NCBI RefSeq assembly: GCF_900187565.1
Contig: NZ_FYED01000009.1
Coordinates: 124,001 to 188,000, forward strand
Source: Pseudomonas sp. Irchel 3A7
GTDB lineage: Bacteria; Pseudomonadota; Gammaproteobacteria; Pseudomonadales; Pseudomonadaceae
Reading direction: 5' to 3'
Length of the DNA: 64,000 nt
Positions within the stretch are counted from its first letter, which is position 1; each line of letters starts with the position of its first letter. The translations under genes and the position numbers were made by a program. Of this stretch, positions 1 to 64,000 are shown piece by piece. The notes beneath the pieces are model-generated. The model saw nothing but the letters and a program-made list of their open reading frames with translations. It made no database searches and had not been told where the DNA came from.

Positions 1-1076
1 GTCAGCAAGCCTGTGTGCGCAACAACGCCCATGAGTGCGCGCCGGTACTGATCGGTCTGCTGCAACGCTACGCCGTGGACAACGCGCATTTCAGCCAGCA
101 CCCGTTCTCCCGTGCCGCCGCCACCGGCAAGCGCATTGCCGTGGTGGGTGCCGGTCCGGCCGGGCTGTCCTGCGCCCATCGCAGTGCCATGCACGGCCAT
201 GACGTGGTGATTTTCGAGGCTCGGGAAAAGGCCGGCGGCCTCAATGAATACGGGATCGCCAAATACAAACTGGTGGACGATTACGCGCAGAAGGAGCTGG
301 AGTTCCTGATGGACATCGGCGGCATCGAAATCCGCCATGGGCAAAAACTCGGGGACAACCTGAGCCTCAGCGATCTACATCAGCAATTCGATGCGGTGTT
401 CCTCGGCCTCGGCCTGGCGGCCAGCAAACAGCTGGGCCTACCCCATGAAGACGCGCCCGGTCTGGTGGCCGCCACCGATTACATCCGCGAACTGCGCCAG
501 GCCGAAGACCTGACCGAACTGCCTCTGGCTGATCACTGCATCGTGCTCGGCGCCGGCAACACCGCCATCGACATGGCGGTACAAATGGCTCGCCTGGGTG
601 CCCACGATGTCAATCTGGTGTACCGCCGTGGCGTCGAAGACATGGGCGCGACCCATCACGAACAGGACATCGCCAAGGCCAATCAGGTGCGCCTGTTGAC
701 CTGGGCACAACCGGAACACGTGTTGCTCGATGACCAGGGTCAGGTACGCGGCATGCGCTTCGCTCGCACACATCTGGTTGAAGGTCGCCTGCAAACCACC
801 GGCGAAACCTTCGAGCTGGCCGCCGACGCGATCTTCAAGGCCATCGGCCAGACCTTCGATGACAGCGCCCTCGCCGACCCGCTGGCCCGCGAGCTCAAGC
901 GCCAGGGCGATCGCATCCTGGTGGACGAACAGCTGCAAACCAGTATCCCCGGCGTGTATGCCGGCGGCGACTGCACCAGCCTCGACCAGGACCTCACCGT
1001 GCAAGCGGTGCAACACGGCAAACGGGCCGCCGAGGCCATTCATGCTCACCTGATGCTCAACGTGGAGGCTGCGTAA
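1..1076 (+). CDS. preT: Dihydropyrimidine dehydrogenase PreT subunit (5' truncated by window)
   Basis: The reading frame is open from the first bases of the window (codons from base 3), so the start lies upstream and the gene is partial. PreT is the FAD/NAD(P)H-binding subunit of the bacterial NAD-dependent dihydropyrimidine dehydrogenase, which reduces uracil and thymine to their dihydro forms in the cytoplasm. Visible are a dinucleotide-binding motif VVGAGPAGLSCAH near base 140, a second GAGNTAIDMA motif near base 550, and a C-terminal GVYAGGD FAD signature, as in the small subunit of glutamate synthase. The Cys residues before the first motif (CQQACVRNN type) fit the N-terminal Fe-S region. 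It abuts preA with no gap (stop 1074-1076, next ATG 1077), so the two are cotranscribed and translationally coupled. Confidence 0.93.
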   Translation, partial: QQACVRNNAHECAPVLIGLLQRYAVDNAHFSQHPFSRAAATGKRIAVVGAGPAGLSCAHRSAMHGHDVVIFEAREKAGGLNEYGIAKYKLVDDYAQKELEFLMDIGGIEIRHGQKLGDNLSLSDLHQQFDAVFLGLGLAASKQLGLPHEDAPGLVAATDYIRELRQAEDLTELPLADHCIVLGAGNTAIDMAVQMARLGAHDVNLVYRRGVEDMGATHHEQDIAKANQVRLLTWAQPEHVLLDDQGQVRGMRFARTHLVEGRLQTTGETFELAADAIFKAIGQTFDDSALADPLARELKRQGDRILVDEQLQTSIPGVYAGGDCTSLDQDLTVQAVQHGKRAAEAIHAHLMLNVEAA

Positions 1077-2351
1077 ATGGCCGATCTGTCGATTGTCTTC
1101 GCCGGCATCAAGTCCCCCAACCCGTTCTGGCTGGCCTCCGCGCCCCCGACCGACAAGGCCTACAACGTGGTCCGCGCCTTCGAGGCCGGCTGGGGTGGCG
1201 TGGTCTGGAAAACATTGGGGGAGGATCCCGCGGCGGTGAACGTGTCGTCGCGCTATTCCGCGCACTTCGGAGCCAACAGAGAGGTTCTCGGCTTTAACAA
1301 CATCGAGCTGATCACCGACCGCTCACTGGAGATCAACCTGCGGGAAATCACCCAGGTCAAAAAGGACTGGCCGGACCGTGCGTTGATCGTGTCGTTGATG
1401 GTGCCCTGCGTCGAAGAGTCCTGGAAACACATTCTGCCGCTGGTGGAAGCCACCGGTGCCGACGGCATCGAACTGAACTTCGGTTGCCCCCACGGCATGC
1501 CGGAACGCGGCATGGGCGCGGCGGTCGGGCAGGTGCCGGAGTACGTCGAGCAAGTCACCCGCTGGTGCAAGACGTATTGCTCGCTGCCGGTGATCGTCAA
1601 GCTGACGCCGAACATCACCGACATCCGCGTCGCCGCCCGCGCAGCACACCGTGGCGGCGCCGATGCGGTGTCGCTGATCAACACCATCAACTCGATCACC
1701 AGCGTCAACCTGGAGCGCATGGTGGCCAATCCGATGGTCGGCAGTCAGAGCACCCATGGCGGCTATTGCGGTTCGGCGGTCAAGCCGATTGCCCTGAACA
1801 TGGTCGCCGAAATCGCCCGCGACCCTCAGACCCAGGGGCTGCCCATCAGCGGCATCGGCGGCATCGGCAACTGGCGCGACGCGGCAGAGTTCATCGCCCT
1901 GGGCAGTGGCTCGGTGCAGGTGTGCACGGCGGCGATGCTGCATGGCTTCAGGATTGTCGAGGAGATGAAGGACGGCCTGTCGCGCTGGATGGACAGTCAG
2001 GGCTACGCCAACATTTCAGCGTTTTCCGGGCGGGCGGTCGCCAATACCACGGACTGGAAGTACCTGGACATCAACTATCAGGTGATCGCGAAGATTGACC
2101 AGGAGGCGTGCATCGGTTGCGGCCGCTGCCACATCGCCTGCGAAGACACCTCGCACCAGGCCGTGGCCAGCGTGAAAAAGGCCGATGGCACCCACGCCTA
2201 TGAAGTGATTGATGAAGAGTGTGTCGGCTGCAACCTGTGCCAGATCACCTGCCCGGTGCAGGACTGCATCGAAATGGTCCCGGTGGACACCGGCAAGCCG
2301 TTTCTGGACTGGAATCATGATCCGCGCAATCCCTACCATGTCGCGGTCTGA
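1077..2351 (+). CDS. preA: Dihydropyrimidine dehydrogenase PreA subunit
   Basis: 424 residues. This is the FMN/Fe-S subunit that carries the pyrimidine-reducing site; it pairs with PreT. An N-terminal TIM-barrel of the dihydroorotate dehydrogenase type is followed by a C-terminal ferredoxin-like domain with two 4Fe-4S motifs, CIGCGRCHIAC starting at Cys345 and CVGCNLCQITC starting at Cys382. The catalytic region ELNFGCPHG is present. GGAGG lies 8 nt before the ATG, inside preT. First step of reductive pyrimidine catabolism; the following hydantoinase and ureidopropionase genes are not in this window, and the operon appears to end here in a REP doublet. Confidence 0.95.
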   Translation: MADLSIVFAGIKSPNPFWLASAPPTDKAYNVVRAFEAGWGGVVWKTLGEDPAAVNVSSRYSAHFGANREVLGFNNIELITDRSLEINLREITQVKKDWPDRALIVSLMVPCVEESWKHILPLVEATGADGIELNFGCPHGMPERGMGAAVGQVPEYVEQVTRWCKTYCSLPVIVKLTPNITDIRVAARAAHRGGADAVSLINTINSITSVNLERMVANPMVGSQSTHGGYCGSAVKPIALNMVAEIARDPQTQGLPISGIGGIGNWRDAAEFIALGSGSVQVCTAAMLHGFRIVEEMKDGLSRWMDSQGYANISAFSGRAVANTTDWKYLDINYQVIAKIDQEACIGCGRCHIACEDTSHQAVASVKKADGTHAYEVIDEECVGCNLCQITCPVQDCIEMVPVDTGKPFLDWNHDPRNPYHVAV

Positions 2352-2375
2352 GTTCAGCGGAGTCTGATCGGGCGC

Positions 2376-2444
2376 TTTCGCGAGCAGGCTCGCTCCCACA
2401 TTGGAATGCATTTCAACTGTGGGAGCGAGCCTGCTCGCGAAGAG
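2376..2444. repeat. REP doublet R1 (inverted pair)
   Basis: Two arms of the GGGAGCGAGCCTGCTCGCGA type face each other (2376-2400 and 2419-2444) just after preA. This is a Pseudomonas REP palindrome pair; it may protect the preA mRNA end. The rest of the 277-nt gap to the Rhs fragment holds only the tetR-end copy at 2471-2501 and AT-richer DNA with no convincing gene. Confidence 0.9.
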
Positions 2445-2470
2445 GTCGGTCGCTACACCGACAGTCTGAA

Positions 2471-2501
2471 GGCTCCAATCCAATCCCCTGCAAAATCACA
2501 C
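2471..2501. repeat. Copy of the tetR 3' end, left direct repeat flanking the Rhs fragment
   Basis: These 31 bases match 3735-3765, the last codons of the downstream tetR gene, at 29 of 31 positions and in the same orientation. The two copies bracket the orphan Rhs fragment. Seen directly; an origin by insertion or duplication at the tetR 3' end is inference. Confidence 0.8.
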
Positions 2502-2628
2502 ACCGCACCCGTTACTCCACTTATTCGCCCCACTCCAAACCACACCCACCTATCAGTTCTGCTAGTAGACACCACTCGAAATATCTTCAAAGCTGACACG
2601 CATCCAGTTCACCATCGAGAACCTCGTA

Positions 2629-3715
2629 ATGTCGGTTTCATCAATGAAGATTTTGCGCCGGTATTTATACGATCCACTGGACCGGCTCACAGGTATAGGC
2701 CTACTGGCGGCCGACAGCACGCAGCGCTTTTACCAAGAGGGCCACCTGATCACCGAACTGGGACAACAGACACAACGGACAATCTTCCGCCATCAAGCCC
2801 AGCCGTTGGCGCAGAGGCAAAGTGAAGCGGGTGTTAGCGAAACCACGCTGATGGGGAGCGACCAAGCGCATTCACTGCTGCAAACGGTCTCGGCCAATAA
2901 TTCGCAGCAATTTGCCTATACCGCCTACGGCCATCACCCCGCAGAGAGCGGATTAAGTCGCTTGCTCGGATTTAACGGTGAGTGCCCTGACGATATAACG
3001 GGAAACTACCCACTTGGACAGGGTAATCGTTTCTATAATCCTGTACTTATGCGATTTATGACCCCGGATGAGTTTAGCCCTTTTGATGCCGGGGGGAATT
3101 AATGCATATGCGTATTGTGGAAACGACCCGGTCAATCATTACGATCCAACCGGCAATTATAAATTTTTCCGTCCCTGGATTACCTCCAGCCCAGTTAGTG
3201 CAACCGCAAACAATCTACCATCAACCAGTACAACCCGTCTTAATACAACTCGGCGAACGGCTGGTAGCATCCAATCACGAAACCGAACACTGAGCAGTTT
3301 GCAGGATAATACAATCAACAAAACACCGAACTCAGTGCCCAGCGCGTCAACATCAAGTTCTCAGTTCGCACAGTTTAATAACTTAAATTCCGCGCCACCT
3401 GTTACATCAGCTCAAAACCTCCCTGCTAACAAGCTTCTGACTCCATCCGGTCAATTTAAACGGGAATTAAAAACAGACGCGCAGAGATTTGACGAATACG
3501 TCAAAAATCACCCACAAACAAACGTCGAGTACAACCCTCATCTGCAAGCCAAAATCAGCGAACTAAGGAATGAATTAAAAAAAGCAAGTACAGCTGCACC
3601 GGCCAGCGACCTCAACCGCATAGTAAGCTCAATAACTTACAAAGAACTCCGACTAAAACGTGATGCTATTCGTAAAATTGAAGGTCGAGCCGGAAAACCC
3701 ACCATTAATAAATGA
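2629..3715 (+). pseudogene. Orphan Rhs core/C-terminal fragment, frameshifted
   Basis: Frame 1 (2629-3102, 157 residues) starts with RRYLYDPLDRLTGIG and reaches NPVLMRFMTPDEFSPFDAG, the conserved end of an Rhs repeat core. The rest of the core, INAYAYCGNDPVNHYDPTG, continues one frame over to a stop at 3713-3715. The junction is a run of six G at 3091-3096; five G would restore one 362-residue frame. After the DPTG core end comes a variable tail of about 190 residues, Ser/Thr/Asn-rich and then charged and helical, that I cannot assign to a toxin family. Only about 130 residues of core are present, so this is an orphan tip rather than a full Rhs toxin, and no immunity gene fits in the 15 nt before tetR. 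The tail is clearly more AT-rich than its neighbours, suggesting horizontal origin. A sequencing error in the G run is possible. Confidence 0.75.
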
Positions 3716-3730
3716 AAAGAGCACTTCAGA

Positions 3731-4351
3731 CTACGGCTCCAACCCAATCCCCCGCAAAATCACACTGGTCACCGTCTGTACCGCCCGTTCGAACTGCATG
3801 TCCGACAGCGGCTGATGATCATTGAGAATATTCACCTGGTGATCAAAGTCCGCGTAGTGCTGGGTCGAGGCCCAGATCATGTACAGCAGGCTCGAGGGTT
3901 CCACCGGCAGGATACGTTTGTCGTCCACCCACTGGCGGATCTTCGCTTCTTTCATCTTGGCCCAGTCGTACAGGCTCGCGTCCAGTGTCTCGCCCAGGGT
4001 CGGCGCGCCGTGGATGATTTCGTTGGCCCAGACTTTCGAACCGTAGGGGCGGCTGCGTGAATGGTTCATTTTGGCGCGGATGTAGCTGCTGAGCACCACA
4101 CGCGGATCGTCGAACATCTCGAAGCACAGCGCGTCCTGTTTCCACACTTCCAGCAGGCCCAACAGCACGGCGCTGTAGAGCTCGGTCTTGGTGCTGAAGT
4201 AATAATGCAGATTGGAGCGCGGCAGCTCTACCTCGGCGGCAATGTCGGCCATGGCGGTGCTGCCGAAGCCTTTTTCGGCGAAGACTTTCTCGGCCCCCAG
4301 CAGAATTTTCTCGACGTTACTGCGACGAATCTCGATCTTGTGATTGCCCAT
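3731..4351 (-). CDS. TetR-family regulator, RutR-like
   Basis: 206 residues. An N-terminal TetR helix-turn-helix (about residues 10-60: ILLGAEKVFAEKGF, then MADIAAEVELPRSNLHYYF) is followed by a C-terminal ligand domain of the type seen in RutR/YcdC, including ANEIIHGAP and KIRQWVDDKRI. RutR proteins sense pyrimidines and control their catabolism, and the gene sits beside preTA, so control of the pyrimidine locus is a reasonable inference. It is transcribed convergently to preTA and is separated from it by the Rhs fragment. Its last codons are duplicated at 2471-2501. Confidence 0.85.
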   Translation of the reverse strand: MGNHKIEIRRSNVEKILLGAEKVFAEKGFGSTAMADIAAEVELPRSNLHYYFSTKTELYSAVLLGLLEVWKQDALCFEMFDDPRVVLSSYIRAKMNHSRSRPYGSKVWANEIIHGAPTLGETLDASLYDWAKMKEAKIRQWVDDKRILPVEPSSLLYMIWASTQHYADFDHQVNILNDHQPLSDMQFERAVQTVTSVILRGIGLEP

Positions 4352-4445
4352 GAGGGCTCCCTTGCTTCAGCGTTAAACAAGACTAGCATCCGCTCTACCT
4401 CGCGGCGACAGGGGGATCGCAAACTACGTTCAACCCGCCACTTCC

Positions 4446-4537
4446 TGTGGGAGCGAGCCTGCTCGCCAATTGCAATATCACATTCACCCGCCTTGTTGAC
4501 TGACAGTCCGTCTTCGCGAGCAGGCTCGCTCCCACAA
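4446..4537. repeat. REP doublet R2
   Basis: Arms at 4446-4467 and 4511-4536 in inverted orientation. They lie in the 303-nt divergent gap between tetR (minus) and the OprD gene (plus), which otherwise holds only the candidate operator at 4603-4612 and the OprD ribosome binding site. Confidence 0.88.
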
Positions 4538-4602
4538 CAGTCAAGTCATCGTATAACTTCTGATTGACAACCCTGGAAATCCCCGCAAATAATCGCTTCA
4601 AT

Positions 4603-4612
4603 GTTGTACGAC
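4603..4612. promoter_or_regulatory. Candidate operator GTTGTACGAC upstream of OprD-type porin
   Basis: GTTGTACGAC is one base from the perfect palindrome GTCGTACGAC found 57 nt before the uronate dehydrogenase gene (6184-6193). It sits 53 nt before the porin start. Shared occurrence suggests one regulator, plausibly of the GntR family, but no such gene is in the window. Confidence 0.45.
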
Positions 4613-4655
4613 GACGTATAACAAATAATAAAAACAAGAAAAATGGAGCCTCACA

Positions 4656-5951
4656 GTGAGCAAACTCGCCCGCAATCCGTCCGCCCGCAGTCCGCGTCCC
4701 TCCTTCGCCCGCCGCCATACCTTGAGCCTGATCGGCTGCGGCAGCCTCGCCTTCGCCCTGCCCATGACCAGCCAGGCCGAAGGTTTCACCGACGATGCCA
4801 AGGCCACGCTGAACCTGCGTAACGCCTACTTCAACCGCAACTTCACCAACCCGGCTTACCCCCAGGGCAAGGCCGAAGAGTGGACGCAGAACTTCATCCT
4901 CGATGCCAAGTCCGGTTTCACCCCGGGTCCAGTCGGCTTCGGTGTGGATGTGCTGGGGCTCTACTCGCAGAAACTCGATGGCGGCAAGGGCACGGCCGGT
5001 ACGCAGTTGCTGCCGATCCACGGTGATGGCCGCCCCGCCGACAATTTCGGCCGCCTGGGTGTGGCGCTCAAGGGCAAGATTTCGAAAACCGAAGTGAAGG
5101 TCGGCGAATGGATGCCGGTGCTGCCGATCCTGCGCTCCGACGATGGCCGTTCGTTGCCGCAAACCTTCCGTGGCGGTCAGGTGACCTCCACGGAGATCAG
5201 CGGCCTGACGCTCTACGGCGGTCAGTTCCGGCAGAACAGCCCGCGCAACGATGCGAGCATGGAAGACATGTTCATGAACGGTAAAGCGGCGTTCACCTCG
5301 GACCGTTTCAACTTCGGTGGCGGCGAATACGCCTTCAACGACAAGCGCACCCAGGTCGGTGTGTGGTACGCCGAACTCAGCGACATCTATCAGCAGCAGT
5401 ACTTCAACCTCAGCCACAGCCAGCCCCTCGGCGACTGGACCTTCGGCGCCAATCTGGGCTACTTCATCGGCAAGGAAGAAGGCAGCGCCCTGGCCGGCGA
5501 CCTCGACAACAAGACCGCCTTCGCCCTGCTCTCGGCCAAATACGGCGGCAACACCTTCTATGTCGGCCTGCAGAAACTCAGCGGCGACGATGTCTGGATG
5601 CGGGTCAACGGCACCAGCGGTGGCACCCTGGCCAACGACAGCTACAACTCCAGCTACGACAACGCCCGGGAAAAATCCTGGCAAGTGCGCCACGACTACA
5701 ACTTCGTCGCCCTCGGCATTCCCGGCCTGACCCTGATGAACCGCTACATCAGTGGCGACAACGTGCACACCGGCACCATTACCGATGGCAAGGAATGGGG
5801 CCGCGAGTCGGAACTGGCCTACACGGTGCAGAGCGGCCCGTTGAAAAGTCTCAACGTCAAATGGCGCAACGCAAGCATCCGCAAGGACTTCAGCACCAAC
5901 GAATTCGATGAGAACCGGTTGTTCATCAGTTATCCGATTTCGTTGTTATAA
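4656..5951 (+). CDS. OprD-family outer membrane porin
   Basis: 431 residues starting at GTG 4656 with GGAG at 4644-4647. A long Arg-rich N-region and hydrophobic stretch end in the signal-peptide cleavage motif SQA-EG near residue 41. The mature part shows OprD family features: FTDDAKATLNLRNAYFNR at the start, the EWTQNFILDAKSGFT strand, the PILRSDDGRSLPQTFRG constriction-loop region, and a short C-terminal strand ending in SYPISLL. OprD/Occ channels take up specific small acids and amino acids. Its place next to the uronate dehydrogenase/TRAP operon, with a shared operator-like site, suggests uptake of a sugar acid; that substrate is inferred. Confidence 0.9.
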   Translation: MSKLARNPSARSPRPSFARRHTLSLIGCGSLAFALPMTSQAEGFTDDAKATLNLRNAYFNRNFTNPAYPQGKAEEWTQNFILDAKSGFTPGPVGFGVDVLGLYSQKLDGGKGTAGTQLLPIHGDGRPADNFGRLGVALKGKISKTEVKVGEWMPVLPILRSDDGRSLPQTFRGGQVTSTEISGLTLYGGQFRQNSPRNDASMEDMFMNGKAAFTSDRFNFGGGEYAFNDKRTQVGVWYAELSDIYQQQYFNLSHSQPLGDWTFGANLGYFIGKEEGSALAGDLDNKTAFALLSAKYGGNTFYVGLQKLSGDDVWMRVNGTSGGTLANDSYNSSYDNAREKSWQVRHDYNFVALGIPGLTLMNRYISGDNVHTGTITDGKEWGRESELAYTVQSGPLKSLNVKWRNASIRKDFSTNEFDENRLFISYPISLL

Positions 5952-5977
5952 AACGACTGGCTGACTCACACATCATC

Positions 5978-6099
5978 TGTGGCGAGGGAGCTTGCTCCCG
6001 CAGGAGTGCGTAGCGCTCCCAAGGCATTTAACGCGAGGAACCTCGGTGTCGAGTTGGGGCTGCTTTGCAGCCCAGCGGGAGCAAGCTCCCTCGCCACAG
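5978..6099. repeat. REP-like doublet R3 (GGGAGCTTGCTCCC family)
   Basis: Arms of CTGTGGCGAGGGAGCTTGCT (5977-5996) and its complement ending at 6099, with an inner TAGCGCTCCC/GGGGCTGCTTTGCAGCCC pair. This arm sequence differs from the main family in the window. Confidence 0.8.
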
Positions 6100-6183
6100 G
6101 ATCAATAGGACCAGAATACCCCTCGTCAATTTCCACCAAAGTCGCGTTGACAAGAACCGGAAACCCTTACGATACTCGAATTA

Positions 6184-6193
6184 GTCGTACGAC
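6184..6193. promoter_or_regulatory. Candidate operator GTCGTACGAC upstream of udh operon
   Basis: Perfect 10-bp palindrome inside TTAGTCGTACGACAAC, 47 nt before the udh ATG. It nearly matches the site in front of the OprD gene (GTTGTACGAC, 4603-4612). Confidence 0.5.
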
Positions 6194-6240
6194 AACCTAC
6201 AACGAATCCAATAACAACAACCGCGTGTTCAGGGACTCCC

Positions 6241-7065
6241 ATGACGACCACTTCAACCGCCCGCGCCCCCTTCAATCGTCTGCTCCTGACCGGCGCTGCC
6301 GGTGGCCTGGGCAAAGTCTTGCGCGAAAGCCTGCGCCCCTATGCCAATGTCATTCGCCTGTCGGACATCGCCGACATCGCCCCGGCCATCGATGACCGTG
6401 AAGAAGTCGTACCCTGCGACCTCGCCGACAAGCAGGCCGTGCATCAACTGGTCGAAGGCGTGGACGCGATCCTGCATTTCGGCGGCGTCTCCACCGAGCA
6501 TTCGTTCGAAGACATTCTCGGTGCCAACATCTGCGGCGTGTTTCACATCTACGAAGCCGCGCGCCGGCACGGCGTGAAACGGGTGATCTTCGCCAGCTCC
6601 AACCATGTCATCGGTTTCTACAAACAAGATGAAGTCATCGATGCCCACTCCCCTCGCCGTCCCGACGGCTACTACGGCCTGTCCAAGTCCTACGGCGAAG
6701 ACATGGCAACCTTCTACTTCGATCGCTATGGCATCGAAACCGTCAGCGTGCGGATTGGCTCGTCGTTCCCGGAACCGCAAAACCGCCGGATGATGAGTAC
6801 CTGGCTGAGCTTCGCCGACCTCACCCAATTGCTCGAACGCGCGCTGTACACACCGGATGTCGGCCACACTGTGATCTACGGCATGTCCGACAACAAGGAC
6901 GTCTGGTGGGACAACCATTTCGCCACGCGCCTGGGATATGTCCCGAAGGACAGCTCCGAAGTGTTCCGCGAAAAAGTCGAAGCCCAGCCGCTGCCGGCCG
7001 CCGATGATCCGGCCCGGGTCTACCAGGGTGGCGCCTTCTGCGCAGCCGGCCCGTTCGACGATTGA
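6241..7065 (+). CDS. udh: NAD-dependent uronate dehydrogenase
   Basis: 274 residues. It oxidises D-glucuronate or D-galacturonate to the aldaro-lactone with NAD (EC 1.1.1.203), the first step of oxidative hexuronate catabolism in the cytoplasm. An extended SDR fold is visible: the nucleotide-binding motif TGAAGGLG at residues 17-24, FASSNHVIG near 118-125, and the YxxxK pair Tyr145/Lys149 in YYGLSK. Length matches known Pseudomonas and Agrobacterium Udh. It heads a same-strand run with lactonase and TRAP transporter genes, which fits conversion of imported uronate. Dehydratases for the later steps are not in this window. Confidence 0.92.
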   Translation: MTTTSTARAPFNRLLLTGAAGGLGKVLRESLRPYANVIRLSDIADIAPAIDDREEVVPCDLADKQAVHQLVEGVDAILHFGGVSTEHSFEDILGANICGVFHIYEAARRHGVKRVIFASSNHVIGFYKQDEVIDAHSPRRPDGYYGLSKSYGEDMATFYFDRYGIETVSVRIGSSFPEPQNRRMMSTWLSFADLTQLLERALYTPDVGHTVIYGMSDNKDVWWDNHFATRLGYVPKDSSEVFREKVEAQPLPAADDPARVYQGGAFCAAGPFDD

Positions 7066-7122
7066 ATCCACCCGCGCCTGCCACCTGATCCCAACAACAA
7101 AAACCCAAGGGAATGAGTTGCC

Positions 7123-8031
7123 ATGCAAGCCGAATTGATTGTCGATGCCCGCAATGCGGTCGGTGAAAGCCCGGTCTGGGTCTCGGAGGAAAACGCCCTG
7201 TACTGGGTCGATATTCCTGCCGGGGGGTTGCAACGCTGGAGCGCCGACACCGGTCATGTCGACGCCTGGAAAGCCGCGGAAATGCTCGCGTGCATTACTC
7301 GTCATCCCGACGGTGGCTGGGTCGCCGGCATGGAGAGCGGGTTCTTCCATCTGCACGCACATAACGATGGCAGTCTCGACAGCGAGCCACTGGCCTTCGT
7401 CGATCATCCCCGCCCGGACATGCGCCTCAACGATGGTCGCTGTGACCGTCAGGGGCGTTTCTGGGCCGCCAGCATGGTGCTGAACATGGCCGCCAATGCC
7501 GCCGACGGCCGGCTCTATCGCTACAGCGCCGGGCAACGCGGGCCGCTGACGGCACATCTGGACGGTTTCATCGTGCCCAACGGCCTGGCCTTCAGCCCGG
7601 ACGGACGCACGATGTACCTGTCCGATTCCCATCCATCGGTCCAGCAGATCTGGGCCTTCGACTACGACATCGACAGCGGCACCCCGACCCGTCGCCGGGT
7701 CTTTGTCGACATGAACCTGTTCGCCGGCCGCCCCGACGGCGCGGCCGTGGACGCCGAAGGCTGCTACTGGATCTGCGCCAACGACGCCGGGCTGATTCAC
7801 CGCTTCACCCCTGACGGTCGCCTCGACCGCTCCCTTGCCGTACCCGTGAAAAAACCGACCATGTGCGCCTTCGGAGGCAGTCGACTGGACACGCTGTTCG
7901 TGACCTCGATTCGCCCCGGTGACGACCATGATCGGCAGTCACTCGCCGGTGGGGTGTTCGCCCTCGACCCCGGCGTGAAAGGTCTGCCGGAACCGTTGTT
8001 CAACGATTCGCCGGCACTGTTGGATCAATAG
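7123..8031 (+). CDS. SMP-30/gluconolactonase-family aldarolactonase
   Basis: 302 residues, start supported by AAGGGAATGAG before the ATG. Six-bladed SMP-30 beta-propeller. The divalent metal ligands are recognisable as Glu15 (VGESPVW), Asn153 (VPNGLAFS) and Asp205 (RPDGAAVD), with Asn103 (LNDGRCD) in the active site. Located directly after udh, it most likely opens the galactaro- or glucaro-lactone made by Udh. Cytoplasmic, with no signal peptide. Other lactones or sugar acids are possible substrates. Confidence 0.88.
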   Translation: MQAELIVDARNAVGESPVWVSEENALYWVDIPAGGLQRWSADTGHVDAWKAAEMLACITRHPDGGWVAGMESGFFHLHAHNDGSLDSEPLAFVDHPRPDMRLNDGRCDRQGRFWAASMVLNMAANAADGRLYRYSAGQRGPLTAHLDGFIVPNGLAFSPDGRTMYLSDSHPSVQQIWAFDYDIDSGTPTRRRVFVDMNLFAGRPDGAAVDAEGCYWICANDAGLIHRFTPDGRLDRSLAVPVKKPTMCAFGGSRLDTLFVTSIRPGDDHDRQSLAGGVFALDPGVKGLPEPLFNDSPALLDQ

Positions 8032-8097
8032 CCTCCACCGCTTCTGCTGCACCGCTGCGCCTTTGAATACAAAAATAACAAGACTGGAGAAATGCCC

Positions 8098-9069
8098 ATG
8101 GACTTCAAACGCACCTTGCTCGCCGCTGCAATTCCTTTCGCTTTCACCTTCGGCAGCGTCGCCCAGGCGCTGGAAATCAAATTCGCCGACATCCATCCCG
8201 CGGGTTATCCGACCGTGGTCGCCGAAGAGCAACTGGGCAAGACCCTGGTGGCTGACAGCGGTGGCAAACTGACGTTCAAGATGTTCGCCGGCGGTGTACT
8301 CGGCTCGGAAAAGGAAGTGATCGAACAGGCTCAGGTCGGCGCGATCCAGATGGCCCGGGTCAGCCTCGGCATCGTCGGCCCGGTGGTGCCGGACGTGAAC
8401 GTGTTCAACATGCCGTTCGTGTTCCGCGACCAGGCACACATGCGCAAAGTCATCGACGGTGAAGTCGGCGACGAGATCCTCGACAAGATCACCCATTCCG
8501 AATTCAACCTGGTCGCCCTGGCCTGGATGGATGGCGGCACGCGCAACATCTACACCAAGAAACCGGTGCGCAGCCTCGAAGACCTCAAGGGCATGAAGAT
8601 CCGCGTGCAAGGCAACCCGATGTTCATCGACACCATCAACGCCATGGGCGGCAACGGGATCGCCATGGACACCGGGGAAATCTTCAGCGCCCTGCAGACC
8701 GGGGTGATCGATGGCGCGGAAAACAACCCGCCGACCCTGCTCGAACACAACCACTACCAGAACGCCAAGTTCTACAGCCTGACCGGCCACCTGATCCTGC
8801 CCGAGCCCATCGTGATGTCGAAAATCACCTGGGAAAAACTCACCCCCGAACAGCAAGTGCTGGTGAAGAAAACCGCCAAGGCCGCGCAAGCCCACGAACG
8901 CACCCTGTGGGACGCCAAGTCCGCCAGCAGCGAAGAGAAACTCAAGGCCGCCGGCGTCGAGTTCATCACCGTCGACAAGAAGCCTTTCTACGACGCAACC
9001 GCCTCGATCCGCGAGAAATACGGCGCGCCCTACGCCGATCTGATCAAGCGCATCGAGGCCGTTCAGTAA
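8098..9069 (+). CDS. dctP: TRAP transporter periplasmic binding protein DctP
   Basis: 323 residues from ATG 8098. An ATG at 8092 is in frame, but GGAGA at 8086-8090 is only 2 nt from it and 8 nt from 8098, so 8098 is preferred. The signal peptide ends at AQA-LE (residue 24). DctP-family features are IKFADIHPAGYP, the conserved ligand Arg169 in GMKIRVQGNPMF, and GEIFSALQTGVIDGAENNP. It delivers a carboxylate to the DctQM membrane pair; the neighbourhood points to a hexuronate. Confidence 0.92.
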   Translation: MDFKRTLLAAAIPFAFTFGSVAQALEIKFADIHPAGYPTVVAEEQLGKTLVADSGGKLTFKMFAGGVLGSEKEVIEQAQVGAIQMARVSLGIVGPVVPDVNVFNMPFVFRDQAHMRKVIDGEVGDEILDKITHSEFNLVALAWMDGGTRNIYTKKPVRSLEDLKGMKIRVQGNPMFIDTINAMGGNGIAMDTGEIFSALQTGVIDGAENNPPTLLEHNHYQNAKFYSLTGHLILPEPIVMSKITWEKLTPEQQVLVKKTAKAAQAHERTLWDAKSASSEEKLKAAGVEFITVDKKPFYDATASIREKYGAPYADLIKRIEAVQ

Positions 9070-9090
9070 CTCTCCCGCTCCCTTGAAAGG

Positions 9091-9136
9091 CCCGGCGCGC
9101 ACGTCTGCACATGGGTAGACGTTCGTGCGCGCCCGG
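9091..9136 (+). other. Stem-loop between dctP and dctQ
   Basis: CCCGGCGCGCACG (9091-9103) pairs with CGTGCGCGCCCGG (9124-9136 region), extended by inner GTCT/AGAC. The stem is very GC-rich with no U tract. It is a likely mRNA-stabilising or partial-termination hairpin that would raise DctP over the membrane subunits. Confidence 0.65.
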
Positions 9137-9151
9137 TTACGGTGAAACCCG

Positions 9152-9679
9152 ATGAAGAATCTATTGCTGCGCTTCAACGACCGGCTGTACATGACCTGTA
9201 TCTGGGTCGCCGGCCTGTCGGTCCTGACCATTTCCCTGATCATTCCCTGGGGCGTGTTCGCCCGCTACGTGCTGGGCACCGGCTCCAGCTGGCCGGAGCC
9301 CACCGCGATACTGCTGATGATGGTGTTCACCTTCATCGGTGCCGCCGCCAGTTACCGGGCGGGTGCGCACATGGCGGTGGCCATGCTGACCGATCGCATG
9401 TCGCCCGGCATGCGCAAGGGCATGAGCCTCTTCTCGCAACTGCTGATGGCGACCATTTGCGTGTTCATGACCGTATGGGGCACCAAGCTGTGCCTGTCGA
9501 CCTGGAATCAGTTCATGAGCGCCCTGCCGACCCTGCGCGTGGGCATCACCTACATGCCGATCCCCGTGGGTGGCCTGCTGACCTTGATTTTCGTGCTGGA
9601 AAAACTCTTGCTCGGTGACCAGAGCAATCGTCGGGTCGTACGTTTCGACCTGGTTGAAGAAAGCGAAGGGGCTGCCTGA
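9152..9679 (+). CDS. dctQ: TRAP transporter small membrane subunit DctQ
   Basis: 175 residues with four predicted membrane helices (about 18-40, 50-68, 90-110, 132-152). It has typical DctQ features: IPWGVFARYVLGTGSSWPEP in helix 1-2 and RAGAHMAV in the loop. It pairs with DctM in the inner membrane. Its stop codon touches the dctM start. Confidence 0.9.
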   Translation: MKNLLLRFNDRLYMTCIWVAGLSVLTISLIIPWGVFARYVLGTGSSWPEPTAILLMMVFTFIGAAASYRAGAHMAVAMLTDRMSPGMRKGMSLFSQLLMATICVFMTVWGTKLCLSTWNQFMSALPTLRVGITYMPIPVGGLLTLIFVLEKLLLGDQSNRRVVRFDLVEESEGAA

Positions 9680-10960
9680 ATGGACGCTTTGATTCTGTTG
9701 GGCAGCTTTATCGCATTGATCCTGATCGGCATGCCGGTCGCCTACGCCCTGGGGCTTTCGGCCCTGATCGGCGCCTGGTGGATCGACATTCCGTTCCAGG
9801 CCCTGATGATCCAGGTCGCCGGGGGCGTAAACAAATTTTCCCTGCTGGCGATTCCGTTCTTCGTCCTGGCCGGCGCGATCATGGCGGAGGGCGGGATGTC
9901 CAGACGCCTGGTGGCGTTTGCCGGGGTGCTGGTCGGGTTCGTGCGTGGCGGGTTGTCGCTGGTCAACATCATGGCCTCGACCTTTTTCGGCGCGATCTCC
10001 GGCTCTTCGGTGGCCGATACGGCCTCGGTCGGCTCGGTGCTGATCCCGGAAATGGAACGCAAAGGCTATCCCCGGGATTTCGCCACGGCGGTGACCGTCA
10101 GCGGTTCGGTACAAGCGCTCCTGACCCCGCCAAGCCACAACTCGGTGCTCTATTCGCTGGCCGCCGGCGGCACAGTGTCGATCGCTTCGCTGTTCATGGC
10201 CGGCGTGGTGCCGGGCCTGTTGATGAGCGCCTGCCTGATGGTGCTGTGCCTGATCTTCGCGAAGAAGCGTGACTACCCCAAGGGCGAAGTCATCCCGATG
10301 CGCGAAGCCCTGAAAATCTGCGGCGAAGCCATGTGGGGCCTGATGGCCATGGTGATCATTCTCGGCGGCATTCTGTCGGGCATTTTCACCGCGACCGAAT
10401 CAGCCGCCATTGCGGTGCTGTGGTCGTTCTTCGTAACCATGTTCATCTACCGCGACTACAAGTGGAGCGAACTGCCGAAACTGATGCACCGCACGGTGCG
10501 GACGATTTCGATCGTGATGATCCTGATCGGCTTCGCCGCCAGCTTCGGCTACATCATGACCCTGATGCAGATCCCGGCGAAGATCACGACGATGTTCCTG
10601 ACCCTGTCGGACAACCGTTACGTGATCCTGATGTGCATCAACGTCATGCTGCTGTTGCTCGGCACGGTGATGGACATGGCACCGCTGATCCTGATCCTCA
10701 CGCCTATCCTGATGCCGGTGATTCTCGGCATTGGCGTCGATCCGGTACAGTTCGGCATGATCATGCTGGTGAACCTGGGCATCGGATTGATAACACCGCC
10801 GGTGGGCGCGGTACTTTTTGTGGGGTCGGCCGTGGGTAAAGTCAGTATCGAAACAACCGTGAAGGCGCTGCTGCCATTCTATGGCGTGCTGTTCCTGGTG
10901 CTGATGGCCGTGACCTACATTCCGGCACTGTCGCTTTGGTTGCCGCATCTGGTCCTGTAA
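9680..10960 (+). CDS. dctM: TRAP transporter large permease DctM
   Basis: 426 residues with about 12 hydrophobic segments. It is the sodium-coupled transport subunit. DctM signatures include GKLSLLAIPFF-like text (KFSLLAIPFFVLAG), FFGAISGSSVADTASVGSVLIPEM and ITPPVGAVLFVG. It starts directly after dctQ (TGA then ATG with no gap), so the two are coupled. A rho-independent terminator follows. Confidence 0.93.
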   Translation: MDALILLGSFIALILIGMPVAYALGLSALIGAWWIDIPFQALMIQVAGGVNKFSLLAIPFFVLAGAIMAEGGMSRRLVAFAGVLVGFVRGGLSLVNIMASTFFGAISGSSVADTASVGSVLIPEMERKGYPRDFATAVTVSGSVQALLTPPSHNSVLYSLAAGGTVSIASLFMAGVVPGLLMSACLMVLCLIFAKKRDYPKGEVIPMREALKICGEAMWGLMAMVIILGGILSGIFTATESAAIAVLWSFFVTMFIYRDYKWSELPKLMHRTVRTISIVMILIGFAASFGYIMTLMQIPAKITTMFLTLSDNRYVILMCINVMLLLLGTVMDMAPLILILTPILMPVILGIGVDPVQFGMIMLVNLGIGLITPPVGAVLFVGSAVGKVSIETTVKALLPFYGVLFLVLMAVTYIPALSLWLPHLVL

Positions 10961-10976
10961 GAGCCTTTCAACCGCT

Positions 10977-11010
10977 CCGTGCCTGAGGGATCTCCTGCGG
11001 GCACGGTTTT
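10977..11010 (+). terminator. Rho-independent terminator after dctM
   Basis: CCGTGCC (10977-10983) pairs with GGCACGG (11000-11006), followed by TTTT. It lies 17 nt after dctM and probably ends the udh-lactonase-TRAP operon. Confidence 0.75.
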
Positions 11011-11027
11011 ACTGGCTTGAAGATTTC

Positions 11028-11152
11028 CCTGTGGCGAGGGGATTCATCCCCGTTGGGCTGCGTAGCAGCCCCAGCATTCCTTCAGGTATACCGAGTTGTC
11101 TGGTATTGCGACTGCTGCGCAGCCGAACGGGGATGAATCCCCTCGCCACAAG
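11028..11152. repeat. REP-like doublet R4 (GGGGATTCATCCCC family)
   Basis: Outer arms CTGTGGCGAGGGGATTCATC (11028 on) and its complement ending at 11150, with inner GGGCTGCGTAGCAGCCC. A third arm family, with the same CTGTGGCGAGG end as R3. Confidence 0.8.
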
Positions 11153-11194
11153 GATCAGTGTTTCTCAAAAAAACGACTCACTCAGCAGGTCAAC

Positions 11195-12064
11195 ATGACA
11201 CCAACGCTGCTCGAACTCGAAGACGAATTCACCCACCTCACCCTTGCCCCTGAACTCGGCGCGAGCATCGTCAACTGGACCGTACTCGGCACCGGCCAGC
11301 CCTTGTTGCGTCACGCCGATGCGCAGGCATTGAACACCGGCCTGCCCGGCAAACTCGGTTGTTTTCCCCTGGTGCCCTGGTCCAACCGCATTGCCGAAGG
11401 CGGCTTCGACTGCCCCGATGGCTGGCTGGCGCTGACACCCAACAGCATCACCGATCCGCTGCCGATCCACGGCAGTGCCTGGCAGCAACCGTGGCAAGTG
11501 GTTTCCCGATCAGCGAACGAAGTGATCCTGCAACTCGACAGCAGCACGCCCTTCGCCTACCGCGCCCGGCAACGATTCGAGCTGAGCGCAGGTCGCTTGA
11601 GCATCGAGTTGCACGTCACCCACCTGGCCGAACGTGCCGCATGGCACGGGCTCGGTCTGCACCCCTACTTTCCACGTACGACAAACACTCGCCTGATGGC
11701 CCCGGCCGAACAGGTCTGGTTGTGCGATGCGTCCAAACTGCCGACACAGCTCGCTGCGTTACCCGCCGATTGGGATTTCCGGCAACCCAAGGCCTTGCCC
11801 GAGACAGTGGTCGACAACGGCTTTTGCCAATGGAGTAGTCACTGCCTGATCCAGCAGCCTGACCTGGGTCATGAACTGGAGTGCCAGGCCACAGGCGGCG
11901 ATTACTACCTGCTTTACTGCCCGGCTGGCCTGGATTTTTTCTGTCTCGAACCGGTGAGCCACCCGGTCAACGCGCACCACCTGCCCGGCCGGCCGGGCTT
12001 GCGCTTGCTGGAGCAAGGTCAAACCTCGACGCTGGGCTTCAAGCTGCAGTACCGGGCGCTTTAA
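11195..12064 (+). CDS. Aldose 1-epimerase (GalM family)
   Basis: 289 residues from ATG 11195, with AGGT upstream. An in-frame extension to 11096 runs through REP DNA and is rejected. Galactose mutarotase fold: Asn64-Arg65 in PWSNRIAEGG, His92 in PIHGSAW, catalytic His156 in GLGLHPYF and catalytic Glu252 in CLEPVSH. It interconverts sugar anomers. Next to the uronate genes it may supply the ring form used by Udh, which is inference. The stop overlaps the stop of ercS on the other strand by 4 nt. Confidence 0.88.
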   Translation: MTPTLLELEDEFTHLTLAPELGASIVNWTVLGTGQPLLRHADAQALNTGLPGKLGCFPLVPWSNRIAEGGFDCPDGWLALTPNSITDPLPIHGSAWQQPWQVVSRSANEVILQLDSSTPFAYRARQRFELSAGRLSIELHVTHLAERAAWHGLGLHPYFPRTTNTRLMAPAEQVWLCDASKLPTQLAALPADWDFRQPKALPETVVDNGFCQWSSHCLIQQPDLGHELECQATGGDYYLLYCPAGLDFFCLEPVSHPVNAHHLPGRPGLRLLEQGQTSTLGFKLQYRAL

Positions 12065-13797
12065 GCCGGCGCTCCCAACAACTGACTCAACACCGCACGC
12101 AACTTGCCGGGCTTGACCGGTTTGTTCAGCAGCGGTGCGTCGAGCCGTTGCAGCGAGCGCCGGCACTGGTCGGTGCGGTCGGCGGTGATGATCACCGCCG
12201 GGATAGGCCGGTGGAAATGCTCGCGCAAATGGCGCACCACATCACAGCCAACCACCGCGTGATCGAGGTGATAGTCCGCCAGAATCAGTTCCGGCGCCCG
12301 TCCCTCAAGGGCCGCCAGCGCCGAGGCTTCATCGGTGGCCGTGACCACGTCGCACCCCCACTGCCCGAGCAACGCGCCCATGCTCTCCAGGATGCTCACT
12401 TCATTGTCCAGCACCAGCAATCGCCGGCCCGGCAACGGGTTACCGGTCCCCGGCTGGGGCGCCGCCTGGCTGATCGGCAAGGGGATTTCATGGGAAAGCG
12501 GCACCTCGATGCTGAACATCGAACCGCGCCCCGGCAGCGAATGCACGCCGATTTTATAGCCGAGGATCTTGGCGATGCGTTCGACGATGGCCAGTCCCAA
12601 GCCCACACCTTTACGGTCGGCGGCACGGCCGACATCCAGCTGATTGAATTCAAGGAAGATCGAGTCCAGCCGGTCGGCGGCGATCCCACGCCCGGTGTCC
12701 CACACCTCCAGGCGCAGATAATCGCCCCGGCGCCGGGCGGCGAGCAGGATGCTGCCTTCCTCGGTGTAGCGGCAGGCATTGCTGAGGAAGTTGCGCAGGA
12801 TGCGCGTCATCAGGCGCAGGTCGGTGCTGATGGCGTAATCGCCCATGTGCACCCGCAGATTCAATCCCTCCGCCTGGGCCACCGACTGGAACTCCGACAC
12901 CAGCGGCCCGAGCAATTCATCCAGGCGGTAAGGCGCGATGTCCGGCTTGACCGCTGACTGATCGAGCCGGGAAATGTCCAACAGATCGGTGAGCAGGTCT
13001 TCGGCGCCTTCCAGGGCTTGGTGAGTGCGTTCGACCAGCACCTGCTCGACGTCCGGCAACTTGCGCTCGCGCAAGGTCGAGATCAGCAAGCGCGCGGCGT
13101 TCAGCGGTTGCAGCAGGTCATGACTGGCGGCGGCGAGGTATTTGTCCTTGCTGCGATTGGCCGCTTCGGCGGCATCACGGGCGTCGCGCAGGGCCTGGGC
13201 GATCTGTTTACGCTGGGTGATCTGCTGCTGCAGGTTGCGGTTGGCTTCGAGCAGTTCATCGGTGCGCGCAGTGACGCGCAGCTCCAGTTCGTCATTGAGT
13301 TGTTGCAGGCGCTGCTGGGCCTGTTTGCGCTCGGTGATATCGGCGACAAAACCTTCCACCAGGCCTTCCTGGCCGGGCTTGAGCAACAAGTTCATCAGCA
13401 CATCGAGGTGGCTGCCGTCCTTGCGGCGCAAGCGCGTTTCGTAACCGTGCAGGCTGTGTTGGCGCCTGAGGACTTCACCGATGGTTTCCAATTCCTGCAC
13501 GCCACCGGCAAACAGGTTGCTGGCCAGGTCGTTCAGGGAAAACAGCACCTCCTGCGGGTCCTGATAACCGAGCATGCGCGCCAGCGCCGGGTTGGCGGCC
13601 CGCATGCCATCTTGCAGGCTGGCCTGGAAAATCCCGTGGACCGCGTTTTCGAACAGCCATTTGTAGCGGTTGCGTTCGGCTTCCAGTTCATCCAGGCGCG
13701 CGGCCAGTTCCGGGTAATGGCTCTTGCGGGCCGAGTGGCTGCCCAGTCCCAGCAGCCCGGCCAGGGCCCGTTGTTGTTCGTCAGAGGGCTTCGCCAT
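12061..13797 (-). CDS. ercS: Hybrid sensor histidine kinase ErcS-like
   Basis: 578 residues from ATG 13797; starts further upstream (13815 GTG, 13812 ATG) are in frame, but AGG spacing favours 13797. Cytoplasmic, with no membrane segment. Domains in order: PAS (about 45-155), coiled coil (160-210), HisKA with His226 in ASHDLLQPLNAARLL, HATPase with Asn340, and a receiver with Asp508 in LILADYHLD. In Pseudomonas aeruginosa ErcS acts with ErcA in the regulatory cascade for ethanol oxidation; the same order is seen here. It overlaps the ercA stop by 17 nt, so the pair is coupled. Confidence 0.85.
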   Translation of the reverse strand: MAKPSDEQQRALAGLLGLGSHSARKSHYPELAARLDELEAERNRYKWLFENAVHGIFQASLQDGMRAANPALARMLGYQDPQEVLFSLNDLASNLFAGGVQELETIGEVLRRQHSLHGYETRLRRKDGSHLDVLMNLLLKPGQEGLVEGFVADITERKQAQQRLQQLNDELELRVTARTDELLEANRNLQQQITQRKQIAQALRDARDAAEAANRSKDKYLAAASHDLLQPLNAARLLISTLRERKLPDVEQVLVERTHQALEGAEDLLTDLLDISRLDQSAVKPDIAPYRLDELLGPLVSEFQSVAQAEGLNLRVHMGDYAISTDLRLMTRILRNFLSNACRYTEEGSILLAARRRGDYLRLEVWDTGRGIAADRLDSIFLEFNQLDVGRAADRKGVGLGLAIVERIAKILGYKIGVHSLPGRGSMFSIEVPLSHEIPLPISQAAPQPGTGNPLPGRRLLVLDNEVSILESMGALLGQWGCDVVTATDEASALAALEGRAPELILADYHLDHAVVGCDVVRHLREHFHRPIPAVIITADRTDQCRRSLQRLDAPLLNKPVKPGKLRAVLSQLLGAPA

Positions 13798-14944
13798 AGA
13801 CGACCTCGACATCACGCTGACTGGACTCGCGCGGGTTGGTCAGGATGCACGGGTCATGCATCGCGTGTTGCGACAGGAACGGAATGTCCGACGTGCTGAC
13901 CCCATGCAAGCCAAGGGTTTCATGGAAGCCAATGGCGTGTTTGAGGGCAATCAGGTGTTCGACCAGTCGCCCGCAGATCTGCCGCTGATTCAAACCCCGG
14001 CAATCGATGCCAAAGGTCTCGGCGATAACCTTGAAACGCTCCGGCGCCGAACTGTAGTTGAACGCCACGACGTGCTCCACCAGCACCGCGTTGCACAGGC
14101 CATGGGGCAAATCGAGGAAACCGCCCAGGCTGTGGGACATCGCATGCACCGCGCCAAGGATCGCGTTGGAAAACGCCAGCCCGGCCTGCATGCTGCCCAG
14201 CATGATTTTTTCGCGCAGGGCGATGTCCGTCGGGTTGGCGATCATCTGCACCAGATGGCCGTTGATCAGGCGCATCGCCTCCAGTGCATGGGGATCGGTC
14301 AGCGGCCCGTGACCGGTGGAAACGAAGGCTTCGATGGCGTGCACCAAGGCATCGATGCCGGTACAGGCGGACAGGAACGGGTCCATGCTCAGGGTGGTTT
14401 CCGGGTCGATCAGCGACACGTCCGGCACCACCGCCTTGCTGACGATGGAGAACTTCATGCGTTCTTGCTGATTGGAAATGATCACGAATTGCGAAACGTC
14501 GGCCGAGGTGCCGGCGGTGGTCGGTATCAGGATCAGCGGCGGGCTGGGCACCCGGACGGTGTCCACCCCTTCAAATTCGAGGATGCTGCGACCGTGGGCG
14601 ACGACAATACCGATGCCTTTGCCGCAATCCATCGGGCTGCCGCCGCCGACGGCGACGATCACATCACAGTGGTTTTCCCGGTACAGCTCGGCGCCGAGCA
14701 TGACCTCTTCGACCCGCGGGTTGGGCGAGACGGCGCTGTAAAGGCAATATTCGATGCCCAGCGCTTGCAGGCTGGCTTCGACATCGGCGACCCAACCGGC
14801 GGCAATCACCCCCGGATCGCTGACAACCAACACCTTGCGCGCGCCAAAGGTCTTGGCGTAATTGCCGACGTTGTGCCGGCAGCCGGCACCGAAGATGATT
14901 TCAGGCGAGACGAATTTACGCAGCTGACTGAGACTCTGGCTCAT
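13781..14944 (-). CDS. ercA: Iron-type alcohol dehydrogenase ErcA
   Basis: 387 residues. Group III iron-containing alcohol dehydrogenase: nucleotide motif VGGGSPMDCGKG, PTTAGTSADVS, and metal-ligand histidines in GIDALVHAIEA, AVHAMSHSLGG and LPHGLCNA. In P. aeruginosa and P. putida this gene lies in the PQQ alcohol oxidation cluster and is needed for its regulation rather than for bulk alcohol oxidation. Here it lies downstream of pqqE and is coupled to ercS. Confidence 0.88.
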   Translation of the reverse strand: MSQSLSQLRKFVSPEIIFGAGCRHNVGNYAKTFGARKVLVVSDPGVIAAGWVADVEASLQALGIEYCLYSAVSPNPRVEEVMLGAELYRENHCDVIVAVGGGSPMDCGKGIGIVVAHGRSILEFEGVDTVRVPSPPLILIPTTAGTSADVSQFVIISNQQERMKFSIVSKAVVPDVSLIDPETTLSMDPFLSACTGIDALVHAIEAFVSTGHGPLTDPHALEAMRLINGHLVQMIANPTDIALREKIMLGSMQAGLAFSNAILGAVHAMSHSLGGFLDLPHGLCNAVLVEHVVAFNYSSAPERFKVIAETFGIDCRGLNQRQICGRLVEHLIALKHAIGFHETLGLHGVSTSDIPFLSQHAMHDPCILTNPRESSQRDVEVVYGEAL

Positions 14945-15055
14945 TGGAAAGCCTGTTTTTTATTGTTTTGGAAGGTAAAGCCACACTAACGCATCCGGCT
15001 GCGAATGCAATCAGACCAAGGTCATCTGCCCGGATCCTCCTGACGCTGAAAATCC

Positions 15056-15147
15056 CTGTGGGAGCGAGCCTGCTCGCGAAAGCGGTGGGTCAGTCTCCCA
15101 CGATATTGAATGTGACGGCCTCTTCGCGAGCAGGCTCGCTCTCACAA
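15056..15147. repeat. REP doublet R5
   Basis: Main-family arms at 15056-15080 and 15122-15146, between pqqE and ercA. One arm carries CTCTCACA in place of CTCCCACA. Confidence 0.88.
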
Positions 15148-15164
15148 GGTGATCGGCGCTCCAT

Positions 15165-16316
15165 TTATCCGCGGTAGATCAGCCGCGACGCCTTCTCATT
15201 GCGCAACGTCAGGTGCTCCATGCCCTGCCCCGGCGCTTCGGCTTCCTCCCGTGCCTTGAGAATGACGCCATGGTGCGGCGACTTGCTGCACACCGGGTCG
15301 GCATTGTCGGCATCACCGGTCAGCATGAAGGCCTGGCAGCGGCAGCCTCCCAGATCCTTGTGTTTTTCATCGCAGGAACGGCACGGCTCCTTCATCCAGG
15401 CATCGCCACGGAATCGGTTGAAACCGAAGGAATCGTTCCAGATGTGCTCGATACTCTGTTCGCGCACGTTGGGAAACTGCACCGGCAATTGCCGGGCGCT
15501 GTGACACGGCAACGCCGTGCCGTCGGGGGTGATGTCGAGAAACAGGTTGGCCCATCCGTTCATGCACGTCTTGGGGCGTTCCTCGTAGTAATCCGGGGTG
15601 ACGAAGATCAACTTGCACGGATGGCCTTGCGCCTCAAGTCGCTCGCGGTACTCGTTAGTGATGCGCTCGGCACGCTGCAACTGCTCGCGGGTCGGTAACA
15701 GGCCGACGCGGTTGAGCTCGGCCCAGCCATAGAACTGACAGGTGGCCAGTTCGACGAAATCCGCTTCCAGATCCAGGCACAGCTCAATGATCTGCGCGAT
15801 CCGGTCGATGTTGTGCCGATGGGTGACGAAGTTCAGCACCATCGGATAGCCCTGGGCTTTCACCGCCCGGGCCATGGCGAGCTTTTGGGCGAAGGCCTTG
15901 CGCGAGCCGGCCAGCATGTTATTCACCGCTTCGTCGGCGGCCTGGAAACTGATCTGGATATGGTCCAGCCCGGCGACCTTGAAGTCGCGTACCTTCTGCT
16001 CGGTCAGGCCGATCCCCGAGGTGATCAGGTTGGTGTAGTAACCCATGTCCCGCGCGGCCTTGATCAACTGCGCCAGATCCTGACGCACCAGTGGCTCGCC
16101 ACCGGAGAATCCCAGTTGCGCGGCGCCCATGTCCCGTGCTTCGCGGAACACGCGAATCCATTCTTCGGTGTTCAATTCCTCGCCGTGGCGGGCAAAGTCC
16201 AGTGGGTTGGAGCAATACGGGCATTGCAGCGGGCAGCGATAGGTCAACTCCGCCAGCAACCACAGCGGCGGCCCCGGCTGCCCCGGCGGCGCATCACTCG
16301 ATCCAGAACTGCGCAT
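15165..16316 (-). CDS. pqqE: PQQ biosynthesis radical SAM enzyme PqqE
   Basis: 383 residues from ATG 16316, chosen because it gives the usual family length and begins just before the conserved [17 protein letters not shown]. The radical SAM cluster motif is CPLQCPYC (Cys28, Cys32, Cys35), followed by GGEPL and a C-terminal SPASM region with Cys in [20 protein letters not shown]. It joins Glu15 and Tyr19 of PqqA by a carbon-carbon bond. It overlaps pqqD by 23 nt. Confidence 0.95.
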
Positions 16317-16566
16317 GGGCCACCTCCAGAAACGCCAGCACATCCTCGTCGATCCCCGGTACGCCCGGGAAATCCGCCGTCAGCCGATCAATGATCGCTG
16401 CGACGCTGCGCTCACCATCCAGCAGATTGAGAATCTGCCCGGCGCTGGCGTTGAGCTTGATCATGCCTTCGGGGTACAGCAGCACATGGCAGTCCTGGCG
16501 CGGCTCCCATTGCAGGCGAAACCCCCGGCGCAACGACGGTGACTGCTCGCGGTCGATCAGGCTCAC
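16294..16566 (-). CDS. pqqD: PQQ peptide chaperone PqqD
   Basis: 90 residues, GTG start overlapping the pqqC stop by 4 nt (GTGA). A small winged-helix RiPP recognition element: [27 protein letters not shown], then [10 protein letters not shown]. It binds PqqA and presents it to PqqE. Separate from PqqC, not fused as in some methylotrophs. Confidence 0.93.
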
Positions 16567-17315
16567 AGGGCAATCCCCCGATGCCAGACGTGGTCGCGGG
16601 TGACGGTGTGATACGGCGGGCGTTGCAGTTCATAGGCCATGCTCATGGCATCGAGCATGCCCCACAGCACATCCAGCTTGAATTGCAGAATCTGCAACAT
16701 GCGTTGTTGGGCCTCGAGGGTGACGTAATGCGCGAGGGTGATGCGCAAGCCGTGTTCGACATCGCGCCGGGCCTGGCTCAGCCGCGCGCGGAAGTAGTCG
16801 TAGCCGGCGACGTCGATCCACGGGTAATGGCTGGGCCAGGCGTCGAGCCGCGATTGATGGATCTGCGGCGCGAACAGTTCGGTCAGCGAGCTGCTGGCCG
16901 CTTCCTGCCAACAGGCACGACGGGCGAAATTGACGTAGGCGTCCACGGCGAAACGTACACCCGGCAGGACCAGTTCCTGCGACAGGACCTGCTCGCGATC
17001 CAGCCCCACCGCTTCGCCCAGGCGCAACCAGGCTTCGATGCCGCCTTCGCTGCCGGGCACGCCGTCGTGATCGAGGATGCGTTGCAGCCATTCGCGGCGC
17101 ACTTCCCGGTCGGGGCAATTGGCGAGGATCGCGGCGTCCTTGAGCGGGATGTTGATCTGGTAATAGAAGCGATTGGCGACCCAGCCCTGGATCTGCTCGC
17201 GGGTGGCGCGGCCTTCGTACATCGCCACGTGGTAGGGGTGGTGGATGTGGTAGTAGGCGCCTTTGGCGCGCAGGGCGGCTTCGAATTCGGTGGGGGTCAT
17301 TGCTGTATCGGTCAT
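16563..17315 (-). CDS. pqqC: Pyrroloquinoline-quinone synthase PqqC
   Basis: 250 residues from ATG 17315 with AGGAG at a good distance; the in-frame extension upstream is REP-encoded. Cofactor-free oxidase of the heme-oxygenase-like fold that performs the last ring closure and oxidation to PQQ. Conserved blocks include [32 protein letters not shown] and LDHDG. Unusually, the REP doublet R6 lies between pqqB and this gene. Confidence 0.95.
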
Positions 17316-17353
17316 TACGATCTCCTGGAGGCTTTGCGGTGTCTGGTCTGGCC

Positions 17354-17422
17354 CCTTCGCGAGCAGGCTCGCTCCCACAGTGGATTGCGGTGCCCTTGTG
17401 GGAGCGAGCCTGCTCGCGAAGG
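17354..17422. repeat. REP doublet R6, inside the pqq operon
   Basis: Main-family inverted arms fill most of the 116-nt gap between pqqB and pqqC. Confidence 0.9.
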
Positions 17423-17431
17423 CGTCAGTCG

Positions 17432-18346
17432 CTACAGCACAATATCCATGCCGTCGTAAGCCACTTCGATCCCCCGCCGCTCCAGCAGCGCCCGTTCGGC
17501 CGAGTCTTCGTCGAGGATCGGATTGGTGTTGTTGATGTGAATCAGCACCTTGCGCTGGCGGGGAAAACCTTCCAACAGTTCAAGCATGCCGCCGGGCCCG
17601 CTCTGGGCCAGATGGCCCATTTCGCTGCCAAGGCTCTGCCCGACTTCGCAAACGCGCATCTCGTCGTCGCGCCACAGGGTGCCATCCAGCAGCAGGCAAT
17701 CGGCGCGCTGCAGCCAGCCCAGCACTTCGTCGTCGACTTGCCCCAACCCTGGCGCGTAGAACAATGAAGCGCCGCTGCGCAGGTCTTCAATGAACAAGCC
17801 AATGGTGTCCCCCGGTTGCGGGTTGCCACGATGGGGCGAATACGGTGGTGCATTGCTGACCAGTGGAATCGCGTGAAACCTCAGGTGCTCGCAGGCACCG
17901 ATACTGAACGGCTCACGATCCAGACCTATGGGCTGCCACTGCAACCCGCCATTCCAGTGACTGAGCATGGGGAACAGCGGGAAGCCACTGCTGAGGTCCT
18001 GATGAACCCGTTGGGTACACCACACGTCATGCGGGCAGCCTTCGCGCAGGCTCAGCAGACCGGTGCAGTGATCGATCTGGCTGTCCAGCAGCACCACGCC
18101 GGCGATGGCGGTATCGCGTAACCGACGCGCCGGTTGCAGCGGCGCAAAACTCTCGAATTGCGCGCGGATGTCCGGTGAAGCATTGCACAGCACCCAGTCC
18201 ACTCCGTTGTCGCTCAGGGCGATCGATGACTGCGTACGTCGCTGCGCGCGCAGGCTGCCATTGCGCACGCCGGCGCATTGGCGGCAATTGCAGTTCCACT
18301 GCGGAAAACCACCACCGGCGGCGGAACCCAGAACGCGGATGTGCAT
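17432..18346 (-). CDS. pqqB: PQQ biosynthesis protein PqqB
   Basis: 304 residues from ATG 18346 with GGAG 8 nt upstream. Metallo-beta-lactamase fold; starts with [20 protein letters not shown] and includes [16 protein letters not shown] and [12 protein letters not shown]. It acts as an iron hydroxylase on the processed Glu-Tyr intermediate in current models of the pathway. A stable hairpin separates it from pqqA. Confidence 0.95.
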
Positions 18347-18368
18347 GAGCAATGCTCCAGAAGGCAGG

Positions 18369-18394
18369 CCCGGCCAACGCAATGGCTGGCCGGG
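18369..18394 (-). other. Hairpin between pqqA and pqqB
   Basis: Perfect 8-bp stem CCCGGCCA (18369-18376) / TGGCCGGG (18387-18394) with a 10-nt loop, starting 8 nt after the pqqA stop on the minus strand. There is no U tract, so partial termination or mRNA 3' protection is likelier than full termination. It would favour PqqA peptide over the enzymes. Confidence 0.65.
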
Positions 18395-18401
18395 TGAATA
18401 A

Positions 18402-18473
18402 TCAACGGTTGGCGAAATACATCGTCACTTCGAAGCCAATGCGCAGATCGTTAAACGCGGGTTTAGTCCACAT
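18402..18473 (-). CDS. pqqA: PQQ precursor peptide PqqA
   Basis: 23-residue peptide [20 protein letters not shown] plus ANR. Glu15 and Tyr19 in EVTMY are the residues that become the PQQ skeleton. AGAGGA lies about 8 nt before the ATG. Short enough to be missed by routine ORF calling. It heads the pqqABCDE operon; no pqqF/pqqH-type protease gene is in this window. Confidence 0.97.
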
Positions 18474-18604
18474 GGGTCATTCCTCTTCTTGTGCCGGGCG
18501 ATTCCGGTAGCACCATTAATGCACGGGGCGCAGGACACCCGAATGCTACTTTCGAAGGAGGTTTGGGGGTGCGTTGGTAGGGGGTGGCGAACACACAAAA
18601 CCAC

Positions 18605-18694
18605 TGTGGGAGCGAGCCTGCTCGCGAAGAGGCCAGTACATTCAACATTGATGCTGGATGTCAGGCCGCATTCGCGAGCAGGCTCGCTCCCACA
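18605..18694. repeat. REP doublet R7
   Basis: Main-family inverted arms between pedI/exaC and pqqA, upstream of the pqqA promoter region (18474-18600), in which I see no clear promoter box. Confidence 0.9.
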
Positions 18695-18719
18695 ATGGAG
18701 ATGTGGTGTTTTCAGGAAG

Positions 18720-20240
18720 TCAGAAGAACCCGAGCGGATTGATGTCGTAGCTCACCAGCAGGTTTTTGGTCTGCTGATAATGGTCGAGCATCATCTTGTG
18801 GTTTTCCCGGCCGACACCGGACTTCTTGTAGCCACCGAACGCAGCATGCGCCGGGTACAGGTGGTAGCAGTTGGTCCACACCCGCCCGGCCTTGATCGCG
18901 CGGCCCATGCGATAGGCGCGGTTGATGTCGCGGGTCCACAGGCCGGCGCCCAGGCCGAACTCGGTGTCGTTGGCGATGGCCAGGGCTTCGGCTTCGTCCT
19001 TGAAGGTGGTGACACCCACCACCGGGCCGAAGATTTCTTCCTGGAACACGCGCATTTTGTTGGTGCCCTTGAGCAGCGTCGGCTGGATGTAGTAGCCGCT
19101 GGACAGGTCGCCCTCCAGACGCTCGGCCGCGCCGCCGGTGAGCAACTGGGCGCCCTCCTCCTGGGCGATGTTCAGGTAGGAGAGGATCTTGTCGTACTGC
19201 TGCTGCGACGCCTGGGCGCCGACCATGGTCTCGGTGTCCAGCGGGTTGCCGCGCTTGATCTTGACGATTTTCTTCATGACTTGGGCCATGAACGGTTCGT
19301 AGATCGATTCCTGCACCAGCGCCCGGGATGGGCACGTGCAGACTTCGCCCTGGTTGAAAAACGCCAGCACCAGGCCTTCGGCGGCTTTTTCGATGAACGC
19401 GGGTTCGGCGTTCATGATGTCTTCGAAGAAGATGTTCGGCGACTTGCCGCCCAACTCCACGGTGGACGGAATGATGTTCTCGGCGGCGCAATGCAGGATG
19501 TGCGCACCCACCGGGGTCGAGCCGGTGAAGGCAATTTTGGCGATGCGCTTGCTGGTGGCCAGCGCCTCGCCGGCTTCACGACCGAAACCCTGGACAATGT
19601 TCAGCACGCCCGCTGGCAGCAAATCGGCGATCAGTTCGGCAAAAACCATGATCGACAACGGCGTCTGCTCCGCCGGCTTGAGCACGATGCAGTTACCCGC
19701 GGCCAGGGCTGGCGCGAGTTTCCAGGCGGCCATCAGCAGCGGGAAGTTCCACGGAATGATCTGTCCGACCACGCCCAATGGCTCATGGAAGTGATAGGCA
19801 GTGGTCAGTTCGTTGATCTCGGCAGCACCACCTTCCTGGGCGCGAATGCAGCCGGCGAAGTAACGGAAATGGTCGGCCGCCAGCGGTACGTCAGCGTTGA
19901 GGGTTTCACGCACGGCCTTGCCGTTGTCCCAGGTTTCGGTGACGGCGAGGATTTCCAGGTTCTGCTCGATACGGTCAGCGATTTTCAGCAGCACCAGGGA
20001 GCGGTCCTGGGCCGAGGTCTTGCCCCAGGCATCAGCGGCGGCATGCGCGGCGTCGAGGGCCTTGTCGATGTCGGCGGCGCTCGAGCGTGGGAATTCGGCG
20101 ATCACTTCACCGTTGACCGGCGAGGTATTGGTGAAGTACTCGCCATTGACCGGCGCGACGAATTCGCCGCCGATGAAGTTGCCGTAGCGGGGCTTGAAGG
20201 AAACGACGGCGCCGGGTGTTCCGGGTTGGGCGTAGATCAT
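18720..20240 (-). CDS. exaC: NAD-dependent aldehyde dehydrogenase (PedI/ExaC)
   Basis: 506 residues from ATG 20240. ALDH superfamily: FIGGEFVAP at the N-terminus, [27 protein letters not shown], general base Glu262 in VELGGKSPN and catalytic Cys301 in [11 protein letters not shown]. It oxidises acetaldehyde and other aldehydes made by the periplasmic quinoprotein dehydrogenases to acids in the cytoplasm. The placement between pedH and pqqA matches the exa/ped clusters of other Pseudomonas. Two nested inverted repeats lie just upstream. Confidence 0.93.
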
Positions 20241-20263
20241 GATGAACCTCTGTCTGGGTCGAT

Positions 20264-20338
20264 GCCTGTACAGGCGATGAACCGATACTAGAGAGCCCCG
20301 CGCGCCGGACGAATGCATCGTTGGCAGGAGGGGCTCTC
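20264..20338. promoter_or_regulatory. Nested palindromes upstream of pedI/exaC
   Basis: GCCTGTACAGGC (20264-20275) is a perfect 12-bp palindrome 23 nt before the gene. GAGAGCCCC (20291-20299) and GGGGCTCTC (20330-20338) are 9-bp inverted arms 30 nt apart. These are candidate operators or leader structure; no regulator is assigned. Confidence 0.4.
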
Positions 20339-20373
20339 GTTATTTGGTCGTAGGTTTCACTCCAATCCCTCTC

Positions 20374-20466
20374 CTGTGGGAGCGAGCCTGCTCGCGAAGG
20401 CGACGTGTCAGGTACAACTTTGCTGAATGACACACCGCTATCGCGAGCAGGCTCGCTCCCACAAGG
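20374..20466. repeat. REP doublet R8, downstream of pedH
   Basis: Main-family arms. The spacer between the arms (TGCTGAATGACACACCGC and flanks) is almost the same as in R9 on the other side of pedH. Confidence 0.92.
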
Positions 20467-20487
20467 GGTCAGGTGGTGGGTCCGGGG

Positions 20488-22263
20488 TCAGTGCCTGGCC
20501 ACCAGATCCTTGGGCAGTTTGAAGGTCCAGAGCATGCCGCCCTGATTGAAGTCCTTCACCCGCTTGGCCACTTCGCCGCCCCACAGCGGTACGGCGCCGC
20601 CCCAGCCGGAGAGCACCGAGACGTACTGCTCGCCGTCCATTTCCCAGGTCACGGGCGAGCCGAGTACGCCCGAGCCGGTCTGGAATTCCCAGACCTTTTC
20701 GCCGGTCTTGGCATTGAACGCCTGCAGGAAGCCTTCCGGCGTGCCGGTGAACACCAGGTTGCCCTTGGTGGTCAGCACCCCGCCCCACAGCGGCGCGAAG
20801 TTCTTGTGGCGCCAGACTTCCTTGCCGGTTTTCGGGTCGATGGCCCGCAGCACGCCGATGTAGTCTTCGTTCAACGGCTTGATGGTGAACCCGGCGCCGA
20901 GGAACGCCGCGCCTTTCTTGTAGGCGATGCCCTCGTTCCAGATGTCCATGCCCCACTCGTTGGACGGCACGTAGAACAGTCCGGTGTCCTTGTTGTAGGC
21001 CATCGGCATCCAGTTTTTCGCACCGAGGAACGCCGGCGCGACGAACACCGAACTGCCTTTAGCCTCCGAACCCGGCGCGCCGGGGCGGCCGGCTTCGTTG
21101 TAGATCGGCCGGCCGTTCTTATCCAGGCCGGTGGCCCAGGTGATCTTGTCGACAAACGGGAAGCCACGGATGAATTTACCGTTGGTGCGGTCCAGCACGT
21201 AGAAGAAACCGTTACGGTCGGCAGTGGCCGCCGCTTTGATTTCCTTGCCGCCTTCGCTGTAGTTGAACGACACCAGTTCGTTCACGCCGTCATAGTCCCA
21301 GCCGTCGTGAGGCGTGCTCTGGAAATGCCACTTGATGGTGCCGTCGTCCGGGTTGAGTGCCAGGCGCGACGACGAATAGAGGTTGTCGCCCGGCCGCAGG
21401 TGCGAGTTCCAGGGTGCCGGGTTACCGGTGCCGAACAGCAACAGATTGGTTTCCGGGTCGTAATAACCGCCAAGCCACGGTGCCGCGCCCCCGGTCTTCC
21501 ACAGGTCGCCCGGCCAGCTCTTGCCTGCCTCGCCGCCGGAAATGCCGTTTTCCACGGCTTTGCCGTCCTTGTAGACGTAGCCCATATGGCCTTCGACCGT
21601 TGGACGGCTCCAGAGCAAATTACCGTTTTTCGGGTCGTAGGCTTCGATCTTGCCCACCACCCCGAACTCGCCACCGGCCACGCCGGTAATCAGCTTGCCG
21701 TTGATCACCAGGGGCGCGGCGCTGATCGAGTAGCCTTCCTTGTGGTCGGCGACTTTCTTGCTCCAGACCACTTTGCCGGTGTCCTTGTTCAGCGCCACCA
21801 GCTTGGCGTCGAGGGTGCCGAAGATCACCAGGTCGCCGTACAACGCGACGCCCCGGTTGATCACGTCGCAGCAAGGACGAATGTCGTCCGGCAGGCGCGC
21901 ATCGTACTGCCAGAGCTTCTTGCCGGTGCGCGCATCCACCGCGAAAACCCGGGAGTAGGAACCGGTCATGTACATCACGCCGTCCTTGACCATCGGTTGC
22001 GCTTGCTGGCCGCGCTGCTTTTCGCCACCGAAGGAAAACGCCCACGCCGGTCGCAGTTCCTTGACGTTGTCGACGTTGAGAATATCCAGTGGGCTGTAGC
22101 GCTGACCCTGGACGCCCAGGCCATTGGTGACGACCTGTTCCGGGTTCTTGGGGTCCTGAAGAATGTCCTCGTCGGAAACCCCGGCCAATGCCTGGCCGGA
22201 CAACAGCATGGCACTGAGCAACAGGCTCAAGACGAAGGGCTGGCGACGTGCGGGTTGAGTCAT
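20488..22263 (-). CDS. pedH: PQQ-dependent alcohol dehydrogenase, lanthanide type (PedH)
   Basis: 591 residues with a signal peptide ending near ALA-GV (residue 28). Eight-bladed quinoprotein propeller. The vicinal disulfide Cys131-Cys132 lies in RPCCDV; metal ligands include Glu199 (GGEFG) and Asn281 (TGNPAPWN). Catalytic Asp323 is followed two residues later by Asp325 in GWDYDG. The extra Asp is the known hallmark of lanthanide-dependent enzymes (XoxF, PedH). It oxidises short and aromatic alcohols and aldehydes in the periplasm. The numbering agrees with P. putida PedH as I recall it. The promoter carries the GGGAAATTTTCCC palindrome shared with pedE. Confidence 0.95.
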
Positions 22264-22293
22264 GACGGCTTCCTCTGCGGATTGTTGTTATTT

Positions 22294-22310
22294 CCGGGAA
22301 ATTTTCCCGG
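22294..22310. promoter_or_regulatory. 17-bp palindrome upstream of pedH, shared with pedE
   Basis: CCGGGAAATTTTCCCGG has perfect 8-bp arms around one central base and lies 30 nt before the pedH ATG. The core GGGAAATTTTCCCGG matches 14 of 15 bases at 25741-25755 upstream of pedE. Candidate binding site for PedR2 or PedR1. Confidence 0.6.
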
Positions 22311-22375
22311 TCTGGAGCAGATTCTTGGGCGCCGCCGCCCTGACAACAATTGGCCGCAATGTGGAGATTTCTAGT

Positions 22376-22387
22376 TCCTTGGTACAG
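22376..22387. promoter_or_regulatory. CCTTGGTA motif upstream of pedH
   Basis: TTCCTTGGTACA, about 115 nt before the pedH start. The same CCTTGGTA core occurs upstream of pedE (25694) and the ABC operon (30727), with a variant at 34667. Read on the plus strand here, so opposite to the gene. Confidence 0.4.
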
Positions 22388-22413
22388 GTTCGGAAGGAAT
22401 GGACAACTGCCCC

Positions 22414-22505
22414 CTGTGGGAGCGAGCCTGCTCGCGAAGGCGTCGTGTCAGCTGCAACTTTGCTGAATGACACACCGCTTTCGCGAGCAGGCTCGCTCCC
22501 ACAGG
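22414..22505. repeat. REP doublet R9, upstream of pedH
   Basis: Main-family arms with a spacer nearly identical to R8; together they form direct repeats of about 90 bp that bracket pedH. Confidence 0.92.
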
Positions 22506-22518
22506 GGATGGGGGTGAG

Positions 22519-23457
22519 TCAGTTGTTTGCATTGGAATCCACCCGCGTCATCCGGGCGCGCTCATAGCGTGGGTACAAATGACTGACGCTGCGAATCAGC
22601 TCATAGCGACTCAGGCTGATCCCGGCGAATCGCTCGGGGGTGGGGCTGCGGATCATTTCGGCCATGTCGCTGCCATGGGCCGCGCCCTCGCGCATCAACT
22701 GGTCGAGCCAGTTCAGGTAATCGCGCATTTGCGCAAAGGGTCCGGCATCGCGGGCGACCGGTCCATGGCCGGGCACGATCTGCGTCCAGGGCAACCCCTG
22801 CAGGGTCGCGATGTCGGCCAGCCACACCGACAGCCCCGGGCTGTTGGGCGTGGTCAGTGCCCGTTGATAAAACACCAGGTCCCCGGCAAACAGCACGCCG
22901 GTTTGCTGGTCGAGAATAGCCAGATCCGCACCGGTATGCCCACCCAGACTTAGCAGGCGCAGATCATGATTCCCAAAACTTTCCACGCCAGGGGTCAGCG
23001 TAAGGTTCGGCAGCACCACCTCGGTGCCGCGCATCCAGTCCCCCACCAGCCGGTACATGTTCTCGGCCATGGCATCGCCTTGCTTGTGCAGCAGTTCGGT
23101 GGTGCCGGCCAGTGCACCAATCGGCACATCGGCAAACGCCTGGTTGCCCAATACATGGTCGGGGTGATGATGGGTCAGCAGGACCCGGATCACCGGTTTG
23201 TCGGTGGTGGCGGCAATGGCCCGGCGCATGGCCTCGCCATAGCGCCTGGACGGGCCGCTATCAATCACCACGACGCCACGCTCGGTGACGATGAACGCGG
23301 TGTTGACGATGTTGCCGCCATTGTCCCTGGCGAAATTATCGGTGCTACCTTCCAGCAGCCAGGTGTCCTCGGCGATCTGCCTGGGCTTGAGCGAATATTC
23401 GAGATCGGCCATGACCGGCAAACACAGGCCGATCAACAACAGCAGCATCCAGCGCAT
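22519..23457 (-). CDS. Quinoprotein-associated metallo-beta-lactamase-fold hydrolase
   Basis: 312 residues from ATG 23457 with AAGGAA upstream. A signal peptide (MRWMLLLLIGLCLPVMA-DL) sends it to the periplasm. The zinc motif is LTHHHPDHVLGN, with further ligands in GGHTGADLAI and VPGHGPVARD. It belongs to the quinoprotein relay zinc metallohydrolase group found next to PQQ dehydrogenases and SoxYZ-like carriers. The substrate is unknown; a sulfur-linked reaction on the carrier next door is a guess. Last gene of the cytochrome-binding protein-SoxYZ-MBL operon. Confidence 0.82.
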   Translation of the reverse strand: MRWMLLLLIGLCLPVMADLEYSLKPRQIAEDTWLLEGSTDNFARDNGGNIVNTAFIVTERGVVVIDSGPSRRYGEAMRRAIAATTDKPVIRVLLTHHHPDHVLGNQAFADVPIGALAGTTELLHKQGDAMAENMYRLVGDWMRGTEVVLPNLTLTPGVESFGNHDLRLLSLGGHTGADLAILDQQTGVLFAGDLVFYQRALTTPNSPGLSVWLADIATLQGLPWTQIVPGHGPVARDAGPFAQMRDYLNWLDQLMREGAAHGSDMAEMIRSPTPERFAGISLSRYELIRSVSHLYPRYERARMTRVDSNANN

Positions 23458-23473
23458 GACAGGTTCCTTCAGG

Positions 23474-24235
23474 TCAGGGTATGGCCGCATCGAATTGATT
23501 GCCGCTGTTATCGCGCAACAACAGCCGCGTCTGCCCTGCCCCTTCGATATCGAACGCCAGGCTGGGGTTTTCGCTGACGGCGGGGAACAGTTCAAGGCGC
23601 GCCAGCAGTCGATCATGCTGATTACGCAGCTCAGCCTGATTGATGAAAAACTCCGGGATGCCACTGACCATGCCGTTGTCCATCGGATGCGCCACCTGCA
23701 GGCGCAGGCGACTGAAATCCTCGCGCGGATACCGGCCGCCCATCACTTCACCGATATGCTCTTCCCAACCGGCCTGGGTACGTACCACGCTCGGCGCGGT
23801 GCAGCCGCCACCGGCCGCATCAATCAGGGTCGAACCGACATGCCACAGGCCGTCACGGGTCAACACCGCCGCACGCAGGGGCGTGGCCTGCTCGACGCGG
23901 ATGCGGATCGACAGCCAGGGCAACACATCAGCCAGCGGCTCGAAATCGACGATTTTCGGCAAGGGGTTGAGTTCGGCCCAGGCGAGGATTTTCACGACAT
24001 CGCCCTTGAACGCCCTGGCATCGATTTCCAGCGGCACCTGTCGCGCGTCCTCGGCAAATGGCGGCGCCAACAGCTTGACCCGCTCATCGAACACAAACGG
24101 CGCATCGCCGAGCATTTGCTTGTGATAGAAGCTCCACATCACCGATGGCAGCGGGTCTTTACCGGGATCGACGGCGGCGGCATGGGCCGCCACGCTCAAA
24201 CAGCAGGCCAACAGACAACGCCTTTGCCATTTCAT
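23474..24235 (-). CDS. Quinoprotein-associated SoxYZ-like carrier protein
   Basis: 253 residues with a signal peptide ending near AHA-AAV. The N-half resembles SoxY and ends in AAGGGCTAPSVV with Cys145; the C-half (ARLELFPAVSENPSLAFDIEG) resembles SoxZ. A single-chain SoxYZ-like carrier associated with quinoprotein dehydrogenases, found in this operon context in other Pseudomonas. True SoxY carries its substrate on a C-terminal GGCGG Cys; here the Cys is internal. Function not established. It is 9 nt from the binding-protein gene and 16 nt from the hydrolase gene. Confidence 0.82.
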   Translation of the reverse strand: MKWQRRCLLACCLSVAAHAAAVDPGKDPLPSVMWSFYHKQMLGDAPFVFDERVKLLAPPFAEDARQVPLEIDARAFKGDVVKILAWAELNPLPKIVDFEPLADVLPWLSIRIRVEQATPLRAAVLTRDGLWHVGSTLIDAAGGGCTAPSVVRTQAGWEEHIGEVMGGRYPREDFSRLRLQVAHPMDNGMVSGIPEFFINQAELRNQHDRLLARLELFPAVSENPSLAFDIEGAGQTRLLLRDNSGNQFDAAIP

Positions 24236-24244
24236 CGCCTGCTC

Positions 24245-25120
24245 CTATTGGTACATCTCGGGCACGTCGTAACGCAGGCCGTAATGGTCGTAGAGGGTTT
24301 TCGCCGAACCGTCGCGGATCAGGCTCTCCAGCGCCTCTTCCACGGCATAGGCCAATTGGCGGTTGCTTTCGTGTACCGCCATGCCGATCTCCCAGAGCTG
24401 CTTGCCCATGTTCGGGTAGGCGTTCTGCGCCAGGGCCCATTGTGGATCGGCTGCTTCATGCACCTGCCAGTCAATTTCGCCGCGCATGGCCATGACCGCG
24501 TCGACCTCACCGGCCTTCATCGCAGCGAACGCCTGGGGCACGCCCGGATAGTGGCGGGTCTTGCCAGCGAGCATGCCGTTGAACACCGAGGTCAGGTAGA
24601 ACGAGGGCACGCTGTCGACTTCGACGCCGATCGGGTGCTGCTCGAACACTGCGACGCTGGCGACCTTGTCCAGTCGGCGGCGGTCGTAGGCGACTTGCCA
24701 TTGCTCATTCTGGTACGGCCCGAACATCACCACATGGCCGTTCTCCAGCTCGCCGAATTCGTTGCGCTTTTGCGCGTAGTCGCGGTCGTAAGGCACGCGC
24801 ATCATCAGGTCGGCCAGTTGCTGATTGTGCAACGGGCTGCTGCGCCAGATGTAATCGCGCAGATCGTCGTCAAGCTTCTCGCCGGCAGGCACCCAGATCA
24901 GCGTCAGGCGCACGCCCAACGCCTTGGCCAAAGCCTGGGCGAGTTCCACGTCAACGCCACGGGGCTGACCGGACTGTTCAAAACTGTAGGGGGCAAAATC
25001 CTTGTAGACCGCCACCTTCAACTCGCCAGCGGCGATCATTTCGTCATAGTTGCGAACCTGCGCCTGCACCGACTGGCAGCACAGCCACACAGCGCTGATC
25101 AACACCGCGAGCAGGCGCAT
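24245..25120 (-). CDS. Quinoprotein-associated periplasmic binding protein (PedG/XoxJ-like)
   Basis: 291 residues with signal peptide MRLLAVLISAVWLCCQSVQA. Type II periplasmic binding fold (LKVAVYKDFAPYSFEQSG, GVDVELAQALAKALGV). In methylotrophs the related MxaJ/XoxJ proteins help mature or activate the PQQ dehydrogenase rather than import a solute, and no permease lies beside it. It follows the cytochrome gene by 3 nt. A dehydrogenase accessory role is favoured. Confidence 0.83.
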   Translation of the reverse strand: MRLLAVLISAVWLCCQSVQAQVRNYDEMIAAGELKVAVYKDFAPYSFEQSGQPRGVDVELAQALAKALGVRLTLIWVPAGEKLDDDLRDYIWRSSPLHNQQLADLMMRVPYDRDYAQKRNEFGELENGHVVMFGPYQNEQWQVAYDRRRLDKVASVAVFEQHPIGVEVDSVPSFYLTSVFNGMLAGKTRHYPGVPQAFAAMKAGEVDAVMAMRGEIDWQVHEAADPQWALAQNAYPNMGKQLWEIGMAVHESNRQLAYAVEEALESLIRDGSAKTLYDHYGLRYDVPEMYQ

Positions 25121-25123
25121 GGG

Positions 25124-25585
25124 TCACTCCTCGACGCGGACGCTGTCCAGATAGGTGCGCACCGCCCACAGGGCTTCCTGACTCAGGTAGTCGGCCATTT
25201 TCGGCATGTATACCCGACCGTCACGCACCGCGCCATGGCGCACCCGCTCCACGAACCACTCATCGCCCGACTCACCGGCGTCGAGCATGCGCAAATCCGG
25301 GGCGATCCCGCCCGACTTGGCTTCCAGGCCATGACAGGCCGCGCAGTTCTGGTTGTAGGCCGACGCACCGATCTCCACTGCCTTGTCGTGCTCCGGGGCC
25401 GTGCGATAAGGGTTCACGGCGGCCCAGCCATCGGCGTCCAGTTGCACCCCGGCCTCCTTGATCGGGGTCAGGCCCTGAGTGGCGACGGCCTGCGGCACCA
25501 CATTGCCATGGGCCCAGACGGAACCCGCACTGATGAAACCGGCCAACAGCCCGGTGGCGAGCAAGGCGTTGCGTTTTGTTGTCAT
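25124..25585 (-). CDS. pedF: Cytochrome c550-type electron acceptor (PedF/ExaB-like)
   Basis: 153 residues with a signal peptide ending near VWA-HG. One heme site CAACH at residues 81-85; the distal Met lies in VYMPKM (Met127 or Met130). It takes electrons from PedE and PedH in the periplasm and passes them to the respiratory chain. Divergent from pedE across 253 nt; first gene of a four-gene minus-strand operon. Confidence 0.9.
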   Translation of the reverse strand: MTTKRNALLATGLLAGFISAGSVWAHGNVVPQAVATQGLTPIKEAGVQLDADGWAAVNPYRTAPEHDKAVEIGASAYNQNCAACHGLEAKSGGIAPDLRMLDAGESGDEWFVERVRHGAVRDGRVYMPKMADYLSQEALWAVRTYLDSVRVEE

Positions 25586-25692
25586 TGTTATGCCCTCAGG
25601 ATTGCACGCAAAACCTCTTGGCAGAGGCTATGGCAGCCATCTTAGAAACCCCGGGACCATGGCCCCATGCTGCTTTGGTGGCCGCCGTCTAA

Positions 25693-25706
25693 TCCCTTGG
25701 TAGTAA
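25693..25706. promoter_or_regulatory. CCTTGGTA motif upstream of pedE
   Basis: TCCCTTGGTAGTAAGG, with CCTT/AAGG arms, 132 nt before the pedE start and about 107 nt before the divergent pedF start. Confidence 0.4.
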
Positions 25707-25740
25707 GGCGTTGGACGGACTTCCAAATCAGGTGGTCCAT

Positions 25741-25755
25741 GGGAAGTTTTCCCGG
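25741..25755. promoter_or_regulatory. GGGAAGTTTTCCC palindrome upstream of pedE, shared with pedH
   Basis: GGGAAGTTTTCCCGG, 84 nt before the pedE ATG, one base different from the pedH site (22296-22310). Position suits an activator; the pedH copy sits closer to the gene, which suits a repressor. Confidence 0.6.
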
Positions 25756-25838
25756 CAATGGCGGGACTTTTTCCGTATCCGTCGCACGCCCGGCGCTCCA
25801 CCCTGTGCAGGTCAAAACCTCCACTGGGAACTGCAACC

Positions 25839-27728
25839 ATGACAATAAGATCGCTACCCGCCCTTTCCCCCTTGAGCCTCGCCATGCAGGCTTTTCTGCT
25901 GGTCGGCAGCCTGTCCCTGAGCGCGGCCGGTTACGCCGAAACCGCACCGGCCACCACCGGCAAGGTGAGCTGGGAAGATATCGCCAACGATCACCTGACC
26001 ACCAAGGACGTGCTGCAGTACGGCATGGGCACCAACGCCCAGCGCTGGAGCCCGTTGGCCCAGGTCAACGACCAGAACGTGTTCAAGCTGACCCCGGCCT
26101 GGTCCTATTCGTTTGGCGACGAGAAACAGCGCGGCCAGGAATCCCAGGCCATCGTCAGCGACGGCGTGGTGTACGTCACCGGTTCGTATTCGCGGGTATT
26201 CGCCCTGGATGCCAAGACCGGCAAGCGCCTGTGGACCTACAACCACCGCCTGCCGGACAACATTCGGCCCTGCTGCGACGTGGTCAACCGTGGCGCGGCG
26301 ATCTTCGGCGACAAGATCTACTTCGGCACCCTCGATGCACGACTGATCGCCCTGGACAAAAACACCGGTAAAGTGGTGTGGAACAAGAAATTCGGCGACC
26401 ACGCCGCCGGCTACACCATGACCGGCGCGCCGGTGCTGATCAAGGACAAGACCAGCGGCAAGGTGCTGCTGATCCATGGCAGTTCCGGCGATGAGTTCGG
26501 TGTGGTCGGGCAGCTCTTCGCCCGCGATCCGGACACTGGCGAAGAAGTCTGGATGCGACCTTTCGTCGAAGGCCACATGGGACGCTTGAACGGTAAGGAC
26601 AGTACGCCGACCGGCGACGTCAAGGCGCCGTCGTGGCCGAACGATCCGACTACCGAAACCGGCAAGGTCGAGGCTTGGAGCCATGGCGGCGGCGCCCCTT
26701 GGCAGAGCGCCAGTTTCGATGCCGAAACCAACACGATCATTGTCGGTGCCGGCAACCCCGGCCCCTGGAACACTTGGGCGCGCACCTCCAAGGACGGCAA
26801 CCCACGTGATTACGACAGCCTCTATACCTCGGGCCAGGTCGGCGTCGACCCGAGTACCGGCGAGGTGAAATGGTTCTACCAGCACACGCCGAACGATGCC
26901 TGGGACTTCTCCGGCAACAACGAGTTGGTGCTGTTCGACTACAAGGACAAGGACGGAAAAACGGTCAAGGCCACCGGCCATGCCGACCGCAACGGTTTCT
27001 TCTACGTGGTCGACCGCGACAACGGCAAATTGCAGAACGCCTTCCCCTTCGTCGACAACATCACCTGGGCCAGCCACATCGACCTCAAGACCGGGCGTCC
27101 GGTGGAAAACGAGGGCCAGCGTCCGGCCAAGCCGCTGCCGGGGGAAACCAAGGGCAAACCGGTGGAAGTCTCGCCCCCGTTCCTCGGCGGCAAGAATTGG
27201 AACCCCATGGCCTACAGCCAGGACACCGGGCTGTTCTACATTCCGGGCAACCAGTGGAAAGAGGAATACTGGACTGAAGAGGTCAGCTACAAGAAAGGCT
27301 CGGCCTATCTGGGCATGGGTTTTCGCATCAAGCGCATGTACGACGATCACGTCGGCACCCTGCGGGCGATGAACCCGACCACCGGCAAAGTGGTCTGGGA
27401 GCACAAGGAACACCTGCCGTTGTGGGCCGGTGTACTGGCGACCAAGGGCAACCTGGTGTTCACCGGTACCGGTGACGGTTTCTTCAAGGCCTTCGATGCG
27501 AAAACCGGCAAGGAGCTGTGGAAGTTCCAGACCGGCAGCGGCATCGTCTCGCCACCGATCACTTGGGAACAGGATGGCGAGCAGTACATCGGCGTGACCG
27601 TCGGCTACGGCGGCGCGGTGCCGTTGTGGGGCGGCGACATGGCCGAGCTGACCAAACCGGTGGCTCAGGGCGGGTCGTTCTGGGTGTTCAAGATCCCGAG
27701 CTGGGATAACAAGACAGCGCAGAAGTAA
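25839..27728 (+). CDS. pedE: PQQ-dependent alcohol dehydrogenase, calcium type (PedE/ExaA)
   Basis: 629 residues from ATG 25839; an in-frame extension upstream has no ribosome site and would precede the signal peptide. The signal region (about residues 10-33) ends near GYA-ET. Vicinal Cys145-Cys146 in RPCCDV; ligands Glu219 (GDEFG) and Asn306 (AGNPGPWN). Catalytic Asp356 is followed by Ser358 in AWDFSG, the calcium-type pattern, in contrast to Asp325 of PedH. It oxidises ethanol and many other alcohols in the periplasm and reduces the neighbouring cytochrome c. Confidence 0.95.
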   Translation: MTIRSLPALSPLSLAMQAFLLVGSLSLSAAGYAETAPATTGKVSWEDIANDHLTTKDVLQYGMGTNAQRWSPLAQVNDQNVFKLTPAWSYSFGDEKQRGQESQAIVSDGVVYVTGSYSRVFALDAKTGKRLWTYNHRLPDNIRPCCDVVNRGAAIFGDKIYFGTLDARLIALDKNTGKVVWNKKFGDHAAGYTMTGAPVLIKDKTSGKVLLIHGSSGDEFGVVGQLFARDPDTGEEVWMRPFVEGHMGRLNGKDSTPTGDVKAPSWPNDPTTETGKVEAWSHGGGAPWQSASFDAETNTIIVGAGNPGPWNTWARTSKDGNPRDYDSLYTSGQVGVDPSTGEVKWFYQHTPNDAWDFSGNNELVLFDYKDKDGKTVKATGHADRNGFFYVVDRDNGKLQNAFPFVDNITWASHIDLKTGRPVENEGQRPAKPLPGETKGKPVEVSPPFLGGKNWNPMAYSQDTGLFYIPGNQWKEEYWTEEVSYKKGSAYLGMGFRIKRMYDDHVGTLRAMNPTTGKVVWEHKEHLPLWAGVLATKGNLVFTGTGDGFFKAFDAKTGKELWKFQTGSGIVSPPITWEQDGEQYIGVTVGYGGAVPLWGGDMAELTKPVAQGGSFWVFKIPSWDNKTAQK

Positions 27729-27744
27729 TCCACCCCACCCCTCT

Positions 27745-27846
27745 CTGTGGGAGCGAGCCTGCTCGCGAAGGACTCGAGACCGCCGTGGTGCACCAGACAC
27801 CCCGCGTCATCGTTGACGACCATCGCGAGCGGGCTCGCTCCCACAA
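27745..27846. repeat. REP doublet R10
   Basis: Arms at 27745-27769 and 27821-27846, between pedE and the pentapeptide gene. One arm carries GAGCGGGCTCG in place of GAGCAGGCTCG. Confidence 0.88.
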
Positions 27847-27865
27847 GGGAACCCGGAGATTTGCC

Positions 27866-28504
27866 ATGAACTATCTGCCTCTACTTCTTCTATTGAGCGT
27901 TACCACGGCGTACGCCCAAGACACCCCACTGATCATCAACGGCTGCACCATCGCTGAACACAGCCAATGCCCCGGCGCCGATCTCAAGGGCGCCAACCTG
28001 AGCAACCAGGACTTGCGCCACATGAACCTCAGCGGCGCCGACCTGCGCGAGGCCGACCTGCGTCATGCCCGCCTCGACCTGGCCAACCTGGAAAAGGCCC
28101 GGCTGCAAGGCGCCAACCTGACCCGCGCCAGCCTGCAACAAAGCAACGCGCGACTGGCTGATTTCACCTCAGCCAATCTGATGGCGATCCAGGGCTGGGG
28201 AATGTTCGCCCAGGGTGCGCAATTCGAGAATGCCAACCTCAGCGCCGCCTACCTGCAATTCGCCCGCCTCTCCGGGGCCAGGCTGCACCACACCAACCTG
28301 CGCGCCGCCGACCTGGAAATGACCTGGCTGAGCAAGGCCGACCTCAAGGACGCCGACCTCAGCGACGCCAACCTGCAAGAAGCCAAGCTGGGCGAAAGCA
28401 ACCTGGCCCACGCCAACCTGAGCGGCTCGCGTCAGCATTATGCGAATTTCCAGGATGCGAACATGGAGGGCTGCACGGGGTGCCCGACGACGTGGGACAG
28501 GTGA
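27866..28504 (+). CDS. Periplasmic pentapeptide-repeat protein
   Basis: 212 residues from ATG 27866 with GGAG upstream. Signal peptide MNYLPLLLLLSVTTAYA-QD. From about residue 35 the sequence is a run of A(D/N)LxX pentapeptides (for example LKGANLSNQDLRHMNLSGAD), enough for a right-handed quadrilateral beta-helix, with two Cys near each end (NGCTIAEHSQC and EGCTGC). The same kind of gene follows the quinoprotein dehydrogenase gene in P. putida. Function unknown; periplasmic location next to PedE suggests a structural or binding role. Confidence 0.85.
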   Translation: MNYLPLLLLLSVTTAYAQDTPLIINGCTIAEHSQCPGADLKGANLSNQDLRHMNLSGADLREADLRHARLDLANLEKARLQGANLTRASLQQSNARLADFTSANLMAIQGWGMFAQGAQFENANLSAAYLQFARLSGARLHHTNLRAADLEMTWLSKADLKDADLSDANLQEAKLGESNLAHANLSGSRQHYANFQDANMEGCTGCPTTWDR

Positions 28505-28527
28505 TTTTCAAAACAACACTCGGGCCC

Positions 28528-28619
28528 CTGTGGGAGCGAGCCTGCTCGCGAAGGCGGTGTGTCTGGCGACATCAATGTTGAATGTACCGCCCTCTTCGCG
28601 AGCAGGCTCGCTCCCACAG
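28528..28619. repeat. REP doublet R11
   Basis: Main-family arms in the convergent gap between the pentapeptide gene and pedR2. Confidence 0.9.
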
Positions 28620-28633
28620 TTCTCTACCCTGCG

Positions 28634-29272
28634 TCACCCCGCCTTGCGCACCACCCCCATATCAATCCCCAGATGCACCAGTTCGGCATGGGAACTGACC
28701 TGCAGTTTGCTCTTGAGCAATGTCAGGTGATTGGACACGGTCTTGCTGCTGATGCTCAACTGTTCGGCAATTTGCCGCGCCGGGGTGCCTTTGGCGAGCA
28801 TCACGAAAATCTCCAGTTCGCGCTGGGTCATGCTCTGCAGGCGCGGGTCGCTGGCGTCCTGTTGCGGATGGCAGGCCAGTTGAGTGGCCAGCGGCTGTTC
28901 GATGTAGGCATGGCCGGCGAGGACGCGGCGCACGGCCTCGATCAACACCTGCGGCGCCGAGCTTTTGGTCAGGTAACCCGACGCCCCGGCGTCCAGTGCC
29001 TGACGCACCAAAGGCAATTCATCGTGCATGCTGAAAAACAGCACCCGCAGTTGCGGCAGGCGTTGGCGCAGTCGTCGGGTGGTTTCCAGGCCACTGATGC
29101 CCGGCAAGCCGAAATCCATGATCACCAGATGCGGCACGCTTTCCTGGACCCGGATCAACGCCTCTTCACCGGTCGCCGCTTCACGGACTTCCATCGCCGG
29201 CAACACGGCGCGTAACAGGCTGGCGTAGCCCTGGCGGACTACCGCGTGGTCATCGACCAGCAGAATATTCAT
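28634..29272 (-). CDS. pedR2: LuxR-type response regulator PedR2-like (ExaE/EraR family)
   Basis: 212 residues from ATG 29272, overlapping the kinase stop by 4 nt (ATGA). Receiver domain with Asp53 in LVIMDFGLPG and Lys in GYLTKSSAP; C-terminal LuxR helix-turn-helix (MTQRELEIFVMLAKG, ISSKTVSNHLTLLKSKL). In P. putida PedS2/PedR2 controls the switch between pedE and pedH in response to lanthanides; gene order here is the same. Candidate reader of the GGGAA(A/G)TTTTCCC palindromes, by inference. Confidence 0.87.
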   Translation of the reverse strand: MNILLVDDHAVVRQGYASLLRAVLPAMEVREAATGEEALIRVQESVPHLVIMDFGLPGISGLETTRRLRQRLPQLRVLFFSMHDELPLVRQALDAGASGYLTKSSAPQVLIEAVRRVLAGHAYIEQPLATQLACHPQQDASDPRLQSMTQRELEIFVMLAKGTPARQIAEQLSISSKTVSNHLTLLKSKLQVSSHAELVHLGIDMGVVRKAG

Positions 29273-30531
29273 GAAGCCTCCAAAGGCATGCGCAAGGTCA
29301 GCGCCCATCCGGCGCCGGGGTAGCTGATGATGCGCAGGTCACCGCCCAGGCTGCGGGCGCGTTCGCGCATCGAATGCAGGCCGACGCCGGGGCGCCGGGA
29401 TGGCGCGGCACCACGACCGTTATCGCGCACCAGCAGACGCAAGTGCGCACCGTGGTGTTGCAGACGAACCCGCACCTGACTGGCGTCGGCATGGCGGGCG
29501 ATGTTGGTCAGGGCTTCCTGCAGCAGGCGGTACAGATGGGTCTTGTCCGCTGCCGACAGCGACGGTAACTGCGCACTGATCCGCAACTGACAATCGATGC
29601 CCTGGCGGCCCTGCCATTGCTCCACCAGCAAGGCGAAAGCGTCGGCCAGCGGCAAGTGCTGCAACACCACCGGATAGAGGTTGTGCACCAGCGCACGAAA
29701 GCCTTGTTGCAGATGCTCGCAGTTGTGTTCCAGCTCCCGTACCGTGCGTTCGACGGTCTCCGGTCGATCCGCCACCAGGCGCAACAGGCAAGCCTGGGCA
29801 CGAATGCCGGCCAGGTACTGGCCGAGATCGTCGTGCAGGGTCTGGGCCAGCTGCGTGCGCTCCTGCTCCTGCACCGCCAACAGCGCCCGGGTCAGCCTGG
29901 CATTATCGGTACCGGCCTGTTCCAGTGCAGCGGTCATTCGGTTGAAATGCGCGGCCAGTTGCCGCGTCTCCGGTCCGCCCTGCGGACGCAAGCGCACCTT
30001 GAGCCGGCCAGCCGAAACCTGCTGCAACGCCCGCAGCAGTTCTTCGAGCAAACCCATGCCCCGTCGCACGGCCCAGCGGATCGTCAACAGACTGACCATC
30101 AGCGCCAGCGCACACAGGCTCAACAGTTGCTGCAGGGAATCCCGGACTTCATCGATTTCATCGCGCGGGTCCACGGCAATCTGCACCCGTCGGCCATCCG
30201 CCAGCGCCACCAGCCTTGCGCCATGAGGAACTTGCGCGAACAGCAGGCGCCCGAGCCAGGCATCGAGTCCGTCTTGCACCGGTAGCTGTGGCTGTTCATC
30301 CGGCGCCAGCCAGCGTACGCGCACATGGCGCAGGCTGGCGGTCAGTCGTGGTTGCAGGGTGACCGGGTCACGCCCGGCGGTTTCGCTCAGGTACTCGACC
30401 ACCGCTTCGGCCGATTGCAGTTCACGCTCCACATCCTCCAACGCCTGATGCATCAGCAACAGCATGCACGCCAGGGTGACCAGGGTGAAAAAACCGCAGA
30501 CCCACAGATTGATCCGCCACAGGGCTGACAT
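29269..30531 (-). CDS. pedS2: Membrane sensor histidine kinase PedS2-like (ExaD/EraS family)
   Basis: 420 residues. Membrane helix 8-28, periplasmic sensor region about 29-135, second helix about 136-155, HAMP (156-210), HisKA_3 with His233 in TLHDDLGQ, and HATPase with GVGLHSMRERARSLGG. The periplasmic part is acidic (for example DPRDEIDEVRD), which would suit metal sensing but is not proof. Start is 2 nt after the stop of a 40-residue ORF, and the response regulator follows with overlap, so all three are one unit. Confidence 0.87.
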   Translation of the reverse strand: MSALWRINLWVCGFFTLVTLACMLLLMHQALEDVERELQSAEAVVEYLSETAGRDPVTLQPRLTASLRHVRVRWLAPDEQPQLPVQDGLDAWLGRLLFAQVPHGARLVALADGRRVQIAVDPRDEIDEVRDSLQQLLSLCALALMVSLLTIRWAVRRGMGLLEELLRALQQVSAGRLKVRLRPQGGPETRQLAAHFNRMTAALEQAGTDNARLTRALLAVQEQERTQLAQTLHDDLGQYLAGIRAQACLLRLVADRPETVERTVRELEHNCEHLQQGFRALVHNLYPVVLQHLPLADAFALLVEQWQGRQGIDCQLRISAQLPSLSAADKTHLYRLLQEALTNIARHADASQVRVRLQHHGAHLRLLVRDNGRGAAPSRRPGVGLHSMRERARSLGGDLRIISYPGAGWALTLRMPLEAS

Positions 30532-30533
30532 GG

Positions 30534-30656
30534 CTAGCGCCCCAGTGTCGCGGGCATGACCTGCAACGGCGCAAGACGCGGCGCGTGAAGCCGGTCGACG
30601 CCGATCAGGGTCAAAATCAGCAGAAACGGCAGGAGCAGCGCCTTGACGATACGCAT
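30534..30656 (-). CDS. 40-residue membrane or secreted peptide upstream of pedS2
   Basis: ATG at 30656 to TAG at 30534. The peptide begins MRIVKALLLPFLLILTLIGV and continues with about 20 polar, Arg/Pro-containing residues (DRLHAPRLAPLQVMPATLGR). A strong GGAGGGG lies about 7 nt before the ATG, and the stop is 2 nt from the pedS2 ATG. One hydrophobic segment (about residues 5-20) with positive N-terminus: either a single-pass membrane peptide or a signal-anchored one. Too short for usual gene callers. I do not recognise a family. It may couple translation of pedS2 or act on the kinase. Confidence 0.65.
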   Translation of the reverse strand: MRIVKALLLPFLLILTLIGVDRLHAPRLAPLQVMPATLGR

Positions 30657-30722
30657 GGTCAATCCCCTCCAGAGCAGTGGCCGTTGTCGACCATGCTAAA
30701 ACCGCGCCGTCCGGGGTGGTCT

Positions 30723-30750
30723 ACTACCTTGGTACTGGCCGGTTGGTACT
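30723..30750. promoter_or_regulatory. Tandem TTGGTACT motif before the ABC operon
   Basis: ACTACCTTGGTACTGG (30723-30738) followed by a second TTGGTACT at 30743-30750, 14 nt apart. Lies between the divergent pedS2 unit and the ABC operon. The first copy matches 34662-34677 at 14 of 16 bases. Confidence 0.5.
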
Positions 30751-30813
30751 TTCTGCATATTTGCACCACTGAATGGGCTTCCTATGCTGGCGCTACCTGT
30801 AATGGAGTGCCCT

Positions 30814-31998
30814 ATGCGCCAGCTTGCCCCTTACGCCCTGTTCTACCTGCTGGCGATTGCCTGCGCCGCCGGGCTGGCCACCCAGAGCCAGGCCGCGGAC
30901 GCACCGTTGCAGGTGCGGATCGGCTATCTGGGCTATCGCCCCGATCCCGGCCCGCTGCTGTCCAACGTCATTCCCGAACCCACGGACGCCGGGCAGCGCG
31001 GCGCTGAACTGGCGATCACCGACAGCAACAGCACCGGGCGCTTTCTCAATCACAGCTACAGCCTGGCCGGTGCCAATGTCGACAGCCCCGAAGCCTTGCT
31101 CATCGCTGCGAAAACCCAACATGAACAAGGGTTGCGCCTGTTTGTGGTGAACGCACCGGCCAGCAGCCTGCGCCAGCTCAGTGCGGCGCTGCCCGACAGC
31201 CTGTTGTTCAACGCCGGCAGCCCTGACGACAGCCTGCGCACCACCGATTGCCTGCCGAATGTGCTGCACAGTCTGCCGAGCCGGGCGATGCTCGCCGATG
31301 CGCTGGCGCAATTTCTGGTGCTGCGCAAATGGCAGCGGGCGTTACTGATCGTCGGCCCGACCGTGGACGATCAAGCCTACGCCACGGCTCTGCGCCGCGC
31401 CGCCAAGCGCTTCGGCCTGCAACTGGTGGCGGAAAAACCCTGGCGTTTCGATAACGATCAACGGCGCAGCGCCCAGGCCGATATGCCACTGTTTACCCAG
31501 ACCGCCGAATACGACGTGGTACTGGTGGCCGATGAGCGCGGCGACTTCGGCGAATACGTGCCGTACCAGACCTGGTACCCGCGCCCGGTCGCCGGCACCC
31601 AGGGCCTGACCCCGGTGGGCTGGCACAAGACCGTGGAAACCTACGGCGCCGCGCAGTTGCAAAAACGCTTCGAAGCGCTGGCCGGGCGCTGGATGAACGA
31701 CCGCGATTTCGCCGCATGGATCGCCGTGCGCAGCATCGCCAGCGCCGTGAGCAAACTGCGCCAGAGCGACCCGATGGCCATCCGTGACCTGGAAATCAGC
31801 GATCAATTGCCGCTGGACGGTTTCAAGGGCCGCAAGCTCAGTTACCGGCCGTGGAACGGCCAACTGCGCCAACCGATTCCGATCGTGCAACCCCGGGCGC
31901 TGGTCAGCACCTCGCCCCAGGACGGCTTTCTGCACCCCTTCAACGAGATGGACAGCCTGGGTTACGACAAGCCCGAGGTGAGCTGCCGCTTTCCCTGA
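30814..31998 (+). CDS. PQQ-cluster ABC system periplasmic binding protein (type I fold)
   Basis: 394 residues from ATG 30814 with GGAG 7 nt upstream; in-frame ATGs at 30784 and 30802 are less well placed. Signal peptide about 1-28 ending near SQA-AD. Resembles branched-chain amino acid type binding proteins (RIGYLGYRPD, GRFLNHSYSLAGANV, RRAAKRFGLQLVAEKPW). First gene of a four-gene operon with a beta-propeller and an ABC-2 exporter. In P. putida U this transporter was linked to phenylethanol use (ped genes); ligand not known. Confidence 0.83.
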   Translation: MRQLAPYALFYLLAIACAAGLATQSQAADAPLQVRIGYLGYRPDPGPLLSNVIPEPTDAGQRGAELAITDSNSTGRFLNHSYSLAGANVDSPEALLIAAKTQHEQGLRLFVVNAPASSLRQLSAALPDSLLFNAGSPDDSLRTTDCLPNVLHSLPSRAMLADALAQFLVLRKWQRALLIVGPTVDDQAYATALRRAAKRFGLQLVAEKPWRFDNDQRRSAQADMPLFTQTAEYDVVLVADERGDFGEYVPYQTWYPRPVAGTQGLTPVGWHKTVETYGAAQLQKRFEALAGRWMNDRDFAAWIAVRSIASAVSKLRQSDPMAIRDLEISDQLPLDGFKGRKLSYRPWNGQLRQPIPIVQPRALVSTSPQDGFLHPFNEMDSLGYDKPEVSCRFP

Positions 31999-32026
31999 AC
32001 ACAACAACTACAACAAGGAAACTGCC

Positions 32027-33001
32027 ATGCGCCGCACTCTGCTTTGCCGCTCCCTGCTTTCCTGGGCCGTGCTGCTCGCCGCCGGCCATGCCGCCGCCAG
32101 CACCGCCTGGGTCTCCAATGAAAAGGACAACAACCTGAGCCTGATCGACATGCAGACCCTGCAAGTCACCGAGACCCTGCCCGTCGGCCAGCGCCCCCGT
32201 GGTCTGCTGCTGTCCCATGACAACAAGTTGCTGTACATCTGCGCCAGCGACTCGGACCGGGTCCAGGTGATGGACGTGGCCACCCGCAAGATCATCAAGG
32301 AACTGCCCTCGGGCAAGGACCCCGAGCAATTCGCCCTGCACCCCAACAACCGCTGGCTGTACGTCTCCAACGAAGACGATGCGCTGGTCACGGTAATCGA
32401 CACCGAGACCTCCAAGGTGCTCGGCCAGATCAGCGTCGGCGTCGAGCCCGAAGGCATGGCGGTCAGCCCCGACGGCAAGTGGGCGGTGAACACCAGCGAA
32501 ACCACCAACATGCTGCACTGGATCGACACCAGCACCCAGACCCTGGCCGACAGCACGCTGGTGGATCAACGGCCACGCTTCGTCGAGTTCAGCAATGACG
32601 GTGTGCAACTCTGGGCTTCGGCGGAAATCGGTGGCACGGTGACCATTCTCGACGTCGCCAGCCGTAATGTGCTCAAGACCCTGAACTTCCAGATCAAGGG
32701 CGTTCACCCGGACAAGGTGCAGCCGGTGGGCATCAAGCTCAGCGCCGACGGCAAGTACGCGTTCGTGGCCCTGGGCCCGGCCAATCACGTGGCGGTCGTC
32801 GACGCCAAGACCTTCGAGATCCTCGACTACCTGTTGGTGGGCCGACGCGTCTGGCAGTTGGCGTTCACCCCGGATCAAAAACAATTGCTCGCCACCAACG
32901 GCGTCAGCGGCGATGTGTCGGTGATCGATGTCGACAGCCTCAAGGTCAGCAAGTCGGTGAAGGTCGGGCGTTACCCGTGGGGCGTGGTGGTGACGCCATG
33001 A
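32027..33001 (+). CDS. Secreted YVTN beta-propeller protein of PQQ cluster
   Basis: 324 residues with a signal peptide ending near AAA-ST. About seven propeller repeats with YVTN-like strands (AWVSNEKDNNLSLIDM, LYVSNEDDALVTVIDTETS, AFVALGPANHVAVVDAKT). Member of the PQQ-dependent catabolism-associated beta-propeller group. Overlaps the ATPase gene by 4 nt (ATGA). No catalytic residues can be assigned; a periplasmic binding or scaffold role is plausible. Confidence 0.85.
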   Translation: MRRTLLCRSLLSWAVLLAAGHAAASTAWVSNEKDNNLSLIDMQTLQVTETLPVGQRPRGLLLSHDNKLLYICASDSDRVQVMDVATRKIIKELPSGKDPEQFALHPNNRWLYVSNEDDALVTVIDTETSKVLGQISVGVEPEGMAVSPDGKWAVNTSETTNMLHWIDTSTQTLADSTLVDQRPRFVEFSNDGVQLWASAEIGGTVTILDVASRNVLKTLNFQIKGVHPDKVQPVGIKLSADGKYAFVALGPANHVAVVDAKTFEILDYLLVGRRVWQLAFTPDQKQLLATNGVSGDVSVIDVDSLKVSKSVKVGRYPWGVVVTP

Positions 33002-33729
33002 ACGCCTTGGAGGTCAGCGACCTGAGCTTCGCCTACGGTCCTCGGGAGGCATTGCGCCAGGTGAACTTCAGCCTGGCGCCCGGGCGTTTCGCCGCGCTGT
33101 TGGGACCCAACGGCGCCGGCAAATCCACCCTGATCGCCCTGCTGACCCGACTCTATGAACTGCAGCAGGGTGATATCCGCGTCGGCGGCTGTTCATTGCG
33201 CAACGCGCCTCGTCCGGCGCTCAAGCAATTGGGCGTGGTGTTCCAGCAAAGCACGCTGGATCTGGACCTCAGCGTCGAGCAAAACCTGCATTACCACGCG
33301 GCGCTGCATGGCTTGTCTCGCCGCCAGACCGAGTGGCGGGTCGAGGCGGAACTGGCCCGCCAGGCCCTGGGTGAGCGCCGTGGCGAGCGGGTGCGCGAAC
33401 TCAATGGCGGCCATCGCCGGCGGGTGGAAATCGCCCGCGCCCTGTTGCACGAACCGCGCCTGTTGCTGCTCGACGAAGCCAGCGCCGGCCTCGACCCGGC
33501 CAGTCGCCTGGCGCTCAACCGGCACATTCGCAACCTGTGTCACGAGCAACGGATCAGCGTGCTCTGGACCACCCATCTGCTCGATGAAGTACAGCCCAGC
33601 GACGACTTGTTGATTCTCCATCAGGGCCGCCTGGTGGCCAGTGGGCAGGCCGATGCACTGAGCCTGGAACACGGTGGCGACCTGGGTTCGGCCTTCACTC
33701 GCCTGACCACCACAGGAGTGGCCCGATGA
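32998..33729 (+). CDS. ABC transporter ATP-binding protein of PQQ cluster
   Basis: 243 residues from ATG 32998. Walker A GPNGAGKST, a Q-loop in VVFQQSTLDLDLS, signature region LNGGHRRRVEIARALL (LSGGQ replaced by LNGGH) and Walker B LLLLDEASAGLDP. Exporter-type ATPase that pairs with the ABC-2 permease that follows; overlaps it by 4 nt. Confidence 0.9.
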   Translation: MNALEVSDLSFAYGPREALRQVNFSLAPGRFAALLGPNGAGKSTLIALLTRLYELQQGDIRVGGCSLRNAPRPALKQLGVVFQQSTLDLDLSVEQNLHYHAALHGLSRRQTEWRVEAELARQALGERRGERVRELNGGHRRRVEIARALLHEPRLLLLDEASAGLDPASRLALNRHIRNLCHEQRISVLWTTHLLDEVQPSDDLLILHQGRLVASGQADALSLEHGGDLGSAFTRLTTTGVAR

Positions 33730-34517
33730 ACGCTTACTGGCAATGTTTCAGCGGTATCGTCCTGCGCGAATGGCTGCGCTTCGTGCTGCAACGCACACGT
33801 TTTCTCAGCGCCCTGGTGCGCCCGCTGCTGTGGCTGCTGGTGTTCGCCGCCGGATTTCGCGCGGCACTGGGCATCGCCATCATCGAGCCCTACGACACCT
33901 ATATTCCGTACGAGGTCTACATCATTCCGGGCCTGGCCTGCATGATCCTGCTGTTCAACGGCATGCAGGGTTCGCTGGCGATGGTCTACGACCGTGAGAT
34001 GGGCAGCATGCGCGTGCTGCTGACCAGCCCCCTGCCCCGGACCTTTCTGCTGTGCAGCAAGCTGCTGGCCACGTCGCTGATTTCACTGTTGCAGGTGTAT
34101 GCCTTCCTGGCGATTGCCTGGCTTTACGGCGTGCAGCCGCCGGCCATGGGCCTGTTGATCGCCCTGCCCGCGCTGTTGCTGGTGGCGTTGATGCTCAGCG
34201 CTCTGGGGTTATTACTGTCGAACGCGATCCGCCAGCTGGAGAACTTCGCCGGGGTGATGAACTTCGTGATCTTCCCACTGTTTTTCCTGTCTTCGGCGCT
34301 GTATCCGCTTTGGAAAATGCGCGAGGCCAGCGAGTGGCTGTACTGGCTGTGCGCGGTGAACCCGTTCAGCCACGCGGTGGAACTGGTGCGCTTTGCGCTG
34401 TATGAGCGTTTCAATCCGCTGGCGTTGGCGGTGTGTGCTGCGCTGACTCTGACGTTCACGCTCCTTGCCGTACTGACCTTCAACCCGCAGCATGCCGCCC
34501 TGCGTAAATCCACCTGA
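33726..34517 (+). CDS. ABC-2 type permease of PQQ cluster
   Basis: 263 residues with six hydrophobic segments and ABC-2 features (YIPYEVYIIPGLACMILLFN, FPLFFLSSALYPLWKM, NPFSHAVELVRFALY). This family moves substrates out of the cytoplasm, so the pairing with a periplasmic binding protein is unusual. Last gene of the operon; REP doublet follows. Confidence 0.9.
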   Translation: MNAYWQCFSGIVLREWLRFVLQRTRFLSALVRPLLWLLVFAAGFRAALGIAIIEPYDTYIPYEVYIIPGLACMILLFNGMQGSLAMVYDREMGSMRVLLTSPLPRTFLLCSKLLATSLISLLQVYAFLAIAWLYGVQPPAMGLLIALPALLLVALMLSALGLLLSNAIRQLENFAGVMNFVIFPLFFLSSALYPLWKMREASEWLYWLCAVNPFSHAVELVRFALYERFNPLALAVCAALTLTFTLLAVLTFNPQHAALRKST

Positions 34518-34532
34518 AGGATGTCCCAAATC

Positions 34533-34628
34533 CCTGTGGGAGCTGGCTTGCCAGCGATGGGGATCGCACATTCAAAATCAATGTCAACCGATGGACCGCT
34601 ATCGCGGGCAAGCCCGCTCCCACAGGGA
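34533..34628. repeat. REP doublet R12 (GAGCTGGCTTGCCAGCGAT family)
   Basis: Arms TGTGGGAGCTGGCTTGCCAG (34535 on) and TATCGCGGGCAAGCCCGCTC ending at 34626. Arm sequence differs from the main family and resembles R13. Confidence 0.87.
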
Positions 34629-34661
34629 TCTTCATGGTGCGTGGGATTGGCACAAAAAATT

Positions 34662-34677
34662 ACTACTTTAGTACTGG
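34662..34677. promoter_or_regulatory. ACTACTTTAGTACTGG motif before rhodanese-like gene
   Basis: Matches the first motif of the ABC operon promoter (30723-30738) at 14 of 16 bases; 79 nt before the gene. Confidence 0.5.
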
Positions 34678-34755
34678 TTTTACCTGTCTATCGTCGCATT
34701 CCCAACCCACCACGACTGGCATGTAATGGGCGCATAACGATAAGGATCAATCCCC

Positions 34756-35313
34756 ATGCCGCGTGCCCGACGTCGTCTGTTGCGTCCCACTCTCGCTGCG
34801 TTGTCGCTCAGCCTGTGGCTGGGTGGCGCACACGCAGAACCCCCGCTGTTTTCCCCCGACGGCTATCGTATCGACCTGTACCGCAGCCCGACACCGAACC
34901 AGCTGCAAGGCGCGACCCTCATCGACACCCCGGCCCTGCAAATCCTGCTGGGGCAACACCCACGCCCGTTGTTGATCGACGTCTATCGCCGCCAATGGTT
35001 GCAAGGCCGTTTCATCGACGACCAGCCCCATGACAACCTGCCCGGCAGTCACTGGCTGGCCAACACCGGCGACGGCGAGCTGACGCCGCAATGGCAGGGC
35101 TATTTCGCGGGCAACCTGCAAAAACTGACCAACGGCGACCCGACACAACCGCTGGTCTTCTATTGCCGCGCCGATTGCTGGTTGAGCTGGAACGCGGTCA
35201 AACGCGCAGCCAGCCTGGGCTATAAGACGCTGTATTGGTATCGCGACGGCCTGGACGCCTGGCAAGCCGCCAATCTGCCACTGGCCCCAGCCCGGCCGGA
35301 ACCCTTCCCCTGA
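34756..35313 (+). CDS. PQQ-cluster rhodanese-like CxxxCW protein
   Basis: 185 residues with a signal peptide ending near AHA-EP (residue 28). Rhodanese-like layout with PLLIDVYRRQWLQGRF, HDNLPGSHWLANTG and FYCRADCWLSWNAVKRA, giving Cys137 and Cys141-Trp142. This group is found only with PQQ-dependent catabolism genes; the two Cys suggest redox or sulfur-transfer chemistry in the periplasm. Downstream of its own motif-bearing promoter and ahead of pedR1. Confidence 0.85.
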   Translation: MPRARRRLLRPTLAALSLSLWLGGAHAEPPLFSPDGYRIDLYRSPTPNQLQGATLIDTPALQILLGQHPRPLLIDVYRRQWLQGRFIDDQPHDNLPGSHWLANTGDGELTPQWQGYFAGNLQKLTNGDPTQPLVFYCRADCWLSWNAVKRAASLGYKTLYWYRDGLDAWQAANLPLAPARPEPFP

Positions 35314-35369
35314 GCTTTACGCGTGCGTGTTGTTGCCACACCATAATCAAAATAATGAGGTGAAAGGCT

Positions 35370-36035
35370 ATGTACAAAATTCTGATTGCCGACGATCACC
35401 CGCTGTTTCGCGAAGCCATACACAACGTCATCAGCGATGGTTTTTCCGGCAGCGAGGTGATGGAAACCGCCGACCTCGACAGCGCCCTGGCACTGACCCA
35501 GGAACACGATGACCTGGACCTGATCCTGCTCGACCTGAACATGCCCGGCATGCATGGGCTCAACGGCCTGATCAACCTGCGCAACGAAGCGCCGACCATT
35601 CCGGTGGTGATTGTTTCCGCCGAACAGGACAAACAGATTGTCCTGCAAGCCATCACCTACGGTGCCGTGGGTTTCATCACCAAATCTTCGCCCCGCGCGC
35701 AAATGACCGACGCTATCCAGCAGATTCTCAATGGCAACGTCTACCTGCCCCCGGACATCATCCGCACGGCCAAAAGCAGCACCCACCGGCGAATGAACGA
35801 CGCCCCGAGCTTCCCGCCGGAGCTGCTCCAGGCCCTGACCCGCAAGCAGCTGCAGGTCCTGGAGCGCATGACCAAGGGCGAATCGAACAAACAGATCGCC
35901 TACGCCCTGGAAATTGCCGAAACCACGGTCAAGGCCCACGTCTCGGCGATCCTGCGCAAACTCAACGTACACAACCGCGTGCAGGCGATCCTGAGTGCCG
36001 GTGATATTGATTTCGGGTCGTATTTGCGGCGTTGA
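35370..36035 (+). CDS. pedR1: LuxR-type response regulator PedR1/AgmR/ErbR
   Basis: 221 residues. Receiver with Asp55 in [10 protein letters not shown] and Lys in GFITKSSPR; LuxR helix-turn-helix in [22 protein letters not shown] and [19 protein letters not shown]. AgmR/ErbR is the master activator of quinoprotein alcohol oxidation in Pseudomonas. Convergent with nahK, which lies in the position of its proposed sensor kinase. Confidence 0.87.
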
Positions 36036-36057
36036 AACAGGTAGACGACGGCGCTCC

Positions 36058-36133
36058 CATCGCTGGCAAGCCAGCTCCCACAGGGATTTGTGGGCGGCAC
36101 ACATCCATTGTGGGAGCTGGCTTGCCAGCGATG
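36058..36133. repeat. REP doublet R13 (GAGCTGGCTTGCCAGCGAT family)
   Basis: Arms CATCGCTGGCAAGCCAGCTC (36058-36078) and the complement ending at 36133, in the convergent gap between pedR1 and nahK. Confidence 0.88.
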
Positions 36134-36157
36134 AGGCCAGCACCGACAACCGAGAAA

Positions 36158-38791
36158 TCAGGGCCTGGCGAGCAAATGACTCATCGCCGTCTTCAACTTC
36201 ATCGGCCGCACCGGTTTGTGCATCAGGGTATGCCCCAGCTCGCGGATCTGCTGTTTGAGTTCGTTGCTGTAATTGGCCGTGATCATCATCGCCGGGATCG
36301 CTGAGGCGCGACGGGCGTTGATCCGGGCCACGGCGTCGATGCCGTTGCGGTCGTTGTCCAGGTGGTAGTCGGCAATCAGCAGGTCAGCCTCGGCATGGTA
36401 GTTGTCCACCTGCCGCGCCAGATCTTCTTCCGACAGCGCCGTCACCACGCGACATCCCCAACCCTCGAGCAATGTGCGCATGCCGGCGCAAATGGTGGCG
36501 TCATTGTCCAACACCCAGATCCGCGCGCCGCGCAGCCGTTCGAGCATCGGTTCGCTCATCAGCAGGCTCGGCACCGGCTTGGGCGCGGTGGCGCTCATCG
36601 GCACCTCCACCGAGAACATCGAGCCCTTGCCCGGCCACGAGCGCACCTGAATGCGGTGTCCGAGAATCCCGGCGATTTTCTCGACAATGGCCAGGCCCAG
36701 GCCCAGGCCGCGATCCTGGTCCGGGCGCTGCACATCCCCGCGCTTGAATTCCTGGAAAATTTCTTCCAGGCGATTTTCGGCAATGCCCATGCCGCTGTCC
36801 CACACCTGAATCGACAGGCGCTGGTGCTGACGTCGGCAGCCCAGTACTACACGACCGCTGTAGGTGTAGCGAATGGCATTGCTCAACAGGTTGCGCAGGA
36901 TCCGCGCCAGTAACTGGATGTCACTGCGCACCAGAGCCGAACAGGGGATGAAATACAGTTGCAGTCCTTCGCTGCGGGCCACCTGGGTGTATTCGGCGGC
37001 GAGGTTTTCCAGCAGCTCGCTCAAGGCGAACGGTGCAATGTCGGCCTTGATCACGCCGGCATCGAGCTTGGAAATATCCACCAGGGTGCCCAACAGGTTC
37101 TCCACGTCTTCGAGGGAATTGCTGACATTGCGCACCAGAACCTCATTGCAGATCGGCTCGCGACGCTCCAGCAAGGCACTGGTGAACAGCCGTGCGGCGT
37201 TCAGCGGTTGCAGCAGGTCGTGGCTGACCGCGGCGAGAAACTTGGTCTTCGACAGATTGGCCTGCTCCGCTTCCAGCTTGGCCTCGCGCAAGCGTGATTC
37301 GACCCGGCGGCGTTCCTCGATTTCCCGCAGCAACTGGTCGTTGAGGGTGGTCAATTCGGCGGTGCGTTCGCGCACCCGCAGCTCGAGGTTCTGATAGGCC
37401 TGGTGCAGTGCTTCGGCGGTGCGGCGGCGTTCGGTGATATCGCGGATCAACACGAAAATCCCCACCACCTCGCCGCTGGCCAGGCGATTGGGCACGTAGG
37501 AGCGCAACATATAGCGTTCCTGATTGTTGACGTTGGTCTCGGCGAATTCAAAGGTCACGCTTTCCCCGGCCAGCGCCCTGGCCACATAGGATTCCAGCCG
37601 CTGGTAATGCTGCTCGCTGTGCACTTCGCGCAGGCTCTGGCCAAGCATCACGCCGCGCGGCCAGCAGTACCATTCCTCGTAGACCTTGTTGGTGAACTCA
37701 TAGACCAGATCGGCATTGAGGTAGGCAATCAATGCCGGCACATGGTCGGTGATCAGGCGAATCCAGCGCTCGCTTTCACTCAGGGCTTCGGCGTGCTGGT
37801 AGCGTTCAGTGATGTCGGTGAAGGTGTTGACGAACCCGCCGGTGGGCAACGGATGGGTGCGGATTTCCAGGACCCGGCCGTCATACAGGCGCTGTTCGCA
37901 CTCCTGCACCGGCCGCCCGTTAACACCACGGCTGGCCGGGGTCAGCAGGGTCAGTTCGCTGTCGGCGATCACTTCGGCAAACGGACGATGGGCCGCCACC
38001 GGGGCCAGGCCACTGAGTTCGAGGAACCGGCGGTTCCACAACTCCAGGATGCCCTCGGCGTTGACCATGGCCACCCCTTGGGACAGGTTGTCGACCGCCC
38101 GTTGCAACAGATGCGACTTCTGCGCCACCGCCTGCTCGCGGCGCACGGTTTCGCTGAGTTTGACGTCGGTGATATCGGTAAACAGGATCACCCGCCCGCC
38201 TTCCTGGGTAGGCCGTTCGCTGACTTGCAGCCAGCGGCCGTCCTGCAGGCGATACAGCAGGTTTTCGTCGGCATGCCCGCGGGGTTCTTCGGTAAACAGG
38301 CCGTTGCTCTGCATCAGGCGCTTGACCTCGGTCAGGCGCATGCCGGCGTTGATCCGCACCCGGCTGTTGCTCCAGAACGCCTTGAACCGACTGTTGAACA
38401 ATACGATGCGCTGCTCGGCGTCGAACAATACGAAGGCATCGGAAATGCTCTCGATGGCATCGATCAGGTGCTGATGGGCGGTTTCGGCACGCAGGCGGGC
38501 TTCGCTGAGCAAGTGGTTGCCGGCCTTGAGCTCGGCCATGGCCTGGTTCAAGGCATCCGTGCGTTCGCGCACCTGCTCGGCCAATACCACCGAATGCTGG
38601 AACGCCGCGTACGGATCGTTGCCCCGGGTGATGCCGGACTCGATGCGCTCGATCAGTGCCGCGTTGATCCGCTGCAGCTTTTGATTGTCGTGCTGCAACC
38701 CGGCGATCCGGGCCTGGAGTTCAGCGCTGTCCGAGGGACCGGCCCCGGGCAATGGCGACGCCGGTGAAGGTCTGGTTGATGTGCATGCCAT
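36158..38791 (-). CDS. nahK: Hybrid histidine kinase NahK/ErcS'-like
   Basis: 877 residues, cytoplasmic. Coiled coil (about 22-110), three PAS domains (about 105-210, 228-330 and 340-455), a second coiled coil, HisKA with His524 in AVSHDLLQPLNAARLF, HATPase with Asn638, and a receiver with Asp808 in LLIADYHLD. In P. aeruginosa this kinase (PA1976) works with the nitric oxide sensor NosP and also feeds the PQQ alcohol regulators. Its start lies 71 nt inside nosP. Confidence 0.86.
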   Translation of the reverse strand: MACTSTRPSPASPLPGAGPSDSAELQARIAGLQHDNQKLQRINAALIERIESGITRGNDPYAAFQHSVVLAEQVRERTDALNQAMAELKAGNHLLSEARLRAETAHQHLIDAIESISDAFVLFDAEQRIVLFNSRFKAFWSNSRVRINAGMRLTEVKRLMQSNGLFTEEPRGHADENLLYRLQDGRWLQVSERPTQEGGRVILFTDITDVKLSETVRREQAVAQKSHLLQRAVDNLSQGVAMVNAEGILELWNRRFLELSGLAPVAAHRPFAEVIADSELTLLTPASRGVNGRPVQECEQRLYDGRVLEIRTHPLPTGGFVNTFTDITERYQHAEALSESERWIRLITDHVPALIAYLNADLVYEFTNKVYEEWYCWPRGVMLGQSLREVHSEQHYQRLESYVARALAGESVTFEFAETNVNNQERYMLRSYVPNRLASGEVVGIFVLIRDITERRRTAEALHQAYQNLELRVRERTAELTTLNDQLLREIEERRRVESRLREAKLEAEQANLSKTKFLAAVSHDLLQPLNAARLFTSALLERREPICNEVLVRNVSNSLEDVENLLGTLVDISKLDAGVIKADIAPFALSELLENLAAEYTQVARSEGLQLYFIPCSALVRSDIQLLARILRNLLSNAIRYTYSGRVVLGCRRQHQRLSIQVWDSGMGIAENRLEEIFQEFKRGDVQRPDQDRGLGLGLAIVEKIAGILGHRIQVRSWPGKGSMFSVEVPMSATAPKPVPSLLMSEPMLERLRGARIWVLDNDATICAGMRTLLEGWGCRVVTALSEEDLARQVDNYHAEADLLIADYHLDNDRNGIDAVARINARRASAIPAMMITANYSNELKQQIRELGHTLMHKPVRPMKLKTAMSHLLARP

Positions 38792-39887
38792 TGAACTGTT
38801 CTCCGTAGGTGTTGAACCCCATCACCCGCTGTTCGCGCAAAAACCGGCCGATCGGCTCCAGGTTGCCGTCGCCTTCGAGCTCCAGGCGCCTGAGGAAACA
38901 GTCACAGCCGATGGTCAGCAACAGGTCGCCAAGCCGTTCCTGCAAGCCGGCGAACAGGTTTTGCAGATTCGGCAGCATCGGGCCAGGCGTCATGGCGGTG
39001 AGGACGATGCCGTTCTCCACCGCGCAGTAGAAGCTCAGGCTCAGGTCCGGGTGAACCTGCTGGATGGCGCGCACGTAATAGTGCTCGTTGATCCGCACCG
39101 CCAACGGGTGCGCGGCGAAGACCCGGTGGTCGAGTTCAGCCACCGGCACGCCAATGTGCCGGGCGTACTCGGCGGCGGCCGGCTCGGCATTGAGTTCGAA
39201 GACCCGTCGCGAGGCGCTGTCGGCCCCGGTAACCACCAGCTTCTCCGTCCGAGGCAGGATGTGGTGGGTGGTGAACACTTCGAAATCCAGCCAGGTGTTG
39301 ACCAGCACCACCACCGCCGCACCGCTATGGAAGCCGCCGTCGAAGTAAACATGGGTGTGGGTCAGGTAGTTGTCGTCGCCAGCCGAGCCACCGAAATGCG
39401 GGATGTCGCCCAACGCGGCACTCAAGGCCGCCAGAACCATTTCTTCCCGACTGGACAAGCCGTCGAGTAGCGTCAAGGCGAAACTGTTGCCCTTGATCGG
39501 TGCCAGCGTATTGCTGCGACAACCGCTGACCAGGCGCTCGACCATCTGTTGCGCGTCGATCAGGCTGAAGTGTTCCATTTCGTCGATCAGTTCGAGGGCA
39601 ATGGAAAAGTGCCGATGATCGAAGCCCACCGCCGTCACGCAATTACGCCCGTAACCCAGCGGGGTGATCTCCCCGGCGCTGGTGCAACCGGCCAGGCGTA
39701 TACCGCCGAATCCTTGCTGCAAGGCCTGGCCCAGCGCCTGCAAATCGTATTCGGCCGAACAGAAGAACAACACGAAGCCCAGGTTCGGATGCAGCAACTG
39801 CCGCGCCAGCTCCTGCGTCACCTGCCGGGGATCGGTGGCCAGGGACATTGCACTGACGACCCCTTCGCTCTGGAACTGCTGCATCAT
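38721..39887 (-). CDS. nosP: FIST-domain sensor NosP-like
   Basis: 388 residues with FIST N and C domains: LGFVLFFCSAEYDLQALGQALQQ, LAGCTSAGEITPLGYG, GDIPHFGGSAGDD, and the C-terminal LLTIGCDCFLRRLELEGD and VMGFNTYGEQFNGMHINQTF. NosP of P. aeruginosa (PA1975) is a heme protein of this type that binds nitric oxide and inhibits NahK; the gene pair is kept here. Heme binding is known for the family, not read from this sequence. Confidence 0.85.
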   Translation of the reverse strand: MMQQFQSEGVVSAMSLATDPRQVTQELARQLLHPNLGFVLFFCSAEYDLQALGQALQQGFGGIRLAGCTSAGEITPLGYGRNCVTAVGFDHRHFSIALELIDEMEHFSLIDAQQMVERLVSGCRSNTLAPIKGNSFALTLLDGLSSREEMVLAALSAALGDIPHFGGSAGDDNYLTHTHVYFDGGFHSGAAVVVLVNTWLDFEVFTTHHILPRTEKLVVTGADSASRRVFELNAEPAAAEYARHIGVPVAELDHRVFAAHPLAVRINEHYYVRAIQQVHPDLSLSFYCAVENGIVLTAMTPGPMLPNLQNLFAGLQERLGDLLLTIGCDCFLRRLELEGDGNLEPIGRFLREQRVMGFNTYGEQFNGMHINQTFTGVAIARGRSLGQR

Positions 39888-39949
39888 CGCCCCCCGCAGG
39901 TGCGTGTGTAGGAGGCACGAGTGTACGAAGGCTATGGGCGTGGACGTAT

Positions 39950-39963
39950 GCTACTTGGGTAGC
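39950..39963. promoter_or_regulatory. GCTACTTGGGTAGC palindrome upstream of nosP
   Basis: Perfect 5-bp arms GCTAC/GTAGC around TTGG, 62 nt before nosP. Similar to the ACTACCTTGGTACT sites of the island. Confidence 0.4.
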
Positions 39964-40023
39964 GGTCAGGGGCTTCGATGGGATGAGAGTCGGGTCGCAA
40001 ACCCACCTGTCACCCTAAATCCC

Positions 40024-40052
40024 CTGTGGGAGCGAGCCTGCTCGCTCCCACA
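40024..40052. repeat. Collapsed REP R14
   Basis: TGTGGGAGCGAGCCTGCTCG runs straight into CTCCCACA, giving one palindrome in place of a doublet. Looks like deletion or recombination between the two arms. Confidence 0.75.
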
Positions 40053-40071
40053 AAGGGATTTACGGCGCCGC

Positions 40072-41256
40072 TTACCAGGTCAACACCGCCCCCACCGCAA
40101 AGGTATCGGTGTCTTCGTTCTGGTCGCTGGTGTCGTGACCGTTGATTTCGAACTGGTTGTACTCGGCCACCAGTTTCAGGTTGTCATTGACGTCATGGAA
40201 CAGCGCGATGCCACGGGTTTCATAGTCCGCGCCGCTGCCGACCGCGCCGTTGCCATCGTCCTTGGTCTTGCCGTAAGACAGTGCCAGGCGGTTCTTGCCC
40301 AGCTTGTAGGAGCCCTGCAACAGGTAGCCATCGCTGTCGACGTTACGCAGGGTCGGCTCGCCCGCATTGTTGGTGAAAAAAGGGTTGATGCCCTTGGCCT
40401 GGAAACCTGAGCCGGTCAGCGACAAGCCCCCCATTTTCGCCTGCACGCCATAGCCGACGCCTTTGGACGTGACGGTGTCGACGGTGGAATCGGTATTGTC
40501 CGAGGTCTGGTAGCTGCCGTTGACCCAGCTGTAGATTTTCGCGCCGGCGAGGTCGAACTGGTAAGTGATCTCGCTCTCGGTGCGCGGGTTTTCCTGGTAG
40601 GCCTTGCCCGTCGGGCTGCTGTCGTTGGTGTCCACCGGGTCCATGATGCCCACGGCCACCCGCAAGCCGTCCATCACCGGGGTGCGGTAGGTGATCTGCG
40701 AGGTCGGGAACGGGTACGGATAACCGGTGCCGATGTTGCCGAACGACACCCCGCCGCCATCCACCAGCCCCAAGGTATCGCTGACCTGGCCGTACCCGGC
40801 GAGCAGTTCGTCGAGCAGGATGTTGGAGCGGGCAAACAGGCCGAAATCCTTGCCGATCAATACTTCGCCCCACTGCGGATTGGCCACGGTGCCGTAGAAC
40901 TGCCGCACATCGATGGCGGTGTCGGTGCCGTTGGTTTCGCTGTCGTTGATGGTCACCCAGAACGAGGCGCGTGCGCCGAGCTTGAGATCATCGACCTGCT
41001 TGCCCATGTTAAAGCCCAGGTAGTTGGGCAGAAAACCCATTTTCACCCGCGACTGGCGACGGTCGTACTGCTCGCCGTCACGGTCGACATCACTGTTCAC
41101 ATAGAAGGCATTGATGTAGCCGTCGGTGGAGAACGTGGTCTGGTCCTTGTCATACAGCATGATCTCGGCTTCAGCCATGGAACTCAGGCCAAGGGAGGAC
41201 AGGCTGGCGATCAAGGCAGGCAAAAAACGATGCGTGAAGTTCTTATTGTTGTGCAT
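40072..41256 (-). CDS. Trimeric outer-membrane porin (Gram-negative porin family)
   Basis: 394 residues from ATG 41256 with GGAG upstream; an in-frame extension to 41472 runs through REP DNA. Signal peptide ends near AEA-EI. Beta-rich mature part with EIMLYDKDQTTFSTDGYINAF at the start, an RQSRVKMGFLPNYLGF strand, the VNGSYQT region and a terminal AVGAVLTW. Fits the general porin type of proteobacteria rather than OprD. Substrate unknown. Confidence 0.8.
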   Translation of the reverse strand: MHNNKNFTHRFLPALIASLSSLGLSSMAEAEIMLYDKDQTTFSTDGYINAFYVNSDVDRDGEQYDRRQSRVKMGFLPNYLGFNMGKQVDDLKLGARASFWVTINDSETNGTDTAIDVRQFYGTVANPQWGEVLIGKDFGLFARSNILLDELLAGYGQVSDTLGLVDGGGVSFGNIGTGYPYPFPTSQITYRTPVMDGLRVAVGIMDPVDTNDSSPTGKAYQENPRTESEITYQFDLAGAKIYSWVNGSYQTSDNTDSTVDTVTSKGVGYGVQAKMGGLSLTGSGFQAKGINPFFTNNAGEPTLRNVDSDGYLLQGSYKLGKNRLALSYGKTKDDGNGAVGSGADYETRGIALFHDVNDNLKLVAEYNQFEINGHDTSDQNEDTDTFAVGAVLTW

Positions 41257-41442
41257 GGCGCGCTCCGCGACGGGGGACGAGATGTCGGAGGCGATTATCG
41301 AAAGCTGACAGGCGGCGCCATACGCTGCCTTGGGGGCGGTATTCAGGTGCTTTGGAATGGCCGGTGGCGAGCGATAGTTAGGGCGTACGACCGCCTGTCG
41401 GCGAGGCGCGGCACCAAGGATGTAAGCCCGTCGGCGGATGTA

Positions 41443-41546
41443 CCTGTAGGAGCGAGCTTGCTCGCGATGCACTCGAGAACACTGCGGGGCATCAGGTACC
41501 CAGCGTTATCGTTGTCGCCCATCGCGAGCATGCTCGCTCCTACAGG
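41443..41546. repeat. REP doublet R15 (TAGGAGCGAGCTTGCTCGCGA family)
   Basis: Arms TGTAGGAGCGAGCTTGCTCG and CGAGCATGCTCGCTCCTACA in the 305-nt gap between the porin and the TSUP gene. The remaining gap holds the porin upstream region with no recognised motif. Confidence 0.85.
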
Positions 41547-41562
41547 AGGGCAAATATCCGGT

Positions 41563-42387
41563 TTAGTGCGCTGCGTTCATCAGCATATAGGCAGCGACGA
41601 TCAGGCAAACACTGGCAAACCCCACCTGCAACCCCCGCGCCGGCACCCGGGCGCAGAGTTTTCGACCGATGAGCATGCCGATGATGCTGGCGACGATGAA
41701 CGCCACGCCCAGACCGTCGATGCGCACCCCGGCATGCAACGCGCCAATCACGCCGATGGCCGAAATCAGACTGATCACCATCAGCGAGGTGGCGATGATT
41801 CCGCGCATCTGCACATCGGTCAGCTGCTTGAAGGCCGGCACAATCAGAAAGCCGCCACCCACGCCCAGCAGCCCCGAGACCACGCCGGTCACCGCGCCGA
41901 GAGCCGCGAGGGTCGTGGTGCATTTGGCGGTCCAGGAAAAGCGTCCGGTGTGCTGGTCGAGCATGCAGTTCTTCTGGCCCCAGTTGGCATGGCCATGATC
42001 GCTCGGCCCCTCGTCCTTGCGCTCACGGCGCAACATCCGCGCGGCCACCATGATCATCAGCAGGCTGAACAGGGTCATCAGGATTTTTTCCGGCAACTGA
42101 TGGGCGAAGTAGATGCCCACTGGCGAAAACACCGCGCCGAGCGCCGCGATCAGCAACGCCGCGCGATATCGCACCAGCCCGTGCCGCAGACCATCGATGG
42201 CACCGACCGCCGCCGCGCTGCCTACGGCAAACAGCGCGACGGGCGCCGCCGTGGTCATGCTCCAACCCAGGCCAAGCACCAGCGCCGGTACGGCAAGAAT
42301 GCCGCCACCCGCCCCGGTCAAACCCAGCACCAACCCCATGACCACACCAAAAAAACTCGCCAGCAACATAGAACGCTCGTAATCCAT
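41563..42387 (-). CDS. TSUP (TauE/SafE) family permease
   Basis: 274 residues, about eight membrane helices. Two internal repeats start with GLTGAGGGILAVPAL and GLLGVGGGFLIVPAF, the TSUP hallmark. The family exports sulfite or other sulfur anions. Divergent from a persulfide dioxygenase-like gene, which supports a sulfur role. Start may be ATG 42387 or 42369. Confidence 0.85.
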   Translation of the reverse strand: MDYERSMLLASFFGVVMGLVLGLTGAGGGILAVPALVLGLGWSMTTAAPVALFAVGSAAAVGAIDGLRHGLVRYRAALLIAALGAVFSPVGIYFAHQLPEKILMTLFSLLMIMVAARMLRRERKDEGPSDHGHANWGQKNCMLDQHTGRFSWTAKCTTTLAALGAVTGVVSGLLGVGGGFLIVPAFKQLTDVQMRGIIATSLMVISLISAIGVIGALHAGVRIDGLGVAFIVASIIGMLIGRKLCARVPARGLQVGFASVCLIVAAYMLMNAAH

Positions 42388-42531
42388 GACAAAGGCCGGG
42401 AACGCCCGGTATCGATTGAGTGACAGGATAGAGCCCGCACAACTTTTTTCATCAATTGAATTGAAGCGGGGCTGGTCAACGCGGGGAAAATGAAACTAAC
42501 CTCATGGCGACTCCACTAAGAAATCACCCCC

Positions 42532-43395
42532 ATGTCCGCCCTGATTGAAGCTTTTTTTGACCCCGCCTCCTCCACCTACAGTTACGTAATCTACGAAGCC
42601 GACGGCGGGCAATGCGCAATCGTCGATCCTGTGCTCGATTACGACGGCGCTGCCGGGCGTACCGCCACCGTGCAGGCCGACCGGATCATCGCGTTCGTGC
42701 GCGAGCACCACTTGCAGGTGCAATGGCTGCTGGAAACCCACGCCCACGCCGACCACCTCTCCGCCGCGCCGTACCTGCGCCGGGAACTGGGCGGCAAGAT
42801 CGCCATCGGCCAGTCGATCTGCAAGGTGCAGAACGTGTTCAAGAGCCTGTTCAATCTCGAGCCGCAATTCTGCATCGATGGTTCGCAATTCGATCACCTG
42901 TTCGCCCCCGACGAGTCATTCCGTATCGGCAACCTCAAGGCCACGGCCCTGCATGTCCCCGGCCATACTCCGGCGGACATGGCCTACTTGATCGACGGCG
43001 ATGTGATCCTGGTCGGCGACACACTGTTCATGCCGGACGTGGGCACCGCGCGCTGCGACTTTCCCGGTGGCGATGCCCACCAGATGTTCACCTCGATCCA
43101 CAAGTTGCTGGCCTTCCCTGCCGGCGTGCGCCTCTACGTCTGCCACGACTATCCGCCTGAAGGCCGCGAACCACGCTGCATGACCACGGTGGGTGAACAA
43201 CGCAAAGGCAACATCCATGTGCGCGACGGTATCGACCAGGCCGCCTTTGTCGCCATGCGTACCCGGCGCGATGCAGGATTGGGCATGCCGACGCTGCTGC
43301 TGCCGGCGATCCAGGTCAATGTGCGGGCGGGGAATCTGCCGCCAGCCGAAGACAACGGCGTGACCTACCTCAAGATCCCGCTGAATAAATTCTGA
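42532..43395 (+). CDS. MBL-fold persulfide dioxygenase-like hydrolase (ETHE1/Blh type)
   Basis: 287 residues. Metal motif THAHADH (His70, His72, Asp74, His75), then HVPGHTPADMAY, GDTLFMPDVGTARCDF and the C-terminal MRTRRDAGLGMPTLLLPAIQVN typical of Blh-like persulfide dioxygenases. Uses iron to oxidise glutathione persulfide to sulfite, which the divergent TSUP permease could export. No ArsR-type regulator of the BigR kind is next to it. Confidence 0.85.
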   Translation: MSALIEAFFDPASSTYSYVIYEADGGQCAIVDPVLDYDGAAGRTATVQADRIIAFVREHHLQVQWLLETHAHADHLSAAPYLRRELGGKIAIGQSICKVQNVFKSLFNLEPQFCIDGSQFDHLFAPDESFRIGNLKATALHVPGHTPADMAYLIDGDVILVGDTLFMPDVGTARCDFPGGDAHQMFTSIHKLLAFPAGVRLYVCHDYPPEGREPRCMTTVGEQRKGNIHVRDGIDQAAFVAMRTRRDAGLGMPTLLLPAIQVNVRAGNLPPAEDNGVTYLKIPLNKF

Positions 43396-43396
43396 C

Positions 43397-43489
43397 CTGT
43401 GGGAGCGAGCCTGCTCGCGAAAGCGGACTGTCAGTCAACATTGATGTTGAATCTGATGACCCAATCGCGAGCAGGCTCGCTCCCACAGG
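43397..43489. repeat. REP doublet R16
   Basis: Main-family arms in the convergent gap between the persulfide dioxygenase-like gene and bkdR. Confidence 0.9.
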
Positions 43490-43502
43490 GTTTGGGGGGA
43501 TT

Positions 43503-43991
43503 TCAGGTGCCCAGCGTCAATCCATTCGCCGGCAACGGCAGCGCCGTCTTGTAGCGCACCTGCTTGAGCGCAAAGCTCGAACGGATATTGGCGACGCCGG
43601 GGACTTTGGTGAGGAAGTCCATCATGAAGCGCTCCAGCGACTGGATCGTCGGCACCAGCACCCGGATCAGGTAGTCCGGGTCGCCGGCCATCAGGTAGCA
43701 CTCCATCACTTCCGGACGATCGGAAATCGCCTCCTCGAAATGCTGCAACGCCTCCTCCACCTGTTTTTCCAGGCTGACGTGAATGAACACATTGACGTGA
43801 AGCCCCAGCAGGTCGGCATCGAGCAGGGTTACTTGCTCGCGAATCAGGCCCAATTCTTCCATCGCCTTGACCCGGTTGAAACACGGCGTCGGCGACAGGT
43901 TGACCGAGCGCGCCAGGTCAGCGTTGGTGATGCGTGCGTTCTCCTGAAGGCTGTTGAGAATGCCGATATCGGTACGGTCCAGTTTGCGCAT
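43503..43991 (-). CDS. bkdR: Lrp/AsnC-type regulator BkdR
   Basis: 162 residues. N-terminal helix-turn-helix ([23 protein letters not shown]) and C-terminal RAM ligand domain ([17 protein letters not shown]). BkdR of P. putida activates the bkd operon in response to branched-chain amino acids; it is divergent from bkdA1 here as there. Confidence 0.93.
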
Positions 43992-44020
43992 GAGACAAAA
44001 CCACCTGTTTTTTATGTTTA

Positions 44021-44039
44021 TGCAGATTTTTTATCTGCA
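44021..44039. promoter_or_regulatory. Inverted repeat in bkdR-bkdA1 intergenic region
   Basis: TGCAGAT (44021-44027), five T, ATCTGCA (44033-44039), 30 nt before bkdR in an AT-rich stretch. Candidate BkdR site; BkdR is known to bind this intergenic region in P. putida. Confidence 0.5.
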
Positions 44040-44104
44040 AATGATCTTTAGCGCAACGAAACAGAGAGAAATATTCTTCTTGGCCGGGCCTATGATTGTT
44101 GTAG

Positions 44105-45412
<1,308 letters not shown>

Positions 45413-45413
45413 C

Positions 45414-46472
45414 ATGAACGATCACAACAACAATATCCAGCTGGAAACCGCCATGACCACGACCACCATGACCATGATCCAGGCCCTGCGCTCGGCCATG
45501 GATGTGATGCTTGAGCGCGACGAAGACGTCGTGGTGTTTGGCCAGGACGTCGGTTACTTCGGCGGCGTCTTCCGTTGCACCGAAGGCCTGCAGACCAAGT
45601 ACGGCACCTCGCGGGTGTTCGACGCGCCGATTTCTGAAAGCGGGATCGTTGGCACCGCCGTGGGCATGGGCGCCTACGGTCTGCGCCCGGTGGTGGAAAT
45701 CCAGTTCGCTGACTATGTGTACCCGGCCTACGACCAGATCATTTCCGAAGCCGCGCGCCTGCGTTATCGCTCGGCCGGCGAATTCACCGCACCGTTGACC
45801 TTGCGCATGCCATGCGGCGGCGGCATCTACGGCGGCCAGACTCACAGCCAGAGCATCGAGGCGCTGTTCACCCAAGTGTGTGGCCTGCGTACCGTCATGC
45901 CGTCCAACCCTTACGATGCCAAGGGCCTGTTGATCGCCTCCATCGAAAACGATGACCCGGTGATCTTCCTGGAGCCCAAACGCCTGTACAACGGCCCGTT
46001 CGACGGCCACCACGAACGCCCGGTGACCCCTTGGTCGAAACACGCCGCCGCACAGGTTCCGGACGGTTACTACACCGTGCCGCTGGACGTCGCCGCCATC
46101 GCCCGCCCGGGCAAGGACGTCACCGTGCTGACCTACGGCACCACCGTCTACGTGTCGCAAGTCGCCGCTGAAGAAAGCGGCGTGGATGCCGAAGTCATCG
46201 ACCTGCGCAGCCTGTGGCCCCTGGACCTGGAAACCATCACCAAGTCGGTGAAGAAAACCGGGCGCTGCGTGATCGTTCACGAAGCGACTCGCACCTGCGG
46301 TTTCGGCGCCGAACTGGCGGCGTTGGTACAAGAGCACTGCTTCCACCACCTGGAAGCGCCGATCGAACGCGTCACCGGTTGGGACACCCCCTACCCGCAC
46401 GCGCAAGAGTGGGCGTATTTCCCAGGGCCGTCCCGTGTGGGCGCGGCGTTGAAACGGGTCATGGAGGTCTGA
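45414..46472 (+). CDS. bkdA2: Branched-chain 2-oxoacid dehydrogenase E1 beta
   Basis: 352 residues, 1 nt after bkdA1. Transketolase-like beta subunit: VVFGQDVGYFGGVFRCTEGL, DAPISESGIVGTAVGMG, VEIQFADYVYPAYDQI. Later in-frame ATGs (for example 45453) would give shorter forms. Confidence 0.96.
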   Translation: MNDHNNNIQLETAMTTTTMTMIQALRSAMDVMLERDEDVVVFGQDVGYFGGVFRCTEGLQTKYGTSRVFDAPISESGIVGTAVGMGAYGLRPVVEIQFADYVYPAYDQIISEAARLRYRSAGEFTAPLTLRMPCGGGIYGGQTHSQSIEALFTQVCGLRTVMPSNPYDAKGLLIASIENDDPVIFLEPKRLYNGPFDGHHERPVTPWSKHAAAQVPDGYYTVPLDVAAIARPGKDVTVLTYGTTVYVSQVAAEESGVDAEVIDLRSLWPLDLETITKSVKKTGRCVIVHEATRTCGFGAELAALVQEHCFHHLEAPIERVTGWDTPYPHAQEWAYFPGPSRVGAALKRVMEV

Positions 46473-47747
46473 ATGGGCACGCACGTTATCAAGATGCCGG
46501 ACATCGGCGAAGGCATCGCAGAAGTTGAATTGTCTCAGTGGCACGTGAAAGTCGGCGACATGGTCGTCGAAGATCAGGTGCTGGCCGATGTCATGACCGA
46601 CAAGGCGATGGTGGATATTCCGTCGCCGGTGCATGGCAAAGTCATCGCCCTCGGCGGGCAGCCGGGCGAAGTCATGGCGGTCGGCAGCGTGCTGATCAGC
46701 ATTGAAGTCGAAGGCGCGGGCAACGTTAAGGAATCGGCTGCGCCAGCGGCTGCCGTTAAAGAAGCACCTGCGGCGGCGCCGAAAGCCGAACCCGTCGTGG
46801 AAAGCAAACCGGCTCCCGTCGCACCTCGTCCGGCAGCCGTTTGCCAGGGCCCCATGGTCGCTCGCGAAGCCGATGAGCGTCCGCTGGCCTCCCCGGCGGT
46901 ACGCAAGCATGCACTCGACCTCGGCATTCAACTGCGCCTGGTCCGTGGTAGCGGCCCGGCGGGTCGCGTGTTGCACGAAGACCTGGATGCCTATCTGGCT
47001 CAGGGTCAGTCGAATGCATCGTCCGTCAGCAGCGCTTACGCCCAGCGTAACGACGAAGAGCAGATCCCGGTGATCGGCATGCGCCGCAAGATTGCCCAGC
47101 GCATGCAGGACGCCACGCAACGCGCCGCCCACTTCAGTTATGTCGAGGAAATCGACGTGACGGCCGTGGAAGAGCTGCGCGCGCACCTCAACGAAAAACA
47201 CGGCGCGACCCGCGGCAAGCTGACCTTGCTGCCGTTCCTGGTCCGCGCCATGGTCGTCGCCCTGCGCGATTTCCCGCAGATCAATGCCCGCTACGACGAC
47301 GAAGCCCAGGTCATCACCCGCCTCGGCGCGGTGCATGTGGGCATCGCCACCCAGGCCGACATCGGCCTGATGGTGCCGGTGGTGCGTCACGCCGAAGCCC
47401 GCAGCCTGTGGGACAGCGCAGCGGAAATCGCCCGTTTGGCCACCGCCGCGCGCAATGGCAAGGCCAGCCGCGATGAACTGTCCGGCTCGAGCATTACCCT
47501 GACCAGCCTCGGCGCGTTGGGCGGCATCGTCAGCACTCCGGTACTGAACCTGCCGGAAGTGGCGATTGTCGGCGTGAACAAGATCGTCGAACGGCCGATG
47601 GTGATCAAAGGCCAGATCGTGGTCCGCAAGATGATGAACCTCTCCAGCTCCTTCGATCACCGCGTGGTCGACGGCATGGACGCGGCGCTCTTCATCCAGG
47701 CCATCCGCGGCCTGCTCGAACAACCCGCCACGCTGTTTATGGAGTAA
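46473..47747 (+). CDS. bkdB: Branched-chain 2-oxoacid dehydrogenase E2
   Basis: 424 residues, starting directly after bkdA2. Lipoyl domain (1-80) with Lys44 in VMTDKAMVDI, an Ala/Pro/Glu linker (about 85-125), E3-binding domain (about 136-172, ASPAVRKHALDLGI), and catalytic domain ending with SSSFDHRVVDGMDAALF. Transfers the acyl group to CoA. Confidence 0.96.
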   Translation: MGTHVIKMPDIGEGIAEVELSQWHVKVGDMVVEDQVLADVMTDKAMVDIPSPVHGKVIALGGQPGEVMAVGSVLISIEVEGAGNVKESAAPAAAVKEAPAAAPKAEPVVESKPAPVAPRPAAVCQGPMVAREADERPLASPAVRKHALDLGIQLRLVRGSGPAGRVLHEDLDAYLAQGQSNASSVSSAYAQRNDEEQIPVIGMRRKIAQRMQDATQRAAHFSYVEEIDVTAVEELRAHLNEKHGATRGKLTLLPFLVRAMVVALRDFPQINARYDDEAQVITRLGAVHVGIATQADIGLMVPVVRHAEARSLWDSAAEIARLATAARNGKASRDELSGSSITLTSLGALGGIVSTPVLNLPEVAIVGVNKIVERPMVIKGQIVVRKMMNLSSSFDHRVVDGMDAALFIQAIRGLLEQPATLFME

Positions 47748-47750
47748 GAC

Positions 47751-49133
47751 ATGCAAACTCTGCACACCACACTGCTGATCATCGGCGGCGGCCCTGGCGG
47801 TTATGTGACGGCAATCCGTGCCGGTCAGTTGGGTATTGCGACCATTCTGGTAGAAGGCGAATCGTTGGGCGGCACCTGCCTGAACATTGGCTGCATTCCA
47901 TCCAAGGCACTGATTCACGTCGCCGAGCAGTTCCATCAGACGCAACATCACAGCCAGTATTCGGCGCTGGGCATCAACGTGTCCGCGCCGACGCTGGATA
48001 TCGGTAAAAGCGTCGAGTGGAAGGACGGCATCGTCGATCGCCTGACCACCGGCGTCGCGGCGCTGCTGAAAAAGAACAAGGTCCAGGTCGTGCAAGGCTG
48101 GGCCAAAGTGGTCGACGGTAAAACCGTCGACGTCGGCGACACCCGCATTCAGTGCGAACACCTGGTGCTGGCCACCGGCTCCAAAAGCGTGAACCTGCCG
48201 ATGCTGCCGATTGGCGGGCCGATCATCTCCTCCACCGAAGCCCTGGCGCCGACGGCCGTGCCGAAGCGGCTGGTCGTGGTCGGTGGCGGCTACATCGGTC
48301 TGGAATTGGGCATTGCCTACCGCAAACTCGGGGCCGAGGTCAGCGTGGTCGAGGCTCAGGAGCGCATCCTGCCGGCCTACGACGCCGAACTGACCCAGCC
48401 GGTACACGATGAGCTGAAGAAACTCGGCGTGAAGCTTTACTTGAAGCACAGCGTGCAAGGCTTTGATTCAACGGCGAATACCTTGCAGGTACTGGATCCG
48501 AACGGTGACACCCTGAACCTGGAAACCGATCAGGTGCTGGTGGCCGTGGGCCGCAAGCCGAACACCCAGGGTTGGAACCTCGAAGCACTGAACCTGGACA
48601 TGAACGGCTCGTCGATCAAGATCGACAACCGCTGCCAGACCAGCATGCGCAACGTGTATGCCATCGGTGACCTGAGCGGTGAACCGATGCTCGCTCACCG
48701 GGCCATGGCCCAGGGCGAGATGGTGGCCGAACTGATCAGCGGCAAAACCCGCGAGTTCAACCCCACCGCCATCGCCGCCGTGTGCTTCACCGACCCGGAA
48801 CTGGTGGTGGTCGGCAAGACCCCGGACGAGGCCAAGGCGGCCGGCTGGGACTGCATCGTTTCCAGCTTCCCGTTCGCCGCCAATGGCCGGGCGATGACCC
48901 TGGAATCGAAAAGCGGCTTCGTGCGCGTAGTCGCCCGTCGCGACAATCACGTGATTGTCGGCTGGCAGGCGGTGGGCGTCGGGGTGTCCGAACTGTCGAC
49001 GGCGTTTGCGCAAAGCCTGGAAATGGGCGCACGGCTGGAAGACATCGGCGGCACCATCCATGCGCATCCGACGCTCGGCGAGGCGGTGCAGGAAGCGGCG
49101 TTGCGAGCACTTGGCCACGCACTGCACCTGTGA
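47751..49133 (+). CDS. lpdV: Lipoamide dehydrogenase of the branched-chain complex (LPD-Val)
   Basis: 460 residues. FAD motif [16 protein letters not shown], redox pair Cys43/Cys48 in [17 protein letters not shown] motif [12 protein letters not shown] and the His-Glu dyad region [13 protein letters not shown]. The E3 specific to the bkd complex in Pseudomonas. Last gene of the operon. Confidence 0.96.
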
Positions 49134-49165
49134 TTCAGAACAATTGACGGCGGCAGTGCTGGCCT

Positions 49166-49240
49166 CTTCGCGAGCAGGCTCGCTCCCACATTGGATTTAT
49201 GGCGTTCACATAACCCTGTGGGAGCGAGCCTGCTCGCGAA
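49166..49240. repeat. REP doublet R17
   Basis: Main-family arms between lpdV and ilvE. Confidence 0.9.
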
Positions 49241-49385
49241 TTCTCAAGGACAACACCATTTATCTGCCTGTCATCCGATAGTCCGGGCTGCGAAATGGGC
49301 CCGGAATGAAGTATTGTTGTGCCCATCCGGAAAAACGTCAGAAGCCTTGAACCGTTTCGGCGGTTGTTAAGTGATAGAGGGTGTC

Positions 49386-50405
49386 ATGGGTAACGAAAGC
49401 ATCAACTGGGACAAGCTGGGTTTTGACTACATCAAGACCGACAAACGCTATCTGTCGTACTGGCGTAATGGCGAGTGGGACAAAGGCACCCTGACCGAAG
49501 ACAACGTGCTGCACATCAGCGAAGGCTCCACTGCCCTTCACTATGGCCAGCAATGCTTCGAAGGCCTGAAGGCCTATCGTTGCAAGGACGGCTCGATCAA
49601 CCTGTTCCGCCCGGACCAGAACGCCGCGCGCATGCAACGCAGCTGCGCCCGCCTGCTGATGCCGCACGTGTCCACCGAACAGTTCATCGAAGCGTGCAAG
49701 GACGTGGTCCGCGCCAACGAGCGCTTCATCCCGCCTTACGGCACCGGCGGCGCGCTGTACCTGCGTCCGTTCGTGATCGGCGTGGGTGACAACATCGGCG
49801 TGCGTACCGCCCCCGAGTTCATCTTCTCGGTGTTTGCGATCCCGGTCGGCGCCTACTTCAAGGGCGGCCTGACCCCGCATAACTTCCTGATTTCCTCCTA
49901 CGACCGTGCTGCACCACAGGGCACCGGCGCGGCCAAGGTCGGTGGCAACTACGCTGCCAGCCTGATGCCGGGCTCCCAGGCCAAGAAGGCACACTTCGCC
50001 GACTGCATCTACCTGGACCCGCTGACCCACACCAAGATCGAAGAAGTCGGCTCGGCCAACTTCTTCGGGATCACCCACGACAACAAGTTCGTGACCCCGA
50101 ACTCGCCGTCGGTGCTGCCGGGCATCACCCGCCTGTCGCTGATCGAGCTGGCCAAATCCCGTCTGGGCCTGGAAGTGATCGAAGGCGACGTGTTCATCGA
50201 CAAGCTTTCGGACTTCAAGGAAGCCGGCGCCTGCGGTACCGCTGCCGTGATCACGCCGATCGGCGGCATCAACTACAACGACCACCTGCACGTGTTCCAC
50301 AGCGAAACCGAAGTCGGTCCGATCACCCAGAAGCTCTACAAAGAGCTGACCGGCGTGCAAACCGGCGACATCGAAGCGCCAGCAGGCTGGATCGTCAAGG
50401 TTTGA
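49386..50405 (+). CDS. ilvE: Branched-chain aminotransferase
   Basis: 339 residues from ATG 49386, with GAGG 5 nt upstream; the in-frame GTG at 49371 lacks a ribosome site. Fold type IV PLP enzyme with YGQQCFEGLKAYRC and the PLP Lys region GAAKVGGNYAASL, then GSANFFGI. Interconverts Val, Leu, Ile and their 2-oxoacids, which are substrates of the Bkd complex upstream. Own promoter likely in 49241-49385. Confidence 0.94.
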   Translation: MGNESINWDKLGFDYIKTDKRYLSYWRNGEWDKGTLTEDNVLHISEGSTALHYGQQCFEGLKAYRCKDGSINLFRPDQNAARMQRSCARLLMPHVSTEQFIEACKDVVRANERFIPPYGTGGALYLRPFVIGVGDNIGVRTAPEFIFSVFAIPVGAYFKGGLTPHNFLISSYDRAAPQGTGAAKVGGNYAASLMPGSQAKKAHFADCIYLDPLTHTKIEEVGSANFFGITHDNKFVTPNSPSVLPGITRLSLIELAKSRLGLEVIEGDVFIDKLSDFKEAGACGTAAVITPIGGINYNDHLHVFHSETEVGPITQKLYKELTGVQTGDIEAPAGWIVKV

Positions 50406-50423
50406 TCTGACGTCACCCGCAAT

Positions 50424-50466
50424 AAAAATCGCCGCCCTCGGCTTTCGAGGGCGGCGATTTTTTTTG
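50424..50466. terminator. Bidirectional rho-independent terminator
   Basis: 16-bp perfect stem from AAAATCGCCGCCCTCG (50425-50440) and its complement (50446-50461), loop GCTTT, followed by T8; A-rich on the other side, so it can also end the convergent MEKHLA gene. Confidence 0.93.
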
Positions 50467-50483
50467 CCTGGCTAAAGGTGGAG

Positions 50484-50960
50484 CTAAGCGAGAAGCCCCA
50501 CACGCTCCGGATCCGGCCAGAACAAGGCCGCCTGTCCGCAGGGAGCGCCCTGCTCATCGATCAGCGTCCACACGCTGCCTTCGTGAATCATGAAGGCTTG
50601 CCCCAGGCGATCCACCCGATAGCCGCTGTAGCCATGGGCGATGCCGTTGGCGGTGACCTGTTCCAGCAAGGTCTGACGCATTTCCCTGTCCAGCGGCGAG
50701 GCACTGAAACGCGAAGGCATGCCGATGAACTGTTCGCGCGGGTACTTGAAACAGGCCAGCGCCTGCTCATTGACATAGTAAAAAAGCGGATCGGCTTGCG
50801 TGCCGTGGGCCAGCAAGGCGTACGGTGCATGGGCATGCAGCCAGGCCAGCCGCTCGTCTGCGCTCAGGGAATCGGGGGTGGGCAAGCCAGCGCCTGTCCA
50901 GTGTCGATAAGCAGTGTCCAGTTGTTGGACCGTCTCCATGAATTCGTTGATTGGCGACAT
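50484..50960 (-). CDS. MEKHLA-domain protein
   Basis: 158 residues. Matches the MEKHLA family (PAS-like small protein): LLAHGTQADPLFYYVNEQALACF, MPSRFSASPLDREMRQ, GYSGYRVDRLGQAFMIHEG. Function unknown; related domains occur in plant HD-ZIP III factors. Convergent with ilvE, sharing its terminator. Confidence 0.8.
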   Translation of the reverse strand: MSPINEFMETVQQLDTAYRHWTGAGLPTPDSLSADERLAWLHAHAPYALLAHGTQADPLFYYVNEQALACFKYPREQFIGMPSRFSASPLDREMRQTLLEQVTANGIAHGYSGYRVDRLGQAFMIHEGSVWTLIDEQGAPCGQAALFWPDPERVGLLA

Positions 50961-51054
50961 GGGTTTCCTTCCAGAGCAACGTAATGGGTCGTGAAGCGCA
51001 CCGACGCTACTAAAAAGCCGTCCTGAAAAACAGCCTCAGATACGTGATTGCTCC

Positions 51055-51156
51055 TTGTAGGAGCGAACTCGTTCGCGATCGTCGTTAACGATTCCGCGTT
51101 AAACCAGATGCCCAACGGCGTTTTTGGGCTTCTCGCGAGCAGAGCTCGCGCCTGCA
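51055..51156. repeat. Degenerate REP doublet R18
   Basis: TTGTAGGAGCGAACTCGTTCG and TCGCGAGCAGAGCTCGCGCCTGCAG arms with several mismatches. They lie in a 364-nt gap between the MEKHLA and SDR genes that also holds a hairpin (51165-51200) and a terminator-like element (51251-51277) but no supported protein gene. Confidence 0.7.
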
Positions 51157-51164
51157 GAATCAGA

Positions 51165-51200
51165 GCAGTCATTAAGACTATATGAAGTCCTAATGACTGC
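51165..51200. other. Long hairpin in MEKHLA-SDR gap
   Basis: GCAGTCATTA (51165-51174) pairs with TAATGACTGC (51191-51200), extended by GACT/AGTC after one mismatch, loop ATATGA. Operator or RNA structure. Confidence 0.5.
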
Positions 51201-51250
51201 ATGCGTAACGAGTCATAAAAACCACCATCACGCATAGACACCAATGTTTT

Positions 51251-51277
51251 CAGGCCCTTCCAGTTGGCCTGCTTTTT
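51251..51277 (+). terminator. Terminator-like element ahead of SDR gene
   Basis: CAGGCC (51251-51256) and GGCCTG (51266-51271) followed by CTTTTT. It sits 48 nt before the SDR start on the same strand, so it may be an attenuator or the end of a small RNA. Confidence 0.5.
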
Positions 51278-51324
51278 GGTAGGTGTATTGCGAAAGCTCA
51301 TTTACCCAAAAAGGAACCCAGTGT

Positions 51325-52068
51325 ATGAACAATGCTTTTCAGGATCGTCTGGCCGTCGTCACCGGCGCCAGTTCCGGAATCGGCCTGGCCGTTACGGAAC
51401 GGCTGCTGGCCCAGGGTGCCCGCGTGTTGGCAATGTCGCGTCAGATCGGCGGTCTCGGTGAATTGGCCGAACGCTTCAAGACGCAGCTGTCGTGGGTAGC
51501 CGGTGATGTCACCCGGCAGGCCGACCTGGAGCGGCTGGCAAACCAGGCTTCGACCCTGGGGCCCGTGAGTTTCCTGGTGCCGAACGCCGGCATTGCGGAA
51601 CTGGCCGACGGACTCGATTTGACTGCTTTCGACCGGCAATGGGCGGTCAACGGCGCCGGGGCGCTGAACACCCTGGCCTGCCTGCGCGGGCAACTGGCGG
51701 CATCCGCCTCGGTGGTGTTCATTGGCACCTTCCTCGCGCAAGTGACCTTTCCAGGCCTGGCTGCCTACATCGCCTCCAAAGCCGCATTGATCCACCATGC
51801 CCGTACCCTGGCGGTGGAACTGGCGCCCCACGGCATTCGTATCAACACCGTGTCTCCCGGCCCTACCGCGACCCCCATCTGGTCAACGCTCGGACTGAAG
51901 AACGAAGAGTTGAACGCTGTCGCCAACACGGTCAATGAGCGCTTGCTCGGCGGTCAGTTCCTGGAACCAGGCGCGGTCGCCGATGTGATTGTGTTCCAGC
52001 TTGGCAACGGTGCGCGCAACGTGATCGGCCAGGACTGGGTGGTTGATAGCGGGTACACGATTCGCTAG
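51325..52068 (+). CDS. Short-chain dehydrogenase/reductase
   Basis: 247 residues from ATG 51325 with AAGGAA upstream. Classical SDR: TGASSGIG (13-20), NAG (87-89) and catalytic Tyr148/Lys152 in YIASK. At the usual catalytic Ser position, 13 residues before the Tyr, there is Thr135 (GTFLAQ). C-terminal SPGPTATPIW and GQDWVVDSGYTIR. Substrate unknown. Confidence 0.85.
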   Translation: MNNAFQDRLAVVTGASSGIGLAVTERLLAQGARVLAMSRQIGGLGELAERFKTQLSWVAGDVTRQADLERLANQASTLGPVSFLVPNAGIAELADGLDLTAFDRQWAVNGAGALNTLACLRGQLAASASVVFIGTFLAQVTFPGLAAYIASKAALIHHARTLAVELAPHGIRINTVSPGPTATPIWSTLGLKNEELNAVANTVNERLLGGQFLEPGAVADVIVFQLGNGARNVIGQDWVVDSGYTIR

Positions 52069-52090
52069 TTCCAGCATTTAGATCAGTAGA

Positions 52091-52140
52091 TAGCAGCCTG
52101 CGGCAAGCTACCTCCACAGGTACTGCCGCAGGCTGCGATC
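52091..52140. repeat. Inverted repeat R19 (GCAGCCTGCGGCA type)
   Basis: ATAGCAGCCTGCGGCAAGC and TGCCGCAGGCTGCGAT arms in the convergent gap between the SDR and FKBP genes; can act as a terminator-like hairpin. A separate repeat family from the main REP. Confidence 0.75.
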
Positions 52141-52149
52141 GTCCCGACT

Positions 52150-52488
52150 TCAATCATCCCGCGTCAGCACTTCCAGCAATTCAATCTCGAAGCTCAGGTT
52201 CGAGTTCGGCGGGATCTTGCCCATCGTGCGTTCGCCATAGGCCAGGTGCGCCGGCACCAGCAACTTGCGCTTGCCGCCGACTTGCATGCCCATGATGCCC
52301 TGGTCCCAGCCCTTGATCACACGCCCGGTGCCGATCACGCACTGGAATGGTTTGCCCCGGCTCCAGGAGGAGTCGAATTCAGTACCGTCTTCCAGCCAGC
52401 CGCGGTATTGGGTGGTGATCAGTGCGCCTTTGACGGCGGCTTTTCCGTCACCCACCTGAAGATCGATTACCTGAAGGTCGTCATTCAT
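52150..52488 (-). CDS. FKBP-type peptidyl-prolyl isomerase
   Basis: 112 residues from ATG 52488. FKBP core: VKGALITTQYRGWLEDGTEF, FDSSW, GRVIKGWDQGIMGMQVGGKR, PAHLAYGER, IPPNSNLSFEIELLEV. No signal peptide, so cytoplasmic. Catalyses proline isomerisation in protein folding. Confidence 0.9.
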   Translation of the reverse strand: MNDDLQVIDLQVGDGKAAVKGALITTQYRGWLEDGTEFDSSWSRGKPFQCVIGTGRVIKGWDQGIMGMQVGGKRKLLVPAHLAYGERTMGKIPPNSNLSFEIELLEVLTRDD

Positions 52489-52671
52489 TGTTTTCACTCG
52501 TATCCTTGTTGCCCGAAAGGCTTGATGGGCGCCGTTTTCCCAGATTTTCAGGCAATTGGCAACCATCGTACCCACTTGACGAGGGTTTGCCGCTGTTTGC
52601 CGAAGTTTGGCTGAACTAAGCTATCCCCCACTTCTCCATACGGTTCACAACGCCATGATGGCAACCTGCGA

Positions 52672-53745
52672 ATGATGTTGCTCTGGACCTGCGCTGCCCT
52701 GGGCTCGGTGATGCTCGTTTTGATCGCCGTGCTGATCGGTCGCGAGCGCGGGTTACGTAAACAGCTGGCCGAATATCGCTCGATCATCAACAGCCTGGCC
52801 GAGGGCCAGAACATCCGCCAGGACGGCGATGCCGAGCGTTTCAAGCGCAGCCAGTACTTCGCCCGAATCGGCACCTGGGACTGGGATGTCGACACCGACA
52901 AGCTCTACTGGTCGGACGCGATCTACGGCATGTTCGGCTTCAAGACCGGCGAAGTAACGCCCTCCTACAGTCTGTTTTGCGCCTGCGTGCACCCCGACGA
53001 TCGGGCCAGGGTCCGGGCCGGCGAATTGCGATGCCTGGCAACCGGCGAAAACCACGACGAGGAGTACCGGGTGATCTGGCCCGACGGCACCATCCGCTGG
53101 CTGCGGGAAACCGGCAACGTGGTCAAGAACGACCGCGATGAAACGATCAAGATGATGGGCGTGGTGCGTGATATCACCGAGGAAAAGGCCTCTGCCAGTT
53201 ACCTGCAACACCTGGCTCATTTCGATCCGCTGACCGGATTGCCCAATCGACTGGTGCTGGAAGAGCGCCTGTCCGAGGCGCTGGAACAGGCACGCGTCAG
53301 CGCCACGAGGGTGGCGCTGGTGTTTGTCGATCTCAACGGATTCAAGGCCATCAACGACCGCTACGGCCATGCAGCCGGCGACCGCGTGCTGATCACCACC
53401 GCCACCCGTTTGAAGAAGATTCTGCGTTCAACCGACACGGTCGCCCGAATCGGCGGCGATGAATTCGTGGTCATTCTTCAGGGCCTGCCACAAGGCATCA
53501 GCCTGCAGGACGAAGCCCGCAGCATCTGCCAGAAAATCTTCATCGAACTCTCCCCGCCCATGACCATCGGCAACGACCAGCGCCACATCGGCACCAGCCT
53601 GGGTGTTGCCGTGTTTCCCGACCATGCGCCGAGCATGGACCGGCTCATCCACATTGCCGACCTGGCGATGTATGCGGCCAAGCGCAGCGGGAATAATCAA
53701 TATCGGTTGGGTGAGCAGGTGGTGAGCCCTAGTCGGGTGGAATGA
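52672..53745 (+). CDS. Membrane-anchored PAS-GGDEF diguanylate cyclase
   Basis: 357 residues. One N-terminal membrane helix (about 3-23), a PAS domain (about 58-172, GTWDWDVDTDKLYWSDAIYG to MGVVRDITEEK), and a GGDEF domain (about 180-345) with the intact active motif GGDEF at 261-265 and an inhibitory-site RxxD (Arg252 to Asp255) five residues before it. Likely makes cyclic di-GMP with product inhibition. No EAL domain. Confidence 0.88.
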   Translation: MMLLWTCAALGSVMLVLIAVLIGRERGLRKQLAEYRSIINSLAEGQNIRQDGDAERFKRSQYFARIGTWDWDVDTDKLYWSDAIYGMFGFKTGEVTPSYSLFCACVHPDDRARVRAGELRCLATGENHDEEYRVIWPDGTIRWLRETGNVVKNDRDETIKMMGVVRDITEEKASASYLQHLAHFDPLTGLPNRLVLEERLSEALEQARVSATRVALVFVDLNGFKAINDRYGHAAGDRVLITTATRLKKILRSTDTVARIGGDEFVVILQGLPQGISLQDEARSICQKIFIELSPPMTIGNDQRHIGTSLGVAVFPDHAPSMDRLIHIADLAMYAAKRSGNNQYRLGEQVVSPSRVE

Positions 53746-53773
53746 GCCGGCATCAGCGCTGGCTGCCAGGACC

Positions 53774-53853
53774 TTTTCGCGAGCAGGCTCGCTCCCACAG
53801 GGGGCTTGTGAAAAACACACCATCCCTGTGGGAGCGAGCCTGCTCGCGAAGGC
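53774..53853. repeat. REP doublet R20
   Basis: Main-family arms between the diguanylate cyclase and Kef-type genes. Confidence 0.9.
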
Positions 53854-53959
53854 GTCGGCACATCCGCCATCAAGCTGACAGACAATCCACGGTAGATCTG
53901 CGGCAACCCCAGCCTTTATCCTTGTCGCCCCCGCCGTACCGAGTTGATGGAGTTTTCTC

Positions 53960-55768
53960 ATGCCCCATGAAGGCAATCTGTTGCAAGCCGCTGTTGTGTT
54001 TCTGCTCGCGGCAGTTCTCACCGTGCCCCTGGCCAAACGCCTGCAATTGGGGGCGGTGCTGGGTTATCTGTTTGCCGGGGTGATTATCGGCCCCTCGGGG
54101 CTGGGCCTGATTGGCAATACGGAAAGCGTCGCGCACATTTCCGAACTGGGTGTGGTGTTGCTGCTGTTCATCATCGGCCTGGAACTGTCACCGAGACGTT
54201 TGTGGGTGATGCGCAAATCGGTGTTCGGCGTCGGCCTGGCGCAAGTGCTGTTGACCGGCTCGGTGATTGGCGTGACCGCGCTGTTTATATTCGGCCAACC
54301 CTTGAACAGCGCGATCGTGCTAGGCCTGGGGCTGGCCCTGTCGTCCACCGCGTTCGGCCTGCAAAGCCTGGCCGAACGCAAGGAACTGACCAGTCCCCAC
54401 GGGCGCCTGGCCTTTGCAATTCTGCTGTTCCAGGACATCGCCGCGATTCCGCTGATCGCCATGGTGCCGCTGCTGGCAGGCAGCAGTCAAAACCTCAGCG
54501 CGGTCGACGATGTGAACCAGGGCCTGCGCGTGCTGATCAGCATCGCCATTGTGGTGGTCGGTGGACGCTACCTGCTGCGGCCGGTGTTCCGCGTGGTCGC
54601 CAAGACCGGCTTGCCGGAAGTGTCCACCGCGACCGCATTGCTGGTGGTGATGGGCACCGCCTGGCTGATGGATCTGGCTGGTATTTCGATGGCCCTCGGA
54701 GCATTCCTTGCCGGCCTGCTGCTGGCGGACTCCGAATATCGGCACGAACTCGAAGCACAGATCGAACCCTTCAAGGGCCTGCTGCTCGGGTTGTTTTTCA
54801 TGAGTGTCGGCATGGGGGCCAACCTGGGTCTGCTGCTGCGCGAGCCGATCGTGGTGCTGGGGCTGACCGTACTGCTGATCGCCGTCAAGTTGCCGTTGCT
54901 GTTTATCGTTGGCCGACTCGGCGGTGGCTTGAACAAGATCAGCGCCATTCGCCTCGGGATCGTGCTGGCCGCCGGTGGTGAGTTTGCCTTTGTCGTATTC
55001 AAGATCGGCCGTGATCATGGTTTGTTCGATCCGCGCCTGTACGACTTGCTGGTGCTTGCGATCACCCTGTCGATGGCGTTGACCCCCCTATTGATGTTGT
55101 TGTGCGCCCGACTGGTCAGCCCAAAGGTGCAACCGGTGGTGGTGCCAGAGCAATTTCGCGAAATCGACGCCGATGAACCCCGCGTGGTGATCGCAGGCAT
55201 GGGCCGCATGGGACAGATCGTCGCGCGTATCCTGCGGGCACAGAACATCAAGTTCGTGGCCCTCGACACGTCGGTGGAAACCATCGAACTGTCACGCAGC
55301 TTCGGCGGTGTGCCGGTGTTCTACGGCGATCCGATGCGCCCGGAAATCCTCAGTGCGGCCAAGGTCGGGCAAGCCGAATTCTTCGTGATCGCCACCGACG
55401 ACCCGGACACCAACATCAAGACCGCCGAACTGGTGCACAAGCTTTATCCGCATATAAAGATCATTGCCCGCGCACGTAACCGCCAGCATGTGCATCGATT
55501 GGTGGACCTGGGTGCCCACGCGGTGCGCGAAACCTTTTACTCCAGCCTGGAAATGAGCCGGCAGACGTTGATCGGCCTGGGACTGACACACGAGCAGGCC
55601 GACGCACGGATCAAGCGTTTCAAGCACCATGACGAACAGGTACTCGAAGCCCAGCATGCGATCTACGACGATGCGGTAAAGGTCAAGCAAACAGCACAGG
55701 AAGCCCGGGCGGAACTGGCGCGGTTGTTTGAGTCGGACCAGCTGGAAGAGCAAGCCGCCAGGAAATGA
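53960..55768 (+). CDS. Kef-type monovalent cation:proton antiporter
   Basis: 602 residues. About 12 membrane helices (to residue ~385) of the CPA2 family, with LLFIIGLELSPRRLW, LSSTAFGLQSL, LFQDIAAIPLIAM and GAFLAGLLLADSEYRHELEAQIEPFKGLLLGLFFMSVG; then an RCK NAD-binding domain starting VVIAGMGRMGQIVARIL. KefB/KefC-like potassium efflux, usually gated by glutathione adducts. No KefF/KefG partner gene is adjacent. Confidence 0.9.
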   Translation: MPHEGNLLQAAVVFLLAAVLTVPLAKRLQLGAVLGYLFAGVIIGPSGLGLIGNTESVAHISELGVVLLLFIIGLELSPRRLWVMRKSVFGVGLAQVLLTGSVIGVTALFIFGQPLNSAIVLGLGLALSSTAFGLQSLAERKELTSPHGRLAFAILLFQDIAAIPLIAMVPLLAGSSQNLSAVDDVNQGLRVLISIAIVVVGGRYLLRPVFRVVAKTGLPEVSTATALLVVMGTAWLMDLAGISMALGAFLAGLLLADSEYRHELEAQIEPFKGLLLGLFFMSVGMGANLGLLLREPIVVLGLTVLLIAVKLPLLFIVGRLGGGLNKISAIRLGIVLAAGGEFAFVVFKIGRDHGLFDPRLYDLLVLAITLSMALTPLLMLLCARLVSPKVQPVVVPEQFREIDADEPRVVIAGMGRMGQIVARILRAQNIKFVALDTSVETIELSRSFGGVPVFYGDPMRPEILSAAKVGQAEFFVIATDDPDTNIKTAELVHKLYPHIKIIARARNRQHVHRLVDLGAHAVRETFYSSLEMSRQTLIGLGLTHEQADARIKRFKHHDEQVLEAQHAIYDDAVKVKQTAQEARAELARLFESDQLEEQAARK

Positions 55769-55784
55769 GGTGATTGTGCAGGCC

Positions 55785-55853
55785 TCTTCGCGAGCAGGCT
55801 CGCTCCCACAGAAGACGTGCATTCAAATGTGGGAGCGAGCCTGCTCGCGAAGA
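55785..55853. repeat. REP doublet R21
   Basis: Main-family arms between the Kef-type and AlkC-like genes. Confidence 0.9.
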
Positions 55854-55900
55854 ACGATAACGCGGTGCACCGGATAAACAACAAACTCCAAGGAACCCAA

Positions 55901-57001
55901 ATGGCTGCCGACCAACCCTCCCCCGCCCTGAAGGAAATCTTCAACGCCGAACGCCTCCATCACATCGCCACCGAAATGACCGCGGTCTATCCCGAGTTCG
56001 ATGCCAAGGCGTTCCTGAAGCTGGCCAGGACCGGCCTGGCGGAGCTGTCGGTGATGCAACGCATGGCCCGCGTCAGCGAATGCCTGCACGCGGTATTGCC
56101 GCTGGGTTATGAAGCGTCGCTGGAGTTGTTGCGTGCCCTCGCCCCACGCCTCAACAGCGGCTTCGTCAGCATGTGCCTGCCGCACTACGTGGCGACCTAC
56201 GGTGCGGATCGTTTCGAGCTGTCCATGGACGCGCTCAAGTACTTCACCGCGTTCGGCTCCTCGGAGTTCGCGATCCGCTATTTCCTGCGTCGCGATATCG
56301 AGCGCTCGCTGCAGCTGATGCACGACTGGTCGCTGGACGACAACGAGCATGTCCGGCGCCTGGCCAGCGAAGGGTGTCGCCCGCGCCTGCCATGGTCGTT
56401 TCGCCTGGAACCGATTCAAGCCGACCCGACACTGGCCGCCAGGATCCTCGACAATCTCAAGGCCGACAGCAGTCTTTACGTGCGCAAGTCCGTGGCCAAT
56501 CACCTGAACGACATCACCAAGGACCATCCCGACTGGGTGCTGGACCTGATCGAAGGCTGGTCGCTGGACAACAAACACACCGCGTGGATCGCCCGACACG
56601 CCCTGCGCAGCCTGATCAAACAGGGTAACCAGCGGGCGCTGGCGATCATGGGTGCCGGCGGCAAGCCTGAAGTCGAGATCATCGGTGTGCAGGTCAACCC
56701 GCCGGTGATTGGCCTGGGAGAAAAGATCACCCTGTCCTTTGCCGTCAAATCGACGGTCGAGAACAGCCAGCGGCTGGTGATCGACTATGCCATCGATTAT
56801 GTAAAAGCCAACGGCAGCACCTCGGCGAAGGTGTTCAAGCTCAAGGCCCTGACCCTGCCGGGCAAGGCCACCGAGCAGCTGAGTCGTGGCCAGCACATCA
56901 AGGAGCTCACTACCCGGCGGCACTATGCGGGCAAGCATGCGGTGCATGTGCTGGTGAATGGGGAGCGGCTGGCGAGCACGGCATTCGAAATCCTCCCTTG
57001 A
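55901..57001 (+). CDS. alkC: DNA alkylation repair glycosylase, AlkC-like
   Basis: 366 residues from ATG 55901 with AAGGAA upstream. HEAT-like repeat fold (about 15-255; ALKYFTAFGSSEFAIRYFLRRD, LYVRKSVANHLNDITKDHPDWV) and a C-terminal beta domain (about 260-366; PEVEIIGVQVNPPVIGLGEKI) that fits the Ig-like domain of AlkC enzymes known from Pseudomonas. AlkC removes 3-methyladenine and 3-methylcytosine without base flipping. AlkD lacks the extra domain, hence the AlkC call. Confidence 0.78.
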   Translation: MAADQPSPALKEIFNAERLHHIATEMTAVYPEFDAKAFLKLARTGLAELSVMQRMARVSECLHAVLPLGYEASLELLRALAPRLNSGFVSMCLPHYVATYGADRFELSMDALKYFTAFGSSEFAIRYFLRRDIERSLQLMHDWSLDDNEHVRRLASEGCRPRLPWSFRLEPIQADPTLAARILDNLKADSSLYVRKSVANHLNDITKDHPDWVLDLIEGWSLDNKHTAWIARHALRSLIKQGNQRALAIMGAGGKPEVEIIGVQVNPPVIGLGEKITLSFAVKSTVENSQRLVIDYAIDYVKANGSTSAKVFKLKALTLPGKATEQLSRGQHIKELTTRRHYAGKHAVHVLVNGERLASTAFEILP

Positions 57002-57054
57002 TTCACGCCTGATTCATTTGGGGGCTGTCATTTCGGTTCTGGGCGCACCATCGC

Positions 57055-57152
57055 CTTCGCGAGCAGGCTCGCTCCCACAGTTTGTTCGGTGCCATGCACG
57101 AGTGTTGTGACCGACACCGCACTCTGTGGGAGCGAGCCTGCTCGCGAAGGCG
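57055..57152. repeat. REP doublet R22
   Basis: Main-family arms in the convergent gap between the AlkC-like and LysR genes. Confidence 0.9.
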
Positions 57153-57181
57153 TCAGGCCTGAAACAGAGCAAGTTTTGGTC

Positions 57182-58078
57182 TTACAAGCTATCAGGGCCA
57201 AGCAGCAAGTCTTGCTCACGCTCGCACAACTGCACCACGTAATCCCACATCACCCGCAGCCGCACGGATTTGTGCAGTTCGCGGCGGGTGCTGATCCAGT
57301 AGCTGCGAAGAATGCTTTCGTCTGGAAACAACGGCACCAGCCCGGGATCGGCGCTGGCCATGTAGCACGGCAGCACGGCGATGCCCAAACCTGCGCGGGC
57401 GGCCTGTTGCTGGGCGATGACGCTGGTGCTGTGAAAGACCACCCGGGGGTTGCGGCAGAAGCTGTTGAGGAACATCAGTTCCTGGCTGAACAGCAAATCG
57501 TCGACGTAACCGATCCAGGCATGGCGCCCCAGGTCTTCGCGACTGCCCAGCGGTGGCGACTTGTCGAGATAGTCCTGGCTGGCATAGAGCGCCAGGCGAT
57601 AGTCGGTGAGCTTGCGTGTGACCAGCATGTCGGCGGCCGGCCGTTCAAGGTGGATGCTGATCTCCGCTTCGCGGTTGAGAATGCTGACGAAGCGCGGCAC
57701 CGCCACCAGTTCCACCTCAAGGCCCGGATAGCGTTCGAACAAGCCATTCATGCGGCTGGCGAGGAACATGATGCCCAGCCCTTCCGTGACCCCGACGCGG
57801 ATCTTGCCCAGGGGCGCCGTGGACTGGGTGATTTCCTCCTGGGCCAGCAGCGCGACGTTTTCCATGGCCTCGGCGTGCTTGAGCAGCGCTTCGCCCGCCG
57901 GCGTCAGCTCATAGCCCTGGGCATGCTGCACAAACAGTGCGGTGCCCAGGCTCTTTTCAATGGCCTCGATGTGTCGTGCCACCGTGGCGTGGGTGGTGTT
58001 CAAGCGACGGGCAGCGGTCAGCAAACGCCCGCTACGCTGTAACTCCAGAAAAAACCGCAGGTCATTCCAGTCGAACAT
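57182..58078 (-). CDS. LysR-family regulator
   Basis: 298 residues. N-terminal winged helix-turn-helix (DLRFFLELQRSGRLLTAARRLNTTHATVARHIEAIE) and effector domain. Divergent from the GMC oxidoreductase, so a regulator of it and of the MFS gene is likely. Effector unknown. Confidence 0.87.
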   Translation of the reverse strand: MFDWNDLRFFLELQRSGRLLTAARRLNTTHATVARHIEAIEKSLGTALFVQHAQGYELTPAGEALLKHAEAMENVALLAQEEITQSTAPLGKIRVGVTEGLGIMFLASRMNGLFERYPGLEVELVAVPRFVSILNREAEISIHLERPAADMLVTRKLTDYRLALYASQDYLDKSPPLGSREDLGRHAWIGYVDDLLFSQELMFLNSFCRNPRVVFHSTSVIAQQQAARAGLGIAVLPCYMASADPGLVPLFPDESILRSYWISTRRELHKSVRLRVMWDYVVQLCEREQDLLLGPDSL

Positions 58079-58142
58079 GAATCGTCCTTGAGGCTTGGCG
58101 ATTGAAGACGCTGTTTAAAAACGCACAGCGGGTGGGTAAAAA

Positions 58143-58169
58143 CTAACATTCTTTAAACGAAAGCTAACA
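58143..58169. promoter_or_regulatory. Candidate LysR site in divergent promoter
   Basis: Two CTAACA direct repeats (58143-58148 and 58164-58169) spaced 21 bp around CTTTAAACGAAAG, between lysR and the GMC gene. Two-turn spacing suits a LysR dimer pair. Confidence 0.35.
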
Positions 58170-58211
58170 ACTAGGATGGGATACAACAAGAACAACAACA
58201 CGAGGTCAGGG

Positions 58212-59873
58212 ATGCAGACTTCCCTTGATGAATACGACTACATCGTGGTCGGGGCCGGGCCGGCCGGTTGTTTGCTGGCCAATCGCTTGTCAGCCGACCC
58301 GCAACACCGGGTGCTGCTGCTCGAAGCCGGTGGCCGCGATAACTATGCGTGGATTCACATCCCCGTGGGCTATCTGTTCTGCATCGGCAACCCGCGCACC
58401 GATTGGTGCTTCAAGACCGAAGCGCAACCGGGCCTGCAAGGCCGCGCCTTGAGTTATCCGCGCGGCAAGGTGCTGGGTGGTTGCTCCTCGATCAACGGCA
58501 TGATTTACATGCGCGGTCAGGCCGACGATTACGACCGCTGGGCCGCCGAGGGCAATACCGGCTGGAGCTGGCAGGACGTGCTGCCGCTGTTCAAGCACAG
58601 CGAAAACCACTTTGCCGGCGATTCGGGATTTCATGGCGCTGCCGGCGAATGGCGCGTCGAACGCCAGCGCCTGTCATGGCCGATTCTCGATGCCTTCCGC
58701 AGCGCCGCCGAGCAAAGCGGTATCGCCAGCATCGATGACTTCAACCAGGGCGACAATGAAGGTTGTGGCTACTTCCAGGTCAACCAGAAGGCCGGTATCC
58801 GCTGGAACGCGGCCAAGGCGTTTCTCAAGCCGATCCGCCGTCGTCCGAATCTGACGGTGCTGACCGGCGTCGAAGTCGACCGTGTGCTGCTGGAGAACGC
58901 CCGGGCATCAAAGGTCAGCGCCCGTTGGCAGGGTCAGGCGAAGACCTTCAGGGCGCGCAAGGAAATCATCCTGTGCGCCGGCTCCGTCGGCTCACCGAGC
59001 ATCCTGCAACGTTCCGGGATCGGCCCACGCCCGCTGCTGCAACGCCTGGGCATCGGCGTCGCCCATGAACTGTCGGGGGTGGGTGGCAACCTGCAGGATC
59101 ACCTGCAACTGCGGCTGATCTACAAACTGGAAAATGCCCGCACGCTCAATCAGATCGCCGGCAGCCTGTGGGGCAAGATGGGCATGGGCCTGCGGTATCT
59201 GTATGACCGCAGCGGCCCGCTGTCCATGGCGCCAAGCCAGCTCGGGGCCTTCGCCCGGTCAGGGCCGGAGCAGGCCTCGGCCAATCTTGAATACCACGTA
59301 CAACCGCTGTCCCTGGAGCGCTTCGGCGAACCGCTGCATGCCTTCCCGGCGTTTACCGCATCGGTTTGCGACCTGCGTCCACAGAGCCGCGGCCGGGTGG
59401 AAATCCGCTCCACCGATCCGCAGCAAGCCCCCCTGATCCAGCCCAACTACCTGAGTCATTCCGAGGATCTGCGCGTGGCCGCCGATGCCATTCGCCTGAC
59501 CCGGCGCATCGTTGCCGCGCCCGCCCTCAAACAGTTCAAACCTGTCGAATACCTGCCCGGCGACAGTCTGCAAAGCGAAGAGCAACTGCACGAAGCCGCC
59601 GCCCGGATCGGCACCACGATTTTCCATCCGGTCGGTACCTGCCGCATGGGCAACGATGCGGATGCGGTGGTCGATGCCCAACTGCGTGTCCATGGCATCC
59701 CCGGCCTGCGCATCGCCGACGCCTCGATCATGCCGCGCATCACCTCGGGCAACACCTGTTCGCCGACGCTGATGATCGCGGAGAAAGCCGCGCAATTGAT
59801 CCTTAATCCTGCTGTAGACACTCCCCCTGTGGGAGCGAGCCTGCTCGCGAAAGCGGCGGATCTTCAACATTGA
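58212..59873 (+). CDS. GMC-family FAD oxidoreductase (alcohol/choline dehydrogenase-like)
   Basis: 553 residues from ATG 58212. FAD motif YIVVGAGPAGCLLANRL, GMC signature RGKVLGGCSSINGMIYMRG, second signature AGSVGSPSILQRSGIG, and catalytic His/Asn in FHPVGTCRMG and SGNTCSPTLMIAE. Oxidises an alcohol. The last residues ([16 protein letters not shown]) are encoded by REP R23, an addition to the usual C-terminus. Cotranscribed with the MFS gene or nearly so; substrate unknown. Confidence 0.87.
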   Translation: MQTSLDEYDYIVVGAGPAGCLLANRLSADPQHRVLLLEAGGRDNYAWIHIPVGYLFCIGNPRTDWCFKTEAQPGLQGRALSYPRGKVLGGCSSINGMIYMRGQADDYDRWAAEGNTGWSWQDVLPLFKHSENHFAGDSGFHGAAGEWRVERQRLSWPILDAFRSAAEQSGIASIDDFNQGDNEGCGYFQVNQKAGIRWNAAKAFLKPIRRRPNLTVLTGVEVDRVLLENARASKVSARWQGQAKTFRARKEIILCAGSVGSPSILQRSGIGPRPLLQRLGIGVAHELSGVGGNLQDHLQLRLIYKLENARTLNQIAGSLWGKMGMGLRYLYDRSGPLSMAPSQLGAFARSGPEQASANLEYHVQPLSLERFGEPLHAFPAFTASVCDLRPQSRGRVEIRSTDPQQAPLIQPNYLSHSEDLRVAADAIRLTRRIVAAPALKQFKPVEYLPGDSLQSEEQLHEAAARIGTTIFHPVGTCRMGNDADAVVDAQLRVHGIPGLRIADASIMPRITSGNTCSPTLMIAEKAAQLILNPAVDTPPVGASLLAKAADLQH

Positions 59874-59918
59874 TGGTGACTGACACGCCCCCTTCGCGAG
59901 CAGGCTCGCTCCCACAAG
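59827..59918. repeat. REP doublet R23, overlapping the GMC gene end
   Basis: Left arm lies inside the coding region of the GMC gene; right arm follows its stop. Confidence 0.9.
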
Positions 59919-59990
59919 GGATTTGCATCTGATTCACGGACAAGCAACACCAGTGGAACAACAAAAACAATCACTGTGAGGGATACCGAT

Positions 59991-61613
59991 ATGTCAGAAC
60001 ATGTTCAGAGCCTGGAAGCCGTGCGCAGCGCGGGGACCAGTCAGGAAACCCAGAAAGTCATCTTCGCCTCGTCGCTTGGCACGGTCTTCGAGTGGTATGA
60101 CTTTTTCCTCTACGGCGCTCTCGCGGCGGTGATCAGCAAGCAGTTTTTCGCCGGGGTCAACGACACCACGGCGTTCATCTTTGCCCTGATGGCCTTCGCC
60201 GCCGGCTTCATTGTCAGGCCGTTCGGCGCTCTGGTGTTCGGTCGACTGGGTGACATGATCGGACGTAAATACACCTTCCTCGCCACCATCGTCCTCATGG
60301 GGGTGGCGACTTTCTGCGTCGGTCTGCTGCCGAACTACGCCAGCATCGGCATCGCTGCGCCGATCATCCTCGTCGTTCTGCGCATGCTTCAGGGCCTGGC
60401 CCTGGGCGGTGAGTACGGCGGTGCGGCGACCTACGTGGCGGAGCACGCGCCAATGGGCAAGCGTGGCTTCCACACCAGCTGGATTCAATCCACCGCCACC
60501 CTCGGCCTGTTGCTGTCACTGCTAGTGGTACTCGGCTGCCGCTACTTCACCGGCGATCAATTCGAAGTCTGGGGCTGGCGCATTCCGTTCCTGTTTTCGA
60601 TCATTCTGCTGGGCATCTCGACCTGGATTCGCCTGAGCCTGCACGAGTCGCCGGCCTTCGTGAAAATGAAAGAGGAAGGCAAGCTCTGCAAGTCGCCGAT
60701 CCGCGATTCCTTCGGTAAATGGGAAAACCTCAAAGTCGTGCTGATCGCCCTGTTCAGCATCAACGCCGGGCAAGCCGTGACCTTCTACGCGGCACAGTTC
60801 TACGTGCTGTTCTTCCTCACCCAGTTCCTGAAAATGGACCCCGCCGTGGCCAACGGCCTGCTGATCGTCAGCGTGACCATTGGTGCGCCATTCTTCATTT
60901 TCTTCGGCTGGCTGTCGGACAAGGTCGGGCGTAAACCGGTACTGATGCTCGGCCTGCTGCTGGCCACCGCGCTGTACTTCCCGATCTTCAAGACCCTGGC
61001 CCACTACGCCAACCCGGCCATCGACCTGGCCAGCCGCCAGGCACCGATCACCGTGCTGGCCGACCCGGCCACCTGCACCTTCCAGTTCGATCCGGTGGGC
61101 AAGGCGAAATTCGACAGCCCGTGCGACAAGGTCAAGACCTTCCTGGTCAAACAGGGCCTGCCGTACAACAGTGCCGCCGCCCCGGCCGGCAGCGGCGTGC
61201 AGGTGAGCATCGGCGATGTGAAGATCGACGGTTTCGACGAAGCCGCCCTGCGTGGTGCGGTAACCCTCGCCGGCTACCCGCAACAGGCCGACATGCAGCA
61301 GATCAACAAACCGATGATCGTGGCACTGATCGTCGCGCTGATCATCATCTCCGCCATGTGCTACGGCCCGCTGGCGGCACTGATGGTCGAACTGTTCCCG
61401 ACCCGCATCCGCTACACCTCGATGTCCCTGCCCTATCACATCGGCAATGGCTGGTTCGGCGGCTTCCTGCCAACGGTGTCGTTCGCGCTGGTGGTGTACA
61501 CCGGGGACATTTTCTACGGGCTTTGGTACCCGGTGGTGATCACCGGGGTGAGCCTGGTGGTGGGGATGCTGTGTTTGCGTGAGACGCGGAATGTGGATCT
61601 GGATAAGAACTGA
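59991..61613 (+). CDS. MFS transporter, metabolite:H+ symporter (MHS) type
   Basis: 540 residues from ATG 59991 with GAGGG upstream. Twelve membrane helices with FGRLGDMIGRKYTF between helices 2 and 3 and GWLSDKVGRKP in the second half; FEWYDFFLYG at helix 1 marks the MHS family (ProP, ShiA, citrate carriers). An insertion of about 95 residues with two Cys (about 343-438) lies between helices 9 and 10 on the periplasmic side. Probably imports the substrate or precursor of the GMC enzyme. Confidence 0.87.
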   Translation: MSEHVQSLEAVRSAGTSQETQKVIFASSLGTVFEWYDFFLYGALAAVISKQFFAGVNDTTAFIFALMAFAAGFIVRPFGALVFGRLGDMIGRKYTFLATIVLMGVATFCVGLLPNYASIGIAAPIILVVLRMLQGLALGGEYGGAATYVAEHAPMGKRGFHTSWIQSTATLGLLLSLLVVLGCRYFTGDQFEVWGWRIPFLFSIILLGISTWIRLSLHESPAFVKMKEEGKLCKSPIRDSFGKWENLKVVLIALFSINAGQAVTFYAAQFYVLFFLTQFLKMDPAVANGLLIVSVTIGAPFFIFFGWLSDKVGRKPVLMLGLLLATALYFPIFKTLAHYANPAIDLASRQAPITVLADPATCTFQFDPVGKAKFDSPCDKVKTFLVKQGLPYNSAAAPAGSGVQVSIGDVKIDGFDEAALRGAVTLAGYPQQADMQQINKPMIVALIVALIIISAMCYGPLAALMVELFPTRIRYTSMSLPYHIGNGWFGGFLPTVSFALVVYTGDIFYGLWYPVVITGVSLVVGMLCLRETRNVDLDKN

Positions 61614-61630
61614 GGGTAGACAGTAACAAC

Positions 61631-61722
61631 CTGTGGGAGCGAGCCTGCTCGCGATGAGGGTGGATCAGTCGCCATCGACGTTGACTGACCCACCGCTTTC
61701 GCGAGCAGGCTCGCTCCCACAG
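61631..61722. repeat. REP doublet R24
   Basis: Main-family arms in the convergent gap between the MFS and DUF427 genes. Confidence 0.9.
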
Positions 61723-61733
61723 TGGTTTGTGAG

Positions 61734-62102
61734 TCACTCGTCGAGTTCGACGACCTCGAACTTCACCTGATCCGGGTAAAACGCCATGTATTCACGAATC
61801 TGCGCGACAGAAACTTTTGGGTTCTCGTAACTCCATACCGCATTGGCCCCTTCATGCCCAGGCACCTGCAGACTGAAGTAACTGGCATCGCCCTTGTACG
61901 GGCAATAGCTGGTGTGATCGGTGCGGGCGTAATACTTCTCGTCAATGTCCTCTCGCGGCACGTAATACACCGGCGGATAATTGGCCTCCAGCAGCACCAG
62001 CGCGCGTGAGGACGCGGCCACCTGGATACCGTGAAACTTCACCAACAGGCAGCCGGGCTGCTCGGCGATGGTGATGACAGGGCTAGGACCGGTGCTTTTC
62101 AT
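61734..62102 (-). CDS. DUF427-family protein
   Basis: 122 residues. DUF427 features: YYVPREDIDEKYYARTD, TSYCPYKGDASYFSL, NAVWSYENPK, and VSVAQIREYMAFYPDQV. Small beta protein of unknown function. Divergent from topB. Confidence 0.88.
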   Translation of the reverse strand: MKSTGPSPVITIAEQPGCLLVKFHGIQVAASSRALVLLEANYPPVYYVPREDIDEKYYARTDHTSYCPYKGDASYFSLQVPGHEGANAVWSYENPKVSVAQIREYMAFYPDQVKFEVVELDE

Positions 62103-62142
62103 GGAATTCGTTCCTCATGACGAAGGTGACCGCGTTATCGTT

Positions 62143-62190
62143 CATCGCGAGCAAGCTCGCTCCTACAGCGATGGGCTGCGTCGCAGCCCC
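62143..62190. repeat. Single REP R25 plus GGGCTGCGTCGCAGCCC hairpin
   Basis: CATCGCGAGCAAGCTCGCTC followed by a short GC-rich hairpin at 62174-62190. Same arm type as R15, in the DUF427-topB divergent gap. Confidence 0.75.
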
Positions 62191-62374
62191 AAAACCTGAG
62201 ACCACGATGTATCAGGTATAACCCAGATTTTGCATTCGTGAATGCATCACAGCCGAACGGGACCGGTAACCCATCGCAACGCACCCGCTGTACATCCATA
62301 CAGATAAAGATTGCCCCCGCGCTCATCACCCGCCATTCTGTGCACCTCCCGGACACTGATCGACGATGGTGGTT

Positions 62375-64000
62375 ATGCGGCTGTACCTCTGTGAAAAACC
62401 TTCCCAGGCCAAAGACATTGCGGCCGTGCTCGGCGCCAAACGTCGCGGTGATGGCTGCTGGCTGGGAACAGATGTCACGGTGACCTGGTGCATCGGCCAT
62501 CTGCTGGAAACCGCGCCACCGGATGCCTATGACGCGCGCTACAAGCGCTGGGTGCTGGCGGACCTGCCGATCATTCCGGACAAATGGAAGATGACCGTCA
62601 AACCCCGCACGGCCAGCCAGTACAAGGCGGTCAAGCGCCTGCTCGGTGAAGCCGCCGAACTGATCATCGCCACCGACGCCGACCGTGAAGGCGAGATGAT
62701 CGCCCGGGAACTGGTGGAGCATTGCCGCTATCGTGGACCGATCCGTCGCTTGTGGCTGTCAGCGCTGGACGATGCCTCGATCCGCAAGGCCCTCGCCGCG
62801 CTCAAGCCGGGAACGGAGACCTTCAGCCTGTATCATTCGGCACTGGGCCGTAGCCGGGCAGATTGGCTGATCGGGATGAACATGAGCCGGCTGTTCACCC
62901 TGCTGGGGCGCCAGTCCGGTTATCAGGGCGTGCTGCCGGTCGGCCGGGTGCAAACGCCGACCCTGCGCCTAGTGGTGGATCGGGACCGCAGCATTGCCGA
63001 TTTCATTCCGGTCGCCTATTGGGCCATCGACGTGCAACTGCTGCATCACGGTATCCCCTTCACTGCCCAATGGCGGGCGGACGCCGATGTTTGTGACGAT
63101 CAGGATCGCTGCCTGAATCAGACGCGGGCCCAGCAGGCCGCTGCTGCGATGACGGGCGCCGCGAGTGCCAGGGTGATCAAGCTGCGTACCGAGCGGATGC
63201 GCGAAGTGGCCCCGCTGCCCTTCGACCTGGGGACCTTGCAGGAAGTCTGCTCGAAGAAACTCGGGCTTGGCGCCCAGGAAACCCTCGATATCGCCCAGGC
63301 ACTCTACGAAACCCACAAAGTCATCACCTATCCGCGCAGCGACTGCGGTTACCTGCCACTCAGCCAGCACAGCGAGGCGCCGGGCATTCTGGCGGCATTG
63401 CGCCAGGCCGACCCGGCGCTGAACGCCTTGCACGACCACCTGGAGCCACAACGCCGCTCACGGGCCTGGAACGATGCAAAAGTCAGCGCACACCACGGCA
63501 TCATCCCCACCGCGGCGGCGAAGAACCTTGAACGACTGGCGGGCAAGCAGCGCGCGGTCTACACCCTGATTCGTGCACGGTATCTGGCGCAGTTCCTGCC
63601 CAATCACGAATACGACCGCACCCAGGCCGACTTCGATTGCGCCGGTGAAGCCTTGCGCGCAGTCGGCAAGCAGATCGTCGAACCTGGCTGGAAGCGCGCC
63701 CTGCCCGAGGCCCTTGCCCCAAACCCGAACAAGGCTCGTGAAGTGCCGGCCCCGCAAACCCTGCCGAACCTCAGGGAAGGCATTGATTGCGCGGTGGCCA
63801 ACGTACAACTCAAGGACCTCTGGACCCAACCGCCCAAGCCCTTCACCGAAGGCGACCTGATCAAAGCCATGAAGAACGTCGCCAGGCTCGTGGAAGATCC
63901 GTTGCTCAAGCAGAAGCTCAAGGACACCACCGGTATCGGCACGGAGGCGACCCGCGCCTCGATCATCCAGGGCCTGCTCGACCGCGGTTACCTGATCAAG
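62375..64000 (+). CDS. topB: DNA topoisomerase III (3' truncated by window)
   Basis: Open to the window end, at least 542 residues. Start taken as ATG 62375 (MRLYLCEKPSQAKDIAAVLG); an in-frame ATG at 62366 is possible and neither has a strong ribosome site. TOPRIM motif ATDADREGEMIAREL, then VLPVGRVQTPTL, catalytic Tyr319 in VITYPRSDCGYLP and SAHHGIIPT. Type IA topoisomerase that decatenates DNA. The end of the catalytic core, TGIGTEATRASIIQGL, is reached before the cut. Confidence 0.95.
   Translation, partial: MRLYLCEKPSQAKDIAAVLGAKRRGDGCWLGTDVTVTWCIGHLLETAPPDAYDARYKRWVLADLPIIPDKWKMTVKPRTASQYKAVKRLLGEAAELIIATDADREGEMIARELVEHCRYRGPIRRLWLSALDDASIRKALAALKPGTETFSLYHSALGRSRADWLIGMNMSRLFTLLGRQSGYQGVLPVGRVQTPTLRLVVDRDRSIADFIPVAYWAIDVQLLHHGIPFTAQWRADADVCDDQDRCLNQTRAQQAAAAMTGAASARVIKLRTERMREVAPLPFDLGTLQEVCSKKLGLGAQETLDIAQALYETHKVITYPRSDCGYLPLSQHSEAPGILAALRQADPALNALHDHLEPQRRSRAWNDAKVSAHHGIIPTAAAKNLERLAGKQRAVYTLIRARYLAQFLPNHEYDRTQADFDCAGEALRAVGKQIVEPGWKRALPEALAPNPNKAREVPAPQTLPNLREGIDCAVANVQLKDLWTQPPKPFTEGDLIKAMKNVARLVEDPLLKQKLKDTTGIGTEATRASIIQGLLDRGYLIK

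Follow-up and report, generated by a model that had tools for sequence, protein, structure and literature searches.

A conserved palindrome as candidate PedR2 operator at the oppositely controlled pedE and pedH promoters of Pseudomonas

The ped cluster and its palindromic sites

The window analyzed here, a 64,000-nt stretch of the Pseudomonas sp. Irchel 3A7 genome, contains two genes for PQQ alcohol dehydrogenases, pedH and pedE, together with genes for a sensor kinase, two response regulators, and a transporter component (Table 1). NarL/UvrY-type models match the PedR2 protein along its length, with scores below the curated cut-offs. Both dehydrogenase genes are preceded by a copy of a short inverted repeat with 7-3-7 half-sites. 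The pedH copy, CCGGGAAATTTTCCCGG, lies on the minus strand where the preliminary description of this DNA had placed it, with 30 nt between the end of the palindrome and the pedH ATG (22263). The pedE copy, GGGAAGTTTTCCCGG (25741-25755), was likewise placed correctly; however, its spacing to the likely pedE ATG (25839) is 83 nt and not the 84 nt given there. The accompanying remark that no other copy was seen in the intergenic DNA of the window has to be supplemented by a degenerate one, GCGGGACTTTTTCCGTA, 22 bp from the pedE copy.

Table 1. Genes, candidate sites, and predicted promoter elements of the ped cluster.
Feature	Position	Strand	Basis or remark
pedH, PQQ alcohol dehydrogenase; gene order and orthology indicate the lanthanide type	20488..22263	-	TIGR03075
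pedH operator (candidate), palindrome CCGGGAA-N3-TTCCCGG, 7-3-7	22294..22310	-	core intact in 77 of 78 genomes with PedR2
predicted pedH -10 hexamer AAGAAT, exactly 10 bp before palindrome	22321..22326	-	119 of 121 pedH leaders
predicted pedH -35 hexamer TTGTTG, 17 bp before AAGAAT	22344..22349	-	TTG-starting hexamer in 117 of 119
second box CTAGTTCCTTGGTA before pedH, oriented opposite to the gene	22371..22384	+	
second box CTAATCCCTTGGTA before pedE	25689..25702	+	
pedE operator site 1 (candidate), ATGGGAA-GTT-TTCCCGG	25739..25755	+	sequence and conservation across pedE leaders
pedE operator site 2 (candidate), GCGGGACTTTTTCCGTA, 22 bp from site 1	25761..25777	+	spacing 22 in 89 of 89
pedE, PQQ alcohol dehydrogenase; gene order and orthology indicate the calcium type	25839..27728	+	
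pedR2, NarL/LuxR-type response regulator, proposed palindrome reader	28634..29308	-	name by gene order, following the table of PMC12997753
pedS2, sensor histidine kinase	29269..30531	-	HAMP, HisKA_3, HATPase_c
second box CTACTACCTTGGTA before pedA1	30721..30734	+	all 107 pedA1 leaders read have 10 or more of the 12 bases
pedA1, substrate-binding protein, PQQ-ADH-associated ABC transporter	30784..31998	+	TIGR03863
pedR1-like (AgmR/ErbR-like) response regulator, alternative reader	35370..36035	+	name by gene order

In the window, GGGAANTTTTCCCGG has 2 matches, the pedH and pedE copies, and is contained in none of 100 shuffles. The pattern GGGAANNNTTCCC also finds these 2 copies, with a shuffle mean of 0.07 and two or more matches in 1 of 100 shuffles. 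Allowing 3 mismatches yields 5 matches versus a chance mean of 3.5; such matches are no commoner than chance, so only the close copies are special. Within the 6.52-Mb genome, GGGAANTTTTCCC occurs at exactly 3 places, 2 of them in the window, and GGGAANNNTTCCC at 6 places, again 2 of them in the window, compared with 3 for a backwards control of GGGAANNNTTCCC. The pedH and pedE sites are the only ones in the window within one mismatch of CGGGAANNNTTCCCG; the genome has 27 more such places besides pedE, and the two ped sites are therefore not singled out by sequence alone. At up to two mismatches from CGGGAANNNTTCCCG there are 396 places in the genome versus 334 for the backwards control, so that the pattern by itself does not reveal a wider regulon.

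None of the four other GGGAANNNTTCCC places carries the outer C and G on both sides. Two of them were set aside, one within lolB (L016) and one inside reading frames with no family match (L021). Another precedes an aminotransferase gene by ~150 nt (L017). The last is located where a LysR-type gene begins, next to a gene for an EamA transporter (L001). Since the pedE copy of this genome likewise lacks the outer C and G, the latter two stay candidates and, both being 5′ of genes, may be further targets. We also rejected CGGGAACATTTCCCG, recurrent among the matches listed, which lies inside a DUF2170 gene in both loci scanned with Pfam (L130, L131).

Conservation and promoter geometry

The palindrome is kept in genomes that have both genes, whereas the preliminary description had named its absence there as evidence against an operator. 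CGGGAANNNTTCCCG is intact at pedH in 77 of the 78 genomes with PedR2, and 12-14 of the 14 arm bases are present in all 78 of these leaders. Among the fetched loci with PedR2, 12-14 of 14 arm bases were found in 68/68 pedE and 62/62 pedH leaders that could be placed, each count including the window itself; of the 80 loci fetched, a usable start was missing under the script cut-offs for pedE in 13 and for pedH in 19. In this set, five of the pedE starts were placed by extrapolation, and their site distances hence read 49-64 nt. This conservation of the arms rules out chance as the source of the sites. Across 89 of the 103 pedE genomes (the other 14 were not fetched or had no usable start), pedE site 1 retains 11-14 of 14 arm bases in every leader, and the degenerate site 2 follows exactly 22 bp downstream in every leader. 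The tandem pair at 22 bp was also found in 8/8 readable pedE leaders from six other genera of the family, in one of which (L261) both copies are degenerate, with 9 of 14 arm bases. At the pedE site two of the three centre bases vary freely, and the arms are nearly invariant. The dyad symmetry typical of NarL/LuxR-type operators is also seen in symmetric double changes, TCGGG...CCCGA, found in 3 of 121 pedH leaders.

The same motif thus stands at two promoters that are oppositely controlled, and its position differs between them. A conserved promoter-like pair of hexamers directly precedes the pedH copy; these hexamers were assigned from conservation only, and a scan for the sigma-70 consensus found a promoter at neither pedH nor pedE. 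With its start 10 bp after the predicted -10 hexamer, the pedH copy would cover the start of the transcript, as expected of a repressor site. At pedE, by contrast, both copies stand upstream of the predicted promoter, where an activator would bind; no -10 element could be assigned there in conserved columns 60-72 counted from site 1 (CCACCCTGTGCA and its variants). The predicted geometry agrees with the argument from position made in the preliminary description and fits published PedR2 genetics, in which PedR2 activates pedE and represses pedH.

Additionally, a second conserved box, CTANTNCCTTGGTA, is present upstream of three genes, namely pedH, pedE, and pedA1, the last of which belongs to the lanthanide transporter. 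This box is a better candidate than the palindrome for the site of a wider regulator.

Loss of pedE and pedR2 and the pedH site

The NarL/LuxR-type regulator PedR2 is encoded near both sites and is co-inherited with pedE. Of the 298 Pseudomonas genomes surveyed, 101 have both PedE and PedR2, 2 have PedE alone, and 1 has PedR2 alone, calls that depend on E-value cut-offs of 1e-50 for PedR2, 1e-280 for PedH, and 1e-290 for PedE. A further 41 genomes retain pedH without pedE and pedR2. Their pedH core is broken in 14 and intact in 27, compared with the 77 of 78 intact where PedR2 is present. Two draft genomes with pedE and no PedR2 match (G035 and G265) were left out of both groups in this comparison, fall within the 43 of the pedH arm scoring, and were counted as PedR2-bearing in the tree test below. 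Of the 22 inferred loss groups, 14 consist wholly of genomes with an intact core. A search for a hidden PedR2 orthologue in 14 of the 41 genomes (E 1e-25) returned only paralogues of 31-40% identity. The divergent PedR2-less pair G190/G222 (PedH 82%) keeps the core, and the nearest PedR2-like response regulator found there is 36% identical. The intact cores suggest either that many of the losses are recent or that another factor also holds the site.

Mapped onto a tree of pedH, the 14 columns of the arms underwent 5 changes over 5.1 units of PedR2-bearing branch versus 18 over 2.1 units of PedR2-less branch, 6 of the 18 falling on branches where the loss itself is placed. The 48 conserved control columns of the leader underwent 29 and 28 changes, respectively. 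Without PedR2 the arms change 9 times faster and the other conserved leader bases 2.4 times faster (Fisher p = 0.024), a modest p value drawn from a single gene tree (FastTree, midpoint root) on which Dollo counting gives 22 losses and Fitch counting 13 losses and 6 gains. Because the control columns loosen as well, the relaxation is partly general; nevertheless, the palindrome ranks top for relaxation among the 17-column windows of the pedH leader. Constraint on the site thus depends on PedR2 in part only. A site that is nearly always kept with PedR2 and has begun to decay after its loss is very probably the DNA site of the switch.

A proposed operator of the lanthanide switch and its alternatives

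We propose, with a probability of roughly 85%, that CGGGAA-N3-TTCCCG is the PedR2 operator, that its position and number set opposite signs at pedE and pedH, and that the CTANTNCCTTGGTA box provides separate, common control. The suggestion that the palindrome may be the operator of the lanthanide switch is thereby strengthened by its conservation, by its position, and by the loosening of the pedH site in genomes without pedE and pedR2. In the published model, PedR2 is phosphorylated by PedS2 when lanthanides are absent. At pedE, PedR2-P would bind upstream of the promoter as two tandem dimers, one on each of sites 1 and 2, with a separation of about two helical turns, and would recruit RNA polymerase. 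At pedH, the same dimer would sit on a single site starting ~3-5 bp past the predicted transcription start and block transcription. When lanthanides are present PedR2-P would drop, so that pedE is turned off and pedH released; one motif differing in position and number would in this way yield opposite signs at two promoters. The CTANTNCCTTGGTA box would act on pedH, pedE, and pedA1 in common, through a separate factor. It is also possible, but rather doubtful, that the two boxes encode the whole switch, with the PedR2 palindrome giving signs by position and CTANTNCCTTGGTA being the site of an activator of both pedH and the transporter; in that case the palindrome would drift and CTANTNCCTTGGTA would stay after loss of pedE and PedR2.

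The inverse control of pedE and pedH by PedR2 is genetically established for the same genes in P. putida KT2440. According to PMC6115532, pedE needs PedR2, the constitutive PedS2 S178P allele cuts pedH promoter activity 30-45 fold, and deletion of pedR2 abolishes the growth defect of this allele. The pedH promoter of a pedE pedR2 double mutant is in a similar range to that of a pedE mutant (PMC6115532), so native repression is partial at most.

Assignment of the palindrome to PedR2, and not PedR1, rests on the co-loss described above, and we consider it unlikely that the palindrome belongs to another shared regulator, such as PedR1 (AgmR/ErbR) or a lanthanide-dependent activator, with PedR2 binding elsewhere or competing. 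Such a regulator would account for the cores kept in 27 of 41 PedR2-less genomes, G190/G222 included, and a PedR1 orthologue (>80% identical) is present in 20 of the 41 stretches fetched from PedR2-less genomes; among the other stretches, many end before its place. However, it leaves unexplained why the site loosens on loss of pedE and pedR2 while PedR1 stays. Most ped genes and the pqq operon are reportedly raised by AgmR, i.e., PedR1 (PMC12997753), yet no sites of the window other than those of pedH and pedE come within one mismatch of CGGGAANNNTTCCCG, and the CTANTNCCTTGGTA box is better suited to a wider regulator.

Very improbable is a role of the pedH palindrome as a 5′ leader RNA hairpin acting on mRNA stability or attenuation, with the likeness to pedE being secondary. 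The predicted pedH leader does form a stem of 7 bp at -13.4 kcal/mol, but with z -1.68 and 11 of 200 shuffles folding as well the fold is weakly significant, and the stretch with the pedE copies folds no better than shuffles (z 0.06). Changes in one arm occur at both genes (TCGGGAAATTGTCCCGG at pedE, CCGGGAAACTCTCCCGC at pedH), although symmetric double changes (TCGGG...CCCGA) are also seen in 3 of 121 pedH leaders, and a hairpin gives no reason for relaxation after PedR2 loss; we therefore rejected the leader or attenuator. The probability that the likeness of the two sites reflects only chance, or descent from paralogous promoters with no regulatory role, is close to nil. While pedH and pedE are paralogous and lie in one cluster, the distance of the sites to the gene differs with arms nearly invariant and the pedE centre free to vary, no shuffle of the window holds two such copies, and the conservation of the sites in pedE and pedH leaders speaks against this explanation.

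The genetics of the switch have already been published; in the literature passages searched, no DNA site is named for the Pseudomonas rare-earth switch, and "palindrom", "motif", and "operator" do not occur in the main text of PMC6115532. What is added here to the KT2440 work is a candidate DNA site that is doubled at pedE and that decays where PedR2 has been lost. Related systems share some of these features and differ in others. EraSR/exaA of P. aeruginosa has an orthologous regulator and a pedE-type gene; strain PAO1 is without a functional pedH homologue according to the review, and so has no pedE/pedH pair to switch (PMC12997753). The exaA gene of Azospirillum brasilense likewise combines a LuxR-type regulator (45% identical to PedR2) with a PQQ alcohol dehydrogenase gene, but is sigma-54 dependent (PMC6115532). 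In a methylotroph, MxcQE, MxbDM, and MxaB control the methanol dehydrogenases; there, too, calcium and lanthanide alcohol dehydrogenases are under two-component control, but the regulators are different ones (PMC6115532).

A defined site with fixed geometry would make the switch testable by a few point mutations, and the site could serve as a promoter part that responds to rare earths. Independent evidence comes from the natural loss of pedE and pedR2, which also points to Pseudomonas lineages in which, of the two enzymes, seemingly only the lanthanide one has been kept.

A palindrome ahead of pedH and pedE

Profile matches place the ped cluster in the window, with ped gene names assigned by gene order after the table in the available text of a 2026 review (PMC12997753). 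The preliminary description had put matching palindromes 30 nt before pedH and 84 nt before pedE, with no other copy in the window's intergenic DNA. The pedH copy was recovered exactly as described, and the pedE copy was recovered at 83 nt rather than 84 nt. Within the window, GGGAANTTTTCCCGG is confined to these two sites, and it appears in 0 of 100 shuffles, but pedE has a second, less symmetric block. Genome-wide (6.52 Mb), GGGAANTTTTCCC has 3 matches and GGGAANNNTTCCC has 6, each count including the pedH and pedE copies. Two more GGGAANNNTTCCC matches lie 5′ of genes, one encoding an aminotransferase (fetched locus L017, 1501) and one a LysR-type regulator adjoining an EamA transporter gene (L001, 1501). 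Looser patterns do not single out the pair: 27 genome places other than pedE differ from the core CGGGAANNNTTCCCG by at most one mismatch. Among the matches listed, CGGGAACATTTCCCG recurs (L130, 4784; L131, 4982) inside a DUF2170 gene in both loci scanned, which probably reflects coding constraint.

Features of the ped cluster and its leaders
Feature	Position	Strand	Description
pedH	20488-22263	minus	methanol/ethanol-type PQQ dehydrogenase by profile match
pedH palindrome	22294-22310	minus	CCGGGAAATTTTCCCGG; ends 30 nt ahead of pedH ATG
box at pedH	22371-22384		CTANTNCCTTGGTA match
inverted repeat	~22418-22505		long; CCCCTGTGGGAGCGAGCCTGCTCGCGAAG and complement, between pedH and metallo-hydrolase gene; we take it to resemble a REP/REPIN element
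conserved blocks	~25620-25690		CCATCTTAG and ATGCTGCTTTGGTGG, strongly conserved; pedF-pedE intergenic region
box at pedE	25689-25702		CTANTNCCTTGGTA match
pedE palindrome (site 1)	25741-25755	plus	GGGAAGTTTTCCCGG; ends 83 nt ahead of pedE ATG
pedE	25839-27728	plus	methanol/ethanol-type PQQ dehydrogenase by profile match; ATG at 25839
PedR2	28634-29308	minus	NarL-type response regulator by profile; scores under the models' curated cut-offs
box at pedA1	30721-30734		CTANTNCCTTGGTA match
between or beside pedH and pedE			metallo-hydrolase, SoxYZ protein, solute-binding protein, cytochrome c, pentapeptide protein (profile matches)
further between or beside			kinase pedS2, pedA1, pedA2, CXXCW rhodanese-like protein, PedR1-like regulator, NahK/ErcS'-type kinase, NosP (profile matches)
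other side of cluster			exaC, pqqB, pqqC, pqqE, ercA (profile matches)

A search of genome contigs for PedR2 yielded 80 loci. The palindrome, scored as arm bases matched of 14, is conserved before both genes, as the preliminary description required, with scores of 12-14 in every placeable leader, window included (68/68 for pedE and 62/62 for pedH). It lies 81-85 nt ahead of pedE in leaders whose start was placed directly; in a wider sample it lies 26-32 nt ahead of pedH in 117 of 121 genomes and 36-49 nt in the remaining 4. Centre bases 1 and 3 vary in the pedE copy; the pedH centre is mostly AAT, inside AAAATTT.

Aligned on site 1, pedE leaders display the second block, GCGGGAnTTTTTCCGTA, which is as constant and less symmetric. 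The offset between the two sites, examined in 89 of the 103 pedE genomes of a 298-genome Pseudomonas sample, is 22 bp in all 89 leaders. From 52 genomes of other genera of the family with a PedR2 match, 11 loci were fetched, and the pair recurs at 22 bp in 8/8 readable pedE leaders from six genera (scores 9-13; both copies score only 9 in L261). The pedH site scores 14, 14, 11, and 11 in the four of these loci with a readable pedH start.

Relaxed constraint in genomes lacking PedR2

Among the 298 genomes, PedR2 was found in 102 (E up to 1e-50), PedE in 103, and PedH in 121. PedE and PedR2 occur together in 101, the exceptions being three assemblies (G035, G265, and G075, with 530, 1200, and 650 contigs). 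PedH accompanies PedR2 in 78 genomes and occurs without it in 43; 41 of the 121 pedH-bearing genomes lack both pedE and pedR2 (L136-L138, L140, L147, L149-L184), representing 22 losses by Dollo counting on the pedH tree. Both pedF and pedA1 are carried by 38 of the 41 fetched stretches, in which pedE, pedD, pedR2, and pedS2 are absent except for a pedS2 scrap in L149 and a pedE scrap in L178; the other 3 end before pedA1 or are without it. Of the two dehydrogenases, such lineages appear to have retained just the lanthanide type.

Constraint on the pedH palindrome is weaker in the absence of PedR2. Scores in the 78 genomes with PedR2 are 14 (74 genomes), 13 (3), and 12 (1), versus 14 (22), 13 (13), 12 (7), and 11 (1) in the 43 without. 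The core is intact in 77/78 versus 27/41 genomes (Fisher p 7e-7, without correction for kinship). Across the 14 arm columns, mean deviation is 0.46% with PedR2 and 5.2% without it; for comparison, 46 further leader columns with conservation of ≥95% give 0.72% and 1.6%. The highest relaxation ratio (2.6) of all 17-column pedH leader windows falls on the palindrome itself. By parsimony on the pedH gene tree, the arms underwent 5 changes over 5.12 branch units where PedR2 is present and 18 over 2.09 units where it is absent, 6 of the 18 on branches of loss. The corresponding counts are 29 and 28 for 48 control columns (Fisher p = 0.024 against the arms) and 651 and 207 for 69 variable columns (p = 1e-7). 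The core nevertheless stays intact throughout 14 of the 22 inferred loss groups, and a search for a PedR2 orthologue in 14 PedR2-less genomes returned only paralogues (31-40% identity to PedR2). Read cautiously, the constraint is due in good part, not wholly, to PedR2.

Predicted promoter geometry and a second shared box

AAGAAT is found in 119 of 121 pedH leaders with its end exactly 10 bp ahead of the palindrome; 117 of the 119 also have a hexamer starting with TTG (TTGTTG in 89) 17 bp ahead of AAGAAT. From their conservation, we predict these to be the pedH -10 and -35; a sigma-70 consensus scan of the leader reported no promoter. Transcription would then start 3-5 bp ahead of the palindrome, such that a bound dimer would cover approximately the first 20 transcribed bases. 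If the pedE promoter lies between the sites and the ATG, both pedE sites are upstream of the stretch where it must fit; no -10 could be assigned with confidence in the conserved columns after site 1.

The pedH, pedE, and pedA1 leaders also share a box. CTANTNCCTTGGTA has exactly 4 genome matches, 3 of them ahead of these genes; with one mismatch allowed, it has 8 matches, no excess over the 18 of its backwards control. All 3 window matches to TNCCTTGGTA fall at these boxes (0.08 expected). Among script-readable leaders of L027-L186, which include PedR2-less genomes and a few genomes represented twice, at least 10 of 12 bases match in 107/107 for pedA1, 116/116 for pedH, and 81/81 for pedE (2 of them oriented oppositely to the other 79). 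The box is not found ahead of the pqq genes or exaC in this window. As a lead, it may be the site of a common activator of the three genes, for which PedR1 is one candidate.

One motif with proposed opposite effects

Among open full-text papers, the available passages name no such site for PedR2, PedR1/AgmR, EraR/ErdR, exaA/ExaE/ErbR promoters, or lanthanide-switch inverted repeats. The available text of PMC12997753 contains "palindrom" 0 times and terms several regulatory features of the cluster unresolved. EraR is named once in the main text available for a P. aeruginosa HT-SELEX atlas (PMC8041468), so a motif for that PedR2 orthologue may exist in its supplements.

According to the available text of PMC6115532, pedE promoter activity in P. 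putida KT2440 requires PedR2, and a locked-on kinase variant cuts pedH promoter activity 45-fold without and 30-fold with La3+. Deletion of pedR2 abolishes the growth defect of that variant, but pedH promoter activity of a pedE pedR2 double mutant is about in the range of the pedE mutant. Together with the site geometry, these genetics are best accounted for by a single motif put to two uses with opposite effects: two tandem dimers bound upstream would activate pedE, and one dimer bound over the transcription start would repress pedH.
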